In this document: positions 1 to 64,000 of the stretch, piece after piece | Layout: every line of letters starts with the position of its first letter | How positions within the stretch are numbered: position 1 is the first letter of the stretch | Notes under the pieces: generated by a model | What the model was told of the DNA's origin: nothing | Database searches by the model: none | What the model saw: only the letters and a program-made list of their open reading frames with translations | Assembly (NCBI GenBank): GCA_002011235.1 | Contig: MTMO01000003.1 | Coordinates: 1-64,000 of the forward strand | DNA from: Archaeoglobus sp. JdFR-27 | Lineage (GTDB): Archaea; Halobacteriota; Archaeoglobi; Archaeoglobales; Archaeoglobaceae | Direction of reading: 5' to 3' | DNA length: 64,000 nt | Position numbers and translations under genes: made by a program

Positions 1-32
1 GATTTTGATGAAAGAAGATACAGGAAGGAAGA

Positions 33-842
33 TTATTGATTTCGAACCAGCTCTTTCAGTTTTTCTGTATTTGCTTTATCTATTCTGTCAGAATTCTCTC
101 TGACATAGTTGAAGAGGTCCATCCCCCACCGCCTCGCATTCTCGCCTTTGCAAACGAAATCTCTCCTATAGTCGAAAAATCCGTTTTTCAGATAGAATGA
201 GATCGAGAAGAGGACATCTGTTACGATGAACGAGAATCTGAAATCTTCTCTGGAAACGTAAAAACGGACATTTTCTCGTTTTATTCCTTTTTTGAGTTCC
301 TCAGCAAACTCTTCAGATATTCTGCGGAACACATCCCTGTTAACAATTACCTCTATCTTTCTCCCCTCCTCAGCCAACCTGAGAAAGAAATCGATGTACT
401 CCTTAAAGAAGACCGTTGTATATCCGAGAATCTCCTTCGAATTTAATAGATTCTCGAAAAACTCTTCATGCGGTCTGAAAACATCCTCCTGCCTCTCAAC
501 GATCTCGATCCCAGCAAGCTCGTAGAATCTCGTGATCAGCCATTCGGGAATGTCGTCGAGGATGTAAACATCCAGATAATCACCGAATACATTGAGAAAT
601 CTGCAGTAACCGTTTACCACATACACTATCCTTGAAACAAACCTGCCTTTGGGCGATGCAACAATCCGATTGCCTTCCCTTTCTATCAATTTCAAATCGG
701 ATGCTCTTTTCAACAGCTGAGCGAAACGTGATTTGGATACCTTCAAAACTTTCTTGAGCTCATCTCTCTCCACTTCTTCGTAAGCGTTCTCCAAGATTTC
801 GAGCACCCTCGGGGAGGAGAGCATGCAGCTCAGTAGCTCCAT
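33..842 (-). CDS. winged-helix transcriptional regulator, DUF1724/FilR1-like
   Basis: 269 aa. The N-terminal ~75 residues form a winged helix (a recognition-helix-like stretch around VSKSRFAQLLKRASDL followed by a wing with IEREGNRIVASPKGR). The rest, rich in FFxxY and VIVNRDVF motifs, resembles the DUF1724 (FilR1 middle) domain found behind winged helices in archaeal regulators. The effector is unknown. A TATA-like box lies about 26 nt upstream of the ATG, so the mRNA is probably leaderless, and an inverted GACA/TGTC pair flanks that box, suggesting autoregulation. It is a single-gene unit facing away from the small membrane protein at 1198. The family assignment is by overall pattern from memory; the DNA-binding role is fairly sure. 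Confidence 0.75.
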   Translation of the reverse strand: MELLSCMLSSPRVLEILENAYEEVERDELKKVLKVSKSRFAQLLKRASDLKLIEREGNRIVASPKGRFVSRIVYVVNGYCRFLNVFGDYLDVYILDDIPEWLITRFYELAGIEIVERQEDVFRPHEEFFENLLNSKEILGYTTVFFKEYIDFFLRLAEEGRKIEVIVNRDVFRRISEEFAEELKKGIKRENVRFYVSREDFRFSFIVTDVLFSISFYLKNGFFDYRRDFVCKGENARRWGMDLFNYVRENSDRIDKANTEKLKELVRNQ

Positions 843-858
843 AGCCTCTAATTATGTA

Positions 859-880
859 GACAATATAAATAGTTTATGTC
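859..880. promoter_or_regulatory. candidate operator/promoter of the 33-842 regulator
   Basis: Read on the minus strand, a TATA-like element (about 864-873) sits 26 nt before the ATG at 842. It is bracketed by the inverted half-sites GACA (859-862) and TGTC (877-880). This is seen directly; use as an autoregulatory operator is inference. Confidence 0.35.
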
Positions 881-1197
881 AATTATAAATTTAACTCAAC
901 ACAAAAAGGTCAGATAAAAATTTAAATCTCCAAATGAAAACACCATGGACATGCGGATGGGCGAACACACGAATCTAAACAAAAGATAATCTTCTACAAA
1001 CGAGTAAGAATCAAAATTAACATTCAACTCTCGCTCATTTCCCATTTTCAGAGTAAACAATCCATCAAATCTAATGTTTTGCAAACCCAAATTCTTTTTA
1101 GGAATCTTGCGTCTTCTTACGAACTCAAAAGCCTCGAACGAAAATCGAATGAAAAAATTATATATTATTTCAACTTATCAAAAAATGGTGATGAAAA
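881..1197. other. intergenic region between divergent genes
   Basis: AT-rich spacer. It contains a 64-codon minus-strand frame (896-1090) with no recognisable domain or good ribosome binding site, which I do not accept as a gene. Near its right end a TATA-like stretch (about 1155-1167) precedes the gene at 1198, which has a GGTGAT ribosome binding site. Nothing else stands out. Confidence 0.4.
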
Positions 1198-1515
1198 ATG
1201 GATACAAGGGAGCTGGGCCTTTCAGCCCTGATGGTTTTCTCAGCGGTCATGTTAACGTATAAATGGCTCTCACTCTACAACAAAGCAGATATAGGGGTTA
1301 TTTTCTTTGCCTTTCTATTGGTCCTTGCCCTTGGGGGCCTTTTCATAAGCATGGGAATGCGAATGAGGAGAGTTATGGAGGAATTTGAGAATACGAAGAG
1401 AGTTATAGCCGTTAATTCCGACGATCTAGAGGTAAGATTCGAGGGAATCTTACAGATGAATCTCAGGCAGATTGATGAAAGACTTGAAAACATTGAAAGG
1501 AGACTTTATCGTTGA
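1198..1515 (+). CDS. small membrane protein with C-terminal coiled coil
   Basis: 105 aa. There are two predicted membrane segments (about residues 7-25 and 32-52), then a charged helical tail (about 58-105) with heptad-like spacing that should form a coiled coil on the cytoplasmic side. The start is supported by GGTGAT a few bases upstream and a TATA-like stretch further up. No catalytic motif is visible. It is read in the same direction as fen but separated from it by 51 nt with a separate fen promoter, so the two are probably independent. The function is not recognised; a membrane anchor or oligomerisation role is only a guess. Confidence 0.6.
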   Translation: MDTRELGLSALMVFSAVMLTYKWLSLYNKADIGVIFFAFLLVLALGGLFISMGMRMRRVMEEFENTKRVIAVNSDDLEVRFEGILQMNLRQIDERLENIERRLYR

Positions 1516-1534
1516 ATTGCTGGAAATTAAAGGC

Positions 1535-1544
1535 AAAAAATTTA
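1535..1544 (+). promoter_or_regulatory. TATA box of fen
   Basis: AAAAAATTTA centred about 27 nt before the ATG at 1567. That spacing implies transcription starts at the start codon itself (leaderless mRNA). Confidence 0.5.
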
Positions 1545-1566
1545 ACCAGTTGAACCAACTCTTTTT

Positions 1567-2580
1567 ATGGGTTCAGACATAGGAGACCTCTTCGAGAAAG
1601 AGAGTGTAAACCTGAATTTCTTCTCGGGGGCGAAAATCTCTATTGATGCCTTTAACACGATTTATCAGTTTCTCTCGATTATTAGACAGCCTGATGGAAG
1701 TCCTTTGAAGGATTCTGAGGGCAGAGTAACCTCTCACCTCTCAGGATTACTATATCGGATTTCAAACATGGTTGAGGTTGGAATAAAGCCGGTTTTCGTG
1801 TTCGATGGAGAACCTCCTGAATTCAAGAAGAAAGAAATTGAGGAAAGAATGGATAGAAAAATAGAGATGGAAGAAAAACTTCTTGTTGCGAAGGAGCGGG
1901 GAGAAAAGGATTTGAAAAAATACGCCCAGGCTACCGCGAGGATAGATGAGTATATCTTAGAATCTTCTAAAAAATTGCTTGAGCTAATGGGCGTTCCCGT
2001 GGTTCAAGCACCATCAGAAGGGGAAGCTCAGGCAGCATACATGACTTTGAAAGGCGACACCGAATACACTTGCAGCCAAGATTACGATTCTCTGCTTTTT
2101 GGAAGTCCAAAGCTTGGAAGAAACCTTGCTATAACGGGGAGGAGAAAGCTTCCGGGCAGGAACGTTTACATAGATGTGAAGCCAGAAGTAATCGATCTCA
2201 ATAAAAATCTCAAGAGGATCGAGATCACAAGAGAGCAGCTCGTCGACATAGCGATTCTTGTTGGAACAGACTATAATGAGGGGATAAAGGGAATTGGAGC
2301 CAAAAAAGCGTACAACCTCATAAAAAAGCATGGGAGCATAGATGAAGTCCTCAAAAATCTGAATGTGAAAATCGAAAATCTGAATGAGATTCGCAAATTC
2401 TTCTTGCATCCTCCCGTGACGGATGAATACGATCTGAAGTTCTCGAAGCCGGATTCAGACGGAGTTATTGAATTCCTCTGCGAAAGCCACGATTTCAGCA
2501 AGGAAAGAGTGGAGAAGGCGGTTGAGAAGTTACAGAAGGGACTGGAGGCAAGTCAGGTAACTCTGGAGAGGTGGTTTTAG
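1567..2580 (+). CDS. fen: flap endonuclease 1
   Basis: 337 aa, the normal archaeal FEN-1 length. It removes 5' flaps during Okazaki-fragment maturation and base-excision repair. The N-domain has Asp27 in SIDAFN and Asp80 in FVFDGEPP. The I-domain has the acidic metal ligands Glu151 and Glu153 (PSEGEAQAAY) and Asp172 and Asp174 (CSQDYDSLLFG), followed by VGTDYNEGIKGIGAKKA, the helix-two-turn-helix region with another metal Asp. The last eight residues, QVTLERWF, are a PCNA-interacting (PIP) box. The promoter suggests a leaderless transcript. moaB, cdc6 and nadM follow on the same strand with overlaps or short gaps, so this is probably one operon. Confidence 0.97.
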   Translation: MGSDIGDLFEKESVNLNFFSGAKISIDAFNTIYQFLSIIRQPDGSPLKDSEGRVTSHLSGLLYRISNMVEVGIKPVFVFDGEPPEFKKKEIEERMDRKIEMEEKLLVAKERGEKDLKKYAQATARIDEYILESSKKLLELMGVPVVQAPSEGEAQAAYMTLKGDTEYTCSQDYDSLLFGSPKLGRNLAITGRRKLPGRNVYIDVKPEVIDLNKNLKRIEITREQLVDIAILVGTDYNEGIKGIGAKKAYNLIKKHGSIDEVLKNLNVKIENLNEIRKFFLHPPVTDEYDLKFSKPDSDGVIEFLCESHDFSKERVEKAVEKLQKGLEASQVTLERWF

Positions 2581-3113
2581 TGGAAAATGTGAAAAAACAT
2601 GAACATGAAGCGGACGTTGATGTGAAGGTTGGAATAATGACGGTCTCAACCTCCAGATACGAAAAATATGGAAGAGTGAGGGAGGGTGAAGGGCTTGGTA
2701 AAATCGATGACCCATCGGGCAATGAAATTCTTAACAGCCTAATATTTAATGTGGTGGAGTATGCTTTAATCCCTGATAAAGAAAAGGAAATAATTAAAAC
2801 TCTCCTTGAGATGATTGAAAAGGTTGATGCAGTGGTAATTACCGGTGGAACAGGTTTAAATCCATCAGATGTGACGGTTGAAGCGGTAGAACCACTTTTT
2901 GAGAAAAAAATCGATGGTTTTGGAGAGATCTTCAGGTATCTAAGCTTTAAAGAGGTAGGAACTGCTGCAATCCTTTCAAGAGCAACAGCCGGAATCGTGG
3001 ATGGAAAGGCGGTGTTTTGCCTTCCCGGATCGAAGAATGCTGTAAAACTTGGTGTAAGCTTAATCAATGACTCGCTTAGGCATTTGATTTCCCATGCCAG
3101 AGATCTCAAGTAA
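2580..3113 (+). CDS. moaB: molybdenum cofactor biosynthesis protein MoaB/MogA family
   Basis: About 177 aa from the GTG at 2580, which shares one base with the fen stop codon. GAGGTGG at 2568-2574 supports this start, although an in-frame GTG lies three codons upstream (2571). The protein is the MoCF_biosynth fold, which adenylylates molybdopterin for metal insertion. Seen here are GIMTVSTSRY near the start, the VVITGGTGLNPSDVT loop that binds molybdopterin, and FCLPGSKNAV. In this group the product probably feeds tungsto- or molybdo-pterin enzymes. The operon position between fen and cdc6 has no obvious functional logic. Confidence 0.92.
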   Translation: MENVKKHEHEADVDVKVGIMTVSTSRYEKYGRVREGEGLGKIDDPSGNEILNSLIFNVVEYALIPDKEKEIIKTLLEMIEKVDAVVITGGTGLNPSDVTVEAVEPLFEKKIDGFGEIFRYLSFKEVGTAAILSRATAGIVDGKAVFCLPGSKNAVKLGVSLINDSLRHLISHARDLK

Positions 3114-3129
3114 CTAGCAAGGTGGGAAG

Positions 3130-4269
3130 ATGAAGTACCTCTCTTGGGATGAAACTTTATTTCGCAATCCAGATGTATTCGATCCAGAATACCTTCCTGA
3201 AGAGCTGGTTTTCAGAGAACAGCAGCTCAACAGAATCTCCTCAAACATCAAGCCAGCCCTAAACAAATCCCGCCCTATCAATATGCTCTGCCTTGGCCCC
3301 CCAGGCACAGGAAAGACTTCTTCCGTAAAGCTCATTTTTAAAGAAATAATTGAAAGTGAAATCCAGAATTTAATTCCCGTTTACGTTAACTGCCAGCTCG
3401 TAAATTCAAATCAAGGGATATTTGCAAGGATCTTCGAGAAGGTTTACGGCTATCCTCTTCCATCCTATGGTGTTCCGTTTCCAAAGCTCTATGCATCGAT
3501 CCTGAAAAAGCTTGCAAAAAGCGAAAAGGTTTTAATCGTGGCCTTGGATGATATAAATCTTCTTCTCGACGACAGGATCATGAACGAGGCAATATATGCA
3601 GTCCTCAAAGCCCATGAAGAAGTTGAGGGTGTGAAAACTGGAGTTATTGCGATAGGAACCGATTTGAAGCTTGCAGCAAGACTTGACAGCAGAGTTGGTT
3701 CGATTTTTCACCCTGATGAAATCTACTTCCCACCTTATGGTGTGGTTGAGATTTTTGAAATCCTCAGAAAGAGATGTGAAGTTGGTCTCTACCAAGGAGT
3801 AATTGAAGATGAAGTAATCGAGAGGGTTGCTGAACTCACTTTTGAGGCTGGAGATCTGAGAGTTGGTTTGTATACACTTAAAATGGCTGGAATGGAAGCT
3901 GAAAGGAGAGGCTCAAGAAAAATCGAACTTGATGACATTTTAAAGTCTTTTGAAGGCAGCAAAAAAGTTTTTTTGAGGAAGTGTATGCTAATGTTGGATG
4001 ATCTAGAGAGAGAACTTTTGACAGAAATCTATTCAACTGATGAAGATCTCACCACAGGTGAGCTTTTTGAAAGGTTTTTAGAGAAGAAAAAATTGAGCTA
4101 TACGAAGTTTTACAATCTACTCTCAAAGCTTGAAAACCTTAGAGTTATTGACCTAGTCTTTACGAGTTTGAAAAAAGGTAGAACAAGGGTTGTCATGAAA
4201 AGGTTTGATTCTGAGGTGATAATGGGGGCATTGAGAGAATTTAAACAGTTTAAATCAACGAATAGGTGA
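3130..4269 (+). CDS. cdc6: Orc1/Cdc6-type replication initiator
   Basis: 379 aa. It is an AAA+ ATPase that binds origin DNA and loads the MCM helicase. Walker A is GPPGTGKT (residues 56-63), Walker B is around ALDDIN (138-143), and sensor 1 follows in GVIAIGTDLKL. Sensor 2 lies in the GDLRVGLYTLK region, and residues about 290-379 form the winged-helix DNA-binding domain. It starts 16 nt after moaB with GGTGGGAAG upstream, and its stop overlaps the upstream region of nadM. No cluster of origin recognition boxes was recognised next to the gene. The genome may encode further paralogues. Confidence 0.95.
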   Translation: MKYLSWDETLFRNPDVFDPEYLPEELVFREQQLNRISSNIKPALNKSRPINMLCLGPPGTGKTSSVKLIFKEIIESEIQNLIPVYVNCQLVNSNQGIFARIFEKVYGYPLPSYGVPFPKLYASILKKLAKSEKVLIVALDDINLLLDDRIMNEAIYAVLKAHEEVEGVKTGVIAIGTDLKLAARLDSRVGSIFHPDEIYFPPYGVVEIFEILRKRCEVGLYQGVIEDEVIERVAELTFEAGDLRVGLYTLKMAGMEAERRGSRKIELDDILKSFEGSKKVFLRKCMLMLDDLERELLTEIYSTDEDLTTGELFERFLEKKKLSYTKFYNLLSKLENLRVIDLVFTSLKKGRTRVVMKRFDSEVIMGALREFKQFKSTNR

Positions 4270-4274
4270 GCTTG

Positions 4275-4799
4275 ATGACAGAAATTACTCGAAGTTTAAT
4301 TTTTGGAAGATTTCAGCCCTTTCATTTGGGCCATCTGAAGGTTGTAGAGTGGGCACTGAATGATTTTGAAGAGCTGGTAATCCTCATCGGCATGGCCGAT
4401 GAAAGCCACACTCTCGGAAACCCTTTCACAGCTGGCGAAAGAATATGGATGATCCGTGAAGCTCTTAAAAGTGAAGGGGTAGACCTCTCGCGGATAATAA
4501 CTGCTACAGCTCCAACGATGAATATCTACGTTGGGAATGCATACTATATAATTAAGTTGGTGCCAGAGATAAAAACGCTTATAACGAGAAATCCAGTAAT
4601 AGGGCAGGTGTTTGGGGAGGCTGGGATAGATGTTATTGAACCTCCGACTTTTAGTAGAGAGATTTACAGAGGAAAGGTAATTCGAGAAAAGATTTTAAGG
4701 GGGGAGAGATGGGAAAATCTAGTCCCTAAAAAGGTTGCAGAAATAATAAAGAAGGTAGGTGGGGTGGAGAGAATAAGGGTTGCAGGTTGCAGAGATTGA
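4275..4799 (+). CDS. nadM: nicotinamide-nucleotide adenylyltransferase
   Basis: About 174 aa from the ATG at 4275, chosen because GGTGAG sits 5 nt before it. An upstream in-frame GTG at 4266 overlaps the cdc6 stop. The enzyme makes NAD from NMN and ATP. The nucleotidyltransferase signature GRFQPFHLGH is at residues 11-20, and the second ATP-binding element FSREIYRGKVIREKIL is near 130, matching the archaeal NadM family of about 170 aa. It is translationally close to cdc6 and probably the last gene of the fen operon. The C-terminal tail after ENLVPKKVAEIIKKVGG is slightly longer than I would expect. Confidence 0.93.
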   Translation: MTEITRSLIFGRFQPFHLGHLKVVEWALNDFEELVILIGMADESHTLGNPFTAGERIWMIREALKSEGVDLSRIITATAPTMNIYVGNAYYIIKLVPEIKTLITRNPVIGQVFGEAGIDVIEPPTFSREIYRGKVIREKILRGERWENLVPKKVAEIIKKVGGVERIRVAGCRD

Positions 4800-4825
4800 A
4801 GGATGGTTGTGGGTTAAAAAAAGAA

Positions 4826-5917
4826 TCACCCCTCGGGTAGAATCTCCAAATCCTCCTTGTTGGGGTAGTTGTATTTTTCCCAGAACCCAAACTTAGGAAC
4901 GAATTTAAGGCTTTTTAAAATTGGGTTTCTTATCTCTTTTTGTTGGATTAGGATTCTAACCGTACCAAGCTTGGAATCTCTATATTTTGAACCTGAGATT
5001 TTTTCAAGTTCAGCAGAAAACTCATCCACGATTCCGATGGTGCTTCTCATAAGGTGGAGATGATTTGTCAGACCTGCTACTCTTAATCCTGTGTCCTCTC
5101 CATACTCCACCAGTCCAGAGATGTTGACACTGGCCCTTATAATCAGTTTCCCAGGCATCAGGAAGGGGTTGTGGGTGTGGGTGGTGTCATCATAGCATGT
5201 GATCGTCCCAGAGGCTTTCTCAGTATCACTCATCTCACTAGGATCAGAAAGGTAATCAGAAGTTACGACAAAACCTCTTGAAAGCCTCTCACCAAAAGAA
5301 CTAATCAGTTTTATTGCCTCCAAACAAATCTCAACTCTTGTTCTCGGATCCTCGACTCTTTCAAGGTAGGTTCTCAACTCTTGGTCTTTGAGATCAATTA
5401 AGGTCTCTACGAACTCGCCGTTTCTGTAATCCACGTAAATTTCTTTCTCTTTTCCATCCTTGATAACGATATGGAGGGGGAGTATACTCAGAAGTTTATT
5501 TGAAATAATTATGCCCTCAACATCTGAAATCTCCGCTTCATTGATGATTTTTACATTTTCAGGCAAATCCTTCCAGTCAAAAGCCAAATATTTGTGGTTA
5601 ACGAGATAATAATCAACTTCTTGCATCATTGTTGCGACCCTTTTGACGAAGCCAAAATCTGAAACTCCAAAATCGTAGATGGAATTGCCCTTGCAGAGTT
5701 CAAGCATCTCTTTAGCTGCGGTTACGAAAGCTCTTGCGAAGGAATCGAGGAATCGGGTTGAATAACCAATTTCTGAAATAGATAACAGGTTCTTTCCAGT
5801 CAAACAGATCTCCATAAACCTGGTGAATGGAATGGGGCCTTGCTTTTTTATAATATTTATTATTTCATCTTTAACATCCTTACCTTTGATCTTTCTAATC
5901 CCTTCATCCCTGTCCAC
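4826..5917 (-). CDS. MidA-like SAM-dependent methyltransferase (DUF185)
   Basis: 363 aa from a GTG with GGGGAGA upstream. The opening IKKQGPIPFTRFMEICL is typical of the MidA/NDUFAF7 family, whose eukaryotic members methylate an arginine of respiratory complex I. The SAM-binding region corresponds to about residues 75-160 but is poorly conserved: the usual glycine-rich GxGxG is not visible, so activity is uncertain. The zinc-ribbon gene at 5930 lies 12 nt upstream in the same direction, so the two are probably co-transcribed. The target in this organism is unknown. Convergent with nadM. Confidence 0.7.
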   Translation of the reverse strand: MDRDEGIRKIKGKDVKDEIINIIKKQGPIPFTRFMEICLTGKNLLSISEIGYSTRFLDSFARAFVTAAKEMLELCKGNSIYDFGVSDFGFVKRVATMMQEVDYYLVNHKYLAFDWKDLPENVKIINEAEISDVEGIIISNKLLSILPLHIVIKDGKEKEIYVDYRNGEFVETLIDLKDQELRTYLERVEDPRTRVEICLEAIKLISSFGERLSRGFVVTSDYLSDPSEMSDTEKASGTITCYDDTTHTHNPFLMPGKLIIRASVNISGLVEYGEDTGLRVAGLTNHLHLMRSTIGIVDEFSAELEKISGSKYRDSKLGTVRILIQQKEIRNPILKSLKFVPKFGFWEKYNYPNKEDLEILPEG

Positions 5918-5929
5918 TTCTATCTCCCC

Positions 5930-6112
5930 TCACAGTTTTTCTGGAGTCTTAAAGAAGAGACCTTGCTTTTTTATAAGCCTCCTCCCACCGCAGAAAGGAC
6001 AGAAAAGATTAGGGATGTGAAGGGTTCCCGAATAACTTGTGGTTCTTTTAACGATTAAGTCGAATTCTGAACCGCATCTTGCACAATACAAGTTATCCAG
6101 TTTTTGACTCAT
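5930..6112 (-). CDS. small zinc-ribbon protein
   Basis: 60 aa with two CxxC knuckles, CARC (residues 10-13) and CPFC (38-41), spaced as in a rubredoxin-like zinc ribbon, followed by basic residues. No enzyme motif is present. It is 12 nt upstream of the MidA-like gene in the same direction, which suggests a small partner in RNA or protein binding. The intact four-cysteine pattern argues for a real gene despite its length; the function is not recognised. Confidence 0.6.
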   Translation of the reverse strand: MSQKLDNLYCARCGSEFDLIVKRTTSYSGTLHIPNLFCPFCGGRRLIKKQGLFFKTPEKL

Positions 6113-6187
6113 GAATAAATCTATGTGCTGAAAATATTAAAGTTTTTTTAAATAGAGATTTTAAATAAGAGAATAAACTATCCTTTT

Positions 6188-6961
6188 TTAGTATTTCCAT
6201 ACAGGTTCTCTTTTCTCGAGAAAAGCTGCTATGCCTTCTCTTGCATCCTCGGAGGCGCTGTGAAGGGAAATCACTTCAGTTCCATAATCCAAAGCAGCAA
6301 AATCGGGCATGGAGATCTGCCTGTAGAACATTCTTTTTCCGGATTCGAGGGCATCAAGGCTGTAACTTGCAATTTTTTTGGCGAGTTTTGTAGTCTCTCT
6401 TTCAAGATCATCAAATGGCACAATTCTGTTTACAAGCCCCCAGTCGTAAGCCTGTTTGGCTGTAATGAATTCTCCGGTTATCGCCATCTCATATGCCCTT
6501 TTTCTTCCAATAGCTCTGCTCACAAAGACAACAGGCGTGCTGCAGAAGAGACCTATTTTAACTCCAGGCATTGAAAATAAAGCTTCCTCCTCCGCAACCG
6601 CTAAGTCGCATGCAGCCACAAGCTGGCAGCCCGCAGCAGCAGCAACTCCGTGAACTTGGGCGATTACCGTTTGGGGGAGGTCTCTTATACTATGCATAAC
6701 TTCATAACACCTTTTGAATAACCTTTCCACATCCACCGGGTCTTCAAGCAACTCTCTGAGGTCGTGGCCGGATGAAAAGGCTTTTCCGGCTCCCTTAATT
6801 ATAATTACCTTCACCTTTCTCTCCTTTTTTATTCCATCCAACAAATCTTTTAGTTCACTTAGAAGAGCGTATGACAGCGCATTTCTTTTTTCAGGCCTGT
6901 TTAGGGTAATTCTGCCGACCTTCCCTTCTTCTTTGTAAATTATGTTTTCGTACTCCTTCAT
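6188..6961 (-). CDS. enoyl-CoA hydratase/isomerase family protein, ECHDC3-like
   Basis: 257 aa from the ATG at 6961. A TATA-like stretch 26 nt upstream (about 6981-6992) implies a leaderless mRNA, and the longer in-frame GTG at 6970 is less likely. It has the crotonase fold: the oxyanion-hole region SSGHDLRELL near residue 63 and VHGVAAAAGCQLVAACDLA near 102. The two catalytic glutamates of classical enoyl-CoA hydratases are not present. The first position reads GCQL and the second lies in GLFCSTPVV. That arrangement matches the mammalian ECHDC3-type subfamily, whose reaction is not well defined. It could be another crotonase-superfamily activity. Single gene. Confidence 0.85.
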   Translation of the reverse strand: MKEYENIIYKEEGKVGRITLNRPEKRNALSYALLSELKDLLDGIKKERKVKVIIIKGAGKAFSSGHDLRELLEDPVDVERLFKRCYEVMHSIRDLPQTVIAQVHGVAAAAGCQLVAACDLAVAEEEALFSMPGVKIGLFCSTPVVFVSRAIGRKRAYEMAITGEFITAKQAYDWGLVNRIVPFDDLERETTKLAKKIASYSLDALESGKRMFYRQISMPDFAALDYGTEVISLHSASEDAREGIAAFLEKREPVWKY

Positions 6962-6997
6962 GTACCACACTAAAATGGAAATCTTAAATACTTAACG

Positions 6998-7174
6998 ATG
7001 AGTGATTTGTATTGCCCCTCCTGTAATGGCTCCTGTGATAGTTTAAAAGCTTATAATGTACGCAGGGACGGTCAAAAAAGAATTAAGAATTTAAAAAGAT
7101 TAGATAAAGCGAAAATCTTGAAAATCTGTCTGCTGTTGCAACTATCTCAAACTCACCTTAAAAATAACTTGTGA
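6998..7174 (+). CDS. possible small zinc-ribbon ORF or transposase N-terminal remnant
   Basis: A 58-codon frame beginning MSDLYCPSCNGSC. The CPSC-N-G-S-C cluster followed by VRRDGQKRIK resembles the zinc-ribbon start of insertion-sequence transposases, but the matching second knuckle is missing and the frame runs into the 3' end of the convergent UPF0216 gene. A transposase-like C-terminal fragment lies on the same strand at 8315. It may be debris rather than a working gene. Confidence 0.3.
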   Translation: MSDLYCPSCNGSCDSLKAYNVRRDGQKRIKNLKRLDKAKILKICLLLQLSQTHLKNNL

Positions 7175-7549
7175 TGCGGTCCTCAGCTTTTTCCTCACCC
7201 TTTGCATTTCATAGGGGTAAATCATCATCGCATCTTTCACGAACCTATCGAAACCAAAGGCCTTTTTGAGAAATTCTTGATGCAACCTGTCTCTTATGTA
7301 TATGACGGTCTCCCCGCTGAGATAGTTCATTTCAAGCAGAATGGGGACTGTAAATCTATTCCAGTCCAACTCATCAACGTATTCGGCAATGTATTCGAGT
7401 TCTCTTTTCTCGATTATGTATTCGTTTCCGTCCTTCGCTTTAATAGATGGATCATCATCCTCAAGCATGTCTTTGAGAGTTCTTCTCTTGGCAGGCATGT
7501 GCCTGTTCATTGCCTCAATCATCTTTGCAAGCGCTTTGGTTGACATCAT
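7142..7549 (-). CDS. UPF0216 (DUF61) family protein
   Basis: 135 aa. It resembles the archaeal UPF0216/DUF61 family (N-terminal MNRHMPAKRRTLKDML, central RFTVPILLEMNYLSG and ETVIYIRDRLHQEFLKK). No member has an established function that I know of. The start is one of two adjacent ATGs (7549 or 7546) preceded by GAGTGAT. It lies next to, and in the same direction as, the nitroreductase, with 75 nt between them. The high content of charged residues and absence of membrane segments suggest a soluble protein. Confidence 0.75.
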   Translation of the reverse strand: MMSTKALAKMIEAMNRHMPAKRRTLKDMLEDDDPSIKAKDGNEYIIEKRELEYIAEYVDELDWNRFTVPILLEMNYLSGETVIYIRDRLHQEFLKKAFGFDRFVKDAMMIYPYEMQRVRKKLRTASQVIFKVSLR

Positions 7550-7624
7550 AAAGCATCACTCAGACTGCTTTTTCCCACTATTTTACCCTTTCCTTTTTTG
7601 GGGTTTTCCAACTCCTTCTACGTT

Positions 7625-8170
7625 CTACCATCTTTCGAAATGGAGGAGTTCTTCGATCGGGTATCTCCGTCTTCTCTCAGGAGATTCTGCTGGGTATCCG
7701 ATGGGTATTATTGCCATTGGACGGGCATATTCTGGAATTCGGAGAAGCCTCGAAACCTCACCCTCATGAAAAGCCCCCACCCAAACACATCCCAAACCGA
7801 GGGTGCATGCAGCCAAAAGGATATTCTCGATAGCTGCTGTAGCATCTTGTTCTGCATAAAGCTTACCCCTTTCACCATAAACTCTCATACTCCTTGGATA
7901 ATTAGCACAGACAACCACAACAACGGGGGCTTCAGCTATAAACATCTGGTTAAGTGCTGCTTTTGCAATCCGTTCCTTCATCTTTTGATCCTTTACAATG
8001 ATAAAATCTCTTGCTTGGAGGTTTCCAGCTGAAGGGGCAGCGTTTCCGGCTCTTAAGATCTCCAACAAATCCTCCTCGGGAATGGGTTTGTTCTGGAATC
8101 TCCTTATTGATACCCTGTTAAAAATTACGTCAAGACATTTCCGAAGGTCAGAGTTCATCTCTGAATTCAT
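7625..8170 (-). CDS. nitroreductase-family FMN oxidoreductase
   Basis: 181 aa. The opening [20 protein letters not shown] and [16 protein letters not shown] are the FMN phosphate and ring contacts of nitroreductases, and [10 protein letters not shown] is the usual C-terminal FMN motif. Such proteins are homodimers using NAD(P)H or another reductant on quinones, nitro groups or flavins; the substrate here is unknown. A TATA-like stretch about 8187-8200 lies 26 nt before the ATG. Both neighbours on this strand are separate families. It might serve as an F420- or ferredoxin-linked flavin reductase, but nothing in the sequence decides that. Confidence 0.9.
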
Positions 8171-8314
8171 GAAAAGAATCAGGTCTCGAAAAATAAAAAG
8201 TTAGTGATGGCAATGTTGGCTTAGAGTAATTTTAAGCAACATCTTTTAAGGGCCTCATCTAGTTGAAATTAACGAATACAGAATAGCTCCTTCAAGACTT
8301 TAAAAGCAAAATTT

Positions 8315-8536
8315 ATGAATTTACTTAAAAGACAGCAGAAATTTAAACCAATTAGATCTTTAACCGATTGTATATTCAAATTGGCTAAATCCTTTAGTTT
8401 GCAGAGATTGTATCACTATACTATGAGATCTGTGTATAAGTTCACTGCTCTGAATATTCTTTTAATAGAGGAGTCGTTGTAGCTTTAGGTTTTGAGAAGA
8501 GAGCTTGCAGAAGTTAGCTGGGAGTTGGTTTGGTAA
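8315..8536 (+). pseudogene. decayed transposase C-terminus
   Basis: A 55-codon frame (8315-8482) encodes LAKSFSLQRLYHYTMRSVYK and TALNILL. After a stop, the next frame continues VVALGFEKR and then a third frame gives LAEVSWELVW before another stop. The order resembles the C-terminal end of archaeal insertion-sequence transposases, with stops and frameshifts throughout. No intact terminal inverted repeats were recognised. The 600-base gap from 8171 to 8770 holds nothing else recognisable. A zinc-ribbon-like fragment at 6998 might be the N-terminal part of the same element. Confidence 0.5.
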
Positions 8537-8770
8537 GGATCTTAGAATAAAATATCAAGATATTGTGAAGATTACCGAATGAGTCCAAGAGACCATGTTT
8601 CTGAATTGGGTCTAAAGATTTAAATCCAAGATCCGGTGACTCTAAACCTAGCTCTAATCCAGACCAAGATAATTTCTCACTTTTCGGTTCCTATCTAGCC
8701 TTAATCAGGTTTTGAGATTCAATCATCAGGATGTAAAAGATCAAAAGTGTTCATTCTCAACAACTCACCT

Positions 8771-9913
8771 TCAACTACCTTTAAGATATCTAACAAGATC
8801 TTTTGCATCAAGGTTAACTATCCCAAGTTCTTCAAGCGTTCTTCCCTTTTCGAAGAAGTCCCTTCCACAGATTACGGAGCCAAGATGGATTAGAGACTCA
8901 ATCAACGGAGTTTTTACACCAAATTTCTTTGCCAATCTCCAAGCCATAACCGTTCCAACTGGTATGTCTTCTGTGAAGTATCTATCTTCAATGCTCAACG
9001 GTCCCTTTATACCCATTATCGGCGATGCTTCGTAGAAGGGGGCAAGGAATGACTCATGCATAATCGTGTGTTTGTGATAGAACTGTTCCTTTGAGTATTT
9101 GAGGAGTTTAATTCCAATGGAGTTGGCTATATCACAAAGCTCGTTGTAATAGGCTTCTATTACTCTAACAACAGCCGGACTCATCCCGTGCTTATATAAC
9201 GACCACTCGCCCTTTCCAACACCCAAAACATCTTCTGTTTGTGAGACCTCCATTGCACCCACATTGAGGATCGAACCTGGCACATGAACAATCGGATTCG
9301 GGTTTTCAAGCCCCACAGCAATCACCGTATCAGCCTGTTCAAGCTTGGTTGGGATAAAAAATGGCAAATCTTCATGAGCTCTTAGAAATTCTGTCCAATC
9401 CTTCGAGGGGAGAGTGTCACCCCTCAGCCTGTAAGCTCTCACCATACAATCGATTTTCCCCGGAGCAAGCATTCTTGTACCATATGGCGCTGAGGTCCAG
9501 CCACCAACCAAAATCTTAGTCTCATCTTTAAGCATCCGCCTTAGAAGGAGAGAACCATAGTTATCCGGGAATAGGCTAACAATCTGTCCGTCCTCAAGAT
9601 GGGGTATCATCTTTTCGAAAAATACTTGATGACCACTTGCTGGAACAGAGATCAAAATCAATTCTACTCCTTCAATTGCTTCTGCCATGTTGGTTGTTAC
9701 AACGTCAATCTCAGCCACTCCTTCATTTCTGAACCATTTGAAATTCAGCTGGCTGCCCGTTAGCTCTATTTTATGGGTTTCGAGAACGTTTCCCAAGCTT
9801 CTTTCAGCGAATTCGGGCAATTCATAGAGTCTTACTCTGTAATTTTTCAAAGCGAGGTCTGCAGCCATAGTTTGGCCAACATTTCCTGCACCAAGAACGG
9901 CAACATTCTTCAT
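8771..9913 (-). CDS. NAD(P)-dependent octopine/nopaline dehydrogenase family protein
   Basis: 380 aa from the ATG at 9913, which is preceded by a TATA-like box at about 9935-9945 and begins directly with the Rossmann motif VAVLGAGNVGQTMAADLA. A longer in-frame start at 9934 adds seven unlikely residues. The C-terminal half is the all-helical opine dehydrogenase domain, with NPIVHVPGSILNVGA and the conserved HKHTIMHE stretch. Family members reductively condense an amino acid with an alpha-keto acid, or act as ketopantoate- or glycerophosphate-type dehydrogenases. The substrate is unknown. Divergent from the vapB-like gene. Confidence 0.85.
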   Translation of the reverse strand: MKNVAVLGAGNVGQTMAADLALKNYRVRLYELPEFAERSLGNVLETHKIELTGSQLNFKWFRNEGVAEIDVVTTNMAEAIEGVELILISVPASGHQVFFEKMIPHLEDGQIVSLFPDNYGSLLLRRMLKDETKILVGGWTSAPYGTRMLAPGKIDCMVRAYRLRGDTLPSKDWTEFLRAHEDLPFFIPTKLEQADTVIAVGLENPNPIVHVPGSILNVGAMEVSQTEDVLGVGKGEWSLYKHGMSPAVVRVIEAYYNELCDIANSIGIKLLKYSKEQFYHKHTIMHESFLAPFYEASPIMGIKGPLSIEDRYFTEDIPVGTVMAWRLAKKFGVKTPLIESLIHLGSVICGRDFFEKGRTLEELGIVNLDAKDLVRYLKGS

Positions 9914-9975
9914 AGGTTGATATTGGGCGTGCATGTTTATAAGTTTAGACCAAATAGCCTCACAACCTTTTACGC

Positions 9976-10004
9976 ATAATTTAAATACAATTACGAATAC
10001 GTAT
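9976..10004 (+). promoter_or_regulatory. promoter and possible operator of the vapBC-like pair
   Basis: ATAATTTAAATA (9976-9987) is a TATA box about 27 nt before the ATG at 10009. The perfect 8-bp palindrome ATACGTAT (9997-10004) lies between box and start, where an autorepressing RHH antitoxin would bind. Confidence 0.45.
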
Positions 10005-10008
10005 AAAT

Positions 10009-10257
10009 ATGAAAGTTGTACCGATAAGGCTCGATGATGAGAGGTTGAAAGATTTAGATATGCTCGTCAAAGCTGGTATTTACAAAAATAGGAGTGAAGC
10101 TTTAAGAAAAATAATAGAGAACGGAATTAGAAAGATTGAGACTGAAATCGAATATCTTAAAAAAATCGATCAGATCGTTGATAAGATAATTGACTCTGAA
10201 CTCAACTTCAATGGGCAGTTAAGGAGATCGGTGGAAGAAGAGAGAGACAGGTGGTAA
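10009..10257 (+). CDS. vapB: ribbon-helix-helix antitoxin, VapB-like
   Basis: 82 aa. The N-terminus KVVPIRLDDERLKDLDMLVK and the following SEALRKIIENGIRK form a CopG/RHH DNA-binding fold; the remaining helical tail (about 45-82) would wrap the toxin. It is leaderless by promoter position. The PIN-domain toxin gene starts 24 nt after its stop, the classic antitoxin-toxin order. Expected roles are neutralising the nuclease and repressing the shared promoter through the palindrome at 9997. Confidence 0.82.
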   Translation: MKVVPIRLDDERLKDLDMLVKAGIYKNRSEALRKIIENGIRKIETEIEYLKKIDQIVDKIIDSELNFNGQLRRSVEEERDRW

Positions 10258-10281
10258 CGAAAAAGGTAGCAGAGTGTTAGT

Positions 10282-10767
10282 ATGGTATCGTACATCGATA
10301 CGAGTGTAATAGTTGCAGCAATCGATAAGGGGGACAGAAGGAATAGGGATGCTGAGAAGTTTCTTTTAAGAGAAAAAGAGAAGATAATATCTCCTCTCGT
10401 AATAGCTGAAGTATTTTCAGTGATTTCAAGGAATTTAGAGAGATTGGTAACCGAATTGGATGTAGACCTTGAGGATTTGCCAACCGTTATCGCAAGATTA
10501 AGTGTAAGAAGGTACGGGTTAAAGATCATATATTCTTTTGACAGAGATTTCACAATATTTAGAGAGGTTCCAGTTGAATTCAAGCTGGCTTTCATGCTTG
10601 CACCAAAATTAAAGCTTAGAACCCTTGACTTGCTACATATAAGCAACGCATGGAATTTTAAAATGAATGGACATGGTGTGGATGAATTCGCAACCTTAGA
10701 TGGTGGAATTTTGGAGAGAGCAGGTAAAATTGAGGAGTTAACCGGTATCAGAGTAATAGAGCCTTGA
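10282..10767 (+). CDS. vapC: PIN-domain ribonuclease toxin, VapC-like
   Basis: 161 aa. The PIN-domain acidic quartet is visible: Asp in SYIDTSVIVAA (residue 6), Glu in VIAEVFSVIS (near 40), Asp in LRTLDLLHIS (near 118), and Asp in EFATLDGG (near 137). Such toxins cleave RNA, often tRNA or rRNA loops, in a Mg-dependent way. It is somewhat longer than many VapC proteins (about 130 aa) because of a central insertion around residues 55-105. It lies 165 nt upstream of a tRNA-modifying tgt gene; whether the targets are related is unknown. Confidence 0.85.
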   Translation: MVSYIDTSVIVAAIDKGDRRNRDAEKFLLREKEKIISPLVIAEVFSVISRNLERLVTELDVDLEDLPTVIARLSVRRYGLKIIYSFDRDFTIFREVPVEFKLAFMLAPKLKLRTLDLLHISNAWNFKMNGHGVDEFATLDGGILERAGKIEELTGIRVIEP

Positions 10768-10900
10768 GAAAACGAGAGTAAACATGATTGTAGATGATCT
10801 ACCAAGTTAATTTACTAGCCTTATTCAGCTTTTATATTCTCATAAACTTTTACGAAGTCTAAAACCTACTTTGGAACCCGATTACTGAAACAAAGAAACT

Positions 10901-10909
10901 GATTTAAAC
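10901..10909 (+). promoter_or_regulatory. TATA box of tgt
   Basis: GATTTAAAC centred 27-28 nt before the ATG at 10933, consistent with a leaderless transcript separate from vapBC. Confidence 0.45.
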
Positions 10910-10932
10910 CAAAATAATCTCCTAGATCTGGA

Positions 10933-12135
10933 ATGGAAACCAGATTTGAATTCGAAATCAAAGACACCTTCAAAAGGATGAGAGCAGGGGTTGTTAAGAC
11001 AGCTCACGGAAAATTTAGAACTCCGGTTTTTGTGCCTGTTGCAACGTTCGCTTCTGTAAGAGGCTTGGATGACAAGGATCTCAAGGAGCTCGGGGCTGAG
11101 GTTGTTTTGGCAAACACTTACCACCTCCATTTAAGGCCTGGAGATGAGCTAATAAAAAGGTTGGGTGGCTTGCACAAATTCATGAACATTGACAAGCCAA
11201 TAATAACCGATTCAGGAGGCTTCCAAGCCTTTTCCCTTGGATTTGGAATGGAGCACGGAGTTGGAAAGATCGCAAACAACATTTTTCTCGAGGGGCTTAA
11301 AGAGGCGGAGTACAAGGGAGATAAATGGGCATTCGTAACCGATAAGGGCGTAAGATTCAAAAATCCGATTACCGGCGAGGTAGTTGAACTCACACCAGAG
11401 AAATCGATGAAGATACAGTCCAACCTCGGCTCAGACATAATCTTCGCCTTCGATGAGTGTACATCTCCGTTATCGGATAAAGATTACACCGCAATGGCCC
11501 TTGAAAGAACCCACAGATGGGCTGAGGAGTGTTTAAGATACTATGACAGAAGGCAAGCTCTCTTTGGGGTGGTGCAGGGAGGAGAATACAAAGATTTGAG
11601 GGAGAAATCGGCAAGATTTATGGCCAAAAAGGATTTTGCCGGATTCGGAATAGGTGGATCGCTCGGCAAAAGCAAGCAAGACATGCACAACATCCTTGAA
11701 TGGGTGATACCACTGCTGCCCGAAGAAAAGCCGAGGCATCTGCTGGGAATAGGGGCGGTAGAGGACCTCTTCAACTGTGTTGAGAGAGGAATAGACATGT
11801 TCGACTGCGTTGCTCCTACGAGATGGGCTAGAAGGGGGCATCTCTACGTGAGTCCACCCGAGGGAAATCCAGAGAATAAATTCAGAATTCACATTCAGAA
11901 CTCACGTTTCAAGGAGGATACAAAACCTATAGATGAAAATTGCGAGTGCTTTGTGTGCAAAACACATTCGCGAGCCTACCTCAGACACCTTTTCGTCGCA
12001 AACGAGCTTTCATACTTCCGTCTCGCATCCTATCACAATCTCCACTTTGTTCTGAGAGTCATGGATGAGATAAGAGAATCGATAAGGGATGGCAGCTTTT
12101 TTGAGCTTAAAAAAGAATGGCTGGGATATATCTAA
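10933..12135 (+). CDS. tgt: bacterial/eukaryotic-type tRNA-guanine(34) transglycosylase
   Basis: 400 aa. It exchanges a guanine base in tRNA for a 7-deazaguanine. It is the bacterial/eukaryotic G34 type rather than the archaeal G15 type: TDSGGFQAFSLG, FDECT, LFGVVQGGEY, HLLGIG, DMFDCVAPTR with the nucleophilic Asp, and the C-terminal zinc site CECFVC plus His in LASYHNLHFV. There is no PUA domain. A ~25-residue insertion follows SLGFGMEHG, which I recall from some candidate-phylum bacterial enzymes. The pocket segment IGGSLG has Gly where bacterial preQ1 enzymes have Val, as in queuine-using enzymes. A YhhQ transporter gene lies 2.2 kb downstream. Probably acquired by transfer. Confidence 0.9.
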   Translation: METRFEFEIKDTFKRMRAGVVKTAHGKFRTPVFVPVATFASVRGLDDKDLKELGAEVVLANTYHLHLRPGDELIKRLGGLHKFMNIDKPIITDSGGFQAFSLGFGMEHGVGKIANNIFLEGLKEAEYKGDKWAFVTDKGVRFKNPITGEVVELTPEKSMKIQSNLGSDIIFAFDECTSPLSDKDYTAMALERTHRWAEECLRYYDRRQALFGVVQGGEYKDLREKSARFMAKKDFAGFGIGGSLGKSKQDMHNILEWVIPLLPEEKPRHLLGIGAVEDLFNCVERGIDMFDCVAPTRWARRGHLYVSPPEGNPENKFRIHIQNSRFKEDTKPIDENCECFVCKTHSRAYLRHLFVANELSYFRLASYHNLHFVLRVMDEIRESIRDGSFFELKKEWLGYI

Positions 12136-12161
12136 TACAGTTTAATGACATTTAACGAATA

Positions 12162-12186
12162 GGTTTAGGGCTTCGCCCCCCTAACC
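12162..12186. terminator. hairpin between convergent genes, possible bidirectional terminator
   Basis: An arm starting GGTTTAGGG can pair with CCCTAACC across a short loop (about eight pairs with one bulged T). It sits in the 45-nt gap between tgt and the membrane gene ending at 12181 and overlaps that gene's stop codon. The role is inferred from position. Confidence 0.4.
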
Positions 12187-13524
12187 AGTTAAATAATCCT
12201 TTAAAAACCCTCTTAGATAAAGCAAATAGCCTATTGCAACTCCTAAAGAGAGTAAACCCAATCCGGGTTCAACAATCGTAGTAAGATAGATGTTGTTGTA
12301 GGGATTTGGAGAATACTCGCCCGGAGGATTCCCGAGCATGTAGAAATTTATCCCGACCGAGGCGATTAAAAATCCTGCCAGCGTAAAATATCCGGCGATT
12401 CTGCCGAACTTTCCAAAGTCTCTTGGATACACCATGTAGATAACCAGAAGCGTCACCCCCCAAGTTAGCAGGAGTATGTGCCAGTGACCTATATTGTAAG
12501 CCAGCTCCGCCCAATCCCATACCTCTGCCCTGAACTCCGGGTTGAAGAAGAGTGGTTTTCTCAAGCTCATCGCAACCAAAGCTCCAGGAATAGCTACTGC
12601 CAACCACATAACGATGTTGCCCACAACCAGTCCAGCCTTTATCAGATTCCATTCCTTAACTCTGAAGCTCAAGAGGAGAGTTGAGAGAATCAAGAGCATT
12701 GCAGCAGGGGTTATGGCGAGATGGGCTATTCCGCCTATAAACCACACCGAATAAGATGCCAAAGCCGTTACGAGCTGAGAGGGAATCGCAAGATAAATCA
12801 AATACTTAGTTAACCTACCCTCCTTCAGAGTTGTAAAAGAAAGGGCAGTGAAGAACACGAAAGCCAAAGCGATAGCTATCATAGCATGTTCGTGAGCGGT
12901 CAAAGCCCTCCAGTATACATTCTCTCCAGCCAAGCTTGGAGTGAATCTGCTCTCTATCAAAGCGTTAAGAAAGCTGTCTCTATGCTCCATGAAGCTCGAT
13001 CCAAGCCAGCCTCCAATAAAGGCTCCTATCAACAATAAGATACCTGAGACATAGATGTTCCAAGCTATCAAGTCCTTCGGTTTGAACTCCTTAAATGTGA
13101 GCAAACCGGATATGAAGATGAAAGCTAAGCCAGCTATGAACAGACCATGAAGGAAGAAATCCTTTACAAGATAGGCATAAAGCATACCGCTGAACACAGT
13201 TAGCAAAACACCCATGAGCATGATGTCACTCAAATACCTCGAATTTTCTAGATACCTGTTGGTAAACACGAGATAAGAACCAAAAATTAGAACCACAAAG
13301 ATGCTGTGATAAACGAGAGTAATCCTTCCAAGAAATGCTTTACCAGCTGAAGGATTGATTATATCTGCTGCTCCGACTTTTTCGTTATATCTAGCCCCTT
13401 CAAGCTCAGGTATTCCTATTGCAGCCCTCACAGATTTGAACGGGGGCGACAAAAGCACGCCATAGGCCGTTATCCCTATGGCCAGAGTGAAGGCTATCAG
13501 CATGTACAGCCTGTCTCTGTCCAT
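12181..13524 (-). CDS. polytopic membrane protein with heme-copper-oxidase-like histidines
   Basis: 447 aa from the ATG at 13524, which has GGAGGA 7 nt upstream; a GTG at 13539 is also in frame. About 12 membrane segments are predicted. Histidines lie in membrane helices where heme-copper oxidases and NO reductases have metal ligands. Numbered from the upstream GTG (subtract 5 for the ATG start), these are His78 in VYHSIF, His216 and His218 in TAHEHAM, His273 in GGIAHLA, and a His-x-His pair at 352/354 in NIGHWHILLL. The overall match to subunit I is distant, and the usual tyrosine-cysteine or NorB glutamate signature was not recognised. It is 23 nt downstream of another membrane protein gene, probably a partner. 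A respiratory or gas-reducing role is a hypothesis. Confidence 0.6.
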   Translation of the reverse strand: MDRDRLYMLIAFTLAIGITAYGVLLSPPFKSVRAAIGIPELEGARYNEKVGAADIINPSAGKAFLGRITLVYHSIFVVLIFGSYLVFTNRYLENSRYLSDIMLMGVLLTVFSGMLYAYLVKDFFLHGLFIAGLAFIFISGLLTFKEFKPKDLIAWNIYVSGILLLIGAFIGGWLGSSFMEHRDSFLNALIESRFTPSLAGENVYWRALTAHEHAMIAIALAFVFFTALSFTTLKEGRLTKYLIYLAIPSQLVTALASYSVWFIGGIAHLAITPAAMLLILSTLLLSFRVKEWNLIKAGLVVGNIVMWLAVAIPGALVAMSLRKPLFFNPEFRAEVWDWAELAYNIGHWHILLLTWGVTLLVIYMVYPRDFGKFGRIAGYFTLAGFLIASVGINFYMLGNPPGEYSPNPYNNIYLTTIVEPGLGLLSLGVAIGYLLYLRGFLKDYLTG

Positions 13525-13547
13525 ACCTCTATCCTCCACAACCCCTT

Positions 13548-14141
13548 TCAGCTTTTCGTTGCATTATTCACAGCATAGATCCCGAGAGCCAGCAAAAATG
13601 CCGATACAAAAAGCAATGGATGTAAAAGCTGTATCACAAGCCCAAGGGGAAGAATTGGCTTTCCTGCCGTTATCGCAGCCAACGCCATACCACCAATCGC
13701 TATCGTGAATCCACCGAGTGTAAACAGCAGGATGGCTGTATTTGTCTGCTTTTTGACAAGATATACTATTGGCAGAAACACTATAACCAACCCCGAGATG
13801 CTATGTAATCCTATCTGGAAAACGTTAGATGAAGCCAATCCGAAGAGTAACAGCATCAGGACTATGAATGCTAGATAGTATTTCCAAAAATCAGATCTCA
13901 AAGCTATCAAACCCAAAGCCATAAAAGCAGGATATATCGAGCCTAAATAGGGTGTAACGGGAAGTTGAAGAGCATTTAAACCCAGCACCACTAAAGCAAC
14001 TGATATTATCAGGAATGCCAATCCGGATACAGCCCAGAAAGCATACGGAATCTCTCGTTTATTTCTGTAGCCATACAGTGACACACCTACCAAAGCCAGA
14101 GAAGATACCAATGTAATAAATTCCATCATGTTTTTATCCAT
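13548..14141 (-). CDS. polytopic membrane protein, partner of the 12181 gene
   Basis: About 197 aa from the ATG at 14141; in-frame ATGs at 14129 and 14126 are also possible and a longer frame reaches 14216. There are seven predicted membrane segments. Helix-embedded histidines are seen in QIGLHSISGL and QLLHPLLF, which might bind heme. No known domain is recognised. It is the first gene of a two-gene unit with the oxidase-like protein 23 nt downstream, so a shared membrane complex is likely. Base composition resembles the neighbours. Confidence 0.6.
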   Translation of the reverse strand: MDKNMMEFITLVSSLALVGVSLYGYRNKREIPYAFWAVSGLAFLIISVALVVLGLNALQLPVTPYLGSIYPAFMALGLIALRSDFWKYYLAFIVLMLLLFGLASSNVFQIGLHSISGLVIVFLPIVYLVKKQTNTAILLFTLGGFTIAIGGMALAAITAGKPILPLGLVIQLLHPLLFVSAFLLALGIYAVNNATKS

Positions 14142-14337
14142 GGAAAGAAAAAGACTAATACCTTGTCCCTTAATTATTAGGGTTTTATTTTTCATAGGAG
14201 GTTTTGATATGCCCAATTGGTTTTGAGTTGATATCGTTTTAAGGCTATTCCTGAGTTTTTGATTGGTAGGTTAATTGGTCGATTAACTCGTTAATAAATT
14301 ATATAACCACCAAAATCATATTTAAATATCCAGATGT

Positions 14338-15063
14338 CTAGACGTATTCTTCAATCTCAGCCTTTTTCCCCATCTTCGTGCTGAGATAAACGAAAGGTGT
14401 GTCCAAAACTGCAACGATGAACTTCATGATGTAAGATGTGATGAAGATCTCAATTATCACTTCACTCGGAAAAACCTGAGTCCAGCCGATTCCAAATCCT
14501 ACGAAGGCAATCCATGTAAAAACGACGTTATCTATGAGTTGGGAGACCATCGTCGAAGCGTTGTTCCTAAGCCAGAGGTGCTTGCCAGCCGTCTTCCTCT
14601 TCCAGAAGCTAAATGCCCATACATCATGGAACTGGGATATTATGTATGCTGTAAGGCTCGCAACTGTTATTCTGGGCAATAATCCAAAAATCTGCTCTAA
14701 TGCTGGGCTTAAAGTATCGCTTTCATCCGGAATGAAAACCAAGCATATCTGCATAATCAGGGTTGTAAAAATTAGGACAAAGAATCCGATTAGCACAGCT
14801 CTTCTGGCATCCTCTTTTCTGTGGTTCTCGCATAGGATGTCAGTTACAAGGAATGTTGAGCCGTAGATTATGTTTCCCATAGCTGTAACAAGGCCGAAGA
14901 ATCTGATCGTTTTCATAACCTGAATGTTCGCTATTATTATCGCCATTGCTGTCCAAGCATAAAGTCCTGTTTTCCCGAAAAATCTGTATGCAAGAGTTAT
15001 ACCTGTGAAGTTGACGATAAGCAGGATGAACCAGAGGATTTCATTCTGGTAAGCGATGACCAT
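14338..15063 (-). CDS. yhhQ: YhhQ/VUT-family queuosine precursor transporter
   Basis: 241 aa. This is the DUF165/YhhQ family of inner-membrane transporters, known in bacteria to import preQ0, preQ1 or queuine. Family-typical stretches are VTAMGNIIYGSTFLVTDIL, AYIISQFHDVWAFSFWK and LWLRNNASTMVSQLIDNVVF; six to seven membrane segments are predicted. The ATG at 15063 lies about 25 nt after a TATA-like element, so the mRNA is probably leaderless. It lies downstream of lysS and close to the bacterial-type tgt, whose substrate it could supply. preQ0 uptake for archaeosine is the alternative role. Confidence 0.88.
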   Translation of the reverse strand: MVIAYQNEILWFILLIVNFTGITLAYRFFGKTGLYAWTAMAIIIANIQVMKTIRFFGLVTAMGNIIYGSTFLVTDILCENHRKEDARRAVLIGFFVLIFTTLIMQICLVFIPDESDTLSPALEQIFGLLPRITVASLTAYIISQFHDVWAFSFWKRKTAGKHLWLRNNASTMVSQLIDNVVFTWIAFVGFGIGWTQVFPSEVIIEIFITSYIMKFIVAVLDTPFVYLSTKMGKKAEIEEYV

Positions 15064-15082
15064 CACCAGCCAAATAAGGAAA

Positions 15083-15093
15083 GGATATTTAAT
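15083..15093 (-). promoter_or_regulatory. TATA box of yhhQ
   Basis: Minus-strand ATTAAATATCC about 25 nt before the ATG at 15063. It gives the transporter its own promoter despite lying only 75 nt after lysS. Confidence 0.45.
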
Positions 15094-15138
15094 TTTTGCT
15101 TTTAATGTATTTAATGTATTCTTAACGTGTTCTGTCTT

Positions 15139-16647
15139 TTAATCGTACCAATCCATAACTTCAGGATACAACTCCGGAATTACTTCTATGCCTTCCTCTC
15201 TTGCAAGAGTTGGAAATGCTATAACCTCCCTCAGCGTTGCCTTGTCATTCAGAATCATAAAAAATCTTCCTAAGCCTACTCCAACACCAGTTGCAGGAGG
15301 CATCCCATATTCCAAAGCTCTGACATAATCTTTGTCCATCGGCATAGTTTCAAGACCTTTCTTGTCAGACTTCTTCCTCAACTCTTCCTCTTCCTTAAAA
15401 CGCTTATATTGCTCTATAGGATTATTGAGTTCAGAAAAACCATTAGCGACCTCCATTCCTGCTATGTAAAGCTCCATTCTGTCAGCATAGCCCCCTGCTT
15501 TCTTCGCCAGAGGAGAGATGTCAAGGGGGAAGTGGGTTACGAAGGTTGGATTTACAAAGCGATCCTTGGCGTAACAATCGAAAAGCTTCTCTATGATTTC
15601 CCCTCTCCTTTCCTCGTGTATGCCAAGCTCTTCAGCATGTTTGAATAATTCTTCATCTCCCATTTTCTCAACATCTGGCCCTCCAAACTCCTTTATCGCA
15701 TCGACCATCCTGAGCCTCCTCCATGGCCTCTTGAAATCTATAATCTTGCCTTGATATTCGATCTTCGTGTCGCCAACCAAATTGGTTACAATGCTCTCAA
15801 ACATCTTTTCAAGAAAGTCCATCAGATCTTTCAACTCTATATATGCCCAGTAAAATTCAAGCTGGATGAACTCGGGGTTGTGAAGGCTATCGACATCTTC
15901 ATTTCTGAAACATGGAGCGAATTCGTAAACCTTTTCAAAACCACCAACGAGCAGCCTTTTCAGATAAAGTTCGGGAGCAATTCTGAGGTACATCTTCTCC
16001 TCAAGAAAGTGATGGTACGTCTCAAATGGCCTGGCAAAGGCTCCACCATAAACTGGCTGCAAAATGGGAGTGTAGACTTCTATGAATCCATTTTCATTGA
16101 GATAGCTCCTTATAAGATGCAAAACCTTATTTATGAGGATGAATGATTTTCTGCTTTCCTCATTCATTATGAAATCAACGTATCTCTGTCTGTATCTTGT
16201 TTCAATATCTTCAAGGCCATGCCATTTGTCAGGGAGTGGCCTCAAAGCTTTCGATAACACCACCCAGCTTTTAACAAGAATGCTCAACTCCCCTCTTTTC
16301 GTTTTGATAACGATACCCTCAACACCGATTATATCTCCTCTATCAACCAATCTCAACACCTTAAATTCATCGGTATAATCCTTCCTGAAAACGAGCTGAA
16401 TTTTACCGCTTGAGTCTTTAAGGTCTGCAAAAATGACTCCACCATGTTTCCTTTTAGAGAGTAATCTTCCGGCCATTTTTACTTTATAATCCGTCTCCTC
16501 ACCGGCTTCAAGTCCAGAAAATTTTTTGATAACATAAGCTGCGTCAGCATCCTTTTCGAATTTCTTTATGATAAACGGATCTTTTCCAAGTTCTCTTAAT
16601 TCCTTTAGCTTGTCGATGTAATCCTTTACGAGCTTTGGGAGGGTCAT
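15139..16647 (-). CDS. lysS: class II lysyl-tRNA synthetase
   Basis: 502 aa. It attaches lysine to tRNA-Lys. An OB-fold anticodon-binding domain (about 55-150, with KHGGVIFADLKDSSGKIQLV) is followed by the class II catalytic core: the motif 1 region RQRYVDFI, motif 2 FRNEDVDSLHNPEF, the amino-acid pocket IAGMEVANGFSELNNP and motif 3 GVGVGLGRFFMIL. Motif 3 reads GLGR where bacterial enzymes have GIDR. Most euryarchaea use the unrelated class I enzyme. A TATA-like box about 28 nt upstream suggests a leaderless transcript. The ~500-residue length is normal for the family. Confidence 0.95.
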   Translation of the reverse strand: MTLPKLVKDYIDKLKELRELGKDPFIIKKFEKDADAAYVIKKFSGLEAGEETDYKVKMAGRLLSKRKHGGVIFADLKDSSGKIQLVFRKDYTDEFKVLRLVDRGDIIGVEGIVIKTKRGELSILVKSWVVLSKALRPLPDKWHGLEDIETRYRQRYVDFIMNEESRKSFILINKVLHLIRSYLNENGFIEVYTPILQPVYGGAFARPFETYHHFLEEKMYLRIAPELYLKRLLVGGFEKVYEFAPCFRNEDVDSLHNPEFIQLEFYWAYIELKDLMDFLEKMFESIVTNLVGDTKIEYQGKIIDFKRPWRRLRMVDAIKEFGGPDVEKMGDEELFKHAEELGIHEERRGEIIEKLFDCYAKDRFVNPTFVTHFPLDISPLAKKAGGYADRMELYIAGMEVANGFSELNNPIEQYKRFKEEEELRKKSDKKGLETMPMDKDYVRALEYGMPPATGVGVGLGRFFMILNDKATLREVIAFPTLAREEGIEVIPELYPEVMDWYD

Positions 16648-16982
16648 GGAGCAGAATCATATTTGTTTGCATAAATAGTTTGCTGGCTATAGTTTGTGGG
16701 TTTTGTACAGGTTAATCCTGATAATTACAAAATGATAAAAAACCACATTAATTAACATCGATTTCAGTTCTTATCTTCCCCGACAACTCCACTAGTAGTT
16801 GATGAATGAAAACCCTTAGATTGTGATTCTGTAGAGTACTTTAAGATAGAAATGATAAGGAGCTTTATGGGAATAATTTCAGGCCCTTCTACCTTTATTT
16901 AGGGTTGATGGGGGGAAAATGATTTAGGGAAACAGAAATCAGAAAATATTAAGGAAAAGGCCCTTTTTCGAGCCTTACAATT
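16648..16982. other. intergenic region between lysS and albA
   Basis: About 335 bases. It includes the lysS TATA-like element at about 16670-16680. The rest shows only short frames and a G-rich stretch near 16910; no RNA gene, repeat array or recognisable gene remnant was seen. Confidence 0.4.
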
Positions 16983-17255
16983 TCACTTGCTCATGTAAAT
17001 TTCTATTGTTGATACATTCATCTGCCTTCCCTGAGCTGAATCAAGCTCTTCCGTATCTATTTTGATTTCATCTATTTTTACTCCGGGAAGGAATCTATTC
17101 CTAACGATTTCTGCCACGTCTACTGCTCTGCTTATCGCTCTACCCCTTGCCTTGATCACAACATTTCCTACTCCTTCATTGAACTGAGTTATTGTTGCAA
17201 GAACGTAGTTCATCACAGGCTTATTGCCAACAAAGACAACATGTTCCTCTGCCAT
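16983..17255 (-). CDS. albA: Alba chromatin / nucleic-acid-binding protein
   Basis: 90 aa, the standard Alba length. It is a dimeric DNA- and RNA-binding protein that coats archaeal chromatin. Hallmarks are [14 protein letters not shown] at the start, the [20 protein letters not shown] helix with its basic patch, and an IDTEEL loop. The lysine usually acetylated near residue 10-12 corresponds to Lys12 in GNKPVMNY. A minus-strand TATA box at 17291-17300 and GGGGTGAT shortly before the ATG indicate a short leader with a strong ribosome binding site, fitting an abundant protein. Confidence 0.95.
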
Positions 17256-17397
17256 GTCTGATCACCCCGAACTAAACCAAATTAAATTCGTTATTTAAAC
17301 TTTGCTGGAAATAGCCCACCTCATTGGATCATTTGCATCAGCATCGTAAGTTTAATTAAGTTTTATCAGAAAAATGCCACAAACATCAGGTGATTTT

Positions 17398-18363
17398 ATG
17401 AGGTTTGATGACATCGGAAGCTTTCCCCTTCCTCCTGGAATTGACAGAGGATGGGTTGATGAAAATCTTTCAACAAAAGAGTTCGAAGAGATGTGCCAAA
17501 AAGCGTTCCTCATGAAGATAAAAGCCGGAGTTGAGATTGCAAATTACCCACAATTCCGAGACATGGTGAGGATGTTTCTGGATTTGATAAAAGATGAAGC
17601 ATTCCAAGAGGATGCTTATTTAATTAAAAAGGAGCATGCAAAAATCCCTGAATTCCATGCTCTGGAAGGTTTAAACTTTTCCGGAGATGTTAGAATTTGC
17701 ATTACTGGCCCATTCGAGATCTATCTTGCCGAATTTGGAAGTGTTATTTACGAGGATATCCTTTCCTCTATCTCCAGATCCCTTGCTAGATTTGCCGAAA
17801 ATGCTATCAAATCCCACCTTAATGTTACCTGCATAAGTTTAGATGACCCAAGCCTTGGCTTAAATCCAGAACTTCAACCTACTCCTGAGCAAATTGAGAT
17901 TGCTTACGAGAACTTCGATTTCAGTGTCGACATGCAGATCCACCTCCATGCTCCCCTTTTCTACTCTAACCTCCTTGAGGTAAAAACGATAGATGTGATT
18001 GGAATCGAATCGGCAAAGGACGAGAAGACGTTGGATTTCATTGATAGAGAGGAACTCGAGTCCTATGAAAAAAAGTTGAGGGTTGGAATTTCGAGGAGCG
18101 ATATAGATTCGATGATAGCATACTTCAACCAGAAGCATGGCGTAAACGCTTGGAAAGATGAAAAGCTTATTATTAAAGCAATAGACGAGCTTGAGAACTC
18201 AAATAATATTCTAAGAAGAATAGGAAAAGCATATGATCTTTTTGGAGACCTAATAGCCTATATTGGCCCTGATTGTGGTTTGGGTGGATTCCCAACCCAG
18301 AGTTCAGCGGTCAAATTGCTTGAAAACACGGCAAATGCGATAAAGGCTTTTAGAGAGGGGTAA
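17398..18363 (+). CDS. core-MetE family methionine synthase (cobalamin-independent type)
   Basis: About 321 aa from the ATG at 17398, which is preceded by GGTGAT; a longer frame begins at 17374. It is similar to the C-terminal catalytic half of MetE, as in archaeal core-MetE proteins that make methionine from a methyl donor other than folate. Seen here are an FDDIGSFPLP start, DDPSLGLNP, QIHLHAP where MetE has its zinc His, and IGPDCGLGGFPTQ with the C-terminal zinc Cys. The MetE HxC zinc motif appears altered to HLH. marC follows after 1 nt and a Nudix gene after that, so this is probably one operon. Confidence 0.85.
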   Translation: MRFDDIGSFPLPPGIDRGWVDENLSTKEFEEMCQKAFLMKIKAGVEIANYPQFRDMVRMFLDLIKDEAFQEDAYLIKKEHAKIPEFHALEGLNFSGDVRICITGPFEIYLAEFGSVIYEDILSSISRSLARFAENAIKSHLNVTCISLDDPSLGLNPELQPTPEQIEIAYENFDFSVDMQIHLHAPLFYSNLLEVKTIDVIGIESAKDEKTLDFIDREELESYEKKLRVGISRSDIDSMIAYFNQKHGVNAWKDEKLIIKAIDELENSNNILRRIGKAYDLFGDLIAYIGPDCGLGGFPTQSSAVKLLENTANAIKAFREG

Positions 18364-18364
18364 G

Positions 18365-19000
18365 ATGGATTACTTGGGATTCTTCACCACAGCCTTCACG
18401 ACAATATTTGTGATTGTCGATCCTCCAGGAAACATCCCCATGTTCATAGCCGTAACCGAGGCTTTAAACGAAAAGGAGAGAGACAGAATATCGAAAAAAG
18501 CGACATTTATAGCTGCAGCCCTTCTCATCTTTGTAGCAGTCACAGGAGGTAGTATTCTAGAGTTTTTCAGGATTACCGTTGATTCGCTAAAGATCGCTGG
18601 TGGAATTTTGCTGTTTGCCGTTTCCGTTGACATTCTCATGGGGAGCAGGAGGAGGGAGATTTACGTGGAAAAAAGCAAGGAAAGTATCGATGTAGACTCG
18701 CTTGCCGTTTTTCCAATCGCACTTCCCCTCTATTCTGGTCCTGGCGCTATAACAGCTGCAATTGTGCTTTATTCTTCGGCTGAAATACCTCAACTCAAGC
18801 TCTTGGTGATCCTCAGCATTGTTCTCACTTACGTAATTGTGAGGTTAACTCACGTCTATAGCTCCCAGATAATCAGAGTGTTGGGGAAGAGTGGTTCAGA
18901 CATTGTTGCCAGACTTATGGCAATATTTCTCGCTGCTATAGCGGTTGAGTACTTCTTCTCTGGACTGGAAGGAAAACTCTCAACCTTTAGATTAAGATAG
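18365..19000 (+). CDS. marC: MarC family integral membrane protein
   Basis: 211 aa with six predicted membrane segments. The opening AFTTIFVIVDPPGNIPMFIA and the internal repeat LPLYSGPGAITAAIVL are the two signature loops of the MarC (UPF0056) family. Despite the old name, these proteins are not established drug-efflux regulators and their transport substrate is unknown. It starts 1 nt after the methionine synthase stop, which makes co-expression nearly certain. It might export an amino acid or related metabolite, but this is only suggested by context. Confidence 0.9.
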   Translation: MDYLGFFTTAFTTIFVIVDPPGNIPMFIAVTEALNEKERDRISKKATFIAAALLIFVAVTGGSILEFFRITVDSLKIAGGILLFAVSVDILMGSRRREIYVEKSKESIDVDSLAVFPIALPLYSGPGAITAAIVLYSSAEIPQLKLLVILSIVLTYVIVRLTHVYSSQIIRVLGKSGSDIVARLMAIFLAAIAVEYFFSGLEGKLSTFRLR

Positions 19001-19009
19001 GTGAAAAAT

Positions 19010-19441
19010 ATGAGGGAGTTTCCTGAAAGGCCCTTAGTTGGAGTTGGGGCAATAATAGTAAAAGAAGATAAAATACTCCTAATAAAAAGAGCGTACGAAC
19101 CTAACAAGGGATTGTGGTCTATTCCAGGTGGTTTAGTAAGGCTTGGTGAGAGTCTAGAGGAGGCTTTAAAAAGGGAGGTCAAAGAGGAAACTGGAGTCAG
19201 TATTGAAGTTAAAGATGTGGCTTTCGTAGGGGAAGAGATATTTAAGGAGAATGATATAAAATATCACTACATAATCGTCGACTTCCTTGCAAAAATAATA
19301 TGTGGAGAGTTTAAAGCTGGCAGTGATGCTGAAGCTGTAAAGTGGTTTAGTTTCGATGAAATTGGAGAGGAATGTGTTGAATTTGTTAGAAAAATCGTTA
19401 ATAAGCTGAAATCAGAAGATAGGAAGATTTACTTCAAATGA
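19010..19441 (+). CDS. Nudix hydrolase
   Basis: 143 aa from the ATG at 19010, where GGTGA lies 5 nt upstream. An in-frame GTG at 19001 overlaps that site and is unlikely. A full Nudix box is present: GLVRLGESLEEALKREVKEE at about 43-62, followed by TGV. It hydrolyses a nucleoside diphosphate linked to another moiety. The group with RPLVGVGAIIVKEDKILLI resembles ADP-ribose pyrophosphatase-like or generic MutT members; the substrate cannot be read from the sequence. Last gene of the MetE-like/marC unit. Confidence 0.9.
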   Translation: MREFPERPLVGVGAIIVKEDKILLIKRAYEPNKGLWSIPGGLVRLGESLEEALKREVKEETGVSIEVKDVAFVGEEIFKENDIKYHYIIVDFLAKIICGEFKAGSDAEAVKWFSFDEIGEECVEFVRKIVNKLKSEDRKIYFK

Positions 19442-19456
19442 AAGCAGTCTTCCATG

Positions 19457-20227
19457 TCACCCTAGAGCTTTTCTAGCCGTGGCTTCCATCGCTTCCATAA
19501 TCGCAAATTCAACCCTATTTTCCTCGAGCTTCTTAATCCCCTGGATAGTAGTACCTCCAGGTGTTGTTATTTCCTTTATGAGGTTTTCCGACTCCTTTTC
19601 CTTTAAAGCATTGGCTGTTCCACTAAAAATTGATAGTGTCACCTTTTTAGCCATCTCTGCATTCAGTCCACAACTCAAGCCTGCATAAACGAAACCCTGA
19701 ATTAGCTTTGCCACGAAGGCTGGAGCGCTTCCAGAGAAGGCAGTCATCAAATCAACTTCTTTTTCTGTTTTTACTAAGTGAACTTCTCCGAGAATTGAAA
19801 GTATCCTTTCAAGTTCCTCATCATAAGCTGGATAGTAAACCGTGAAGGCTAAACCCTTCTCAGCAAAAACGTTAGTCATTGCCCTAAATACGAAGGAATT
19901 TGGGATGGACTTTTTAATCTCCTCAAATTTTTTCATTGCTGCAAAACTGACGACCTTTTTATCTTTAACCTCTCCTTTGATTTCTTCAAGCACAGAGTCA
20001 ACATCTTTTGGTTTTACGGTTATAAACACGAAATCTGCCTTGGATGCCGCTTTAGTGTTTGATTTCTCAACTTCACAACCTCTGTCTCTGAGGTCGTTCA
20101 AAATTTCTTTCCTCCTTCCTGTGACGATTACTTCAATTTCTTGCACCAGTCTTTTCGCTATTGCAGAGCCGAGGTTTCCGGCCCCTATTATTGCAACACT
20201 ATTCGAGTCCGAGTTCCTCTTTAACAT
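19457..20227 (-). CDS. proC: pyrroline-5-carboxylate reductase
   Basis: 256 aa. It carries out the last step of proline synthesis, reducing pyrroline-5-carboxylate with NAD(P)H. The N-terminal Rossmann motif AIIGAGNLGSAIAKRLV is at about 12-28. The C-terminal dimerisation/substrate domain has LMTAFSGSAPAFVA and the signature around EITTPGGTTIQGIKKLEENR. It overlaps the end of the upstream HD-domain gene by 29 nt, so the two are translated from one message. No proA/proB is in view. Slightly short compared with many ProC proteins (about 265-275 aa). Confidence 0.95.
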   Translation of the reverse strand: MLKRNSDSNSVAIIGAGNLGSAIAKRLVQEIEVIVTGRRKEILNDLRDRGCEVEKSNTKAASKADFVFITVKPKDVDSVLEEIKGEVKDKKVVSFAAMKKFEEIKKSIPNSFVFRAMTNVFAEKGLAFTVYYPAYDEELERILSILGEVHLVKTEKEVDLMTAFSGSAPAFVAKLIQGFVYAGLSCGLNAEMAKKVTLSIFSGTANALKEKESENLIKEITTPGGTTIQGIKKLEENRVEFAIMEAMEATARKALG

Positions 20228-20777
20228 CTAGCAACCCCCTTATTCCAAGTTCATAGAGCTTTGGTAGATCGATGTTGAGCTTTTCTATCTCCCTTATCCT
20301 GTTTCTGTCACATCCTGCAGCAAAGGTCTTATCTTTAAATTTCTTTTTAACCGTTTTAGGAGTTACATCGGATAATCTTCCCTTCTTTACAAGTGCTGCA
20401 GCTATTATAAGTCCCGAAACGGAGTCAGCAGATTGTAGAGCTATTTCAACCGGCTTTTCATAACTTCCGAAAATCGTATGATTATGGGTTTTCACAACCT
20501 CGATTATTTCCTCATCTACCCCCTCATTTCTTAGGATTTCCGCCCCTTTCAAACCATGCTTGCTCATGTCTTCTCCAACAATTTCGTAGTCTATGTCGTG
20601 GAGGATACCAATAACTTCCCACTTTTTCTCATCCTCCCCCAAATATCTAGCAATTTCCCTCATAACAGCAGCCGTTGCTATACAGTGCTTGATAAGAGTC
20701 TTCTGCTTAACATACTTTTTGAGTAGATTTAAAGCCTTCTCCCGATCTATGATTTCTACCAAAGTAGACACCCCCAA
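20199..20777 (-). CDS. HD-domain phosphohydrolase
   Basis: 192 aa. The metal-binding HD motif is complete: His31 (IKHCIATA), His60-Asp61 (GILHDIDYE), His near 95 in VKTHNHTIFG, and Asp in LQSADSVSGL. It resembles the archaeal HDIG subgroup, which acts on nucleotides or phosphate esters; the substrate is unknown. It is the first gene of a unit with proC, overlapping by 29 nt. A TATA-like element is expected between 20790 and 20810, where an AT-rich stretch is present. Soluble, with no membrane segments. Confidence 0.85.
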   Translation of the reverse strand: MGVSTLVEIIDREKALNLLKKYVKQKTLIKHCIATAAVMREIARYLGEDEKKWEVIGILHDIDYEIVGEDMSKHGLKGAEILRNEGVDEEIIEVVKTHNHTIFGSYEKPVEIALQSADSVSGLIIAAALVKKGRLSDVTPKTVKKKFKDKTFAAGCDRNRIREIEKLNIDLPKLYELGIRGLLDVKEELGLE

Positions 20778-21108
20778 AACTGATGGTAGTGTTCTATAAA
20801 GATACTTAAACTTTCAGTCAAAGATGTGGCGGCTACTTAAGGTTTTACTCAACTTTTCTATTGCTAACGAAAAATATAGTTGCAAGAAGTCAATCATAAA
20901 TTATTAATGGCTATCAAATATATTTTTGATAATTTAATAAATTATTAAAATTGTTAAGTGTTGGAAAGAAATTGGGGGGACCAAAGTAGACCCATTGAAT
21001 TGTATGGATGGCAACCCTGAATCAAATTTCCATTAGATGGACTAGAAGACCATATTTCCTCCTTAGAACAACAGAAAAAAATATTTAGGTTTAAGGCAGA
21101 ATACTCTC
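20778..21108. other. intergenic region, AT-rich with an origin-box-like motif
   Basis: About 330 bases between divergent genes. The stretch 20880-20960 is almost pure AT. It is followed by TGTTGGAAAGAAATTGGGGG at about 20958-20977, which is similar to the right half of archaeal origin recognition boxes. A TATA box for the gene at 21109 lies at 21077-21087. No RNA gene was recognised. Confidence 0.35.
21077..21087 (+). promoter_or_regulatory. TATA box of the Lrp-type RAM-domain gene
   Basis: AAAAATATTTA centred 27 nt before the ATG at 21109; a leaderless transcript is expected. Confidence 0.45.
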
Positions 21109-21336
21109 ATGCTATTAGCATATATTTTGATAAATACCGAAATAGGTGACGAGGAAAAGGTTTACAATGCTTTGAAAGAGACTGATGGTGTTCTTGAGGT
21201 ACATATTGTTTATGGAGTTTACGATATCGTGGCGAAACTTCAAGCTGAGGATACAGATGGACTGCGAGGAATAGTTGAGAAAATTAGAAAAAAAGCTGGG
21301 TTGAGGTCAACTCTCACATTAATTGTAACGAAGTAG
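21109..21336 (+). CDS. stand-alone Lrp/AsnC ligand-binding (RAM) domain protein
   Basis: 75 aa. The whole protein is one RAM/AsnC effector domain (LAYILINTEIGDEEKVYNAL, then VHIVYGVYDIVAKL and RSTLTLIV) without the helix-turn-helix of Lrp regulators. Such demi-Lrp proteins form the alpha-beta octameric ring and may bind amino acids or mix with full-length Lrp proteins. No neighbour suggests a target. The full domain and clear promoter argue that this is a natural short gene and not a truncation. Confidence 0.88.
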   Translation: MLLAYILINTEIGDEEKVYNALKETDGVLEVHIVYGVYDIVAKLQAEDTDGLRGIVEKIRKKAGLRSTLTLIVTK

Positions 21337-21523
21337 ATTGATTCATGAAAGAAAAACGTATTCAGCATGGAGAGAGAGGACAGATATATTTGAACCTTCC
21401 TTCGGTTTCACTTTTGTTTTATGAGTCCTCCTATAAAATAAAATTAAAGTTTTCCGTAGCTTTCTTTCCTTTTTCTATCTCATTCAACGATAATCTAAGA
21501 CTTATAGTTGAACAGGTGTCGAG

Positions 21524-22168
21524 ATGGAGAACTTCATAAGAGATATCGATTCCCTGATAGACAGGCTCTCAAAAGATCTGAACCAGAAAGAAGTGAAAGA
21601 GATCTTGGAATTAAGAAAAAGGTTAATAGAGCTTAAAGAAAGAAGAATGGTTAACATTGCGCACTCAGTAATGGAATTGATCGTTGGAAGACATCTTTTG
21701 AAGAGAGGATACAAGATTAAGGTTGAATACAATCTTAATTCAATAAGCTGCGATGTTTACGGTGAGAAAGGAATGGGAAACATAACGGTCGAGATTGAAA
21801 CTGGTTATGTTCCACCCTACCATGCTCTAGATCCACAAAGGTATCTTAGAGCAAGAATTGCAAGCAAAATTGCCCGTTACAGTAACTTCTGCTCAAAATT
21901 TGTAATAGGAATCCCCCAGCACTATCTTATGCCACTCGAAAGAATATTCCTTCTTCCCCCAAGAAAAAGATTGAAAGCAGACTTGAAGCGAGTTAAAGAG
22001 CTCTGTGATGTTTATTACACAAGTCCTCCAGTCTCACTTGAAGAGATCAAGAATGCAAGGATCCATTCGGTTTACATAATAAATGTCGATGAACTTACAA
22101 TTAAGGAGGTCGACCCTGAAACTTACTATGAAATATACAAGAGAAATCTCAAAATCACCGAGGACTAG
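21524..22168 (+). CDS. putative PD-(D/E)XK-like nuclease-fold protein
   Basis: 214 aa. A coiled N-terminal helix region (about 1-45) precedes VGRHLLKRGYKIKVEYNL, then SISCDVYGEKG and NITVEIETGYVPP. The order helix, strand, Asp, strand with E-x-E matches the core of restriction-endonuclease-like folds, with Asp near 77 and Glu91/Glu93 as candidate metal ligands, though the usual lysine is replaced. The rest (RYLRARIASKIARYSNFCSK, FVIGIPQHYLMP) looks like conserved archaeal core. Function unknown; a DNA-processing role is a guess. It overlaps the 3' end of convergent purF by 4 bases. Confidence 0.6.
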   Translation: MENFIRDIDSLIDRLSKDLNQKEVKEILELRKRLIELKERRMVNIAHSVMELIVGRHLLKRGYKIKVEYNLNSISCDVYGEKGMGNITVEIETGYVPPYHALDPQRYLRARIASKIARYSNFCSKFVIGIPQHYLMPLERIFLLPPRKRLKADLKRVKELCDVYYTSPPVSLEEIKNARIHSVYIINVDELTIKEVDPETYYEIYKRNLKITED

Positions 22169-23544
22169 GCTCTAGCCGAGCAGCGAAGACAGATTTCTCC
22201 AGGAACCTCTACAGGATAGTCGGAAGTCAGACAAGCAAGGCAAAGATCTCCTTCCTCAATTTTAACCGATTCTATCAGTCCTTTAAGACTGAGGTATGAG
22301 AGGGAATCGGCGTTAATCGTTTTTCTTATGTCCTCAACCGTTTTTGAGGATGCTATGAGTTCCTCCCTTGTCGACATATCAATTCCGAAATAACAAGGAG
22401 AGATTATCGGAGGACTGCCGACTCTGAAATGAACCTCTTTCGCCCCGGCTTTTCTTACGAGGTCAACTATCCTCCTCGAGGTGGTTCCTCTTACGATGCT
22501 GTCGTCGATAAGCAAAACCCTCCTATTCCTGACGTTTTCTTTTAAAGCATTCATTTTAAGCTGAACTGAGAGTTCTCGTGACTTCTGACCAGGCATTATA
22601 AATGTTCTTCCGACATATCTGTTTTTGATTAAAGCTTCTATGTACGGAATTCCTGATTCGAACGCATAACCTATAGAAGACGTTGTACCGCTGTCAGGAA
22701 CGGGAGAGATAATATCTACATCAACCGGGCTTTCTCTTGCTAAAGTTCTACCTATATCAAATCTAACGCTGTAAACACTCCTCCCATCTATTATCGAATC
22801 GGGCCTTGCAAAGTAAATGTATTCGAAAACACAGATCGCTTTCTGCTCCGCTTCACCAATCCTTTCAAACCTCAGTTCTCCGCCCTCAATAATTACAGCC
22901 TCGCCCGGTTTTACATCCCTTATCAGTTCCCCCCCAACCGAATCGATGGCACAGGACTCAGAGGCAATGACATAACCATTTTCTATCCTCCCCACGCAGA
23001 GAGGCTTGAAGCCTAGTGGATCACGATAACCGACGAGTTTCTTGTTTAATAAAAGGGCGAGAGAGAAAGATCCACACAGCCTTTCCGTCAGCAAAGCAAG
23101 AGCCTCTTCAACATCATTGTTAAGAAGGAAAGAGGAAAGTAAATGTGCTATAACTTCTGTATCAGACTCGGTTAGGAAAACTCTGCCATCACTCTCAAGA
23201 TTCTTTCTGAGGTCTTTATAATTAACAAGGTTACCATTGTGAGCGACACTGATGGTTCCTGATTTCGATTTCACAAATAGAGGTTGGGCATTTTCCAACT
23301 TTGATTCACCGGTGGTAGAATACCTAACATGACCTATGGCCGAAGTTCCTCGAAGACGGGAAAGAATCTTGTCATCAAATACTTCATTTACTAAACCCAT
23401 TCCCTTATAAACTCTGACTTCTTCACCGGAAACAGATATGCCAGCGGATTCTTGTCCGCGATGCTGGAGAGAGAAAAGAGCATAGTATGCGATACGAGAT
23501 GTTAAAGAATCATCATCGCTGTAAACACCTACGATACCACACAT
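22165..23544 (-). CDS. purF: amidophosphoribosyltransferase
   Basis: 459 aa. It carries out the first committed step of purine synthesis, PRPP plus glutamine to phosphoribosylamine. It starts MCGIVGVYSD: the glutaminase nucleophile Cys2 follows the initiator Met, so no propeptide is present. The PRPP loop is RRVLLIDDSIVRGTTSRRIV. Cysteines in AICVFEYIYFARPDS, ISPCYFGIDMS and LCLACLTSDYPVE match the four [4Fe-4S] ligands of the Bacillus-type enzyme, and a further CLRC lies at the C-terminus. The 137-nt spacing from rpl37e suggests its own promoter. Confidence 0.96.
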   Translation of the reverse strand: MCGIVGVYSDDDSLTSRIAYYALFSLQHRGQESAGISVSGEEVRVYKGMGLVNEVFDDKILSRLRGTSAIGHVRYSTTGESKLENAQPLFVKSKSGTISVAHNGNLVNYKDLRKNLESDGRVFLTESDTEVIAHLLSSFLLNNDVEEALALLTERLCGSFSLALLLNKKLVGYRDPLGFKPLCVGRIENGYVIASESCAIDSVGGELIRDVKPGEAVIIEGGELRFERIGEAEQKAICVFEYIYFARPDSIIDGRSVYSVRFDIGRTLARESPVDVDIISPVPDSGTTSSIGYAFESGIPYIEALIKNRYVGRTFIMPGQKSRELSVQLKMNALKENVRNRRVLLIDDSIVRGTTSRRIVDLVRKAGAKEVHFRVGSPPIISPCYFGIDMSTREELIASSKTVEDIRKTINADSLSYLSLKGLIESVKIEEGDLCLACLTSDYPVEVPGEICLRCSARA

Positions 23545-23681
23545 ACTTTTACTTCATCCAATCAACTTTTAACGTTTTTCCAACTTTCAGAGTTAAGGTT
23601 CAAAATTGAAGTTATAATAACCACCTAATCCGATCTTCAATATGCTCTCAATTCTTGTTCAATTCTCATTATTCTTAGTTC

Positions 23682-23861
23682 CTAATTTCTCGACTTTTTC
23701 TTATTTATCCAAGAATGGCTTCTAAGCTTTCTGGTTCTTCCAAAACCACAGGCTGCACAGTAACCTTTCCTTCTGTGGAACGAAACTCTGCCACATCTCC
23801 TACATTTTATGTGAACGATCTTCCTACCTTTTTTACCTAGTGATGGAGTTCCCTTGGACAT
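23682..23861 (-). CDS. rpl37e: 50S ribosomal protein L37e
   Basis: 59 aa, read from the sequence on the minus strand. It begins [20 protein letters not shown] and has two zinc knuckles, CRRC (residues 20-23) and CAAC (35-38), followed by [13 protein letters not shown]. This is the full L37e pattern, a small zinc-binding protein of the archaeal/eukaryotic large subunit. It starts 11 nt after the Lsm stop, and the Lsm-L37e pair is a widely conserved archaeal operon. The identification is secure. Confidence 0.95.
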
Positions 23862-23872
23862 TTTTTACCCCC

Positions 23873-24106
23873 TTATTTTTGATATTTCGATGGTGAAACG
23901 AAAACTACTGTATCTCCCCTCACCACAACGCTTCCCAGTTTTCTAACAATCTCTCCAGCCTGAATTTCCTCAGCCTCGTGTAATACGAGATTCATGTGGA
24001 TGTCGTATCCATCAAGGATTCCTCTAAACTCTCTACCTCCCTTTAATCTCACGATTACCGGCGTTTGAAGGGATTTGTTCAGCACGTCAAGCGGTCTGTT
24101 TGCCAT
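23873..24106 (-). CDS. Sm-like archaeal RNA-binding protein (Lsm/SmAP)
   Basis: 77 aa, the full size of an archaeal Lsm. It forms a heptameric ring that binds U-rich RNA. The Sm1 motif runs through [20 protein letters not shown] and [10 protein letters not shown], with the Asp-x-His-x-Asn RNA-base pocket (DIHMN), and the Sm2 motif is [13 protein letters not shown]. It is first in a two-gene unit with rpl37e 11 nt downstream. The start is supported by GGAGGAAAG a few bases upstream. Divergent from the PUA-domain gene. Confidence 0.96.
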
Positions 24107-24195
24107 CTTTCTTCCTCCAGTTAAAAAGGCTTTTAAATTGCGTATATGGTGAAGTATTTAAAAATATCGGAGTTTTAAATCAGCCAAGGGATAGC

Positions 24196-24657
24196 ATGAA
24201 ACAGAGGCTCAGAAGAAAAGAGGCAAAAAAAATTGCAAAAAACATCGAAGAAAGGTTTGGAATTAAGTTATCAACTGAAATGGATGTCGTAAAGGTTGAT
24301 GGATGGAAGGTTATTCTCATCAATGATGAACCCCTTCTCTTTGAATATGAAGGAGAATGGTTCCCTACAGTACTGTCGATAATTAAATTTAAGCCTGAGA
24401 AGGGGAAAGTTGTGGTTGATAAGGGAGCAATGCCCTTCGTAATGAACGGAGCAGATATAATGAGGCCTGGGATAGTATGGGCTGATAAGGGGATAAAAAA
24501 AGGAGATTTCGTCTATGTAACAGTTGAAGAGAAAGATACTCCTCTCGCCGTTGGGATAGCTTTGGTTGATGGAGAAGAGATGATAGGAAATAAAGGTAAA
24601 GCCATAAAGAATATTCATCACATCAAAGATAAGATCTGGAACCGATTTTTCAAATAA
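24196..24657 (+). CDS. PUA-domain RNA-binding protein (archaeal MCT-1/Tma20-like)
   Basis: 153 aa from the ATG at 24196; a frame open from 24100 adds 32 unlikely residues overlapping the Lsm gene. The basic N-terminal helix KQRLRRKEAKKIAKNIEERF and pre-PUA domain (about 1-70) precede a PUA domain (about 75-150) with VVDKGAMPFVMNGADIMRPG and GIKKGDFVYVTV. This order matches the archaeal homologues of MCT-1/Tma20 and eIF2D, which contact ribosomes or tRNA. The exact role in this archaeon is unproven. Expressed divergently from the Lsm-L37e operon. Confidence 0.88.
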   Translation: MKQRLRRKEAKKIAKNIEERFGIKLSTEMDVVKVDGWKVILINDEPLLFEYEGEWFPTVLSIIKFKPEKGKVVVDKGAMPFVMNGADIMRPGIVWADKGIKKGDFVYVTVEEKDTPLAVGIALVDGEEMIGNKGKAIKNIHHIKDKIWNRFFK

Positions 24658-24702
24658 TTAACTAAATTAAAATAAATAAAAGGAAAATAAACGCTTTTTA
24701 GT

Positions 24703-26076
24703 TCAGTATGGCACAACTGTCAGTCCAATCGCAAAGAAGAACGCCGAGAGTATTAAAAGGGTTATACAATATCCAAAGACGTCTCTTGCCCTAACTGCAC
24801 AGATCCCAAGCAAAGGAATTGCCCAGAAAGGCTGGAACAGATTTGTCCAGGCATCTCCTGCTGCATACGCAATGATTGTCTTCCCCATTGGGACGCCAAG
24901 ATCCATTGCAGCTCTTGATATGGTTTCGCCTATAACTGCCCATTCTCCACCACCAGAGGGAACGAAAAGATTGACAAATCCAGCTGTGAGCCATGCAATA
25001 ACGGGGAAGGTTGCAGGGGTTGAGATGCCAACAAGCCATCCGGCCATTATTTTTCCAAGTCCTGAGAACTTTATCATTCCCATTATCCCAGCATAGAACG
25101 GAAACTGCAGAACGATTCCAGCTGAAGCAGGAATGGCTCTGTAGAAAGCTCTAAGGTAGTTTATCGGTCTTAGATAAAGCAAAAGTCCAACGAAGAGGAA
25201 GAAGTAGTTTACGATATTGAGATTGAGATCTCCTCTTTGAACACCGAAGTAATAGATCAGCCATATTATTCCCATTATTGCCAGAATTCCACCTATAACC
25301 CTGCTCTGCTCAATTCTGTCTGCGATTGTCGGAGTTTTAACCTCTTCTTCCTTTTCTTCTTTTTCTTCTATAAGTTGTGGGGCATAATGCTCAATTCCCC
25401 TACATCTGGATGGATCGGTAGGAGAAAGTATGTACATAACAGCTACAACAAATATGATCGAAAGAATGCTTAGAGTTAGAGCGTATCCGGAGAAGATCGT
25501 TGCGCTGGTTGGAATTATTCCATAAAGCTCTTCAAAGAAGTGACCTTTTGTAGCAGAAAGCAAGGGAGCCGATGCTGACAGACCCCAGTGCCAAATTATT
25601 CCCAGCCCAGTATAACCGGAGGTAACAATAACTGGATAATGTACGGGAATGTTTCTGAAATAGGCTTGTCTTCCAGTCTCTCTTGCAAGCAATGCTCCGA
25701 TAATAAGTCCTAAACCCCAGTTGATCCAAGAAAAGACCATTGCAACAAATGCAACTAGAGCCGCTGCTTGCTTTCCGTTGTTCGGTTTTCTTGCTAGCCA
25801 GACAAGTATTTTATTCACCTGCGGGTGGTAAGCCAAGGTGTAACCAGTCACCAGAATTAGAACCATCTGCATGGCAAAGGTTAGCAGAGTCCAGAATCCT
25901 TTGTACCAGTACTTTACCATGTCCATTGGACCGCTTCCAGCAATGAAAATCCCCATCAGGTAGGCTATGAAGGTCAATATTACGGCAAAGAGAAAAGGAT
26001 CTGGCATCCATTTCTCGACACTCGCTGAGATTCGGTGGCCCATCGCTTCTAGAGGGTTTTCTTTAACCTCTTCCAT
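24703..26076 (-). CDS. atoE: short-chain fatty acid transporter, AtoE family
   Basis: 457 aa with about 12 membrane segments. The N-terminus EKWMPDPFLFAVILTFIAYL, the loop FAMQMVLILVTGYTLA and GFVNLFVPSGGGEWAVIGE are typical of the AtoE family, which imports acetoacetate, butyrate and similar short-chain acids. A hydrophilic cytoplasmic loop (about 220-245) is unusually rich in Glu and Lys. This fits an organism that degrades fatty or aromatic acids through CoA esters, although the acyl-CoA genes of this window are 10-25 kb away. Single gene. Confidence 0.92.
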   Translation of the reverse strand: MEEVKENPLEAMGHRISASVEKWMPDPFLFAVILTFIAYLMGIFIAGSGPMDMVKYWYKGFWTLLTFAMQMVLILVTGYTLAYHPQVNKILVWLARKPNNGKQAAALVAFVAMVFSWINWGLGLIIGALLARETGRQAYFRNIPVHYPVIVTSGYTGLGIIWHWGLSASAPLLSATKGHFFEELYGIIPTSATIFSGYALTLSILSIIFVVAVMYILSPTDPSRCRGIEHYAPQLIEEKEEKEEEVKTPTIADRIEQSRVIGGILAIMGIIWLIYYFGVQRGDLNLNIVNYFFLFVGLLLYLRPINYLRAFYRAIPASAGIVLQFPFYAGIMGMIKFSGLGKIMAGWLVGISTPATFPVIAWLTAGFVNLFVPSGGGEWAVIGETISRAAMDLGVPMGKTIIAYAAGDAWTNLFQPFWAIPLLGICAVRARDVFGYCITLLILSAFFFAIGLTVVPY

Positions 26077-26252
26077 AAAACCACCATATGAATCTATACT
26101 TATTAATATTTAAAAATTTCGAGAGTTATATATTCCAGTATTATCCATTTAAATAAAAAATATTTCCAGATCCAATAAAGTCCTACAAACCATTTGGATT
26201 CCCGTGCAATAATTTAAATACCAGAATGGTCGAATATGAAATGGTGAAATTT

Positions 26253-26621
26253 ATGGGATTCATGGACAAGCTTCTTGGCAAGTCAGAAAGACTCTCGGTT
26301 GAAGAATATGAAGAGCTCGATCTTGGAGAGTATGAGTCCGAGATCGTTGAGGAGGCAGAGACGCTAATCAAGGTCGCAGAGGTCACAGGTCTGAACGAGG
26401 TTCCTGAAATCAGAAGACAGATCTATGAAGGCAACATCGTGATTGCTGATATCGCTTTCCTTAGACATGACAAGCTCACGCTTGACAGAATTCTAAAAGA
26501 TCTGAGACAGCTTGCTGAAGATGTAAACGGAGATATCGTAGGACTTGGAGAAGACTATGTTGTTGTGACTCCCACAGGAATTAGAGTAGATAGGAACAAG
26601 ATCCGAGGAATAAAGAAGTAG
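26253..26621 (+). CDS. sepF: archaeal SepF cell division protein
   Basis: 122 aa from the ATG at 26253, with GGTGA 6 nt upstream; earlier in-frame starts exist at 26226 and 26244. The short amphipathic N-terminus MGFMDKLLGKSERLS is the membrane-targeting helix, an acidic linker follows, and the core (about 40-122) is the SepF/DUF552 fold with VPEIRRQIYEGNIVIADIA and GDIVGLGEDYVVVTP. In euryarchaea SepF anchors FtsZ to the membrane at midcell. A ZPR1-type gene follows after 24 nt, probably co-transcribed. Confidence 0.9.
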   Translation: MGFMDKLLGKSERLSVEEYEELDLGEYESEIVEEAETLIKVAEVTGLNEVPEIRRQIYEGNIVIADIAFLRHDKLTLDRILKDLRQLAEDVNGDIVGLGEDYVVVTPTGIRVDRNKIRGIKK

Positions 26622-26645
26622 ATTTTTTCAAAACTTCCTAGAAAA

Positions 26646-27260
26646 ATGAACTGTCCTGTCTGTGGAAGAGAAATAAAGATTGTCAGTAGTGTTTATGAAG
26701 TCCCTTATTTTGGGAGGGTTTTGCTAACCTCGATTTCATGTGAATGTGGATACAAGCACTCTGATTCAATTATAACAGAGGTAAAAGAGCCTCGAAGATA
26801 CACAATAAAGATCGATAGCAATAACCTATTCACAAAGGTCATAAGATCAAGCTCTGGCACGATCAGAATCCCAGAACTTGGAGTGGATATCGAACCTGGA
26901 CCTGCATCTCAAGCTTTTATCACAAATCTGGAGGGGATCTTGAGCAGAGTTGAGGATATCGTCAAAATCGCCAGAAACTGGAACTCTGACGATATTGAGA
27001 AAGTAAAGAGGTGCAATTTGATTTTGGATAAGATAGACAGAACGCTGAAGGGGGAGGAAGAATTAACTTTAATTCTGGAAGATCCATTTGGTAACAGTGC
27101 GATAATCTCTGATGACGTGTTTATCGAGAAAATGTCGGAGCATGAAGCTTCCGAGCTCAGAACAGGACTCACAGTCATGGAACTAACAGGATTAAGTGAG
27201 GAGGAACTCAAAGAAGAAGTTAGGGATGGTGAGGAGGAATTAAAGAGGTTTAAATTTTAG
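26646..27260 (+). CDS. ZPR1-type zinc finger protein
   Basis: 204 aa. The single zinc finger CPVC (residues 3-6) with CEC (32-34), then GYKHSDSIITEVKEPRRYTI, is the ZPR1 module. It continues with the beta-rich domain (GTIRIPELGVDIEPGPAS) and helices with LILDKIDRTLKGEE and LILEDPFGNSAII. Eukaryotic ZPR1 binds and helps fold EF-1A; archaeal members carry a single module. The archaeal role is therefore likely EF-1A chaperoning, not proven. It lies directly after sepF. Confidence 0.9.
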   Translation: MNCPVCGREIKIVSSVYEVPYFGRVLLTSISCECGYKHSDSIITEVKEPRRYTIKIDSNNLFTKVIRSSSGTIRIPELGVDIEPGPASQAFITNLEGILSRVEDIVKIARNWNSDDIEKVKRCNLILDKIDRTLKGEEELTLILEDPFGNSAIISDDVFIEKMSEHEASELRTGLTVMELTGLSEEELKEEVRDGEEELKRFKF

Positions 27261-27340
27261 CTTTTAGGTAATTTAGCTGTTTGGACACTTAACCGTTAAG
27301 GTTAAAACAATGATGTTTTCACAACAAAAATGGATTAATT

Positions 27341-28084
27341 TTACCATGGTGTGGGATTGTTGATAAAAATGGTTTCTACACCAAAAGTGCTTACCTTTTC
27401 CATCAGCGCTTTTAAGCCGAGAGTTTCCGTAGCGTAATGTCCAGCAAATATCACGTTAAATTCAAGCTCCTTTGCAGCATGATAGGCCTCATGCCTGTAT
27501 TCTCCCGTGATGAGACAGTCAGATATCTCTGAGGCTTCTTCAATCGCAAAAGCTCCACTACCAGACACAACAGATATTCTTTTCACCTTATTCTGCCCAA
27601 ATCTGAGTGCTCGAACCTTTGTTTTAAGTTTCATTTCCAATTCATTCTCTAAAGATGTCATTCTTTGCTCCTTTATTCTACCATAAACGCCGATTTTTTT
27701 ACCCTCGTATTCTGCGAAGAAAGATTCTGGCTCTGCCCCGAGAAGTTTTAGAATTTGAACATTGTTCCCAACCTCAGGATGGGCGTCAAGGGGAAGATGG
27801 GCAACGTAAAGCGAGATTCTGCTTTCCATAAGGAATTTCAATCTTTCGTAGATCAACCCCCTAACGAATTTCAATCCACCCCATATCAAACCATGATGGA
27901 CTATAAGAAGATCTGCATTCATCTCCTTTGCTTTTTTGAACGACCCAATACAAGCATCAACAGCAAAAGCCACCCTGCTGACGTTTTTCTTTCCCTCAAT
28001 CTGCAGTCCATTGCTGCTAGAATCTCTAAAGCTTTTAATATCAAGGTAGCTGTCCAAATAGCCAACGAGTTCTTCAAGCTTCAT
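27341..28084 (-). CDS. Nif3-like dinuclear metal protein (GTP cyclohydrolase I type 2 homologue)
   Basis: 247 aa. Metal ligands of the Nif3/NGG1p-interacting family are visible: the His pair in LIVHHGLIWGG (about 61-71), His-Asp in AHLPLDAHPEVGNN, and the C-terminal His-Glu of FAGHYATETLGLKAL. The lid SSNGLQIEG near residue 24 is also conserved. The function is unsettled in the family; the GTP cyclohydrolase annotation is based on one bacterial member. Length agrees with the single-domain form. It is convergent with zpr1 across an 80-nt gap. Confidence 0.9.
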   Translation of the reverse strand: MKLEELVGYLDSYLDIKSFRDSSSNGLQIEGKKNVSRVAFAVDACIGSFKKAKEMNADLLIVHHGLIWGGLKFVRGLIYERLKFLMESRISLYVAHLPLDAHPEVGNNVQILKLLGAEPESFFAEYEGKKIGVYGRIKEQRMTSLENELEMKLKTKVRALRFGQNKVKRISVVSGSGAFAIEEASEISDCLITGEYRHEAYHAAKELEFNVIFAGHYATETLGLKALMEKVSTFGVETIFINNPTPW

Positions 28085-28186
28085 GGATTTGGTTTAGAGA
28101 TGAAGGATAAATCTCTTTTGATCTAAAGTCCAGATTCCAGATAAACCATAATAAATGATATATCCTCATAGAAGGATCATATTCTC

Positions 28187-28729
28187 ATGGAAGCAGTTAT
28201 CGTTGTGGATATGCAAAAGGATTTTTGCTATCCTGACGGAGCTTTATATGCGGGTGATGAAGTAAAAAAGATATTTCCACCCCTTAAACGGTTCTTAGAA
28301 AGGGTAAGAGAGAGAGTTCCTATCATTTTTACACAGGACTGGCACAGAAAAGATGACAGGGAATTCAAGATCTGGCCTCCTCACTGCATAATGAACACAG
28401 AAGGTGCTGAAGTTATAGATGAGCTTGATCCACAGGAAGAAGACTACTATATCAGGAAGAGACGCTATTCTGCCTTTTACGGCACAGATCTTGATTTGAT
28501 CTTACGAGAGCTAAAAATTGATGGATTAATTCTGGCTGGAGTTCTTACAAACATCTGCGTTCTGCATACCGCTGCCGATGCAGCATCTAGAGGCTATGAT
28601 GTAAAAGTTCTAAAAGATTGCACGGTTGCTTTATCTGAATACGAATACGAATATGCAATCCACCACATGCAGAAGGTTTTGAACGCAGATATTACCGACT
28701 CAAAATCCCTGGGGTTCAAATTAGGCTGA
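28187..28729 (+). CDS. pncA: nicotinamidase/isochorismatase family hydrolase
   Basis: 180 aa. The catalytic triad of the cysteine hydrolase family is visible: Asp8 in VVDMQKDF, Lys in YIRKRRYSAF (near 95), and Cys in LTNICVLHTAAD (near 125). Metal ligands lie in TQDWHRKDD and the following PPHC. The archaeal size and PPHCIMNTEGAE stretch match nicotinamidases that make nicotinic acid for NAD salvage, though other amide hydrolysis cannot be excluded. The promoter upstream contains TATATC-type elements about 25-30 nt before the ATG. nadM, at 4.3 kb, is the related NAD gene in this window. Confidence 0.88.
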   Translation: MEAVIVVDMQKDFCYPDGALYAGDEVKKIFPPLKRFLERVRERVPIIFTQDWHRKDDREFKIWPPHCIMNTEGAEVIDELDPQEEDYYIRKRRYSAFYGTDLDLILRELKIDGLILAGVLTNICVLHTAADAASRGYDVKVLKDCTVALSEYEYEYAIHHMQKVLNADITDSKSLGFKLG

Positions 28730-28769
28730 AGAAAAGCAATAAAGTTAAACTTAAAATTAAAAATATACA

Positions 28770-29123
28770 CTATTTTTTGGAAGATTGCTCAAGCAAAATT
28801 CCCCTTTTTCTGAAATATAGAAATGTGAGGATAGAGATCAAGATAGATAATAATAAGGTTGGAAGAAAAGAGTGAATCACATAGTAGAAAACGAGAAAGG
28901 AGATAAAGAAAGAGATTATCGTGTAGGTGGAAATGGAAATGTTTTCTATCATGCCAAAAACCTTATCTCGTTCGACCATAATAGCAATTTGATTTTGCAA
29001 CATATCTGTTTTTTGTATTTCCTTTATTTCTTTTAGGACCCTTAGATGAAAATTGTTTATAAACAAAAGAAAATGATGTAAGGCCTCAGACTCTCCCTTT
29101 TCATCATCTTTCAGTTCGCCCAT
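28770..29123 (-). CDS. small membrane protein, unknown function
   Basis: 117 aa. An N-terminal soluble helix (about 1-60, with hydrophilic and amphipathic stretches) precedes two membrane segments (about 65-83 and 86-104) and a short basic tail. No known domain. It is an isolated gene between pncA and tRNA-Gln. Real coding is supported by length, a sensible hydropathy plan and codon use like the neighbours. The function is not recognised. Confidence 0.55.
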   Translation of the reverse strand: MGELKDDEKGESEALHHFLLFINNFHLRVLKEIKEIQKTDMLQNQIAIMVERDKVFGMIENISISTYTIISFFISFLVFYYVIHSFLPTLLLSILISILTFLYFRKRGILLEQSSKK

Positions 29124-29242
29124 CAGTCATCATCGGCATTATAAATTCTCTTGGAAGATAGATAACTTTTTCTTCAGATTTGTTTCAAAGAAAGAAAAAG
29201 ATATATCCTAAAATTCTAAAAGTTGAATCAAGAAAAACCAAA

Positions 29243-29328
29243 AGCCCCGTGGTGTAGCGGTCGATCATACCGGCCTTTGGAGGAGACGAGGAAAGCCGGC
29301 GACGGGGGTTCGAATCCCCCCGGGGCTA
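29243..29328 (+). tRNA. tRNA-Gln (anticodon TTG) with a 13-nt intron
   Basis: The acceptor arm AGCCCCG pairs with CGGGGCT at the 3' end, leaving discriminator A. The T arm has GGTTCGAAT. The anticodon stem CCGGC (29270-29274) pairs with GCCGG (29295-29299), and the loop reads CTTTGGA with anticodon TTG at 29277-29279. The segment between loop and 3' stem is 13 nt too long, so an intron of that size lies after position 37 (about 29281-29293). Removing it leaves a normal 73-nt tRNA. CCA is not encoded. Confidence 0.92.
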
Positions 29329-29400
29329 TAAGTACTGTTTTAAATCAACGCTTTAAGATTTTGATTAAAAAATGTTAGTTGATTTTCATTGAGATTAAGA

Positions 29401-29667
29401 TCAATGCCTTTTCCAAATGAAAATCAGAAATACTATCCCCAATGGAATTATAAGACTCGGAAATTCTGGGATCTCTTCTGGACTCGGAGAGGTTGAGGAG
29501 GTTGATGAATCTGAATTGGATGTGTCAGAATCTGAGAAAATAGATATCGGTTCCGGCGTAGTACGAAAATCTAGGGATGTGTTCATTTGATTGAGATTTA
29601 ATTGGTTTAAATTTGATGAGTGTGGATAAGCATAAATGGTAAAAATCATTAATCCTAGAACAGCCAT
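29401..29667 (-). CDS. small secreted protein with PEF-CTERM-like sorting signal
   Basis: 88 aa. It has an N-terminal hydrophobic signal (about residues 1-14), a Ser/Thr/Asp-rich low-complexity middle (about 30-63), then IPEFPSLIIPLGIVFLIF and KRH: a Pro-Glu-Phe motif, one membrane segment and a basic tail. That is the layout of archaeal PEF-CTERM proteins, which are cut and anchored by an archaeosortase. The Ser/Thr-rich part is a likely glycosylation region. The protein would be displayed on the cell surface. The archaeosortase itself is not in this window. Very short for the class, so it may be a truncated relic. Confidence 0.55.
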   Translation of the reverse strand: MAVLGLMIFTIYAYPHSSNLNQLNLNQMNTSLDFRTTPEPISIFSDSDTSNSDSSTSSTSPSPEEIPEFPSLIIPLGIVFLIFIWKRH

Positions 29668-29699
29668 GACTCAGAGAGGAATTTTTCTATTTTTTCTTT

Positions 29700-30212
29700 T
29701 CATGTTTTCCTTATTAAAATATTTATATAATTTCTATAAAGATTACAAGATAACACCAAAATTAGACCAATCAAAAGAAACTGAATTAGAACCTCTCTAC
29801 CGGAGCCTACACCTATAAGATTTATTCCATATCTCTTCTTTTTTGGCCAAAGCCATGGAACTCGTGAGGGATTTAATGAATCAGAGATTAAGTGAGAAAT
29901 GTAACCAAGAAAAAATGAGATTATATAACCAAAATTTAGAGAGTAATATTTTAGAATTAGACCAAAGACAAAAGTGATAATTGCCGCACCAAAGATACTA
30001 TGGGTCCAACCCCTATGTGAGTTCACTACTCCACTTAACCAAATAAATCGCCAGCTTTTCCGATTTATATAAGAAGAAGGGTGGTCTATGTCAGGCAATA
30101 AGGATCCAAAGGATGCAAAAAGGATAGATTCCGGAAAAATTGAAACGTGGAGAGAGTTCCCAGCCAAGAGAATTAGAAGAATTGCAAAGAGTACATGTGT
30201 GGTGTGAATCAT
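29700..30212 (-). CDS. membrane-bound metal-dependent hydrolase, YdjM family
   Basis: 170 aa with four or more membrane segments. The metal-site motifs LLPDIDHPSSYINR, HRGWTHSIFG and GYISHLISDSLNP are those of the YdjM/DUF457 family of membrane-associated putative metal-dependent hydrolases (LexA-regulated in E. coli). The substrate is unknown. It lies 33 nt upstream of the PEF-CTERM-like gene in the same direction, so the two may be co-expressed, though the functional link is only positional. Confidence 0.85.
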   Translation of the reverse strand: MIHTTHVLFAILLILLAGNSLHVSIFPESILFASFGSLLPDIDHPSSYINRKSWRFIWLSGVVNSHRGWTHSIFGAAIITFVFGLILKYYSLNFGYIISFFLGYISHLISDSLNPSRVPWLWPKKKRYGINLIGVGSGREVLIQFLLIGLILVLSCNLYRNYINILIRKT

Positions 30213-30303
30213 AAATCATTTATATCAGTAGAGTATATAAATTTTAACTTTTAAAATCTACAGCAAAAACGCAAAGGAATCTGGATCGTTTTATATCCTC
30301 AAT

Positions 30304-30315
30304 AAAATTTAAAAA
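30304..30315 (+). promoter_or_regulatory. TATA box of the LeuA/CimA-type gene
   Basis: AAAATTTAAAAA lies about 39 nt before the ATG at 30349 and about 48 before the ATG at 30358, implying a short leader. Confidence 0.4.
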
Positions 30316-30348
30316 CACTCTCTCTTTTTTATTCCTTGGTCTGGTACA

Positions 30349-31830
30349 ATGGCGAGGATGAGAAGGATAAAGGTGTTCGATACAACATTAAGAGATGGTG
30401 AGCAGACACCTGGTGTCTCTTTAACAGTAGAACAAAAACTGATGATAGCAACCGCCCTTGACAAGCTCGGAGTGGATATGATAGAGGCCGGAACGGCGAT
30501 AGCTTCAGAGGGGGACTTCAACTCAATCAAAGAGATCTCAAATGCTGGATTGAAGGCTGAAATCTGTAGTTTTGGGAGGATAAAAAGGGAAGATATCGAT
30601 TTTGCTGCAGAGGCGGGAGCAGACTCGATATTTATGGTCGCACCGTCATCTGACATCCACATAAACAGCAAGTTTCCCGGAAAGAAAAGAGAGAATGTCA
30701 TTGAAATGTCGGTTGATGCAGTTGAATACGCGAAAGAAAGGGGTTTGATTGTTGAATTCGGGGCTGAAGATGCTTCAAGAGCAGATTTGGAGTTCATTAC
30801 CAAGCTTTTTAAGGCAGCGATGGAGGCGAAAGCAGATAGACTTACCTATGCCGACACCGTTGGTGTTTTAATTCCGGAGAGGGCTGAAGAGGTAATGAGA
30901 AAACTTTCTTCTACCTTTAATGTTCCCATTGCAATCCACTGCCACGATGATTTTGGGCTTGCAACCGCAAACACGATTTACGCATTGAAAGGTGGGGCTA
31001 GAGAGTTTCATGCCACAATCAACGGAATTGGAGAGCGGGCAGGAAATGCCGCCTTGGAGGAAACTGTGATGGCTTTGGAATTCCACTATGGCTTCAAAAC
31101 AAAGATAGAGAAGCAGAGGATATACGATACCTCAAAGTTGGTAGAAAAACTCACCAGAATCGTGATTCCAAAGAACAAACCGATTGTAGGCGAGTATGCT
31201 TTCACCCACGAGAGCGGAATTCATACTTCTGCAATAATGAAAGACAGTTCCACTTACGAACCAATAACGCCTGAAATGGTTGGTAGGACTAGGCAACTTG
31301 TCCTAGGGAAACATGCTGGGAAAGCGAGTATAAAAGAGATCATGCGCAGGCTTGGATATAAAGCGAACAACGAGCAGATGAAAGAGATCCTCGCCAGAGT
31401 TAAAGAGATCGGGGATAAAGGGAAAGTAGTTACAGATGCTGATGTTAAAACGATAATAGAGACCGTCTTGCAAATAAAGATGGAAAAGAAAGTAAGGCTT
31501 GAGGATGTATCGGTTGTAAGCGGAATGAATATCATGCCAACGGCCAGCGTAAAACTGAGGATTAACGGCAATGAAATAGTCGAAGCGGCAACCGGTCTTG
31601 GGCCGGTAGATGCAGCGATTAATGCGATTAAGAAGGCTGTTTCTGAATTTGGAGACATAAAGCTCGTTAGCTACCATGTCGATGCGATAACAGGAGGTAC
31701 AGATGCTTTGGTTGATGTTATTGTGCAAGTTTCAAAGGGAGACAAGATTGTTACAGCAAGAGGTGCTAGAACGGATATAATCATGGCTTCCGTTGAGGCT
31801 TTGCTCGAAGGATTGAACATGCTGATTTAA
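30349..31830 (+). CDS. leuA: 2-isopropylmalate synthase / (R)-citramalate synthase family
   Basis: 493 aa. It condenses acetyl-CoA with 2-oxoisovalerate (leucine branch) or pyruvate (citramalate route to isoleucine). FDTTLRDGEQTPGVSLT is at residues 10-26 with the metal Asp; IAIHCHDDFGLATANT carries the metal histidine pair; NGIGERAGNAALEE and HESGIHTSAIMK are the other active-site loops. Residues about 385-493 form the allosteric regulatory domain with TGLGPVDAAINAI, the leucine/isoleucine-binding fold. LeuA and CimA cannot be separated from the sequence alone by me; archaeal CimA is about the same size. ilvB and ilvN follow after a 230-nt leader, so the branched-chain context is clear. Confidence 0.9.
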   Translation: MARMRRIKVFDTTLRDGEQTPGVSLTVEQKLMIATALDKLGVDMIEAGTAIASEGDFNSIKEISNAGLKAEICSFGRIKREDIDFAAEAGADSIFMVAPSSDIHINSKFPGKKRENVIEMSVDAVEYAKERGLIVEFGAEDASRADLEFITKLFKAAMEAKADRLTYADTVGVLIPERAEEVMRKLSSTFNVPIAIHCHDDFGLATANTIYALKGGAREFHATINGIGERAGNAALEETVMALEFHYGFKTKIEKQRIYDTSKLVEKLTRIVIPKNKPIVGEYAFTHESGIHTSAIMKDSSTYEPITPEMVGRTRQLVLGKHAGKASIKEIMRRLGYKANNEQMKEILARVKEIGDKGKVVTDADVKTIIETVLQIKMEKKVRLEDVSVVSGMNIMPTASVKLRINGNEIVEAATGLGPVDAAINAIKKAVSEFGDIKLVSYHVDAITGGTDALVDVIVQVSKGDKIVTARGARTDIIMASVEALLEGLNMLI

Positions 31831-31942
31831 AAAGCTAATACTTTATTAATACTTTTAATAAAAATTTTTAAGAGGTTAATCACTATTACAATCAACCAAT
31901 AAACCTTATTGTGATGAAATTTCCGTAAATTGGCTCACCAAA

Positions 31943-31953
31943 AAATATTTAAA
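31943..31953 (+). promoter_or_regulatory. TATA box of ilvB
   Basis: AAATATTTAAA places the predicted transcription start near 31974, so the ilvB mRNA should carry a leader of about 85-90 nt. Confidence 0.45.
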
Positions 31954-31980
31954 GCCCATTATTAATCCGGAACTAATGGT

Positions 31981-32029
31981 TGCTACCCTTCCACCCGGAT
32001 TACTTCGGATTTTGATTGTAAGGGTAGTA
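31981..32029 (+). promoter_or_regulatory. leader hairpin upstream of ilvB
   Basis: TGCTACCCTT (31981-31990) pairs with AAGGGTAGTA (32020-32029), ten pairs with one G-T wobble, enclosing a 29-nt loop. It would form at the very 5' end of the ilvB leader. Seen directly; a control function is inference. Confidence 0.5.
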
Positions 32030-32061
32030 CTTTTGTAAATAGCCTTTTTTTAGGTGGTTTT

Positions 32062-33723
32062 ATGCGAGGTGCTGACGCGATTGTCAAGGCTTTGGAGGAT
32101 GAGGGTGTCAAAAACATTTTCGGCATACCTGGTGGTGCGATAATAGAAGTTTACGATGCACTTTATGATTCTGGTATTAACCACATCCTAACAAGACACG
32201 AACAGGCTGCCGTTCACGCAGCAGATGGTTACGCCCGAGCATCAGGGAAGGTTGGAGTTGCATTCGCAACTTCAGGCCCGGGAGCAACAAACACAGTCAC
32301 CGGTATAGCAACAGCCTACATGGATTCCTCACCCATAATTGTAATGACTGGTCAGGTTCCAAGAAGTCTGATTGGAAACGATGCTTTTCAAGAAGCCGAT
32401 ATCACCGGGATAACCATGCCTGTCACAAAACACAACTATATAGTTACAAACCCATCCGAACTGCTCCATATCATAAAAGAGGCTTTTTACATTGCCTCGA
32501 CAGGTAGACCTGGTCCTGTGCTTATTGATGTTCCTAAAGATGTAACTGTCGCTGAAGTTGAATATAATTACCCAAAGAAAATTTCCATTCCAGGTTATAA
32601 ACCGAAAACAAAAGGGCATCCAAAACAGGTAAAGAGGGCTGCAGAACTCATAATGGAATCTGAAAGACCTGTAATTCTTGCTGGAGGAGGAATTATTTTG
32701 TCTAACGCCTCTGAAGAGTTGATAAGGTTTGCAGAATTGATTCCCGCTTTTGTTGTAACTACTTTAATGGGCAAGGGTGCATTTCCAGAGAACCATCCGT
32801 TATGTCTTGGTTTTGTTGGTATGCATGGCTCAAAGTATGCAAATTATGCTTTAACCGAGTGTGATCTGGTTATTGCAATTGGCACGAGGTTCAGTGACAG
32901 AACAACCGGAAGAGTAGACAACTTTGCACCTTATGCCAAAATAATCCACATCGACATCGATCCAGCTGAGATTGGGAAGAATGTTAGGGTTGATGTGCCG
33001 ATTGTTGGAGATGCTAAAGAAGTGCTTAAAGATATTTTAAAGATTATAAAATACAAAAAAAGGAAAGAATGGGAAGATAAAATCAGCCAGTGGAGGAGAA
33101 AGTATCCATTGAGATACAAAAATGACGGAAAACTCAAGCCCCAATATGTTATCGAGAAAATCTTTACGATAGAGCCTGATACTATTGTCACAACAGAGGT
33201 TGGCCAAAATCAGATGTGGGCGGCTCAGTACTTCAAAACAAAATATCCTAGACAGTTTATATCGAGTGGTGGACTTGGAACAATGGGGTTCGGCTTTCCA
33301 GCTGCAATAGGTGCCCAAATGGCATTTCCTGATAAGAATGTTGTCGATGTTGCAGGTGATGGAAGCTTCCTGATGAACATCCAAGAGCTTGCAACATGCG
33401 TTGATTTCAACATTCCGGTTAAGGTTGCTATAATGAACAACCAGTTTCTCGGCATGGTGAGACAGTGGCAGGAGCTTTTCTATAAAGAGAGATATTCAGC
33501 TACATGTCTTAGATGTAAAGAGCTAAGATTTGATAAGATTGCTGAGGGATTTGGAGGAGTTGGAATGGTTGTCGAGAAGCCTACCGAAGTAGAAGAGACG
33601 CTGAGAGAGGCTTTTGAGATTAGAGATGCTCCGGTGGTAATTGACTTCAGGGTTGAGAGACTAGAGAATGTTTTTCCAATGGTTCCAGCGGGAGCAGGGC
33701 TAAATCAGATAATAGATGGATGA
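32062..33723 (+). CDS. ilvB: acetolactate synthase large (catalytic) subunit
   Basis: 553 aa. It uses thiamine diphosphate to join two pyruvates, or pyruvate and 2-oxobutyrate, for valine, leucine and isoleucine. The TPP-activating Glu is in [16 protein letters not shown] (residue ~46), and the TPP/Mg motif is [19 protein letters not shown] (about 428-446). The FAD-binding middle domain (about 190-340) has [13 protein letters not shown]. The ATG follows AGGTGG by 4-5 nt. It is preceded by a hairpin leader, and the small subunit gene ilvN begins at its stop. Full length for the family. Confidence 0.96.
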
Positions 33724-33733
33724 GGGAGATAGT

Positions 33734-34270
33734 ATGGCTAAAAATGCAAAAAATACAAAAAATGCGAATTCAAACTCGAATGACAGATACACAATCTCAG
33801 TCCTAGTTGAGAATAAACCTGGTGTTCTTGCAAGGGTGGCTTCACTCTTTAGAAGAAGGAACTTCAATATTGAGAGTCTGACTGTCGGAACCACAGATAG
33901 AGATGACATTTCAAGAATGACGATTGTTGTGAACGGGGATTTGAGGGTTGTTGAGCAAGTTATGAAGCAACTTAACAAGCTTATCGACGTTATAAAGGTC
34001 AGTGATGTGACGGAAAAGAGCGTAGAGAGGGAGCTGGTTCTCATAAAAGTAAAGGCTACCTCTGAGAGCCGAGGAGAAATTGTTGAGCTTGCAAACATCT
34101 TTAGAGGTAGAGTGGTCGACGTTTCAAAGGATAGCATCATTATCGAGATTACAGGAGATGAGGATAAGATCAAGGCTTTCATAAACCTGATGAGGCAGTT
34201 CGGGATTAGGGAGTTAGCAAGAACAGGCATGGTTGCGATGCAGAGGGGAGAAAAAGTTGTAAGTGTTTGA
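33734..34270 (+). CDS. ilvN: acetolactate synthase small (regulatory) subunit
   Basis: 178 aa from the ATG at 33734, preceded by GGGAGAT; an in-frame ATG at 33716 overlaps ilvB but is less likely. An N-terminal ACT domain (about 18-90) carries [19 protein letters not shown] and FNIESLTVG with the Gly pair for valine feedback binding; the C-terminal domain has [14 protein letters not shown]. It activates and confers feedback inhibition on IlvB. An Asn/Lys-rich N-terminal tail of about 16 residues is unusual. A T-rich stretch after the stop (34269-34310) is a likely terminator. Confidence 0.95.
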
Positions 34271-34332
34271 TTTTTTGTTTTTTAGTGGTATTTTTAGTGA
34301 TATAAATTCAATATTTTCCAAGTTTTATCATA

Positions 34333-34795
34333 TTAACCTCTCCACTTTATTATCCCATACGTAAGCAGAAGTCCCAATGATAGATTAACAATTGAACTGT
34401 GGCTCCCGATATCTATCTTTTTCATTTGACTCTCATAAGAAATCGCAAAAATATAAAGCTAATTATTTTAATTAGAATGTGATAGATAGCGACCAGCTTG
34501 AAAGATGCGTCTTTATCAGATATAGCTTTAAACAATTTTTTCAAAAGAATAAATTGGGAAGAAAGTAAAACTATGAAAAATAAAATAGTATAGCATTAAC
34601 GCAGACAATTTTGATACTCACCTAACCCAAAAAATAAAAATAAGTATTTGAAAGGGAATTATCCTAAAAACCCAGCTAATGGGAGAAAAGATATCCCGTA
34701 AGCTATCATCCATACAAAATAAACTGATGCAGAAAAACATTATATCTAGTCTCCTAATCCAAATAAATACGTTAAGGCAATAAATTTGGCCAAAA
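34333..34795 (-). pseudogene. decayed multipass membrane protein gene
   Basis: Three reading frames on the minus strand together give hydrophobic, protein-like sequence. From the 3' end of the plus strand they run AKFIALTYLFGLGD, stops, then MIAYGISFLPLAGFLG and FPFKYLFLFFGLGEYQNC. After further stops come KDASFKLVAIYHILIKIISF and, across a one-base shift, YESQMKKIDIGSHSSIV, ending LSLGLLLTYGIIKWRG. The stops and shifts mark a dead gene. The family was not recognised. The whole 690-base gap between ilvN and the LLM gene is explained mainly by this remnant. Confidence 0.45.
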
Positions 34796-34962
34796 AAGTA
34801 AATATACTGGATTTCATTATTTACACTGGCTAAATTGGTGTTTCAGGTCGTTGTAACCTTGAGATTTAACATAGTGGGTCTTCAAATTTAACAAATTATG
34901 AATAAAACAAAAAAATATATTAAAATTTTACAATATTATGGTTTTACAAATTTCTTCAAGAA

Positions 34963-35949
34963 TTAACCTTTCAAAATCTCTAAAACCTTTTTAACATAGG
35001 ACATCTCCGCTAAAGTTGGGGTGAGCTGTAACAAAACATGATCCATTCCAACTTCCTTCAGCTGCTCTATCTTCTGAGCTACCGTTTCAGGAGAACCAAC
35101 CAGCCCGGTATCTAACGTTCGATCGAGTACATTCCTTCTGCTCCCAGCTATGCTTTCTAAATATTTCTTAGCTTCCTCATCAGTATCCCTTATGAAAGTC
35201 AATCCGGGAATAGCAAATTCAATCTTATCTCTACCAACCTTATCCAAACGCTTGTACATGTCTTCGACATTCCTTCTTGCTTCTTCAACGCTGAATCCAC
35301 GCATCAACCAACCATCCACTTCTTCAGCAACGAGATTGCGAGAAGCTTCAGAGACTCCAGCATACCATATCGGAGGTTTTGGATTTGGTTTCGGTTCAAG
35401 AACACCACTTTCGATGGAATAGAATTTACCTTTAAAAGTTACTCTGTCTTCTATCCAAAGCCTTTTGATAATCTGAATCGCCTCCCTCGCACGATCTACA
35501 CGCTCATCGTGTTCGTAAAAGGGCAATCCATAAGCTTCGAACTCTCGCTTAAACCAGCACGCCCCCAAACTGAGCCAGAACCTTCCTTTGCTTATCTCAG
35601 CCAACGTAGCTGCTTGCTTTGCCAAAACAGCCGGATAGCGAAATGCTTCACAAAGGGTCGTGTGAGCAATTACCACCTTCTCAGTTACCTCAGCAATTGC
35701 TGCTGCTAAAGTCCAAGCCTCCAAAGCCGGAGCGCTCTCACCCTTTATCGGATTTAACATGTGATCTGGAATCCACAGCGAGTCGATGCCAATCTTTTCC
35801 GCCTCGAGTGCTACCTGTTTAACGTAATCATACGTCGGAAGCTTTTCGTCCTCTTTATCAAAATAAATTCCATCCACTTCAGCCTTAGCAGATTTGCGAC
35901 TTGGAAACCAACCACCGTAAACAGGCAGATACAATCCAATTTTAACCAT
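34963..35949 (-). CDS. LLM-class flavin/F420-dependent oxidoreductase
   Basis: About 328 aa from the ATG at 35949, since AGGTG precedes it; a GTG three codons earlier overlaps that site. It is a luciferase-like TIM barrel: VKIGLYLPVYGGW at the start, SLWIPDHMLNP, SKGRFWLSLGACWFKREFEAYG, and the C-terminal GLVGSPETVAQKIEQL. In strict anaerobes such proteins usually work with coenzyme F420, as in secondary alcohol or methylene-tetrahydromethanopterin chemistry; the exact substrate is unknown. It lies 52 nt from the acyl-CoA dehydrogenase gene upstream on the same strand and is probably in its operon. Confidence 0.87.
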   Translation of the reverse strand: MVKIGLYLPVYGGWFPSRKSAKAEVDGIYFDKEDEKLPTYDYVKQVALEAEKIGIDSLWIPDHMLNPIKGESAPALEAWTLAAAIAEVTEKVVIAHTTLCEAFRYPAVLAKQAATLAEISKGRFWLSLGACWFKREFEAYGLPFYEHDERVDRAREAIQIIKRLWIEDRVTFKGKFYSIESGVLEPKPNPKPPIWYAGVSEASRNLVAEEVDGWLMRGFSVEEARRNVEDMYKRLDKVGRDKIEFAIPGLTFIRDTDEEAKKYLESIAGSRRNVLDRTLDTGLVGSPETVAQKIEQLKEVGMDHVLLQLTPTLAEMSYVKKVLEILKG

Positions 35950-36001
35950 TTTTAACACCTTTTACTTATTTAACTTCTTTATTTATTTTCTTTAACCTGA
36001 A

Positions 36002-37096
36002 CTACACCAGTATACTCCTCGATATAATCAGCTTCATCATCTCTGAAGTGCCTTCAGCAATGTCTATAATCTTCGCATCTCTGTAGGCTCTGTCTGCTGG
36101 TGTTCCTGCTATTATTCCATACCCACCGTGGATTTCCACTACAAGGTCTGCTGCTTTCTTTGCAACCTCTGCAGACTTTAACTTGCACATAGCTGCCAAA
36201 ACAGTAACATCATCTGTATTTGCTATTTCAGCAGCACGATAAATGAGACTCCTCGTCGATTCAATATCCGTTGCAAGTTCAGCAAGCATGAATTGTATTG
36301 CCTGGAAATCGGCAATTCTCTGACCAAAAGCCTCTCTCTTTTTTGCACGGTTTATAGCCATCTCAAGACAGTTTTCAGCAATTCCAAGTCCCATTGCTGC
36401 AAAAGGAACTCTGTTGGGTGCCAATGTGCCCAGTGCAACTCTCATTCCCTTTCCCTCTCCGACGAGAATATTTTGTACAGGCACTTCAACATCCCTGAAC
36501 CTGACTGTACCAAGACCGCTTCCCCTCATACCACTTGGATTTAGCTTTACAATTTCGATCCCATCACTTCTCTCAACTATGAATGCTGTCAATCCCTTAG
36601 CACTCTCGCCGGTTCTCCCGACCACGATGAAAATCTCAGCAAGGGTGGAGTTCGTTATTAACGTTTTAACGCCGTTCAGTACGTAACTGTCACCCCTTCT
36701 CTCAGCTTTGAGTTTAATAGCACTCGCAACATCGCTACCTCCCGTTGGCTCGGTTATTGCTATGGCTCCCAGATGTTCAGATGTAAGCTTTTTCAGGTAC
36801 TTTCTTTTCTGTTCATCATTTCCAAATCTTCGAAATGCATCCACCACCATGTTGTGCACAACTACACTGTGAGCAATACCTCCAGAAACTTTTCCTAACT
36901 CTTCAGCTAACATGCTCGCCTCTACATATCCTTTTCCAAGTCCTCCATATTGTTCTGGAGTGAGGGTTCCCATTAACATTTTATCGAAGAGTTTTTTAAT
37001 AATTGATCTATCCATTTCGTTATTTTTGTCTATTTCTCCTGCCTTTGCTGCCACAAACTTCGCAACGTCTTTAATTATTTCTTCAAACTTTACCAT
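36002..37096 (-). CDS. acyl-CoA dehydrogenase (EGT-type catalytic Glu)
   Basis: 364 aa, slightly shorter than the usual 380. FAD-dependent desaturation of an acyl-CoA to the enoyl-CoA. The signature AIAITEPTGGSDVASAI binds FAD and substrate, and the C-terminal VEIHGGYGIIAG precedes DIAEGTSEMMK, which carries the catalytic Glu of the MCAD position. Electrons would go to an electron-transfer flavoprotein. The LLM oxidoreductase follows in the same direction and a cysteine-containing winged-helix regulator (37230) is divergent, so the pair is probably under its control. Confidence 0.93.
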   Translation of the reverse strand: MVKFEEIIKDVAKFVAAKAGEIDKNNEMDRSIIKKLFDKMLMGTLTPEQYGGLGKGYVEASMLAEELGKVSGGIAHSVVVHNMVVDAFRRFGNDEQKRKYLKKLTSEHLGAIAITEPTGGSDVASAIKLKAERRGDSYVLNGVKTLITNSTLAEIFIVVGRTGESAKGLTAFIVERSDGIEIVKLNPSGMRGSGLGTVRFRDVEVPVQNILVGEGKGMRVALGTLAPNRVPFAAMGLGIAENCLEMAINRAKKREAFGQRIADFQAIQFMLAELATDIESTRSLIYRAAEIANTDDVTVLAAMCKLKSAEVAKKAADLVVEIHGGYGIIAGTPADRAYRDAKIIDIAEGTSEMMKLIISRSILV

Positions 37097-37229
37097 GATT
37101 TTTCTTTAAGCACCAATTATAAAAGATTTCTTAGAATTCCAATAACTTTTAGTTATTTCAATAACTATTTTGTTGGATCAGAGCAAAAAGAATCAAATAT
37201 CTGAACAAAATTAGTTACTAGTGTTACCT

Positions 37230-37955
37230 ATGGAAGAAATTAAGAAAGAAATAGTGGAGTTAAAAAAAGAGATTGAGAAATTTAGAAAACTAGTGACAGA
37301 CGATTTGACCAAGTCCATAGAGGGTAGTGTGGAGAGAAAACTGGGTGAAGTTTTGATTTCGATAATCTCCACCCTAAACAATGAATTAATCCATGAAAAA
37401 ATATCAACAAGTTGCAGTAGATATGCGAAGTGTACAGAGACATTCAGTAGGCTCTTAAATGATGCCTTGAGAAATGGTGTTGAGTTAAGAGCTGAATCGA
37501 ATGAATTCGAGATTTTATACAAAGAGAAAGCAAGAATACTTTCTCAACTGGAGGAAAACGCTCCGTATGAGAACTGTCTCACATGCTTTTCTGAGACTTT
37601 AGAGTTACTTAAGAGACAAGAAAAGATGCTAAAACTCTTTAAAAATACTTTAAAGAGGTCATTTCATCCAAACATTGAATATACTGACGTTGATGCCAAT
37701 GATGTCCTGAATAAACTTGAGCCGATATCAAATTTAATCAGGATAAAGATACTTATAGAACTCTCTAAACATCCCCGACGTTTCAGTCAGCTTTCGAAGG
37801 TTACTGGCTTGGATGGTGGAAACCTTAGGTTTCATCTAAGGAGACTTGCCGACGCGGGCTTGATAATTCAGCATAAAAAAGGTGGCGAATATATGATAAC
37901 TGAAACCGGCAAAATATTCTTTGATAGACTTATTAATCTACTCAACAGTATTTAA
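37230..37955 (+). CDS. winged-helix regulator with cysteine-containing sensor region
   Basis: 241 aa from the ATG at 37230; an in-frame GTG at 37221 is less likely. The N-terminal coiled coil (about 1-25) leads to a helical region with four cysteines, SCSRYAKC (about 61-68) and ENCLTC (about 111-116), which could bind zinc or an iron-sulfur cluster. Residues about 155-241 are an ArsR-type winged helix (LIRIKILIELSKHPRRFSQL, then GNLRFHLRRLADAGLI). Divergent from the acyl-CoA dehydrogenase/LLM pair across 133 nt, so it probably regulates that promoter. The ligand is unknown. Confidence 0.75.
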   Translation: MEEIKKEIVELKKEIEKFRKLVTDDLTKSIEGSVERKLGEVLISIISTLNNELIHEKISTSCSRYAKCTETFSRLLNDALRNGVELRAESNEFEILYKEKARILSQLEENAPYENCLTCFSETLELLKRQEKMLKLFKNTLKRSFHPNIEYTDVDANDVLNKLEPISNLIRIKILIELSKHPRRFSQLSKVTGLDGGNLRFHLRRLADAGLIIQHKKGGEYMITETGKIFFDRLINLLNSI

Positions 37956-38094
37956 TGAGTCCTTACAGTGTTTAATGATTTACCTGCCATCTCTTAAGAT
38001 TTAGATGTATCTACAATTTATTTTTATTTCATTTTTATCATTTTTAATCTATTTTAGTTTTCCTCGTGTCTATTCATGTAAACTTTCTTGTAGA

Positions 38095-38156
38095 GAATGT
38101 TAAAAAATAAAAAATAAAAATTAAAAAAATTAAAAAATTAAAAAAATTTAATTAAA
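38095..38156. other. A/T low-complexity tract
   Basis: Near-homopolymeric runs of A and T with short AATTAA repeats in the gap between the convergent regulator and oxidoreductase genes. Likely a termination region for one or both. Confidence 0.35.
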
Positions 38157-39332
38157 ACCAGGAACTTCATGCTCTCTCAAGCGATGTAGTCTGCCCAAGA
38201 ATCTGCTTATATCATGCCCTGAAATCATGAGTCTGAATAGCAAACCAGCATTGGATACATCTCCGATGAGGATGTATCCCTTCAACCTTCCTTCCTCGAT
38301 GTAGAACCTCCAATAATTTCCCTTAGCCTGTATCTCTTCATAATCTCCTTTCAGCTCACCTGCAATTACGAAGTGGAAACCGAGCTTTTTCAAGCTGTTG
38401 ATGACGTCAGATCCCTCATATTTAACTTCAAACCCCAGCAAATTTAAAGCGGCAACCTTCCCCTGCCTTACGGCATTCCAGAAATTAGCAAAAATTCTTC
38501 TCTCTCCCGTAATCCTGTTCTTTGTCTCACAGACATCCCCACAGGCGAAGATATTCTCAGCTGAAGTCCTCATAAAGTCATCCACAATTATTCCCTTTCT
38601 CGTTTCAATTTCTCCCCTGCAAAACTCTATGTTTGGGATCATGCCTGTTGCAGCGATAAAAAAATCTCCCTCAAAAACCTCTCCATCTTCAGTTATCACA
38701 GCCCTGCAAATCCCATTACCTTCAAACTCCTTCCCAGGTTTGTTAAAAACGATTTTTACTCCTTTCTCTTCCATTACTCTCTCGATAAAAGCCGACGTTT
38801 TCTTATCGAGTCTATCCGGCATTATGCGATTGGTTGCTTCGATAAGGGTAACGTCAACACCCAGCTCATTTAATATGAGAGCTATCTCGGTTCCTTGGAA
38901 ACCAGCTCCGATGATGATCGCCTTTTTTCCCCTTCCGAGAATTTCTTTAAGTTTCTCCACCTGGGTTATCGATTTAAAGTTGTAGATATTGGGGTAGTTG
39001 AGTCCTTTAAGCGGAGCATACAGCCTGCTTCCTGAGGCTATTATCAACTTCTCATAGGTGTATTCACCCCTGTCAGTATGAATTGTGTTTGATTTAGTTT
39101 CCAGTTTCCTAACGGATTCTCCAACTCTTGCATCCAGTTTTAGCCTTTCAAAAACGTCTTTACCCTTCCAAAAAACATCCTGGGTAGAGGTTTTCAGGTA
39201 AGTTGTGAGGACAGCCGGATTATAGGGGGGAGCTTTTTCAGCGGAAAAAATGGTTATTTCCTCGTCTGTAAGCTTTCTGATTGTCTCCGCTGCCGTGATT
39301 CCTGCTGGTCCAGCACCTATTATAGATATCAT
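38148..39332 (-). CDS. FAD/NAD(P)-dependent oxidoreductase linked to CO dehydrogenase
   Basis: 394 aa. The N-terminal FAD motif ISIIGAGPAGITAAETI and the internal NAD motif KAIIIGAGFQGTEIALIL (about 135-152), then ENIFACGDVCE for the second FAD contact, define the pyridine-nucleotide disulfide oxidoreductase fold without the redox-active CxxxxC pair. It is the nitrite-reductase-like or FNOR type found next to CODH genes in several anaerobes, where it passes electrons from the CooF ferredoxin to NAD(P)+. It starts 6 nt after the cooS stop, so one operon. Confidence 0.9.
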   Translation of the reverse strand: MISIIGAGPAGITAAETIRKLTDEEITIFSAEKAPPYNPAVLTTYLKTSTQDVFWKGKDVFERLKLDARVGESVRKLETKSNTIHTDRGEYTYEKLIIASGSRLYAPLKGLNYPNIYNFKSITQVEKLKEILGRGKKAIIIGAGFQGTEIALILNELGVDVTLIEATNRIMPDRLDKKTSAFIERVMEEKGVKIVFNKPGKEFEGNGICRAVITEDGEVFEGDFFIAATGMIPNIEFCRGEIETRKGIIVDDFMRTSAENIFACGDVCETKNRITGERRIFANFWNAVRQGKVAALNLLGFEVKYEGSDVINSLKKLGFHFVIAGELKGDYEEIQAKGNYWRFYIEEGRLKGYILIGDVSNAGLLFRLMISGHDISRFLGRLHRLREHEVPGFN

Positions 39333-39338
39333 GTTAGC

Positions 39339-41189
39339 TTAAATCCCTAGTTTTCTCCTTTTCTCTTCAATATGTTTCACAATGATGTCTGCAGCCCTCT
39401 CTGCATCCGGTTCAACAACAAACTTCCCTCCTGTTAGGCTTTCAACTTTGTTCGTTAGGACATCAATAACGAATTTGCTTCCAAATATCGGTGGAGGGAC
39501 GCCCAAAACAACCAGCAACCCCGATGCAACGAAGTAAGTGCCTATCGCTATTGCCTTTTCAGAGTACCACTCCATGGCAGCCCCGGCTGCAGGAAGGTCG
39601 CTAATATCAACTCCAATCTCGTTTGCAAGAGCAGCTAAAGCAACAAGGATTCGAGAATTGTCCACGCAAGAGCCGAAATGTAATATCGGCGGGATACCAA
39701 GGGATTCACATACCTCTCTTAATCCATTGCCTGCTAATTTAGCAGCTTCTGGCATTTTTAAGCCAACTTTCGCATCTGCAACTGCAGCGCAGCCCGTATC
39801 CACTACAAGCACGTCATTTTCGATGAGCTTTCTCGCGAGGGTTGTATGGGATTTGTCCTGCGTAACCTTTGGATTGTTGCATCCAACCGAGCCAACAACT
39901 CCCTTTATGCTCCCGCTTTTAATCGCATCTATAAGCGGTTTCAAGCTCCCACCTAAAGCTTTAACAACCGCTTCAACTGAGAAACCGGTCATCAGCTCAA
40001 CCGGTTTTACATCTGGAATCTTTATGAGATCTCTGTTTCTCTGCTTGAACCTCTCGATTGCAAGTTTTACCACTTCAACAGCCTTTTCGTGGGCATTTTC
40101 GGGAGTGAATTCAATATGCATCGCATCCTTGAATTTTGCCTTTGGCGATGTGGTAACCACAGCCGTATGATAGCATTTGGCAACATCAACTATTGCGGGC
40201 ATTATGCACTGGTAGTCAACTACAACAACATCAGCAACACCTGTGCCAATAACCAATTCCTGGATCAGATGATTTCCAGCCATAGGGATCCCTTTTCGCA
40301 TCAATACTTCATTTCCAGTACAGCATAAGCCAGCGAGATTTATCCCCTCTGCTCCTGCTTTCTTGGCCAGTTTAACAAGATCTTCACGCATAGCTGCCTC
40401 AACCACCGCATCGGAAACGAGTGGATTGTGGCCGTGTAGGATTATGTTCACCTCATTCTCCTTCAGCGTTGCAAGGTTTATCGTGGATGTTTTCGGTTCT
40501 GGAGTTCCGAATAAGATATCAGAAACCTCAGTTGCTATCATAGACCCTCCAAATCCGTCACCCAGAGATGTTCTCAGGCATTGAAGCAGTATGTTCGCAG
40601 GCTCATTATCCACACCCATATGAGTGCGATGCATCATTTCAACGACTTCCCTATCGATCCCCCTAGGAATTACACCTAAATTTTCCCATATCTCTATCCT
40701 TTTACGTGGTGCTCTGTTTATTAGCTGAATTCTTTCCTTTTTGGATCCAAAATCTTCAAGCATCGCATCAGCAAGCTCTGAAGCTATCTCTACAATGCTT
40801 TTTTTCGTTGTGTCGATTCCATACTCCTCTGCCAACCTTTTCAGTTTATCTTCATCTTTTATTGTGTAGGCTTTAACCATGCCAGCCTTTGATAATACCT
40901 CTACCAGATCCCTTCCATGATCGCTATGGGATGCTGCTCCACTTGCTACCGCCCTTGCAAGATTTCTTGCAACTATAACATCCGCATCAGCACCACAAAC
41001 TCCTTTCTGTGGCCCTTCACCAAAAGGATCAATTCTACACGGCCCCATTGTACAGTTTCTGCAGCTAAGTCCAAGAGAACAGTATCCACATTGCGGCTCC
41101 TGGTTTTCCAACCTATTCCATACCAACTCAATTCCTACATCATCCAATTTTTTAATAATTCTTAATGCATCTTGGTGGATGGAATGCAT
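39339..41189 (-). CDS. cooS: anaerobic Ni-Fe carbon monoxide dehydrogenase catalytic subunit
   Basis: 616 aa. It oxidises CO to CO2. The B-cluster cysteines Cys43, Cys46, Cys51 and Cys65 are in SCRNCTMGPCR and VCGAD. The C-cluster ligands are seen in order: His of ILHGHNP, Cys of CCTGNEV, Cys of DYQCIMP, Cys of SVGCNNPK, Cys of DTGCAAVAD and Cys of HFGSCVDNSR. The D-cluster reads Cys34-Gly-Tyr-Cys37 rather than the Cx7C of the Carboxydothermus type. No acetyl-CoA synthase gene is adjacent, so this is the CO-oxidising form coupled to CooF and the FAD oxidoreductase. Confidence 0.97.
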   Translation of the reverse strand: MHSIHQDALRIIKKLDDVGIELVWNRLENQEPQCGYCSLGLSCRNCTMGPCRIDPFGEGPQKGVCGADADVIVARNLARAVASGAASHSDHGRDLVEVLSKAGMVKAYTIKDEDKLKRLAEEYGIDTTKKSIVEIASELADAMLEDFGSKKERIQLINRAPRKRIEIWENLGVIPRGIDREVVEMMHRTHMGVDNEPANILLQCLRTSLGDGFGGSMIATEVSDILFGTPEPKTSTINLATLKENEVNIILHGHNPLVSDAVVEAAMREDLVKLAKKAGAEGINLAGLCCTGNEVLMRKGIPMAGNHLIQELVIGTGVADVVVVDYQCIMPAIVDVAKCYHTAVVTTSPKAKFKDAMHIEFTPENAHEKAVEVVKLAIERFKQRNRDLIKIPDVKPVELMTGFSVEAVVKALGGSLKPLIDAIKSGSIKGVVGSVGCNNPKVTQDKSHTTLARKLIENDVLVVDTGCAAVADAKVGLKMPEAAKLAGNGLREVCESLGIPPILHFGSCVDNSRILVALAALANEIGVDISDLPAAGAAMEWYSEKAIAIGTYFVASGLLVVLGVPPPIFGSKFVIDVLTNKVESLTGGKFVVEPDAERAADIIVKHIEEKRRKLGI

Positions 41190-41193
41190 AACA

Positions 41194-41763
41194 TCACCCC
41201 CTCAACTCAAGCCAGATTTTGTAGTTCTCCGGAACCTCTTCCCTTCTCTCAAAAATTGGTGAATAAGTTGATGCGATCCGTTTTTCAGCTTCTTCAATCA
41301 ACTCATTTACATCTCCATATCTCAACGCTCCAACCTTGCAAGCCTCAACACAAGCTGGAATTTCATCTTCTTTCACTCTCTCTATGCATCCATCGCATTT
41401 GTAGCTCACAGGAAGTTTCTCGATTCTTTTCCAATCAATATGGAATCTTACAACTGCGAACGGGCAAACCATTGCACACATACCACAATTTATGCACCTT
41501 TCAACATCCACAAAGACTATCCCTTCCTCTCTTCTTATCGCCGAAGTTGGACAAGCTTCAAGACATGGTGCTGGCTCACAATGTCTGCATTTGCTGGGGA
41601 AAGCATAGTTTTCCTTGGCTGAATACACGTGAATTCTTGGCTTTGGTGGTGTTTCTTCGTAAATCGCATTGAAATTCTTGCTTTGGGAGTGGGCAACAGC
41701 ACACTCAAACATGCACTGCATGCACCCTATACATCTTTCTGGAAAAACAACAACTGACTTCAT
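41194..41763 (-). CDS. cooF: CooF-like ferredoxin with four [4Fe-4S] motifs
   Basis: 189 aa. Cysteine motifs in order: CIGCMQCMFEC (11-21), CRHCEPAPCLEACP (about 59-72), CINCGMCAMVCPF (about 89-101), and CDGC with CVEAC (about 123-142), matching CooF and DmsB/HycB-type electron carriers. It takes electrons from CooS and hands them to a partner, here probably the FAD/NAD oxidoreductase. First gene of the three-gene CO module, 4 nt upstream of cooS. Start codon ATG. No twin-arginine signal, so it is cytoplasmic. Confidence 0.95.
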   Translation of the reverse strand: MKSVVVFPERCIGCMQCMFECAVAHSQSKNFNAIYEETPPKPRIHVYSAKENYAFPSKCRHCEPAPCLEACPTSAIRREEGIVFVDVERCINCGMCAMVCPFAVVRFHIDWKRIEKLPVSYKCDGCIERVKEDEIPACVEACKVGALRYGDVNELIEEAEKRIASTYSPIFERREEVPENYKIWLELRG

Positions 41764-42007
41764 GGTTGATCAGTAATGATTAATATTGAAAGTATTTAAC
41801 CTTTGTTTGGAGAGTATTTTGATAACTTAAAAATATAACTTAAAAATAAAATAGATACTTAGAATAGCTTAGAGAGTCCTCTGAATTTCCTAAGATAAAG
41901 GCGATTTTTACTAATTTTAACATCTAAATACATAGAAACACTTAACCCTAATAAATCTTAAAGAAGAATAATTTAATGAAAGTAAAAATAAAAACAAAAA
42001 ATAAGAA

Positions 42008-43240
42008 TTAGGTTCTGTAACTCCTTGGCATCCCCAAGATATGCTCGGCTATGTAGTTCAAGGCCATTTGTTGCGTTATTGGTGCTAACCTTAGCAGATT
42101 TACCTCCCTCCACCATCTTTCCACATCGTACTCTTTAGCATACCCATATCCTCCAAAGGTTTGCATAGCCCAGTAAACTGCTTTAATTGAATTTTCCACT
42201 GCAACAACCTTTGCCATGTTCGATGCATCTCCCACTTCTTTGAAAGCAGCCTGCATCTGAACTCTTTTTTCCGGATTCATAATATCCTCGATCTTGAATT
42301 TCGTATCGTAGAGCCAGGCAGCCTTCCTCATCATAAGTTCTGCACACTGAAGTGACGCATACGCTTCAGCCAAAGGAAACTGTAAGCCTTGATAACTCCC
42401 GATTGGATCTGCAAAGACCTTTCTCTCCTTTGAATATTCAACAGCCTTGCTTATTGCAAGCCTCGCGCCACCGATAGCCCCGGCAGCAGCGCTCATCCTC
42501 TCCGGATTTAAGACGTCGAGAAGCATGTACCATCCAAGATCCTTCTGGCCAAGAATCGCATCTTCTGGAACTCTCAAATCGCTTATACTTACCTCACATG
42601 TCTTAGAGAAGTTTATACCATGTTTGGGAATAGGATTCCACTTTACGGCCTTGTTTGGGAGATCAACCAAGAAAAGGGTGATTCCTAAGGATTTTTTAGG
42701 AGCTTGATCTATGGGTGTTGTTCTGGTTACGAGTAGCATACCCTTTGCCCTATCTATCCCGCTTATGAAGATCTTGTTTCCATTTATAACGTACTCATCT
42801 CCCTCCTTTCTCGCAAACGTCTGAGTTTTTAATGTGTTTGTTCCTGCATTTGGCTCCGTTAGAGCCATGCAGAATTCAAGCTCACCCTTTGCTATCCCTG
42901 GCAGATACTTTTCCTTCTGCTCTTCATTCCCATATCGAGCGATTGGTAGGCCACCAAATATCTCGGTCAAAACTAGATACCAAACTCCTCCTGCTCCACA
43001 ACCGTTCGCACATAGCTCCTCCATCCCGATAACCATTTCCTGCATTCCGTATCCGGCTCCACCGTATTCCTCTGGAAGCAATAGACCAAGAAAACCCGCA
43101 TCAGCCAAAGCCTTGTAGAACTCCTCAGCAAACTCACCCTTTTCATCCTTTTCTCTCCAGTATTCGGGTGGGAAGTCTTTGGCTACATCTCTGGCTGAAC
43201 TTGCAATCATTTTCTGTTCTTCTGTAAGCTCAAAAACCAT
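42008..43240 (-). CDS. acyl-CoA dehydrogenase of the six-gene acyl-CoA operon
   Basis: 410 aa. FAD-dependent: CMALTEPNAGTNTLKTQ is the signature and WAMQTFGGYGYAKEYDVERW the C-terminal FAD loop. At the position of the MCAD catalytic Glu (EGT) the sequence is RLAPITQQM, with no Glu. Instead Glu in NPERMSAAAGAIGG aligns with the isovaleryl-CoA dehydrogenase-type base, so it probably acts on branched or bulky acyl groups. Last gene of the run from 48133 to 42008, 23 nt after the MaoC gene. It would introduce the double bond that MaoC then hydrates. Confidence 0.9.
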   Translation of the reverse strand: MVFELTEEQKMIASSARDVAKDFPPEYWREKDEKGEFAEEFYKALADAGFLGLLLPEEYGGAGYGMQEMVIGMEELCANGCGAGGVWYLVLTEIFGGLPIARYGNEEQKEKYLPGIAKGELEFCMALTEPNAGTNTLKTQTFARKEGDEYVINGNKIFISGIDRAKGMLLVTRTTPIDQAPKKSLGITLFLVDLPNKAVKWNPIPKHGINFSKTCEVSISDLRVPEDAILGQKDLGWYMLLDVLNPERMSAAAGAIGGARLAISKAVEYSKERKVFADPIGSYQGLQFPLAEAYASLQCAELMMRKAAWLYDTKFKIEDIMNPEKRVQMQAAFKEVGDASNMAKVVAVENSIKAVYWAMQTFGGYGYAKEYDVERWWREVNLLRLAPITQQMALNYIAEHILGMPRSYRT

Positions 43241-43263
43241 TTTATCACCCCATATTTCTCATC

Positions 43264-43707
43264 CTAAGTTTCGCGTTTCTTCACGGCAACCTTCAACTGA
43301 CAGGTTAGCACGACATCCCCTCTTTGATTTACGGTCTTAGCCTCCAACGTGATCACGCCGTAATTGCCCTTGTCTCTAGCTTCAACAACCTTCGCAACAG
43401 CTTTTATCGTGTCCCCAATGAATACAGGATTTGTGAATCTGAGTTTGTCTATCCCATAAAATGCGAGTATCGATTCCTCTATGAAACCCAGCCTCGTGAG
43501 CAAACCAATTGTTATTGAAAAAATAAGGGTGCCATGGGCAATCCTCTTTCCAAAGAAGCTTTTCTTGGCGAACTCTTCATCTGTATGCAATGGATTCCAG
43601 TCACCAGTCAAGCCAGCGAAGTTCACGATGTCCGCCTCGGTAACAGTTCTTCCAGAAGTTTCGAGTCCCATTCCAACCTCGTAATCCTCAAAGTAAAGAC
43701 TCTCCAT
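43264..43707 (-). CDS. MaoC-like (R)-specific enoyl-CoA hydratase
   Basis: 147 aa from the ATG at 43707, which has GGTTGA upstream; the longer frame to 43812 runs into the DUF35 gene. It is a single hot-dog domain. The catalytic motif is NFAGLTGDWNPLHTDEEFAK with Asp and His, followed by GKRIAHGTL. It would hydrate the enoyl-CoA from the dehydrogenase to a 3-hydroxyacyl-CoA. It lies 4 nt after the DUF35 gene and 23 nt before the acyl-CoA dehydrogenase. MaoC proteins commonly associate with DUF35 proteins in such operons. Confidence 0.92.
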   Translation of the reverse strand: MESLYFEDYEVGMGLETSGRTVTEADIVNFAGLTGDWNPLHTDEEFAKKSFFGKRIAHGTLIFSITIGLLTRLGFIEESILAFYGIDKLRFTNPVFIGDTIKAVAKVVEARDKGNYGVITLEAKTVNQRGDVVLTCQLKVAVKKRET

Positions 43708-43711
43708 CTTT

Positions 43712-44167
43712 TCAACCTTCCACGGGCTCAAAGTACAAAATATCCGTGATCTTACCCTCACGCTCCTCCTTCCAGACAGCTCTAACTCTCGCCCCCGGCT
43801 TGAAGGTTTCATGAACCTTCTTCCAGTCGCTGAGATCTATCCCGCCAAGCAAGCAGAGCATGCCTGTATCAGCTCCATCAAGTTTCACTATGCCAGTGGC
43901 ATACGGAGGATCAGGCAAACCGGTGAATTTTATGTAAGTCACGGTAACGGTGACAACCTCCCCCTCATCGCTAACCTCTACCCAGTCTGCCGTATCAACA
44001 AAGCACCTCTCACAGAAGGCCCTCGGTGGAATGAGAACTCTTCCACATTCCGGGCATTTCACACCCATTATTTTCTTATCCTTCAGAGCTTCGAAAAATT
44101 TCGTGCCATGTTCGCCAGCTGAATGAACATATGGAATTTCCCACTTTGTTTCAAACTTCAAAACCAT
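43712..44167 (-). CDS. DUF35 zinc-ribbon/OB-fold acyl-CoA-binding protein
   Basis: 151 aa. A rubredoxin-like zinc ribbon (CPEC about 38-41 and CERC about 52-55) is followed by an OB-fold (about 65-145) with VTVTYIKFTGLPDPPYATGIV. DUF35 proteins bridge thiolase-like partners: they occur with HMG-CoA synthase in archaea, with BbsB in toluene degradation, and with Ltp2 in steroid degradation. Here it sits between the second thiolase-like gene and MaoC, so a complex with the two thiolase homologues is likely. No enzymatic residues of its own. Confidence 0.93.
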   Translation of the reverse strand: MVLKFETKWEIPYVHSAGEHGTKFFEALKDKKIMGVKCPECGRVLIPPRAFCERCFVDTADWVEVSDEGEVVTVTVTYIKFTGLPDPPYATGIVKLDGADTGMLCLLGGIDLSDWKKVHETFKPGARVRAVWKEEREGKITDILYFEPVEG

Positions 44168-44193
44168 TCAACCACCTCCTTTAAGCTTAATTC

Positions 44194-45354
44194 TTATTTA
44201 AGCTTCTTTTTAGAGGAGAGGAGCATCAGCGTATGGAATTGCAATGTTCCTCCCCACGCATGAGCAAGTGATACGTTCACATCGGGAATTTGGTAGCTCG
44301 CCTCTCCCATTATCTGAAGTGCTGCCTCAGCCAATCTAACAAGCCCAGTAGCACCTATTGGATTCGTACATAAAACACCGCCTGACGGATTGGTTGGCAT
44401 ATCTCCATCGGGAAATGTAACACCTTCTCTAGCAAGATCTTTACCTTCTCCCTTTTCTGCAAATCTAAGAGCTTCTAACTCCAACACCTCCTGAATCGTA
44501 AATGGCGAGTAAAGTTCCGCCACATCAATATCTTTCTTTGGATTGTCGACTCCAGCATGTCTGTACAATCTTCTTCCCGCAATAGCCAGAGTGTCCCAGT
44601 AGCTCAAATCTGGCCTATCGCCGGCATAGTAATTATCGCTTATAGTTGTTTCAGCGATAACCCATGCTGGATTGTCCCTTATCTTTTTAGCAACCTCCTC
44701 ACTTGCAAATATCACAGCAACAGCTCCATCGCTCCTAGGACAGCACTCCAGAAGCTTTAGTGGCGAAGATACCATCGGACTGTTTAAAACCTCCTCCACA
44801 CCAATATCGAGCTTTATATGGGCATTGGGATTTTTCAGGGCATTCTTATGATCTTTAACACTCACCCAAGCAAGATCCTCCTCTGTAGTGCCATACTTAT
44901 GCATGTGAACAGTTGCCTGAATTGCTGCAACGCTTATGGCTCCAGCCCCAGAATATCTTTCGAAAATGGGACATACTGCAGTATTAAGCACAGGCTGAGC
45001 ATCAACACACTCTCCAACCCTCTGCGTGCATACCGCCATTGCAATATCAAAGACTCCGCTTGCAACGTGTTCGTAGGCAGCTAAACCAGTGGTCATACCT
45101 GTCGTTCCGCCAGTTGAGATCTTCATGAACGGCTTTCCGATCCCGCCAGAGGTAACATCCCATCTCTCTGGCAGATATATTCCATCGAACGGATCCATCG
45201 TTCCATAGGCTATCGCCTCAATGTCTTTTATCTCGAGATTTGCATGTTCCAAAGCTTTATTCATCGCTTCATATGTCAGCTCGGGATGGGTTTTATCATC
45301 CCTCCTCGTTCTGAACTTAGTCTGACCAACTCCAACAACTGCAACCCTTTTCAT
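44194..45354 (-). CDS. thiolase-like protein B, lacks thiolase catalytic residues
   Basis: 386 aa of thiolase (SCP2/lipid-transfer) fold. The usual nucleophilic Cys region reads STGGTTG (residues 80-86), so the cysteine is Gly or Thr. The GHPxGATG histidine motif reads TNPIGATG (330-337), with Asn instead of His. A Cys (329) precedes it and a His lies in AHAWGG near 365. It therefore cannot be a classical Claisen thiolase; related cysteine-less homologues in steroid degradation act as retro-aldolases. Paired with thiolase-like A, 9 nt upstream, and followed by DUF35 after 26 nt. Confidence 0.88.
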   Translation of the reverse strand: MKRVAVVGVGQTKFRTRRDDKTHPELTYEAMNKALEHANLEIKDIEAIAYGTMDPFDGIYLPERWDVTSGGIGKPFMKISTGGTTGMTTGLAAYEHVASGVFDIAMAVCTQRVGECVDAQPVLNTAVCPIFERYSGAGAISVAAIQATVHMHKYGTTEEDLAWVSVKDHKNALKNPNAHIKLDIGVEEVLNSPMVSSPLKLLECCPRSDGAVAVIFASEEVAKKIRDNPAWVIAETTISDNYYAGDRPDLSYWDTLAIAGRRLYRHAGVDNPKKDIDVAELYSPFTIQEVLELEALRFAEKGEGKDLAREGVTFPDGDMPTNPSGGVLCTNPIGATGLVRLAEAALQIMGEASYQIPDVNVSLAHAWGGTLQFHTLMLLSSKKKLK

Positions 45355-45363
45355 CTTATCACC

Positions 45364-46446
45364 TCAGCTTGAAAGAATAGCTATGGCTGCGTTCTGACCG
45401 ATGCCTGTCATCGCATGAGCGATGCCCTTTTCGATTTCTCCCTCCCTAATCTGAAGAGCAAGGTTTGCCAGAAGAAAGGCACCGGTGGAACCATATGCAT
45501 TGGTACAAAGCGCGCCCCCTGATTTATTTACTGGAAAGTCAGAGTCGATCAGCTCCTTACCCTTACCATATTCGGCAAATCCCAAAGCTTCGAGAATCAT
45601 GAAGTGATAATCGCTAGTCAGATCCATAATTTCGGCAGCTTCGATATCCGAAGGTTTCAAGTTCGCCATCCCGTATGCCATCTCAGCAGCCTTAGCGGTT
45701 GCAAATAGCTTGCTAAGATCCCTTGTTCCCATAAAATAGTTGTCATATGTCCATCCCAAACCTTTAATCCATATAGGATCTGGGTTGATTCTCTTAGCTG
45801 TGGTTTCCTCTGCCAAAATGAAGGCAACGCACCCATCGCACCATTGGGCAATTTCAGGCCTTCTTAGTGGATAGACTGCCATATCAGAATTGATTACCTC
45901 TTCCACACTTATGCTCTCTTTTAAGAAGGAATACTCGTTTTTTAGAGCATTTTTCCTGTCCTTAACCACAACCTTTGCCGTGTCTTCTTCGCTAACGTTA
46001 AAGGAGTTCCTGTAAACATAGCTCTGCATCGCATAACCCATTTGCAAAGAAAGTTTCAGATCCCTATGAAAAAGAGGATCTAAGCTCTGGAGTTCAACCA
46101 ACTCGACAGGGGTTTCAGAGCTATGCCCAAAGCCTAAAACTATCGCAACATCGGAAAGCCCGCTTTTCACCCTCATGTATGCTAAAGGTAAGGCAAAGGC
46201 TGCGTCTTCAGAAACTCTTATTTCATGACGAAGATAGCCACCGGCTGCTGGAGCTACGTACATGTTGGAAATCGTCCTTCCAACACCGAGATTGTCATAT
46301 CCACCAAGGATGAAACTGTCAATCTCTCTTCTCTCAATTTCTGCATCTTCCATTGCCTTTTTTGCAGCAACATAGGCCACGTTGTAAAAAGGCTCGTCAT
46401 GAATTTTGAAATCGGTAATTCCTATCCCCACAATTCCAACCTTCAT
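45364..46446 (-). CDS. thiolase-like protein A, lacks thiolase catalytic residues
   Basis: 360 aa, thiolase fold, shorter than its neighbour. The nucleophile loop is VSEDAAFA (about 78-85), without Cys. The C-terminal motif reads GGALCTNAYGSTG (about 310-322), where GHPxGATG should be, with Asn-Ala instead of His-Pro. GIAHAMTGIG near 340 holds a His. Loss of the catalytic set in both copies suggests a heteromer in which one chain is mainly structural. It starts 31 nt after the acyl-CoA ligase and ends 9 nt before thiolase-like B. The reaction is not known. Confidence 0.85.
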   Translation of the reverse strand: MKVGIVGIGITDFKIHDEPFYNVAYVAAKKAMEDAEIERREIDSFILGGYDNLGVGRTISNMYVAPAAGGYLRHEIRVSEDAAFALPLAYMRVKSGLSDVAIVLGFGHSSETPVELVELQSLDPLFHRDLKLSLQMGYAMQSYVYRNSFNVSEEDTAKVVVKDRKNALKNEYSFLKESISVEEVINSDMAVYPLRRPEIAQWCDGCVAFILAEETTAKRINPDPIWIKGLGWTYDNYFMGTRDLSKLFATAKAAEMAYGMANLKPSDIEAAEIMDLTSDYHFMILEALGFAEYGKGKELIDSDFPVNKSGGALCTNAYGSTGAFLLANLALQIREGEIEKGIAHAMTGIGQNAAIAILSS

Positions 46447-46477
46447 TTTACCACCTGGTTTTTACCTTAAAACAAAT

Positions 46478-48133
46478 TTATCGTGCACTAAACCTCTTTC
46501 TCCAGTCAGGAATCTCTTTATCTCTATCCCAACCGTGATCTTCTCTTTCCTTCTCCCTTTCCTTTAGCTCCCACTTCTTTACTCTTCCAGTAGGGGTGTA
46601 TGGAAGCATTTGAACAAGTTCGATGTATCGAGGTATTTTGAAGTAAGCTACCTTTCCCGCCATGTATTCTATAATCTCCTCCGGCTTAAGTTCCGCTTTC
46701 GGCAGAATAAATGCCTTTATCTCTTCTCCTCTTTTTGGATCCGCAACTGGGATTACGGCTACATCCTGAACTTTCGGGTGGCTCTTGATTACATCTTCAA
46801 TCTCCCAACTTGCAATGTTCTCACCACTCCGCCTAACTATGAACTTCTTTCTGTCAACAAAGTATAGGTAGCCTTTTTCATCCATTTTCACGAAATCTCC
46901 GCTGTAAAGCCATCCATCCTTAACGATTTCCGCAGTTTTCTCAGGAGCCTTGTAATAGCCGAGCATCTGAGCGGGATTTTTCCTTATAAGCTCTCCAGTT
47001 TTCCCCCTTTCAACTTCATTCCCTCCTTCATCGACTACCTTCGCCTCATGACCGAGATCTGGGAAAACAGGAACGCCGAAGCTCCCCATTTTCTTATATT
47101 CTCCTGGCGGATTCAAACAGGGCAAAGGATCCTCCGTCATGCTGTAGCCTTCTAACACCTCAACTCTGAATCTTTCCTCGAACCCTTTCCATATCTCCTT
47201 CGGCATACCTCCAATGATGACGTATTTTGCTGGGTTATCCTTTTCCTCTTCCACTGGAGGTAAAGAGTAGAGTATGTTCGCGAGGGAGCCAAGAAGGTTG
47301 AAGTGCGTGCATTCAAAGTTGCTTATGTCCTGCCAGAAGTTGGAAACACTAAAAAGACTTCTCAAGGTAATGATCCCACCAGCAAACATCATTCCAAGAC
47401 TGGAATATATTTGCGCGTTGATGTGGAAAAGAGGCAAGCCCGTATAATCGTTTGCAGTTTCATCAACCATCCAGAGAGTTATTGCTTTTGCAGATAAAAC
47501 ATAGGACTTATTTGAGAGAATCGCCCCCTTCGGCAATCCCGTTGTTCCTGAGGTGTAAATAATTGCCATGGGATCTTCTGGTTTTATGTCAGCCTCAGGG
47601 TCAGTTGATCTGCCACCAAGGGAATCCATCGTTGGATACTCCTTGCTATCCCCCCTTACAATGATGTTTTTCAGGTTAACAAGATCACCTTTTATCGCCT
47701 CAACAATGGGCAGCAGATCTTCCTCCACAAAGATCGTCGCAGACTCGCTGTTCCCGATTACATGCTTCGCATCAAGCTCCCTATAGAACCAGTTCACCGG
47801 CACCTCTATAGCTCCTATTTTCGAGCATGCGTAGATCGCTTTCAAATAATCCAGAGAGTTTCTTAGAAACAGGGCAACTCTGTCTCCCTTTTCCACTCCA
47901 ATCTCCAGCAACGCATTGGCTATTCTGCTCGCTTCTTTGTTAAGCTCCTCGTATGACATTCTCTCTCCTGTATCAGCGAAAATAGCGTACGTTTTATCTC
48001 CTCTGATCTTCGCCGAAGATTCAACCGCCTGCTTTACCGTTTCAACTTTTGCCATGTCTTCGGGCAACCTCTTCACAGCCCAAGAGTAATTAGGCCAACC
48101 TTTGAGTTCGCCTTCCCCAATTACAAAAGCCAT
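46478..48133 (-). CDS. acyl-CoA ligase (AMP-forming), CaiC-like
   Basis: 551 aa from the ATG at 48133, chosen because GGTGG lies 4-5 nt upstream; a GTG/ATG at 48148 is also in frame. It activates a carboxylic acid with ATP and CoA. The P-loop is IIYTSGTTGLPKGA (about 200-213), the adenylate motif GYSMTEDPLP follows, then YSGDFVKMDEKG and the C-terminal Lys of TPTGRVKKWELK. The closest family by pattern is the crotonobetaine/carnitine-CoA ligase or long-chain type; the substrate is unknown. First gene of the six-gene acyl-CoA operon and therefore likely to load its substrate. A RHH regulator lies 150 nt upstream. Confidence 0.92.
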   Translation of the reverse strand: MAFVIGEGELKGWPNYSWAVKRLPEDMAKVETVKQAVESSAKIRGDKTYAIFADTGERMSYEELNKEASRIANALLEIGVEKGDRVALFLRNSLDYLKAIYACSKIGAIEVPVNWFYRELDAKHVIGNSESATIFVEEDLLPIVEAIKGDLVNLKNIIVRGDSKEYPTMDSLGGRSTDPEADIKPEDPMAIIYTSGTTGLPKGAILSNKSYVLSAKAITLWMVDETANDYTGLPLFHINAQIYSSLGMMFAGGIITLRSLFSVSNFWQDISNFECTHFNLLGSLANILYSLPPVEEEKDNPAKYVIIGGMPKEIWKGFEERFRVEVLEGYSMTEDPLPCLNPPGEYKKMGSFGVPVFPDLGHEAKVVDEGGNEVERGKTGELIRKNPAQMLGYYKAPEKTAEIVKDGWLYSGDFVKMDEKGYLYFVDRKKFIVRRSGENIASWEIEDVIKSHPKVQDVAVIPVADPKRGEEIKAFILPKAELKPEEIIEYMAGKVAYFKIPRYIELVQMLPYTPTGRVKKWELKEREKEREDHGWDRDKEIPDWRKRFSAR

Positions 48134-48280
48134 CCAACCACCTTCCAAAATGTTGATGTTATTAATGATTTTTTATGAGCAAATATAAAATGATTAAGCA
48201 ACAATCATGAGTACATATGAGCATTAAAAAATAAAATAAAGGTAAAACTAAGATAGAGCTAAAAGAAGAAAACTAATTTT

Positions 48281-48844
48281 TCAGTCCGAATATCTCCTAT
48301 AGAATTTCAAAACAAACCCATTAGTAGATATACTCGTCAAAACATCCCATTTTTCCGAATAGTACTTTCTGTAGATCATAAGAAGATGTTCTGAAAGGAA
48401 CTCGCTTACCTCTCTCCTCCTCATTGTATGCTCACAGAAAAACTGAATCCATCCCTGGCCCTTCGTCACCTCTATATAATCTGCTCTGTTCAGAATCTTC
48501 CATCCCTTTCTCACTGTTTCTAGAAATTCCTCAAGCTCGATTTCGACAAAAGGCTTTTTTAAAAACCACTCTACAGCCGTCTCCATGCTGCTTTCATCAA
48601 CTGCCCTTTTCGGATCCCCACAAACAAGATACATATACTGGCTTTTCCCACACCCAGTGAAATCCAGCTCCCTTATTAACTTGATCAGGAGCAAATCGTC
48701 TTCATTTATCAGAGACGATTCGCTATCAAGGAGTTTTAAAGCGACTTCAATAACATGGTTATAGCCTCTGAATTTATCCTTGTGTTTCTCAAGAATCCTA
48801 AAAGCTTCATCACTTAATGTTGTCTGGATTCTCTTCTTAGCCAT
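48281..48844 (-). CDS. ribbon-helix-helix regulator with C-terminal domain
   Basis: 187 aa. The N-terminus AKKRIQTTLSDEAFRILEKH plus GYNHVIEVALKLLD (about 26-40) is a RHH/MetJ-like DNA-binding unit. Residues about 55-187 form a domain I do not recognise, with ELDFTGCGKSQYMYLVCG and WIQFFCEHTMRRREVSEFL, probably ligand sensing. It lies upstream of and in the same direction as the six-gene acyl-CoA operon, 147 nt from the ligase start, and divergent from the OFA transporter (48986). It may control both, which would tie an uptake system to the degradation operon. Confidence 0.68.
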   Translation of the reverse strand: MAKKRIQTTLSDEAFRILEKHKDKFRGYNHVIEVALKLLDSESSLINEDDLLLIKLIRELDFTGCGKSQYMYLVCGDPKRAVDESSMETAVEWFLKKPFVEIELEEFLETVRKGWKILNRADYIEVTKGQGWIQFFCEHTMRRREVSEFLSEHLLMIYRKYYSEKWDVLTSISTNGFVLKFYRRYSD

Positions 48845-48985
48845 TTTCCCTTGCTAGGATTTTAAATAGATAAACTTTGCGGGTAACTTTTAATTTGATG
48901 GTTGATTTGGGAATATCTTGACTAAACAGGAATCTATGAAGGGCTAAACCCAAAAAATTTTAATTTTCAGAATTTAAAACTCTGT

Positions 48986-50200
48986 ATGGTCAATCGCTGG
49001 GTTTATCCGCTGATGGGATTGGTTATCTCCGCAATGCTTGGAGGTATTTATGCTTTCAGCCTCTACTACTCTCCCCTTCAGCAAGCATACAACCTAAATG
49101 TTGTTTCGCCTCTTGCTCTGGCTTTTTCGATTATAACCGTTAGCTACTCAATTTTCATCATTCCTGCAGGAGTTATCTACGACAGACTTGGGCCGAAAAT
49201 ACCCGTAGTTGTGGGAGCTTTTATGATATTAACAGGATACGTTCTTGGATGGTACATGAAAAACTTTGAAGATTGGGGAAAAGCAGCCTTATTGTACTAC
49301 ATTGGACTTGGTTTTTTTCCAGGATTGGGGTTAGCATTAGTAGATGCCGTCCCAAGACCCCTTGCAGCGAAATGGTTCCCTGATAGAACAGGAACCGCTG
49401 TCGGAACGGTTGCTTTTGGGTTTGGTATAGGTGCGGCAGTAGTTACCCCAATAATAAAATATTTCCTGGACCAAGGGGTTTTCTTTACATTCCTATACAT
49501 GGGGTTGATTTATTTCGCAGTCATATTTCTCCTTGGAATTTTTCTGAGGGAGCCACCGGATGATTTTCGAAAGTTAACTCTAATAAATCCCGAAATTGAG
49601 GAAGATGAAGACTACAATCTTATACAGGCACTAAAAGATAAAAGATTTCATATCTTGTGGTTCTCATTTGCTTTCTCATCCTTTGCAGGTTTGATGGTGA
49701 TAGGAAATGCCGTTCCGATACTGGAGGAGGCTATTTCTCCCCAAGATCTAAAACTAATCATTCCAGCCTTCCTGATTGCCACATCCTTTTGCAATGCCGG
49801 CGGTAGGATCTTTTGGGGTAACCTACTCGACAGAATAGGGCCTTGGAGGGCGATGGAGGTGAATTTCGTTGTAACCATGGTAGCATTGATGACCCTTTCT
49901 TTCAGTTATTCGAACCGTTACCTCGTGATTCCTCTTGGTGGAGTGATATATGCTAACTATGGTGGCTTACTCGCCCTCTTTCCATCTGCAGTTGCTTTAT
50001 TTTTCGGTAAAAAGTATCTTGGAAGGATTTATGGTGCAGTTTTCACCTCTTGGGGGGTTGCAGGTTTGATGGGTGCAGTAGGTGGTGGATTCATCAGAGA
50101 TCTAACCGGTAGCTACTTCCAAGCGTTTTATGTGGCTGTGATTTTCTCAATGCTCGCTCTATTTCTCGTTTACAGAGGGTCTAAAATTCAAAGGGTATAA
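48986..50200 (+). CDS. OFA-type major facilitator transporter (monocarboxylate/oxalate-formate)
   Basis: 404 aa, twelve predicted membrane segments. MGLVISAMLGGIYAFSLYYS at the start, AGVIYDRLGPKIPVVVGA (the MFS loop between helices 2 and 3), and AVGTVAFGFGIGAAVVTPI identify the OFA (oxalate/formate antiporter) family, which moves small monocarboxylates. It is divergent from the RHH regulator, and its left flank faces the acyl-CoA operon, so import of the substrate of that pathway is plausible. The predicted central loop is at EPPDDFRKLTLINPE. Substrate not established. Confidence 0.9.
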   Translation: MVNRWVYPLMGLVISAMLGGIYAFSLYYSPLQQAYNLNVVSPLALAFSIITVSYSIFIIPAGVIYDRLGPKIPVVVGAFMILTGYVLGWYMKNFEDWGKAALLYYIGLGFFPGLGLALVDAVPRPLAAKWFPDRTGTAVGTVAFGFGIGAAVVTPIIKYFLDQGVFFTFLYMGLIYFAVIFLLGIFLREPPDDFRKLTLINPEIEEDEDYNLIQALKDKRFHILWFSFAFSSFAGLMVIGNAVPILEEAISPQDLKLIIPAFLIATSFCNAGGRIFWGNLLDRIGPWRAMEVNFVVTMVALMTLSFSYSNRYLVIPLGGVIYANYGGLLALFPSAVALFFGKKYLGRIYGAVFTSWGVAGLMGAVGGGFIRDLTGSYFQAFYVAVIFSMLALFLVYRGSKIQRV

Positions 50201-50250
50201 AATTCAAAAGAAGTCAGGAGTTTCGAGTGAGGAGTAAATGGCAAAGTATT

Positions 50251-52080
50251 CTAACCATACATCTCCTCTATCAGTCCACTGTAATTTTTCAGAATTACAT
50301 GGGGTCTTTTTTTAAGAGTAGGGGTTAATTCTCCTTTTTCAATGCTGAACGCTTCTGATATCAGCCTGAATTTTTTCACTTGCTCATAGATGGCCAGATT
50401 TTGATTTGCTGAATTTACGATGCTATCATAGAACTCGATGACCTTTGGATAATGAACTAATCCCACATCAACACCTACAACCTCCATTTCTCCGGAAATT
50501 CCCTTAATTTTCTTTGTTTCTTCTCTGTCATATTCAATTCCCTCTCTCTCAGCGAAATCCAGCAGCAAATTGAAATTGGGTTGTATGAGAGCAACGATGT
50601 ATGGTCTGCCATCCCCAATGACGATCGCATCTGAGACGTAAGGGTTTCTCAAAAGCTCCTCCTCAATTGGAATCGGAGAAACATTCTTGCCAGTATCAAG
50701 AACTATTATGTGCTTTTTTCTCCCCTTGAAAATTAGATATCCATCATCATCAAATTCTCCCAAATCCCCGGAATACAGCCAGCCATTCTCAATTACTTCA
50801 GCAGTTTTTTCCGGTTTATTCCAGTAGCCTTTCATAACATTGTCTCCTCTGACTAGAATCTCCCCATCAGGAGCTATCATTTCCTCAGTCCCTGGAATTG
50901 GTGGGCCTACCGTTCCGGGTTTGAATCTGCCTAACGGGTTGAGATTCGATGGGCCGGCAGTTTCAGTCATTCCATAGCCCTCAATGACCGGAATCCCCAT
51001 TCCGTTGAACATGTATGCCAGATCCTTATGAAGTTCGGCAGCGGAAGAGCAGATGAATCTGATTCTCTGAAGCCCAAGCGCGTTTCTGATTTTAGTGAAT
51101 ACAAGAGCATCGGCAACTTTTCTCTTAAATCCAAGCCAGAAACCAAAGTTCTGTCCAGCGCTCATCCTCTTGCCACAATCTATGGCAACATCTCTGGCCC
51201 AGTAAAAGATCCTCTTCTTGATCCCACCTTTTCTTTCAACCTCCTCTACAATCCCTTTGTTCATTCTTTCGAGGATCCTAGGAACCGCTACAAATGCAAC
51301 AGGCCTTATTTCTCTTAAAGTTTCAACAAATCTTGAAGGAGACGTGAATACAGCATTCGCTCCTTTAAGAACTCCCGCAAAGAAAACTATCCGCTGAAAA
51401 ACGTGGCTTAGAGGTAGATAGCATATGTATTCTTCGCCGGGATAGAAGGGGGTCACAGACATAACTGATATCGCATTGAAAACCCAGTTCCAGTGGGTAA
51501 GCATCGCTCCCTTCGGTTCTCCTGTCGTGCCTGACGTATACACAAGAGAGGCAACATCTTCTGGCAAGGAAAACACTATCTGATTCTCCTCAAAGGTTTG
51601 GCCCTTAATAAGATCGAAAATCGTTTTTTCTCCGGTTTTCTCAATCGATAAAATTTCTGCATCTATATTTTCGAGATTTTCAAGCATCTCCTTGTTTTCA
51701 ACCACAACCAACTTGGCTCCGCTATCCCTGATTATGTACTCAACCAGATTTTTGTTCAGAAGTGAATGTACAGTTGCCACGATACCTCCGGCCATTAGTG
51801 TGGCATAATCACATAAAGCCCATTCGTATCGGGTGTTACTGTATATCGCAACCCTATCTCCTTTCTCAATCCCCAATTCTTTAAAAGCGTTGGCCAACTT
51901 TCCAGCAGTTTTCAGAAATTCAGAGTATGAGTAGGATTTAGTTTCATCTCCTTCATACCAAGAGATCGCAGGAGTGTCTGGAAACTTCTTAGCCGTATTC
52001 AACAACATTTGATTGAGATCTATCCTACTATCCCTATCCTCCAATTTATCAACCTTAAGTTCTGCCCCCTTCACAATCAT
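50251..52080 (-). CDS. fadD: long-chain fatty acyl-CoA synthetase
   Basis: 609 aa. AMP-forming ligase of the FACS (ACSL-like) group: SLVYTSGTTGEPKGAMLTH (about 193-211), GYGMTETAGPSNLNPLGRF, and LYSGDLGEFDDDGYLIFKGR with the hinge before KHIIVLDTGKNVSP, followed by a long C-terminal domain ending LTPTLKKRP. The extra ~50 residues near 300-340 and YSNTRYEWALCDYATLMAGG are typical of the long-chain subgroup. It activates fatty acids for beta-oxidation. Convergent with the OFA transporter, separated by 50 nt. Confidence 0.93.
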   Translation of the reverse strand: MIVKGAELKVDKLEDRDSRIDLNQMLLNTAKKFPDTPAISWYEGDETKSYSYSEFLKTAGKLANAFKELGIEKGDRVAIYSNTRYEWALCDYATLMAGGIVATVHSLLNKNLVEYIIRDSGAKLVVVENKEMLENLENIDAEILSIEKTGEKTIFDLIKGQTFEENQIVFSLPEDVASLVYTSGTTGEPKGAMLTHWNWVFNAISVMSVTPFYPGEEYICYLPLSHVFQRIVFFAGVLKGANAVFTSPSRFVETLREIRPVAFVAVPRILERMNKGIVEEVERKGGIKKRIFYWARDVAIDCGKRMSAGQNFGFWLGFKRKVADALVFTKIRNALGLQRIRFICSSAAELHKDLAYMFNGMGIPVIEGYGMTETAGPSNLNPLGRFKPGTVGPPIPGTEEMIAPDGEILVRGDNVMKGYWNKPEKTAEVIENGWLYSGDLGEFDDDGYLIFKGRKKHIIVLDTGKNVSPIPIEEELLRNPYVSDAIVIGDGRPYIVALIQPNFNLLLDFAEREGIEYDREETKKIKGISGEMEVVGVDVGLVHYPKVIEFYDSIVNSANQNLAIYEQVKKFRLISEAFSIEKGELTPTLKKRPHVILKNYSGLIEEMYG

Positions 52081-52167
52081 TTAAAAAATGTGGTATGAGC
52101 AGTTATAAATTAGTAATGATTATTAATGAGTATATTTGCTTATTTGCTTGCTTATTTGCGTCACTAT

Positions 52168-52566
52168 TTACTTCCTCAAACTAAGGAAGAGAAGTGTTGC
52201 ACCAAGTATCATAAAAATGTCCAGCGGTGGAAGTAACGATCCTAAGAGGGCAAGAGATGCACCTAAGAATATCATATTCCTTGAAAGTTCATTCTTTGAA
52301 AGCAGGTAGGCAATCATTGCAAAAAATGAACCAGTAAGGAAAACAACCATTCCTAAAGTTGTGAGGAGGAAATCATGACTTACAAGAAAGGAGGGGAGAG
52401 ATATTATACCGATGGAGCCCATCACAAAATAGCCAGCAATGCTAATTAGCCTTAATGCAATGGAAACTATCAACATTATAAGCCCAATTTCGTACATTAA
52501 ATTTACCTCAGAAATTTTCTCAATTGCTCGATCTAAATCATCTAGATCATTGGATTTTCCTTCCAT
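52168..52566 (-). CDS. small integral membrane protein, unknown function
   Basis: 132 aa from the ATG at 52566; the longer frame to 52653 adds an unlikely leader. A soluble acidic N-terminus of about 25 residues (DDLDRAIEKISEVNLMYEIG) precedes four membrane segments (about 25-45, 47-66, 75-95, 101-125). No family recognised. Intergenic on both sides. Real coding is supported by hydropathy and length. Confidence 0.55.
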   Translation of the reverse strand: MEGKSNDLDDLDRAIEKISEVNLMYEIGLIMLIVSIALRLISIAGYFVMGSIGIISLPSFLVSHDFLLTTLGMVVFLTGSFFAMIAYLLSKNELSRNMIFLGASLALLGSLLPPLDIFMILGATLLFLSLRK

Positions 52567-52739
52567 AAACTTCACCTGCCTGAAATTTATTGTTGAAGTA
52601 ATTAAAAGATTCGCATCGAGGAATTTATGAAAAATTAGTATATTGTATATCAAAAGTTATGAAAATAAATCCAAATACACAATAGACATAACAGAAAATC
52701 TTAAAAGCAAACAAGACAATATACCTAATACTACCTCAA

Positions 52740-52813
52740 GCCCGGGTAGCTCAGTCTGGGAGAGCGTTCGGCTGAAGACCGAATAGTCGCCGGTTCAAAT
52801 CCGGCTCCGGGCA
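52740..52813 (+). tRNA. tRNA-Phe (anticodon GAA)
   Basis: The acceptor arm GCCCGGG (52740-52746) pairs with TCCGGGC (52806-52812), discriminator A at 52813. D arm GCTC...GAGC, anticodon stem TTCGG with CCGAA, loop CTGAAGA giving anticodon GAA, and T arm GCCGG-TTCAAAT-CCGGC. No intron. CCA is not encoded. A TATA-like stretch lies upstream. Confidence 0.97.
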
Positions 52814-52947
52814 TAAAGGAGAAAGTATAGAGCCGTTTTGGCTTTCTTCTCTTTTTTGAAAATTGTATTTGAAAAATAAAAACTTTTCGGCAGTTTTTTT
52901 TATTTCAATAATCATAAAATTATAAAAATACGAAAGATGCTTGAACC

Positions 52948-53306
52948 TCATTTAGTTTCCAACTCACGGCTTAGCTCGCTTAACAAACTTTTGACTGATG
53001 GTTCTTCGACATCCAAGGAAGTGATACCTTGTGGTACCCTGTTAAATTCAGGTTGAAACTTCTTTGAACTTGATGGACTTGAAATACCTGTATCTTTCCA
53101 GTCCTCTTGCTGATAGAGAGTAGACGATTCTCCCCTTGAAGACTTTCTTTTTCAGTAGGTCACTCTTCCAATAGTGCGAGAGATGGGTTGCGAGGGTGCT
53201 GAACTTCACAAAGGGGAGAAATTCCTTCGTATATTTCTTTTGCTGTTGCCCCTCCTGCTTTGGCAAGAAACCCCAAAACCTGAAATTTTCGAAAGTATCT
53301 CCTCAT
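52948..53306 (-). pseudogene. frameshifted winged-helix regulator gene
   Basis: The minus strand holds three overlapping pieces of one small protein in three frames. A start with GGAGGA upstream gives MRRYFRKFQVLGFLAKAGG and TAKEIYEGISPL. A shift near 53215 continues FSTLATHLSHYWKSDLLKK, then GRIVYSLSARGLERYRYFK. A second shift leads to NRVPQGITSLDVEEPSVK and LLSELSRELETK before the stop at 52948. The middle piece is winged-helix-like. The TATA box (ATTATATAAA) is about 30 nt upstream of the start. Likely a recently inactivated archaeal regulator, unless these are sequencing errors. Confidence 0.5.
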
Positions 53307-53478
53307 TCCTCCATAAAATGATTCAGCTTTTATATAATTCTTCCCGTATTCTCTCTACAAACTTACACTTATAAATTTTTATTTCGGCAATAGCCGGTCT
53401 CAAAGTAAAAATTCTTGTGAAAAAATTCGACATTTAATATAAGTGAGCAGGTTAAAGAGCAACAAAATAAAAAACAGG

Positions 53479-53649
53479 CTAAGGTCTGAGAGTAACCTCC
53501 TTCTTCCTCCCAATCAAAATCTTAACGTCCTCTATACCATCAACTACTACGAATTCTCCCTTTTCAAGCTCAATTTTTGCCAGCTCTTCAACGTCTTTTA
53601 ATTTTCCAGCTTTCTTAGCCATAATATCAGTAACTTTGAGATTTCTCAC
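53479..53649 (-). CDS. possible small protein
   Basis: A 56-aa frame from a GTG (a shorter ATG start is at 53622) with GGAAAGAT just upstream. It reads MAKKAGKLKDVEELAKIELE from that ATG and ends ILIGRKKEVTLRP. Upstream, in another frame, YPWNWRCRVLDVKE is protein-like, so this may instead be the tail of a decayed gene. Weak evidence. Confidence 0.3.
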   Translation of the reverse strand: MRNLKVTDIMAKKAGKLKDVEELAKIELEKGEFVVVDGIEDVKILIGRKKEVTLRP

Positions 53650-53806
53650 ATCTTTCCTTCACATCAAGCACTCTACACCTCCAGTTCCAAGGATAAAAAT
53701 ATTTCAGATTTTTCTTCTCTGAAGTTTAGGTTCTTTGTAAAATTCTCACGAACAAAAAATCTGCAACGATGTAAAGGTTAAAAATCGAGTTGCCAATTTT
53801 ACGAAA

Positions 53807-54940
53807 ATGGAGAAATGTGTTGTTGTTCACTATGGCGAGATAGGTTTAAAGGGGAAGAACAGGGATTTCTTCGAGCGGAAGCTGGTGGAAAACATAAAAA
53901 GAATCACAAAATCAAAGGCAAAACGGAAATTTGGAAGAATAGAAGTTAAGTATGTAAATGGATTCGAGGAGAGGCTAAAAAAGATCCCAGGAATAAGGTA
54001 TTTTGGCGTTGGATTTAAAACGGAACTGGACTTGGAAAGTATAAAGGAGGTTACGCTACAAGTACTGCCAGATTCATTTAAAACTTTCAAGGTTAGTGCC
54101 TCAAGAAGTAACAAAAACTTCTCTCTAAACTCAATGGAAATTAACAAAGAAGTTGGTAGTTTCATTGCTGAAAAAACAGGAAAGAAAGTGGATTTAGGCA
54201 ATCCTGATGTTACCGTGTGGATTGAGGTATGTGAAAAGGAAGCTTACGTTTACTCAACTAGGATGGAGGGAATAGGCGGATTGCCGATTGGTACTGCAGG
54301 CAAAGTAATCTCGCTCGTTTCTGGTGGTATCGACAGTCCAGTAGCGAGTTTCATGGCCATGAAGAGAGGTTGTGAGGTTGTAATGCTTCATTTCTTCAAC
54401 AGAACCCTGCATTCCCCCCAAGTGAGAAAAAAAATTTACAGACTGGCCGAGATACTTTCTGAGTACCAAGGAGACATGAGGCTCTACATGGTACCTTTCG
54501 AGGAAATACAAATGGAGATTATACGCACAGTGCCTGCAAAGCTTAGAATGATCATTTATAGGCGAAGCATGATGAGAATGGCAAACACGATCGCAGAAAG
54601 GGAGAATGCTAAGGCGATCGTAACCGGCGATAACCTATCACAGGTTGCAAGCCAGACGCTCGAGAACCTAAACGTGATATTTTCCGTCTCAAAGCTTGCT
54701 GTACTGTCTCCGCTCATCGGTTTTGACAAGGAAGAGATAGTTAACCTTGCCAAAAAAATCGGAACATACGAGACATCCATTTTACCATACGAAGACTGCT
54801 GTTCATTGATGATTGCAAAACATCCAGAGACGAAAGCGAGGAAGGAAATTGTTGAGGAATTTGAGAGATTTGAAGGATTCAACCTTGTTGAACTTGAAAA
54901 AAGTGTTATTGGAAAGGCAGAGATCACAGAAATCGATTAG
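53807..54940 (+). CDS. thiI: tRNA 4-thiouridine synthase
   Basis: 377 aa. It puts sulfur on U8 of tRNA and is related to thiamine-thiazole biosynthesis. A ferredoxin-like N-domain and THUMP domain (about 60-165) precede the PP-loop ATP pyrophosphatase motif [20 protein letters not shown] (about 168-187) and [17 protein letters not shown], where the Cys pair is the sulfur-carrying site. There is no rhodanese domain, so persulfide must come from elsewhere, which is normal in archaea. Single gene. Confidence 0.94.
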
Positions 54941-55180
54941 TTTTATATTAAAACGAATTCATTTGGTTGTCGGTGATCACACTTTTTTAACTTGGATCAA
55001 AGCTTATTTCAAATTGGCTAGTTAATAGTTACACCTCCAATCCTTCAGCCCATAATTCAATAATTCAATTTATTCTTAAAATTTATAAAATAAGTCATTT
55101 TAATATCAATTTTTAATTTCTTTTAAATTTCTGCAAAAAAAATAAGTATTTCGAAATCTTTAATGAAAATTGGTGATGGT

Positions 55181-56506
55181 ATGTACAAACCCACAAGAAG
55201 GGATTTTCTAAAGTTGTTAGGTGTTGGTGCCGCTTGGGCATTGTTAGGATGTGCACAACCACAAAAACCCGTTGCAACCCCAAAACCCACTCCAACACCA
55301 ACTCCGACACCGCCAAAAGATTTAAAGATCGGAATAATATCCTTTAGGGCCGGACCTGCTGCAGCCTTCGGTGTACCTGCCCACAACACCCTAGACTATC
55401 TGGCAGAGCAGGTAAACGCGGCTGGCGGTATTGCCGGGGCTAAGGTGAAGGTAATACATGAAGATCAGGGTCTCAGCCCCTCAGATACAGTAGAAAAAGC
55501 GAAGAAGCTATGCTTGCAAGATAAGGTTGACGTCGTAACCGGCATCCCTGGAACAAATCACAGCCTTGCTGTCGCTCCAGTCTGTGATGAGAACAACACG
55601 TTTTTCCTACAGTGTCAGGCAAGAGCGGAATATGGCACATGGAAGGATCCTGAGGATCCATCTAAGGGTGTTTTTGACTGGGTGTTCCACACGGCAAATT
55701 CTACCACCTCCCATGCTGTGCAGGCGGCATACATGGTTAAAGAGCTATTTCCTGAAACCAAAGTTATAGCCCAAATCCATCAGGACTACGCTTATGGATA
55801 TGACAACTACAATTACTTTACTGCTGCAATCAAAAAATTGATGCCTGAAGCGGAACTTCTCGATCCACTTTATCCAAAGATTTTCTCTCCAGATTACACC
55901 CCTTACGTTTCAGAACTTGTCGATGCAAAACCAGACTTCATATTCACGAGCCTATGGGGAACCGACTTTACCAGATTCGTAGACCAGCTCATTCCCTACA
56001 AGCTTCTGAAGGGGACAGGTGGCAACACCATACTCGAAGGATACTGGGATTTCTATCCAGCAATAGGCAGAGATATTCCAGTTTATGGACATCCGCAGCC
56101 ATTCAACCAGGGCTCAATAGAATACGAAGAATACCGCAATATCCTTACCTGGTATAAGAAAAAGTACGGTAACTTGGAGATGGGGGCAGTCGCAGACATA
56201 ATCTCGGCGTTCTACACCTTTAAAGCTGCGGTAGAAAAAGCATATGACGAGAAAGGGGCATTTCCAACTAGAGATGAAATCAGAGATGCGATGGAGAATT
56301 TAGGGAAGGTTCCTACACCTTATGGGGAAGGCATTATGAGAAAGGAGGACCACAGAGTGCTCTGGACAGTTGAGTGCGGTGTACTTGTTGAAGATACCAA
56401 AGGATACGGTCTGCCATATCTTTACAAGCCGAAAATAAAACTCGAACCATCAAAACACGAGCCTCCAGCCTTCATGAAAGGTACAGACTGGATTGCAAAG
56501 TGGTAA
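55181..56506 (+). CDS. livJ: Tat-secreted lipoprotein, branched-chain-type amino acid binding protein
   Basis: 441 aa from the ATG at 55181, preceded by GGTGAT; a frame from 55163 is longer but less likely. A twin-arginine motif TRRDFLK (about 5-11) and a lipobox LLGC (about 23-26) are followed by a Pro/Thr linker of about 20 residues. The type I periplasmic binding fold starts at LKIGIISFRAGPAAA and includes ANSTTSHAVQAAYMVKELFP. Binding of a branched-chain amino acid, urea-like or small amide ligand is typical; the ligand is not readable. First gene of the liv operon. Confidence 0.9.
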   Translation: MYKPTRRDFLKLLGVGAAWALLGCAQPQKPVATPKPTPTPTPTPPKDLKIGIISFRAGPAAAFGVPAHNTLDYLAEQVNAAGGIAGAKVKVIHEDQGLSPSDTVEKAKKLCLQDKVDVVTGIPGTNHSLAVAPVCDENNTFFLQCQARAEYGTWKDPEDPSKGVFDWVFHTANSTTSHAVQAAYMVKELFPETKVIAQIHQDYAYGYDNYNYFTAAIKKLMPEAELLDPLYPKIFSPDYTPYVSELVDAKPDFIFTSLWGTDFTRFVDQLIPYKLLKGTGGNTILEGYWDFYPAIGRDIPVYGHPQPFNQGSIEYEEYRNILTWYKKKYGNLEMGAVADIISAFYTFKAAVEKAYDEKGAFPTRDEIRDAMENLGKVPTPYGEGIMRKEDHRVLWTVECGVLVEDTKGYGLPYLYKPKIKLEPSKHEPPAFMKGTDWIAKW

Positions 56507-56517
56507 ACTGAGACAAA

Positions 56518-57396
56518 GTGGTCGGGATGATCCCTCAAATTATAAATGGTTTAATTTTTGCCTCTATTTTATTTTTGGTTGCAACAGGCTTAACGATAAT
56601 ATGGGGGATTTTGAGAGTCGTTAACTTTGCCCACGGAAGCTTTTACCTTATGGGTGTCTTCATAGCCTACTCAATCACACGTTTTTCAACAGAACCTGCC
56701 TTACACCTTGCAGCACCCTTCATAGCGGGAGCTATTGCCGGAATCGTCGGGATCGCTTTCGAGAGAGGGTTGTTAAAGAACGTTTACGGCAGAGGGGAGC
56801 TCTTTGAGTTGCTGCTAACTTACGGTATGATATTCGTCTTTATGGATGTCTTCAGAATCATCTGGGGAAGCATGCCCATTTCGGATCCAACGATCACATT
56901 TAAACTCGGCATAATATCCTTGGGATGGGCAGTCGTTCCGCTTTACAACATCTATTTGATAGTCATCGCCGCCATCCTTGCTGCACTGCTGTGGTTTCTT
57001 CTCATCAGAACGAAGGTTGGGATGATTATAAGGGCCACCTCCTTCGATCCAGAAGTCACGAGTGCTTTCGGTGTAAACGTTAACTGGGTCTACGCCTTAA
57101 CTTTCTTTCTCGGCTGCTTCCTCGCTGGGTTTGCGGGTGGACTAATGCTTCCTATCACAGGTGCTTGGATCGGACTTGATGTTGACATGCTCATACTCGC
57201 TCTCGTTGTGTTGGTTGTAGGAGGAATGGGTAGCATAAAAGGAGCCCTTGTCGCCTCACTCCTAATCGGATTGGTTAGATCATTTGGAATCTCTATGTTT
57301 CCAGCAATAGAGCTTGCAATCGTTTATCTGATTATGGTTATCGTTCTTATTGTAAAACCAAGCGGTTTGTTCGGAGGTGTAGAGGTTGAAGGATAG
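56518..57396 (+). CDS. livH: ABC transporter permease LivH type
   Basis: 292 aa, about eight membrane segments. The start GTG or the ATG three codons later is plausible. TGLTIIWGILRVVNFAHGSFY is the standard LivH opening, and GLIRATSFDPEVTSAFGVN-like sequence (here IIRATSFDPEVTSAFGVN) is the coupling loop facing the ATPase. It ends with the family motif IVLIVKPSGLFG. It starts 11 nt after livJ and overlaps livM by 11 nt. Together with LivM it forms the membrane channel. Confidence 0.92.
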   Translation: MVGMIPQIINGLIFASILFLVATGLTIIWGILRVVNFAHGSFYLMGVFIAYSITRFSTEPALHLAAPFIAGAIAGIVGIAFERGLLKNVYGRGELFELLLTYGMIFVFMDVFRIIWGSMPISDPTITFKLGIISLGWAVVPLYNIYLIVIAAILAALLWFLLIRTKVGMIIRATSFDPEVTSAFGVNVNWVYALTFFLGCFLAGFAGGLMLPITGAWIGLDVDMLILALVVLVVGGMGSIKGALVASLLIGLVRSFGISMFPAIELAIVYLIMVIVLIVKPSGLFGGVEVEG

Positions 57397-58315
57397 AAAA
57401 ATCTTCCTCTACATCCCACTTGTCATAGTACTCTTCATAATTCCTTTTGGAGGAGAATACGTAACTTACCTTACTGGGCTTGCATTGGTATTCGGAATTG
57501 CAGCACTCTCACTAAATGTTCTTCTCGGCTATACTGGGCTCCTATCCTTTGGTCATGCCCTCTTCTTTGGATGTGGTGCATACAGCGCGGGCTTGCTTAT
57601 AAAGCACTTCAACATCACCTCACTTGAGATTCTGCTTCCTGTAAGCATTGCAGCTTCTGTTGGCCTTGCCGTGCTTGTGGGTCTGATCTGTGTAAGGCAT
57701 ACGAGAATTTATTTTACCATGCTTACGATTGCAATAAGTCAGCTCTTTTACGCCCTTACCCACAAACTAAGGCCGATAACGGGAGGCGATGATGGGATAA
57801 GGATTTACTCGGTACACATCTTCGGACATGAAGTGGCCTCGATTACCGAATTCTACTACTACATTCTCGCCACGTTTTTTGTCAGCCTTTTCTGCTTAAG
57901 AATCATACTCCGATCCCCATTTGGCCTTACCCTTCAAGCCATAAGAGATAGTGAACTTAGGGCAAGATTTGCAGGGGTATCTATTATGACTTACAGACTT
58001 GCAGCCTTTACAACTTCCGGTCTTTTTGCTGGAATTGCCGGAGCGATGTACGCTTTATTTTTAGGACAGATATCCCCAGATGATGTCCTGAGCGTAATGC
58101 GATCTGGAGAGTTCGTTGCCATGACTCTGCTTGGCGGTTACACTTCCTTTATAGGACCAATAGTTGGGTCATTCTTATTCACCTACCTCAAAGCAATAAT
58201 TTCATCCGCAGCTCTTTACTGGTACCTTGTTTTTGGAATTCTGATAGTCTCAATCGTGATATTTGTTCCAACAGGTTTAATGGGCGAAATCGAGAAAAGA
58301 TGGAGGATCGGTTAA
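57386..58315 (+). CDS. livM: ABC transporter permease LivM type
   Basis: 309 aa. TTG start at 57386 with GGAGGTGTAGAGG upstream, overlapping livH by 11 nt. About nine membrane segments. NVLLGYTGLLSFGHALFFG is the LivM signature, ATLLGGYTSFIGPIVGSF-like sequence (here MTLLGGYTSFIGPIVG) the substrate path loop, and the EAA-like coupling loop is QAIRDSELRARFAGV. Partner of LivH. It overlaps livG by 16 nt. Confidence 0.93.
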   Translation: MKDRKIFLYIPLVIVLFIIPFGGEYVTYLTGLALVFGIAALSLNVLLGYTGLLSFGHALFFGCGAYSAGLLIKHFNITSLEILLPVSIAASVGLAVLVGLICVRHTRIYFTMLTIAISQLFYALTHKLRPITGGDDGIRIYSVHIFGHEVASITEFYYYILATFFVSLFCLRIILRSPFGLTLQAIRDSELRARFAGVSIMTYRLAAFTTSGLFAGIAGAMYALFLGQISPDDVLSVMRSGEFVAMTLLGGYTSFIGPIVGSFLFTYLKAIISSAALYWYLVFGILIVSIVIFVPTGLMGEIEKRWRIG

Positions 58316-59046
58316 TGGAGCTGTTAAAAACCGAGAACCTCAAAAAGTATTTTGGAGAAGTTCATGCCGTGGATGGAGTAAGCATAAGTGTGGAAAATGG
58401 CGAAATTATCTCAATAGTCGGGCCAAACGGAAGCGGAAAGACAACACTCGTTAATCTCGTATCAGGCGGTCTAAAACCCGATTCTGGAAAGGTTTTCTTT
58501 GAGGGGAAAGATATCACAAATTTTACCGTTCACAAAAGGGTAAAGATCGGTATCGGAAGGAGTTTTCAGATACCCGCAATTTACGAGAATCTCACGACGT
58601 TGGACAGTGTTCTGGTTTCAATCTTTTCACATGAGGGGATTTCCAATATATTCTACAGAACCAAAGACAAATTCGATGGGGCGAGAGAGGAAGCCATAAA
58701 ACTCCTAGAGATTCTCAACATACCCGTAAAACTCGTCAGTGAGCTGCCACATGGCCAGAGAAAGCTTCTCGATGTCGCCATGGTACTTTCCCTCAAACCT
58801 AAGCTGATACTCCTTGATGAGCCCACGGCTGGGATAAGTTTAGAAGAAAGGGATGAGGTTATGCAGACGATAGTAGGTTTTATCGAAGAGCAGAATATCG
58901 CCGCTGTAATAGTCGAGCACGATATGGAGGTTGTAGGGGAGTACTCAGACAGAATAGTTGTTATGCATGAAGGTAAAGTTCTAAAAGAGGGTGGAAAAGA
59001 GATTCTGGAAGATGAGGAGGTTAGGAGGATTCTGATAGGTGATTAG
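58300..59046 (+). CDS. livG: ABC transporter ATPase LivG type
   Basis: 248 aa. Walker A GPNGSGKTT (about 41-49), Q-loop near IGIGRSFQIP, signature LPHGQRKLLD, Walker B LILLDEP, and H-loop HDMEV. The signature LPHGQ in place of LSGGQ is seen in Liv ATPases. It starts at an ATG (58300) overlapping livM; an ATG at 58315 is an alternative. It drives uptake through LivHM. Confidence 0.94.
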   Translation: MEDRLMELLKTENLKKYFGEVHAVDGVSISVENGEIISIVGPNGSGKTTLVNLVSGGLKPDSGKVFFEGKDITNFTVHKRVKIGIGRSFQIPAIYENLTTLDSVLVSIFSHEGISNIFYRTKDKFDGAREEAIKLLEILNIPVKLVSELPHGQRKLLDVAMVLSLKPKLILLDEPTAGISLEERDEVMQTIVGFIEEQNIAAVIVEHDMEVVGEYSDRIVVMHEGKVLKEGGKEILEDEEVRRILIGD

Positions 59047-59689
59047 TGTGCTTAAAGTTGAAAATGTTAGTGTTAACATAGCAAAGATTCAAGTTCTGCG
59101 CAATGTTTCTATTGAGGTTGAAGAGGGAAAGATCGTATGCCTAATAGGACCTAACGGTGCTGGAAAAACCACGACGTTAAAGGGTATCATGGGTCTTTTG
59201 AAGGTCGTGTCTGGAAAAATCATTTTTAAGGGGGAAAACATTACCACGATGCCTCCACATGAGAGGGCGAAGCTTGGAATTGGCTACGCTCCAGAAGATA
59301 GGAGACTTTACCCAGATTTCACAGTATGGGAAAACATAACCTTCCCAGCTAAAATACTCGGCATCAGCGACGAGGAGATTACAGAGAGGGTCTTCAAAAT
59401 CTTCCCGGAGCTGAAAGATCAGACCCACAGACTTGCCTACACACTCAGTGGTGGTCAGCAAAAAATGGTGGCTGTAGCGAGAGCGCTTGCAACCAGCCCG
59501 TCACTCGTTCTGCTTGATGAACCATTAGAGGGTTTAGCCCCAATCGTTCGATCGAGGTTTGCAAATGGGATAGAGGAGATGAAGAACGAAGGCATATCTG
59601 TTCTTCTTGCAGAGTCGAACATCTCTCATGTCAAGAGCTTTGCAGACGTCGTTTACAGGATAAAAAGAGGGGAGATAGTTGAAGCATGA
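59039..59689 (+). CDS. livF: ABC transporter ATPase LivF type
   Basis: 216 aa, GTG start overlapping livG by 8 nt. Walker A GPNGAGKTT, signature LSGGQQKM, Walker B LVLLDEP, and D-loop LEGLAP are all intact. Slightly shorter than the usual 235 aa, with an early C-terminus after the RIKRGEIV motif. It is the second ATPase of the Liv transporter. The five-gene set livJ-H-M-G-F from 55181 to 59689 is complete. Confidence 0.94.
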   Translation: MISVLKVENVSVNIAKIQVLRNVSIEVEEGKIVCLIGPNGAGKTTTLKGIMGLLKVVSGKIIFKGENITTMPPHERAKLGIGYAPEDRRLYPDFTVWENITFPAKILGISDEEITERVFKIFPELKDQTHRLAYTLSGGQQKMVAVARALATSPSLVLLDEPLEGLAPIVRSRFANGIEEMKNEGISVLLAESNISHVKSFADVVYRIKRGEIVEA

Positions 59690-59848
59690 TAAACAATAAA
59701 CATTTACAACAAATACCTCTCCACATCAAGAAAGCCTGAGAATAAGAAACAAGTAATCTTGAAAAAAACGCTGTTGAATCTTGTTCAATTTAAAAATCAA
59801 TTAAAACTAGAATTATTAATTATTAATAAAAAATTGAAAAATAAATTA

Positions 59849-61297
59849 CTAAACGTCTGCAGAACCGATGAAGCAGCCTGGATCCATTCCTTTAAGATCT
59901 CCGAAATACCCATATGCCCTTGCTCTGCAACCGCCACAAATATACCTGAAATTACAATCTTTGCATGCATAATCTAAGCTATCTCTGTCCCTCAAAGACT
60001 CAAGTACGCTATTTTCCTGCCATATTTTCAGAAATCCCTCCCGATAGTTTCCAACTATGAGAGGGATGAAAACACACGGTGTGACGTCTCCATTCGGCTG
60101 GATCCCGCAATAAAGCCTTCCTGCGCCACAACCGCCAAGGAAGTCTGAAAGTACGAGGGCACTATCTGAGGGCATGCAAACGTCTGCAAAGTGAGTGGGA
60201 GTTATCTTCTCACCCCTCCTTTGAAGAACCTTCTCAACTGCCACAACAGCAAAAAGGGGTGAGGTAGAAAGAACTTGAAGATGGCTTTTCTGTAGAGCGT
60301 CATAGAGAAACTCGAGGAGCCATTTTCTCTCCTCTACACTCAGATCGAGTTTTGTAATCTCCTTTCCTCTTCCAGTAGGGATAAAATTGAAAACTACAAG
60401 TCTATAAACGCCAAGATCCTCAGCAAGCGATATGATCTCTGGTATTTCTGAAATATTGAGTTTCGTTGCTGTCGTTGCAATGCATGTTTGAATTCCAACC
60501 CTCACACAATTCTTTATTCCATCTAAGGCTCTGTCAAAAGCCCCTTCGATACCTCTAAAGTTATCGTGGGTTTTAGGACTTGCAGCATCCAAGCTTACCT
60601 CCACATAACACACACCAACTTTTTTTAGTCTCTCTGCAACCTCTGGAGTGATTAGGGTGCCATTCGTTGCTATACTTACGTGGAAACCGAGGTTTGAGGC
60701 GAATTCAGCCACTTTCCAGAAGTCTCTGTGGAGGAGAGGTTCTCCTCCTGAGAAAGATATCGCTACAACCCCAGCGTCATCTAGTTGTTTTACCAACTTA
60801 AGTTTCTCAGCAAGTGAGAGTTCATATTCAGTCTTCCCTGCATTGGCATAGCAATGCTTGCAGCGAAGATTACATTTTCTAGTGAAATTCCAAACTACAA
60901 GAAAGGGGGCATAGAGTTTCTGAGGAACTGTAATCCCGTATTTTGCAATCCCGGCAACAACGTTTGCAACTCCTCTCCGATAGTATGGATCTTTCAATCC
61001 CTCCCTAAGCAGATTCTCGTCGATGTCGAACTTCTCCGCTGCTTTCGCAATCAGTTCGGTAATTCCCTTTGCATAAATCTTTTCTTTAATTCCCGAGGGT
61101 TCATCAATACCACAATAAATGGAGAGAATTTTTTCAAGTCTTTTAGGAGTCGAGATCTTTGAAATTAGATTTTTAGCAACCGGATTTTCAAATAACTTCT
61201 TAAGATAGTAGATTACTTCATGAATTTTTGCTGTTTCGTCAATTTTAGGGAGAGAAACATCAGACCCTCGGATATGGTTTTGCATATCCGTCACCAA
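59849..61297 (-). CDS. radical SAM/SPASM-domain protein
   Basis: 482 aa. The N-terminal ~125 residues are a helical region with no known domain. The radical SAM [4Fe-4S] motif CNLRCKHC is near residue 140, followed by SFSGGEPLLHRDF. The C-terminal SPASM-like domain has Cys clusters in GGCGAGRLYCGIQPNGDVTP, ACKDCNFRYICGGC and GCF. This layout is used by peptide-maturating enzymes and by AhbC/AhbD-type heme enzymes. No precursor peptide gene is recognised nearby. A role in peptide or cofactor modification is possible; substrate unknown. Convergent with livF. Confidence 0.9.
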   Translation of the reverse strand: MVTDMQNHIRGSDVSLPKIDETAKIHEVIYYLKKLFENPVAKNLISKISTPKRLEKILSIYCGIDEPSGIKEKIYAKGITELIAKAAEKFDIDENLLREGLKDPYYRRGVANVVAGIAKYGITVPQKLYAPFLVVWNFTRKCNLRCKHCYANAGKTEYELSLAEKLKLVKQLDDAGVVAISFSGGEPLLHRDFWKVAEFASNLGFHVSIATNGTLITPEVAERLKKVGVCYVEVSLDAASPKTHDNFRGIEGAFDRALDGIKNCVRVGIQTCIATTATKLNISEIPEIISLAEDLGVYRLVVFNFIPTGRGKEITKLDLSVEERKWLLEFLYDALQKSHLQVLSTSPLFAVVAVEKVLQRRGEKITPTHFADVCMPSDSALVLSDFLGGCGAGRLYCGIQPNGDVTPCVFIPLIVGNYREGFLKIWQENSVLESLRDRDSLDYACKDCNFRYICGGCRARAYGYFGDLKGMDPGCFIGSADV

Positions 61298-61422
61298 ATA
61301 TATTTGTTTCCCAGAGTATATATATCTTTTCTAAATATTTTTCAAGTTAAAACAAAATATAATTTTCAACTATTAATACAAAAATTAATTATTATTTTCA
61401 AATTAAGTTAAACTGTTTCAAA

Positions 61423-62187
61423 TTACTCAACGAAGGTTTCGAGTTCAATTGGTGCATCTGCAAACTCCTTTAGGTATTCAAATTCTGTAATGTGGATTTT
61501 TGGAGATAACACAACCAAAACATGCATTGGCGGGCCAAATTCAAACTCCTTTAGATTTTTCAGCTTATCACATTTCACCACACAATCCTCTGAGCCTGCT
61601 CTTGCAATACCAACCGCAAAAAGATCTAGCATTTCTCTATTCGATTTCTCCAGAATTGAAATAGCTTCGCCTATCCTCATCGGCTCAGGATGGAGATCGA
61701 GAAAAAGTAGAGTGTGAGCATTCATAATTTGATTCGTTTTTACCGTTTCAGCAGGAAAGGATGAGACCACCCCATAAGGATAGCTTATCGTTGCCGACTT
61801 TCCAAATCGATAGTTATGGAGTCCCGTTATGCCACATACCGCACTGACAATACTTGAGGAGTGAATTATCTTGGTTTCAACTCCATATTGCTTAGCTTGA
61901 ACCCTTATCGCTGCATGCGTCGTAGCAATCATGGGATCTCCAGGAATTAGGAGGGCGATATCAATTTCCTTTGCTTTTCTGACGATTTCTATGCTGTTTT
62001 CTTCCAGATCACTTCTTTCTAAAATTCTTACTTCTTTTCCCAATAATTTGCTTAATCTATCCACATCGGTCGCCGGTTTTGAAGTATAGAACTCTACATA
62101 AACCTCATCTGCATTTTTTGCCGCTTCTAAGCCCCTCAAACTTATATCCATTTCATTCCATATTCCGGTGCCAATGAAAATGAGCAT
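61423..62187 (-). CDS. dph5: diphthine synthase
   Basis: 254 aa. It methylates the 3-amino-3-carboxypropyl group on the EF-2 histidine using SAM. The MLIFIGTGIWNEMDISLRGL start, IALLIPGDPMIATTHAAI (about 76-93), and GLHNYRFGKSATISYPYG are family hallmarks of the tetrapyrrole methylase fold. The last residues, FADAPIELETFVE, are a little longer than in some members. Isolated gene, divergent from the DRG gene. Confidence 0.94.
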   Translation of the reverse strand: MLIFIGTGIWNEMDISLRGLEAAKNADEVYVEFYTSKPATDVDRLSKLLGKEVRILERSDLEENSIEIVRKAKEIDIALLIPGDPMIATTHAAIRVQAKQYGVETKIIHSSSIVSAVCGITGLHNYRFGKSATISYPYGVVSSFPAETVKTNQIMNAHTLLFLDLHPEPMRIGEAISILEKSNREMLDLFAVGIARAGSEDCVVKCDKLKNLKEFEFGPPMHVLVVLSPKIHITEFEYLKEFADAPIELETFVE

Positions 62188-62277
62188 GAACGAAATTGGA
62201 TGCTGAGATTTTAAGGGTTAGGGTGGGCTAAGCATGAGTTGAAAAAACTTTTTTACCATTCTTCTTACTTCCGTTGG

Positions 62278-63339
62278 ATGAGCATTGAGGAGCAGATAAA
62301 ACACCTCGAAGAAGAGATAAAGAACACTCCCTACAACAAAGCTACAGAACATCACATAGGCAGACTTAAGGCGAAGCTGTCAAGGCTAAGAGAAGAGGCT
62401 GAAAGGCAGGTAAAGAAGTCAGGAAAACCAGCTTTTGCAATTAAAAAAGAGGGTGATGCAACTGCCGTAATAGTGGGATTTCCATCAGTTGGAAAATCCA
62501 CCCTCCTCAATGCTCTGACTGGAGCGAAAAGTGAGGTTGGAGTATATGATTTCACCACTTTAAAGCCAGTACCAGGAATGCTCGAGTACAACGGGGCAAA
62601 GATCCAAATAATAGATCTTCCCGGCATGGTTGAGGGGGCATCGAAGGGTAGGGGTAGGGGCAGAGAGATAATCTCAGCAGTCAGGAGTTCAGACCTCGTG
62701 ATAATTTTAGCCGACCCCTTCAACCTTCATTCAATAGACATAATCAAAAGAGAGCTCTACAACGGTGGAATACGACTCAATCAAAAGTCCCCTGAGGTCT
62801 ACGTTAAAAAAAGAGATAGGGGTGGGATAAAGATTACTTCAACCGTGCCTCTTTCTCTCGATGAGCAAACAATAATTGAAGTGCTGAGAGAGTACAAGAT
62901 CCACAATGCCGAGGTCCTCATCAGGGAAGATGTGACTGTTGATAGATTGATTGATGGTGTACTTAGAAATAGAGTTTACATACCAGCAATAATTGCAGTA
63001 AACAAGATAGACCTTTACCAACCTAAGCTTTCTGATGATGTGTTAGCCATTTCAGCCGAAAAAAGAATCAATCTCAATTTACTTGCTAAAAGAATTTATG
63101 AGAGTCTTGACTTCATAAGGATCTATCTAAAACCTCCGGGTGTAAAAGCAAACTTGGATGAACCTATGATCATCCGAAGAGGTTCAACGGTTGGAGATGT
63201 GTGCAAGAAACTCCACAAAAAGATGTACGAGAATTTCAGGTATGCGAAGGTTCGTGGCTCTTCTGTGAAATTTGAGGGGCAGAGAGTGGGCATAGATCAT
63301 GTTCTATACGATGGTGACATTCTCACAATCTACTCTTGA
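62278..63339 (+). CDS. DRG-type Obg-like GTPase with TGS domain
   Basis: About 353 aa from the ATG at 62278; an upstream in-frame start at 62239 adds 13 residues. It belongs to the developmentally regulated GTP-binding protein family. A helical N-terminus (EEQIKHLEEEIKNTPYNKAT) precedes G1 GFPSVGKST (about 77-85), G3 DLPGM, G4 NKID, and the C-terminal TGS domain (about 280-353) with GVKANLDEPMIIRRGSTV. DRG proteins act with ribosomes. It is transcribed toward the glutaredoxin-like gene 80 nt away. Confidence 0.95.
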   Translation: MSIEEQIKHLEEEIKNTPYNKATEHHIGRLKAKLSRLREEAERQVKKSGKPAFAIKKEGDATAVIVGFPSVGKSTLLNALTGAKSEVGVYDFTTLKPVPGMLEYNGAKIQIIDLPGMVEGASKGRGRGREIISAVRSSDLVIILADPFNLHSIDIIKRELYNGGIRLNQKSPEVYVKKRDRGGIKITSTVPLSLDEQTIIEVLREYKIHNAEVLIREDVTVDRLIDGVLRNRVYIPAIIAVNKIDLYQPKLSDDVLAISAEKRINLNLLAKRIYESLDFIRIYLKPPGVKANLDEPMIIRRGSTVGDVCKKLHKKMYENFRYAKVRGSSVKFEGQRVGIDHVLYDGDILTIYS

Positions 63340-63419
63340 TAACAGTTTTTAATGAGATTGCAAAAACCGATAAAAGTTTATATAGTAGAGGGAGCAAAAT
63401 AAGATAATGGTGATGTGAA

Positions 63420-63689
63420 ATGGGAGAACCGATAACGATAAAGTTGTTAACTTCCCCAACATGCCCGTATTGCCCGATGGCAGCAGAGGTTGTGAGGAAA
63501 TACGTGGAGAAGAACAGAGATGTGATAGCCATAGAGATCCCAGTGAATACCGATGAAGGATTGAAGGAGGCGTTGAAATTCGGGATAAGAGGAGTTCCAG
63601 CACTAATAATCAACGATGAAACAGTAATGTTCGGAGTTCCAAAATTGTCCGACCTCGAAAGAGTGGTGGAGAGGTTAAGAGCAAGTTAA
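63420..63689 (+). CDS. glutaredoxin/thioredoxin-fold redox protein
   Basis: 89 aa with the active site CPYC at about 15-18, then RGVPALIINDETVMFG with the cis-proline loop. The length and CPYC pair match small archaeal glutaredoxin-like proteins that work as disulfide reductants. It starts after GTGATG with a short leader. A thioredoxin gene follows 64 nt downstream on the same strand, so both may be co-expressed in redox control. Confidence 0.92.
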   Translation: MGEPITIKLLTSPTCPYCPMAAEVVRKYVEKNRDVIAIEIPVNTDEGLKEALKFGIRGVPALIINDETVMFGVPKLSDLERVVERLRAS

Positions 63690-63753
63690 AGTAGCTGATA
63701 TAGTAAAATAGTTAAATTTATTAAATCAGTTAAATCAAAAAAGAGGTGATAGT

Positions 63754-64000
63754 ATGAGAGATCTAAATGAGGGGAATTTTGAGAAAGAAGTGAATAAAAA
63801 GAAATTAGTAGTGGTGGACTTCTGGGCACCTTGGTGCATGCCCTGCAGAATGCTTTCTCCCATACTGGAGAAGCTCGAAAAGGAGTACGACGGAAAGGTG
63901 GAATTTACAATGCTGAACACCGACGAGAACCCAAATATTGCAGCCAGATTTAGTATATTCAGCATTCCAACGGTTATGATGTTCTACGAGGGCAAAATCG
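63754..64000 (+). CDS. trxA: thioredoxin (partial at window end)
   Basis: The first 82 codons of a thioredoxin: LVVVDFWAPWCMPCRMLSPI carries the WCxPC active site (WCMPC, about 28-32), and FSIFSIPTVMMFYEG contains the cis-proline. The ATG at 63754 is preceded by GAGGTGAT. The gene runs off the right edge of the window. The redox context with the neighbouring glutaredoxin-like gene is clear. Confidence 0.93.
   Translation, partial: MRDLNEGNFEKEVNKKKLVVVDFWAPWCMPCRMLSPILEKLEKEYDGKVEFTMLNTDENPNIAARFSIFSIPTVMMFYEGKI

Follow-up and report, generated by a model that had tools for sequence, protein, structure and literature searches.

A six-gene Archaeoglobus operon with paired cysteine-less thiolase homologues: a probable retro-aldol route of acyl-CoA degradation

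A six-gene operon in Archaeoglobus sp. JdFR-27, a member of a heat-loving lineage, probably encodes a module for acyl-CoA degradation in which the final cleavage is retro-aldol rather than thiolytic, although its current annotation is that of ordinary fatty-acid breakdown. It lies within a stretch of 64,000 nucleotides (contig MTMO01000003.1, positions 1 to 64,000; the window), and, if this reading is true, the module may let archaea degrade acids that are beyond the reach of normal beta-oxidation.

The operon and its gene products

The operon (42008..48133) holds six intact genes, all on the minus strand, with ATG starts, no internal stops and gaps of 31, 9, 26, 4 and 23 nt in the order from ligase to acyl-CoA dehydrogenase, in agreement with the first-pass annotation, which had described six same-strand genes 4-31 nt apart. 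Profile matches bear out the families that it had named (a ligase, two thiolase-like proteins, DUF35, MaoC and an acyl-CoA dehydrogenase). An AMP-forming acyl-CoA ligase of 551 aa (46478..48133; PF00501 at 240 bits, PF13193) probably activates the substrate, and its specificity probably varies, since the A. fulgidus-like lineage carries an unrelated ligase in its place. Next come thiolase-A (Ltp4-like, 360 aa; 45364..46446), assigned by its clade, its Cys-less motifs and its AF2 thiolase fold, and thiolase-B (Ltp3-like, 386 aa; 44194..45354), for which the best NCBIfam match is PRK08313 (328.5 bits). The DUF35 protein (151 aa; 43712..44167), with a zinc ribbon (CPEC...CERC) and an OB fold, matches the ChsH2 domains PF01796 and PF12172 and is probably the complex partner of the thiolase pair. 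The MaoC enoyl-CoA hydratase (147 aa; 43264..43707; PF01575 at 115 bits) retains the hydratase motif DxNPxH as GDWNPLH; we dropped an identification of the A. fulgidus-like MaoC with the crystallised protein 1q6w, which is a relative only. The last gene codes for an acyl-CoA dehydrogenase of 410 aa (42008..43240), assigned by family match.

We find these genes, with the same residues, in 13 other genomes, so that neither chance nor a sequencing artefact accounts for the operon; the window module is present in 14 of 59 Archaeoglobi genomes. Upstream, on the same strand, is a gene for a conserved 187-aa protein (48281..48844) with no match in Pfam or NCBIfam, homologues of which adjoin pairs of type 1 and type 3 in no fewer than eight other genomes. 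Its N-terminus resembles a ribbon-helix-helix DNA-binding region, and the protein is a candidate regulator.

Active-site residues of the thiolase-fold pair

A thiolase fold was returned for both proteins by AF2 single-chain models (input alignments free of plasmid-derived rows), as had been expected from the first reading: thiolase-A (pLDDT 87) matches 6et9 at a TM of 0.93, thiolase-B (pLDDT 84) has the Ltp2 structure 6ok1 among its matches at a TM of 0.83, and the models match the thiolase-fold structures 6et9, 7yvy and 6hsp. In an alignment with solved structures and with the six intact SCP2-type thiolases that this genome encodes, thiolase-B reads KISTGGTTG in the Cys region and LCTNPIGATG in the GHP region, and thiolase-A reads VSEDAAFA and LCTNAYGSTG. 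The columns of the nucleophilic Cys and the GHP His are occupied by Gly83 (codon 45106..45108) and Asn331 (44362..44364) in B and by Ala82 and an Asn in A, confirming the loss that the first-pass annotation had read from these motifs, and both catalytic residues are absent from A, B and all orthologues. A third lost motif, which it had missed, is HDCF, replaced by YSPF in B, where Tyr282 (44509..44511) stands at the site of the His, and by MDLT in A. By sequence, thiolysis via the known Cys/His mechanism is excluded for both proteins.

It is highly improbable that the pair still works as a thiolase through a displaced cysteine, be it Cys329 of B or its counterpart in the LCTN segment of A. A and B of this subtype do have a Cys two residues ahead of the Asn that replaces the GHP His, and Cys329 is conserved within the subtype, but this Cys sits on a different segment from the nucleophile loop. 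No His is left to activate it. Moreover, Ser, Thr or Gly takes its place in Lokiarchaeal, some phylum-level archaeal, actinobacterial and type-2 homologues, which makes a relocated nucleophile unlikely.

The residues that thiolase-B has acquired are themselves conserved: none of Gly83, Tyr282, Pro284 and Asn331 varies among 19 archaeal homologues (38-95% identity), and the signature (Cys to Gly, HDCF His to Tyr, GHP His to Asn) is kept in all archaeal orthologues checked except those of haloarchaea. Haloarchaeal homologues and a single rhodococcal one have Phe in place of Tyr282; the wider family thus does not keep the Tyr throughout. The Gly and Tyr pair also occurs in Ltp2 6ok1 and in 4u4e, and Tyr282 aligns with Tyr294 of TcLtp2 and Tyr302 of CtSal, which are the catalytic tyrosines of Ltp2 and Sal (PMC12329534). 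Thiolase-B is thus predicted, with fair probability, to be the catalytic aldol-lyase subunit. In thiolase-A the nucleophile loop is shortened, with a conserved Asp81, and the HDCF position has neither Tyr nor His; without the Tyr, thiolase-A is probably a non-catalytic or modulating partner subunit.

Gene neighbourhoods and the proposed route

We infer the catalysis, direction, complex, substrate and product of the module as follows. The ligase would convert an acid to its acyl-CoA, the acyl-CoA dehydrogenase would turn this into the 2-enoyl-CoA, and MaoC would add water to give the 3-hydroxyacyl-CoA. The cleavage itself would fall to thiolase-B, which in complex with thiolase-A and DUF35 would form an archaeal Ltp3/Ltp4-type aldol-lyase and release a ketone or aldehyde along with acetyl-CoA (or propionyl-CoA). 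In thiolase-B the beta-hydroxyl, packed against Gly83 at the former Cys site, would lose its proton to Tyr282, and the enolate would be held in the retained oxyanion pocket, with thiolase-A most likely taking no part in catalysis. Protonation would come from the GGVLCTN segment, through Cys329 or a water bound by Asn331; the donor is placed here because in Ltp2 this segment carries the general acid, Tyr344. Against the scheme, two residues that Ltp2 and Sal cannot do without, Tyr344 and Cys304 respectively, lack a clear counterpart. The aldolase reading of the first-pass annotation holds in part: it gains from the excluded thiolysis, from the Gly and Tyr that B shares with Ltp2 and Sal, from the DUF35 gene that always adjoins and from the lack of a linked dehydrogenase, but the two thiolase-fold proteins are not equivalent, A having no Tyr, and both Tyr344 and the Asp and His of the YDHF motif of Ltp2 are absent.

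DUF35 was found near all 44 thiolase-B-type genes examined. As first claimed, none of the six genes codes for a 3-hydroxyacyl-CoA dehydrogenase, and the search for a linked one found none within 6 kb of 33 Archaeoglobi thiolase-B loci; among the Cys thiolase loci of the genus, those of mevalonate synthesis excluded, 5 of 7 had one. The loci compared are not independent of one another. The same genome has seven strong 3-hydroxyacyl-CoA dehydrogenases elsewhere, as well as eight Cys-bearing thiolases, and since every module-bearing genome also has such dehydrogenases elsewhere, these could act in trans. On this basis A and B might be degenerate scaffold or regulatory subunits of a conventional beta-oxidation, finished by a dehydrogenase and a Cys thiolase from elsewhere; PhlABC-type complexes, in which DUF35 bridges inactive partners, offer a precedent, and homologous structures are among the matches. 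We consider this unlikely, as the invariance of the new residues of B points to selection for a new activity, and a linked dehydrogenase is missing from all 33 loci. An argument from a dehydrogenase-free genome that keeps the pair, suggested by PMC8322695, was abandoned, all pair-bearing genomes having 3-hydroxyacyl-CoA dehydrogenases. Separately, the HMG-CoA-synthase-linked mevalonate thiolase has lost both catalytic Cys in 16 of 16 Archaeoglobaceae checked.

A paralogous cluster (C28) follows the same logic as the window operon: it again combines the pair with DUF35 and a dehydrogenase, and in several genomes an ECH hydratase lies downstream. IpdAB-like CoA-transferase homologues are linked to the type-2 clusters, and BKACE to some relatives; together with the position of Tyr282 and Asn331 at the His/Asn sites of ketosynthases, these links would fit some other Cys-free carbon-carbon chemistry. 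The cleavage might be hydrolytic or of the retro-Claisen type, or the reaction might proceed through an enolate, as in decarboxylation or, in the synthetic direction, an aldol-type condensation. In ketosynthases (KAS III) the His and Asn stabilise an enolate. Such chemistry seems to us more doubtful still, given that IpdAB, BKACE and a carboxylase are all absent from the six genes of the window operon, that ligase, dehydrogenase and hydratase suit degradation to a 3-hydroxyacyl-CoA, and that the nearest characterised relatives are lyases.

For the retro-aldol module, the substrate class is suggested by the acyl-CoA dehydrogenase, in which a Glu (NPER) aligns with Thr255 of MCAD in helix G and a Pro with Glu376. 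Unlike most others in the genome, the acyl-CoA dehydrogenases of both clusters have this LCAD/isovaleryl-CoA-dehydrogenase-type Glu position, hinting at branched substrates. The likeliest substrate would be a beta-branched or bulky acid, with a 3-hydroxy intermediate that is a tertiary alcohol no dehydrogenase oxidises. Steroid degradation was rejected as unsupported, since the operon and the genes next to it showed nothing specific to steroids. The first-pass annotation went too far in calling the operon a complete route, as none of the six genes codes for an enzyme that handles the aldehyde or ketone product; Lokiarchaeal homologues adjoin aldehyde:ferredoxin oxidoreductase-like and Fe-alcohol-dehydrogenase-like genes.

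More tentatively, and in our estimate rather unlikely in this full form, beta-oxidation in archaea may have a retro-aldol branch dedicated to 3-methyl-branched (isoprenoid) or cyclic acids. Dehydrogenation and hydration would yield a tertiary 3-hydroxyacyl-CoA, and its cleavage by the A/B/DUF35 complex to a ketone and acetyl-CoA would get round the beta-methyl block with no need for alpha-oxidation or carboxylation. Archaea would then be able to break down archaeal lipid chains or petroleum isoprenoid acids anaerobically. Our literature searches found nothing relevant on archaeal retro-aldol pathways and nothing on point on isoprenoid-acid degradation in Archaeoglobus. The beta-oxidation inventory of Geoglobus ahangari lists GAH_00625/00626 and GAH_01327/01328 among eight 'thiolases' (PMC4600277); these are adjacent pairs in an arrangement that matches the two modules found here, and, if the match is right, half of the eight cannot work by the known thiolase mechanism. 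If the complex is an aldol-lyase, retro-aldol side-chain cleavage would be a general tool, shared by anaerobic hyperthermophiles and Lokiarchaeota, rather than something peculiar to steroid breakdown in aerobic bacteria, and archaeal oxidation of beta-branched acids would become testable with three recombinant proteins.

Comparison with known systems

In the tree, thiolase-A groups with Ltp4 (100/99) and thiolase-B with Ltp3 (100/94), both apart from the Cys thiolases. The references were proteins, including actinobacterial ones, above the cut-offs of PRK07937 and PRK08313, which we take to be Ltp4 and Ltp3 from M. tuberculosis protein lengths and gene order; the archaeal proteins themselves miss the curated NCBIfam cut-offs (B 328.5 against 514 bits for PRK08313, A 151 against 419 bits for PRK07937). 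Judged by clade membership, the closest functional relatives of the pair are Ltp4 and Ltp3, and not Ltp2 as first proposed. The evidence in the primary paper on Ltp3 and Ltp4, by Wilbrink in 2012, is reportedly genetic. In soil bacteria such a pair acts on branched sterol side chains: Ltp3-Ltp4 of Rhodococcus rhodochrous, for which the branch is at C24, has been termed a heteromeric aldol-lyase (PMC6678751; also PMC6593523).

Among more distant systems, ST0096 of Sulfolobus tokodaii (4yzo) is another archaeal protein of SCP2-type thiolase fold that lacks the nucleophilic Cys, but it keeps the HD and GHP motifs and has no Tyr. A further close thiolase system shares the fold and the adjacency to DUF35 and is among the best structural matches, whereas its Cys and His are intact. 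The bile-acid aldolase Sal-Shy (9myr) has Gly at the Cys site and the catalytic Tyr, but the essential Cys304 of Sal (YDCY) is Pro284 in B, the DUF35 domain of Shy is fused to MaoC and Sal is a single protein.

For Ltp2 the alignments included a Simplicispira YDHF protein and 6ok1; a Mycobacterium branderi thiolase was discarded as a reference, being a normal Cys thiolase. The steroid aldolase Ltp2-ChsH2 (6ok1) resembles the archaeal system in the change from Cys to Gly, the Tyr at the HDCF position (catalytic in Ltp2), the DUF35 partner and the dehydrogenase and MaoC hydratase that act earlier in the pathway. However, Ltp2 falls in a separate clade, with 4u4e near the Cys thiolases; it reads YDHF where B reads YSPF, without the motif Asp and His, and GGQLGEAYIHG where B reads GGVLCTNPIG, without the general acid Tyr344; and it is a single thiolase-fold protein, unpaired, with its DUF35 fused to the hydratase.

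The archaeal pair differs from Ltp3/Ltp4 in its host, from an anaerobic hyperthermophile lineage, in the 39% identity of thiolase-B to a PRK08313 (Ltp3) protein, in its separate, single DUF35 protein and in being embedded with MaoC, a ligase and an LCAD/IVD-type dehydrogenase. What the two systems share is a pair of adjoining, distinct Cys-less thiolase-fold genes beside DUF35, the short (Ltp4-like) followed by the long (Ltp3-like), and the Gly, Tyr and Asn of the Ltp3-type subunit.

Operon structure and catalytic residues

The genome (2.36 Mb, 67 contigs) carries the six genes as intact minus-strand genes spaced by 31, 9, 26, 4 and 23 nt (window 42008-48133), in keeping with the same-strand operon with short gaps proposed in the first-pass annotation. 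In order, they code for an AMP-forming acyl-CoA ligase, thiolase-A (360 aa; 45364-46446), thiolase-B (386 aa; 44194-45354), a DUF35 protein with a zinc ribbon and an OB fold, a MaoC hydratase and an acyl-CoA dehydrogenase. Both thiolase-fold proteins had been described as lacking the nucleophilic Cys and the His of GHP, and alignment with the genome's other thiolases and solved structures agrees: thiolase-B has Gly for Cys, Asn for His and, additionally, YSPF for HDCF, while in thiolase-A the nucleophile loop is shortened (VSEDA), the His is Asn and, additionally, HDCF is MDLT. Neither can therefore act as a Cys/His-mechanism thiolase. Asp81 of thiolase-A is conserved and may play a part in that protein's own active site or in one shared between subunits. 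Gly83, Tyr282, Pro284 and Asn331 of thiolase-B are invariant in 19 archaeal homologues, and in an alignment of 118 thiolase-fold sequences this Gly / Tyr-x-Pro / Asn pattern is constant in Archaeoglobi and Lokiarchaeota (there also with YEPT, YDPF and YAPF at the HDCF position). G082 and G189, the two phylum-level relatives, keep it too, as do most homologues from actinobacteria and proteobacteria; Tyr becomes Phe in haloarchaea and on one Rhodococcus plasmid.

A 187-aa protein without a Pfam or NCBIfam match is encoded 147 nt upstream of the operon (window 48281-48844); its N-terminal region suggests possible DNA binding, which makes it a candidate new transcription regulator. On one side the operon is flanked by a gene resembling carbon-monoxide dehydrogenase, together with Fe-S and flavin partners (38148-41763), and by an SfMCT-like MFS transporter with a second ligase on the other (48986-52080); neither flank was recovered as a conserved part of the operon.

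Distribution, gene neighbourhood and proposed substrate

The closest named relatives of the genome are Archaeoglobus MAGs, with 95, 90 and 86% identity for thiolase-B. Of 59 Archaeoglobi genomes, 14, spread over several genera, have a thiolase-A orthologue (E below 1e-90). The block of pair, DUF35, MaoC and dehydrogenase is conserved across relatives, with a variable ligase. DUF35 lies near all 44 thiolase-B-type genes examined and an acyl-CoA dehydrogenase near 27, whereas a 3-hydroxyacyl-CoA dehydrogenase is near only 2, both outside Archaeoglobi. Within Archaeoglobi this dehydrogenase is linked to 0/33 thiolase-B-type loci; of the non-mevalonate Cys thiolases, 5/7 have it nearby (Fisher p about 3e-5, of descriptive value only as the loci are related).

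Five strong 3-hydroxyacyl-CoA dehydrogenase matches were seen in genome G013, tentatively taken to be A. sulfaticallidus. This species has been stated to lack the enzyme (PMC8322695); either G013 belongs to a different species or the paper is mistaken on this point.

Two Lokiarchaeal homologues adjoin AOR-like, iron-alcohol-dehydrogenase-like and BKACE-like genes, these assignments coming from similarity and from inspecting the sequences. In Lokiarchaeota (L041, L042) the Cys-less pair and its DUF35s sit amid aldehyde:ferredoxin-oxidoreductase-like, Fe-alcohol-dehydrogenase-like, BKACE-like, ECH and ligase genes, which gives an aldehyde-handling context.

A comparison covered 14 of the genome's acyl-CoA dehydrogenases, its register verified with MCAD 3mdd. 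Eight carry the usual Glu at position 376, and three, namely the two from the Cys-less clusters and one other, have Glu at the position of MCAD Thr255 and none at Glu376. The Thr255 position is where long-chain and isovaleryl-CoA dehydrogenases, enzymes that accept branched chains, have their base. Because of this LCAD/IVD-type base position and the lack of a linked 3-hydroxyacyl-CoA dehydrogenase, we tentatively favour a substrate with a tertiary 3-hydroxy group, as in Ltp2 (17-hydroxy steroid to 17-ketone).

Additional Cys-less thiolases

A second, paralogous Cys-less cluster lies on contig C28 of this genome (L033:6325-12976) and comprises an IpdAB-like CoA-transferase pair, thiolase-A2 (DDRF), thiolase-B2 (VGGGTG, YDPF, GNP), two DUF35 proteins and an LCAD/IVD-type dehydrogenase, with an ECH hydratase added in several relatives. 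IpdAB is the steroid-ring-cleaving CoA-transferase family. This type is widespread in Archaeoglobi and also found in Lokiarchaeota (L042:656-4103). A third type of pair, with DUF35 genes on both sides, occurs in A. fulgidus-like genomes (L117:8616-11980; also L119, L120, L121, L122), often also flanked by a 185-aa form of the putative 187-aa regulator, whose homologues in other genomes adjoin both the operon's type of pair and this third one.

The HMG-CoA-synthase-linked mevalonate thiolase (contig C16, L034:7121-8284), encoded between HMG-CoA synthase and DUF35, was compared with its orthologues (L146-L157, L160-L162). In 16/16 Archaeoglobaceae genomes examined both catalytic cysteines are gone, with Asp in place of the nucleophilic Cys and HDSF in place of HDCF, whereas order- and class-level outgroups (L158, L159) retain Cys and HDCF. 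Small Archaeoglobaceae genomes have exactly one other thiolase, with its Cys intact (11/11 examined). The complex-bound acetoacetyl-CoA thiolase therefore seems dead or changed in function family-wide, apparently replaced by another thiolase, which bears on the acetoacetyl-CoA source for isoprenoid lipids in this family. A literature search found nothing relevant on this Cys loss.

Comparison with known aldolases

The proposed mechanism builds on observed gene content, residues, conservation and clades: thiolase-A, thiolase-B and DUF35 would form a complex performing retro-aldol chemistry in the catabolic direction, with substrate and cleavage products that are likewise inferred. The complex could equally plausibly be a heterodimer or a PhlABC-like architecture in which DUF35 bridges different thiolase-fold dimers.

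Actinobacterial systems of the Ltp3/Ltp4 kind are known from genetics. To our knowledge, neither a conserved operon of this kind that includes a ligase, a hydratase and an LCAD/IVD-type dehydrogenase of its own, nor duplication of the module, has been described in anaerobic archaea, and a full-text literature search found no archaeal retro-aldol pathway.

AF2 models of thiolase-A (pLDDT 87) and thiolase-B (pLDDT 84) have the thiolase fold; their best matches are archaeal and SCP2 thiolases, and Ltp2 and Sal rank high as well. In a maximum-likelihood tree thiolase-A falls in one clade with actinobacterial PRK07937 proteins (support 100/99) and thiolase-B with PRK08313 proteins (100/94), whereas Ltp2 and 4u4e form a separate clade nearer the Cys thiolases. 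The reference pairs, from Nocardia and Nonomuraea, score above both curated cut-offs, and in the Nocardia locus the genes run LLM oxidoreductase, DUF35, Ltp4, Ltp3, which is also the order of M. tuberculosis Rv3520c-Rv3523. The characterised aldolases TcLtp2 and CtSal have Gly and Tyr at the Gly83 and Tyr282 positions of thiolase-B, the Tyr being the catalytic base (PMC12329534), but their general acids (Tyr344 in Ltp2, Cys304 in Sal) have no clear counterpart in thiolase-B. In reviews, Ltp3-Ltp4 is classed as a heteromeric aldol-lyase acting on the C24-branched sterol side chain after its hydration (PMC6678751; PMC6593523).
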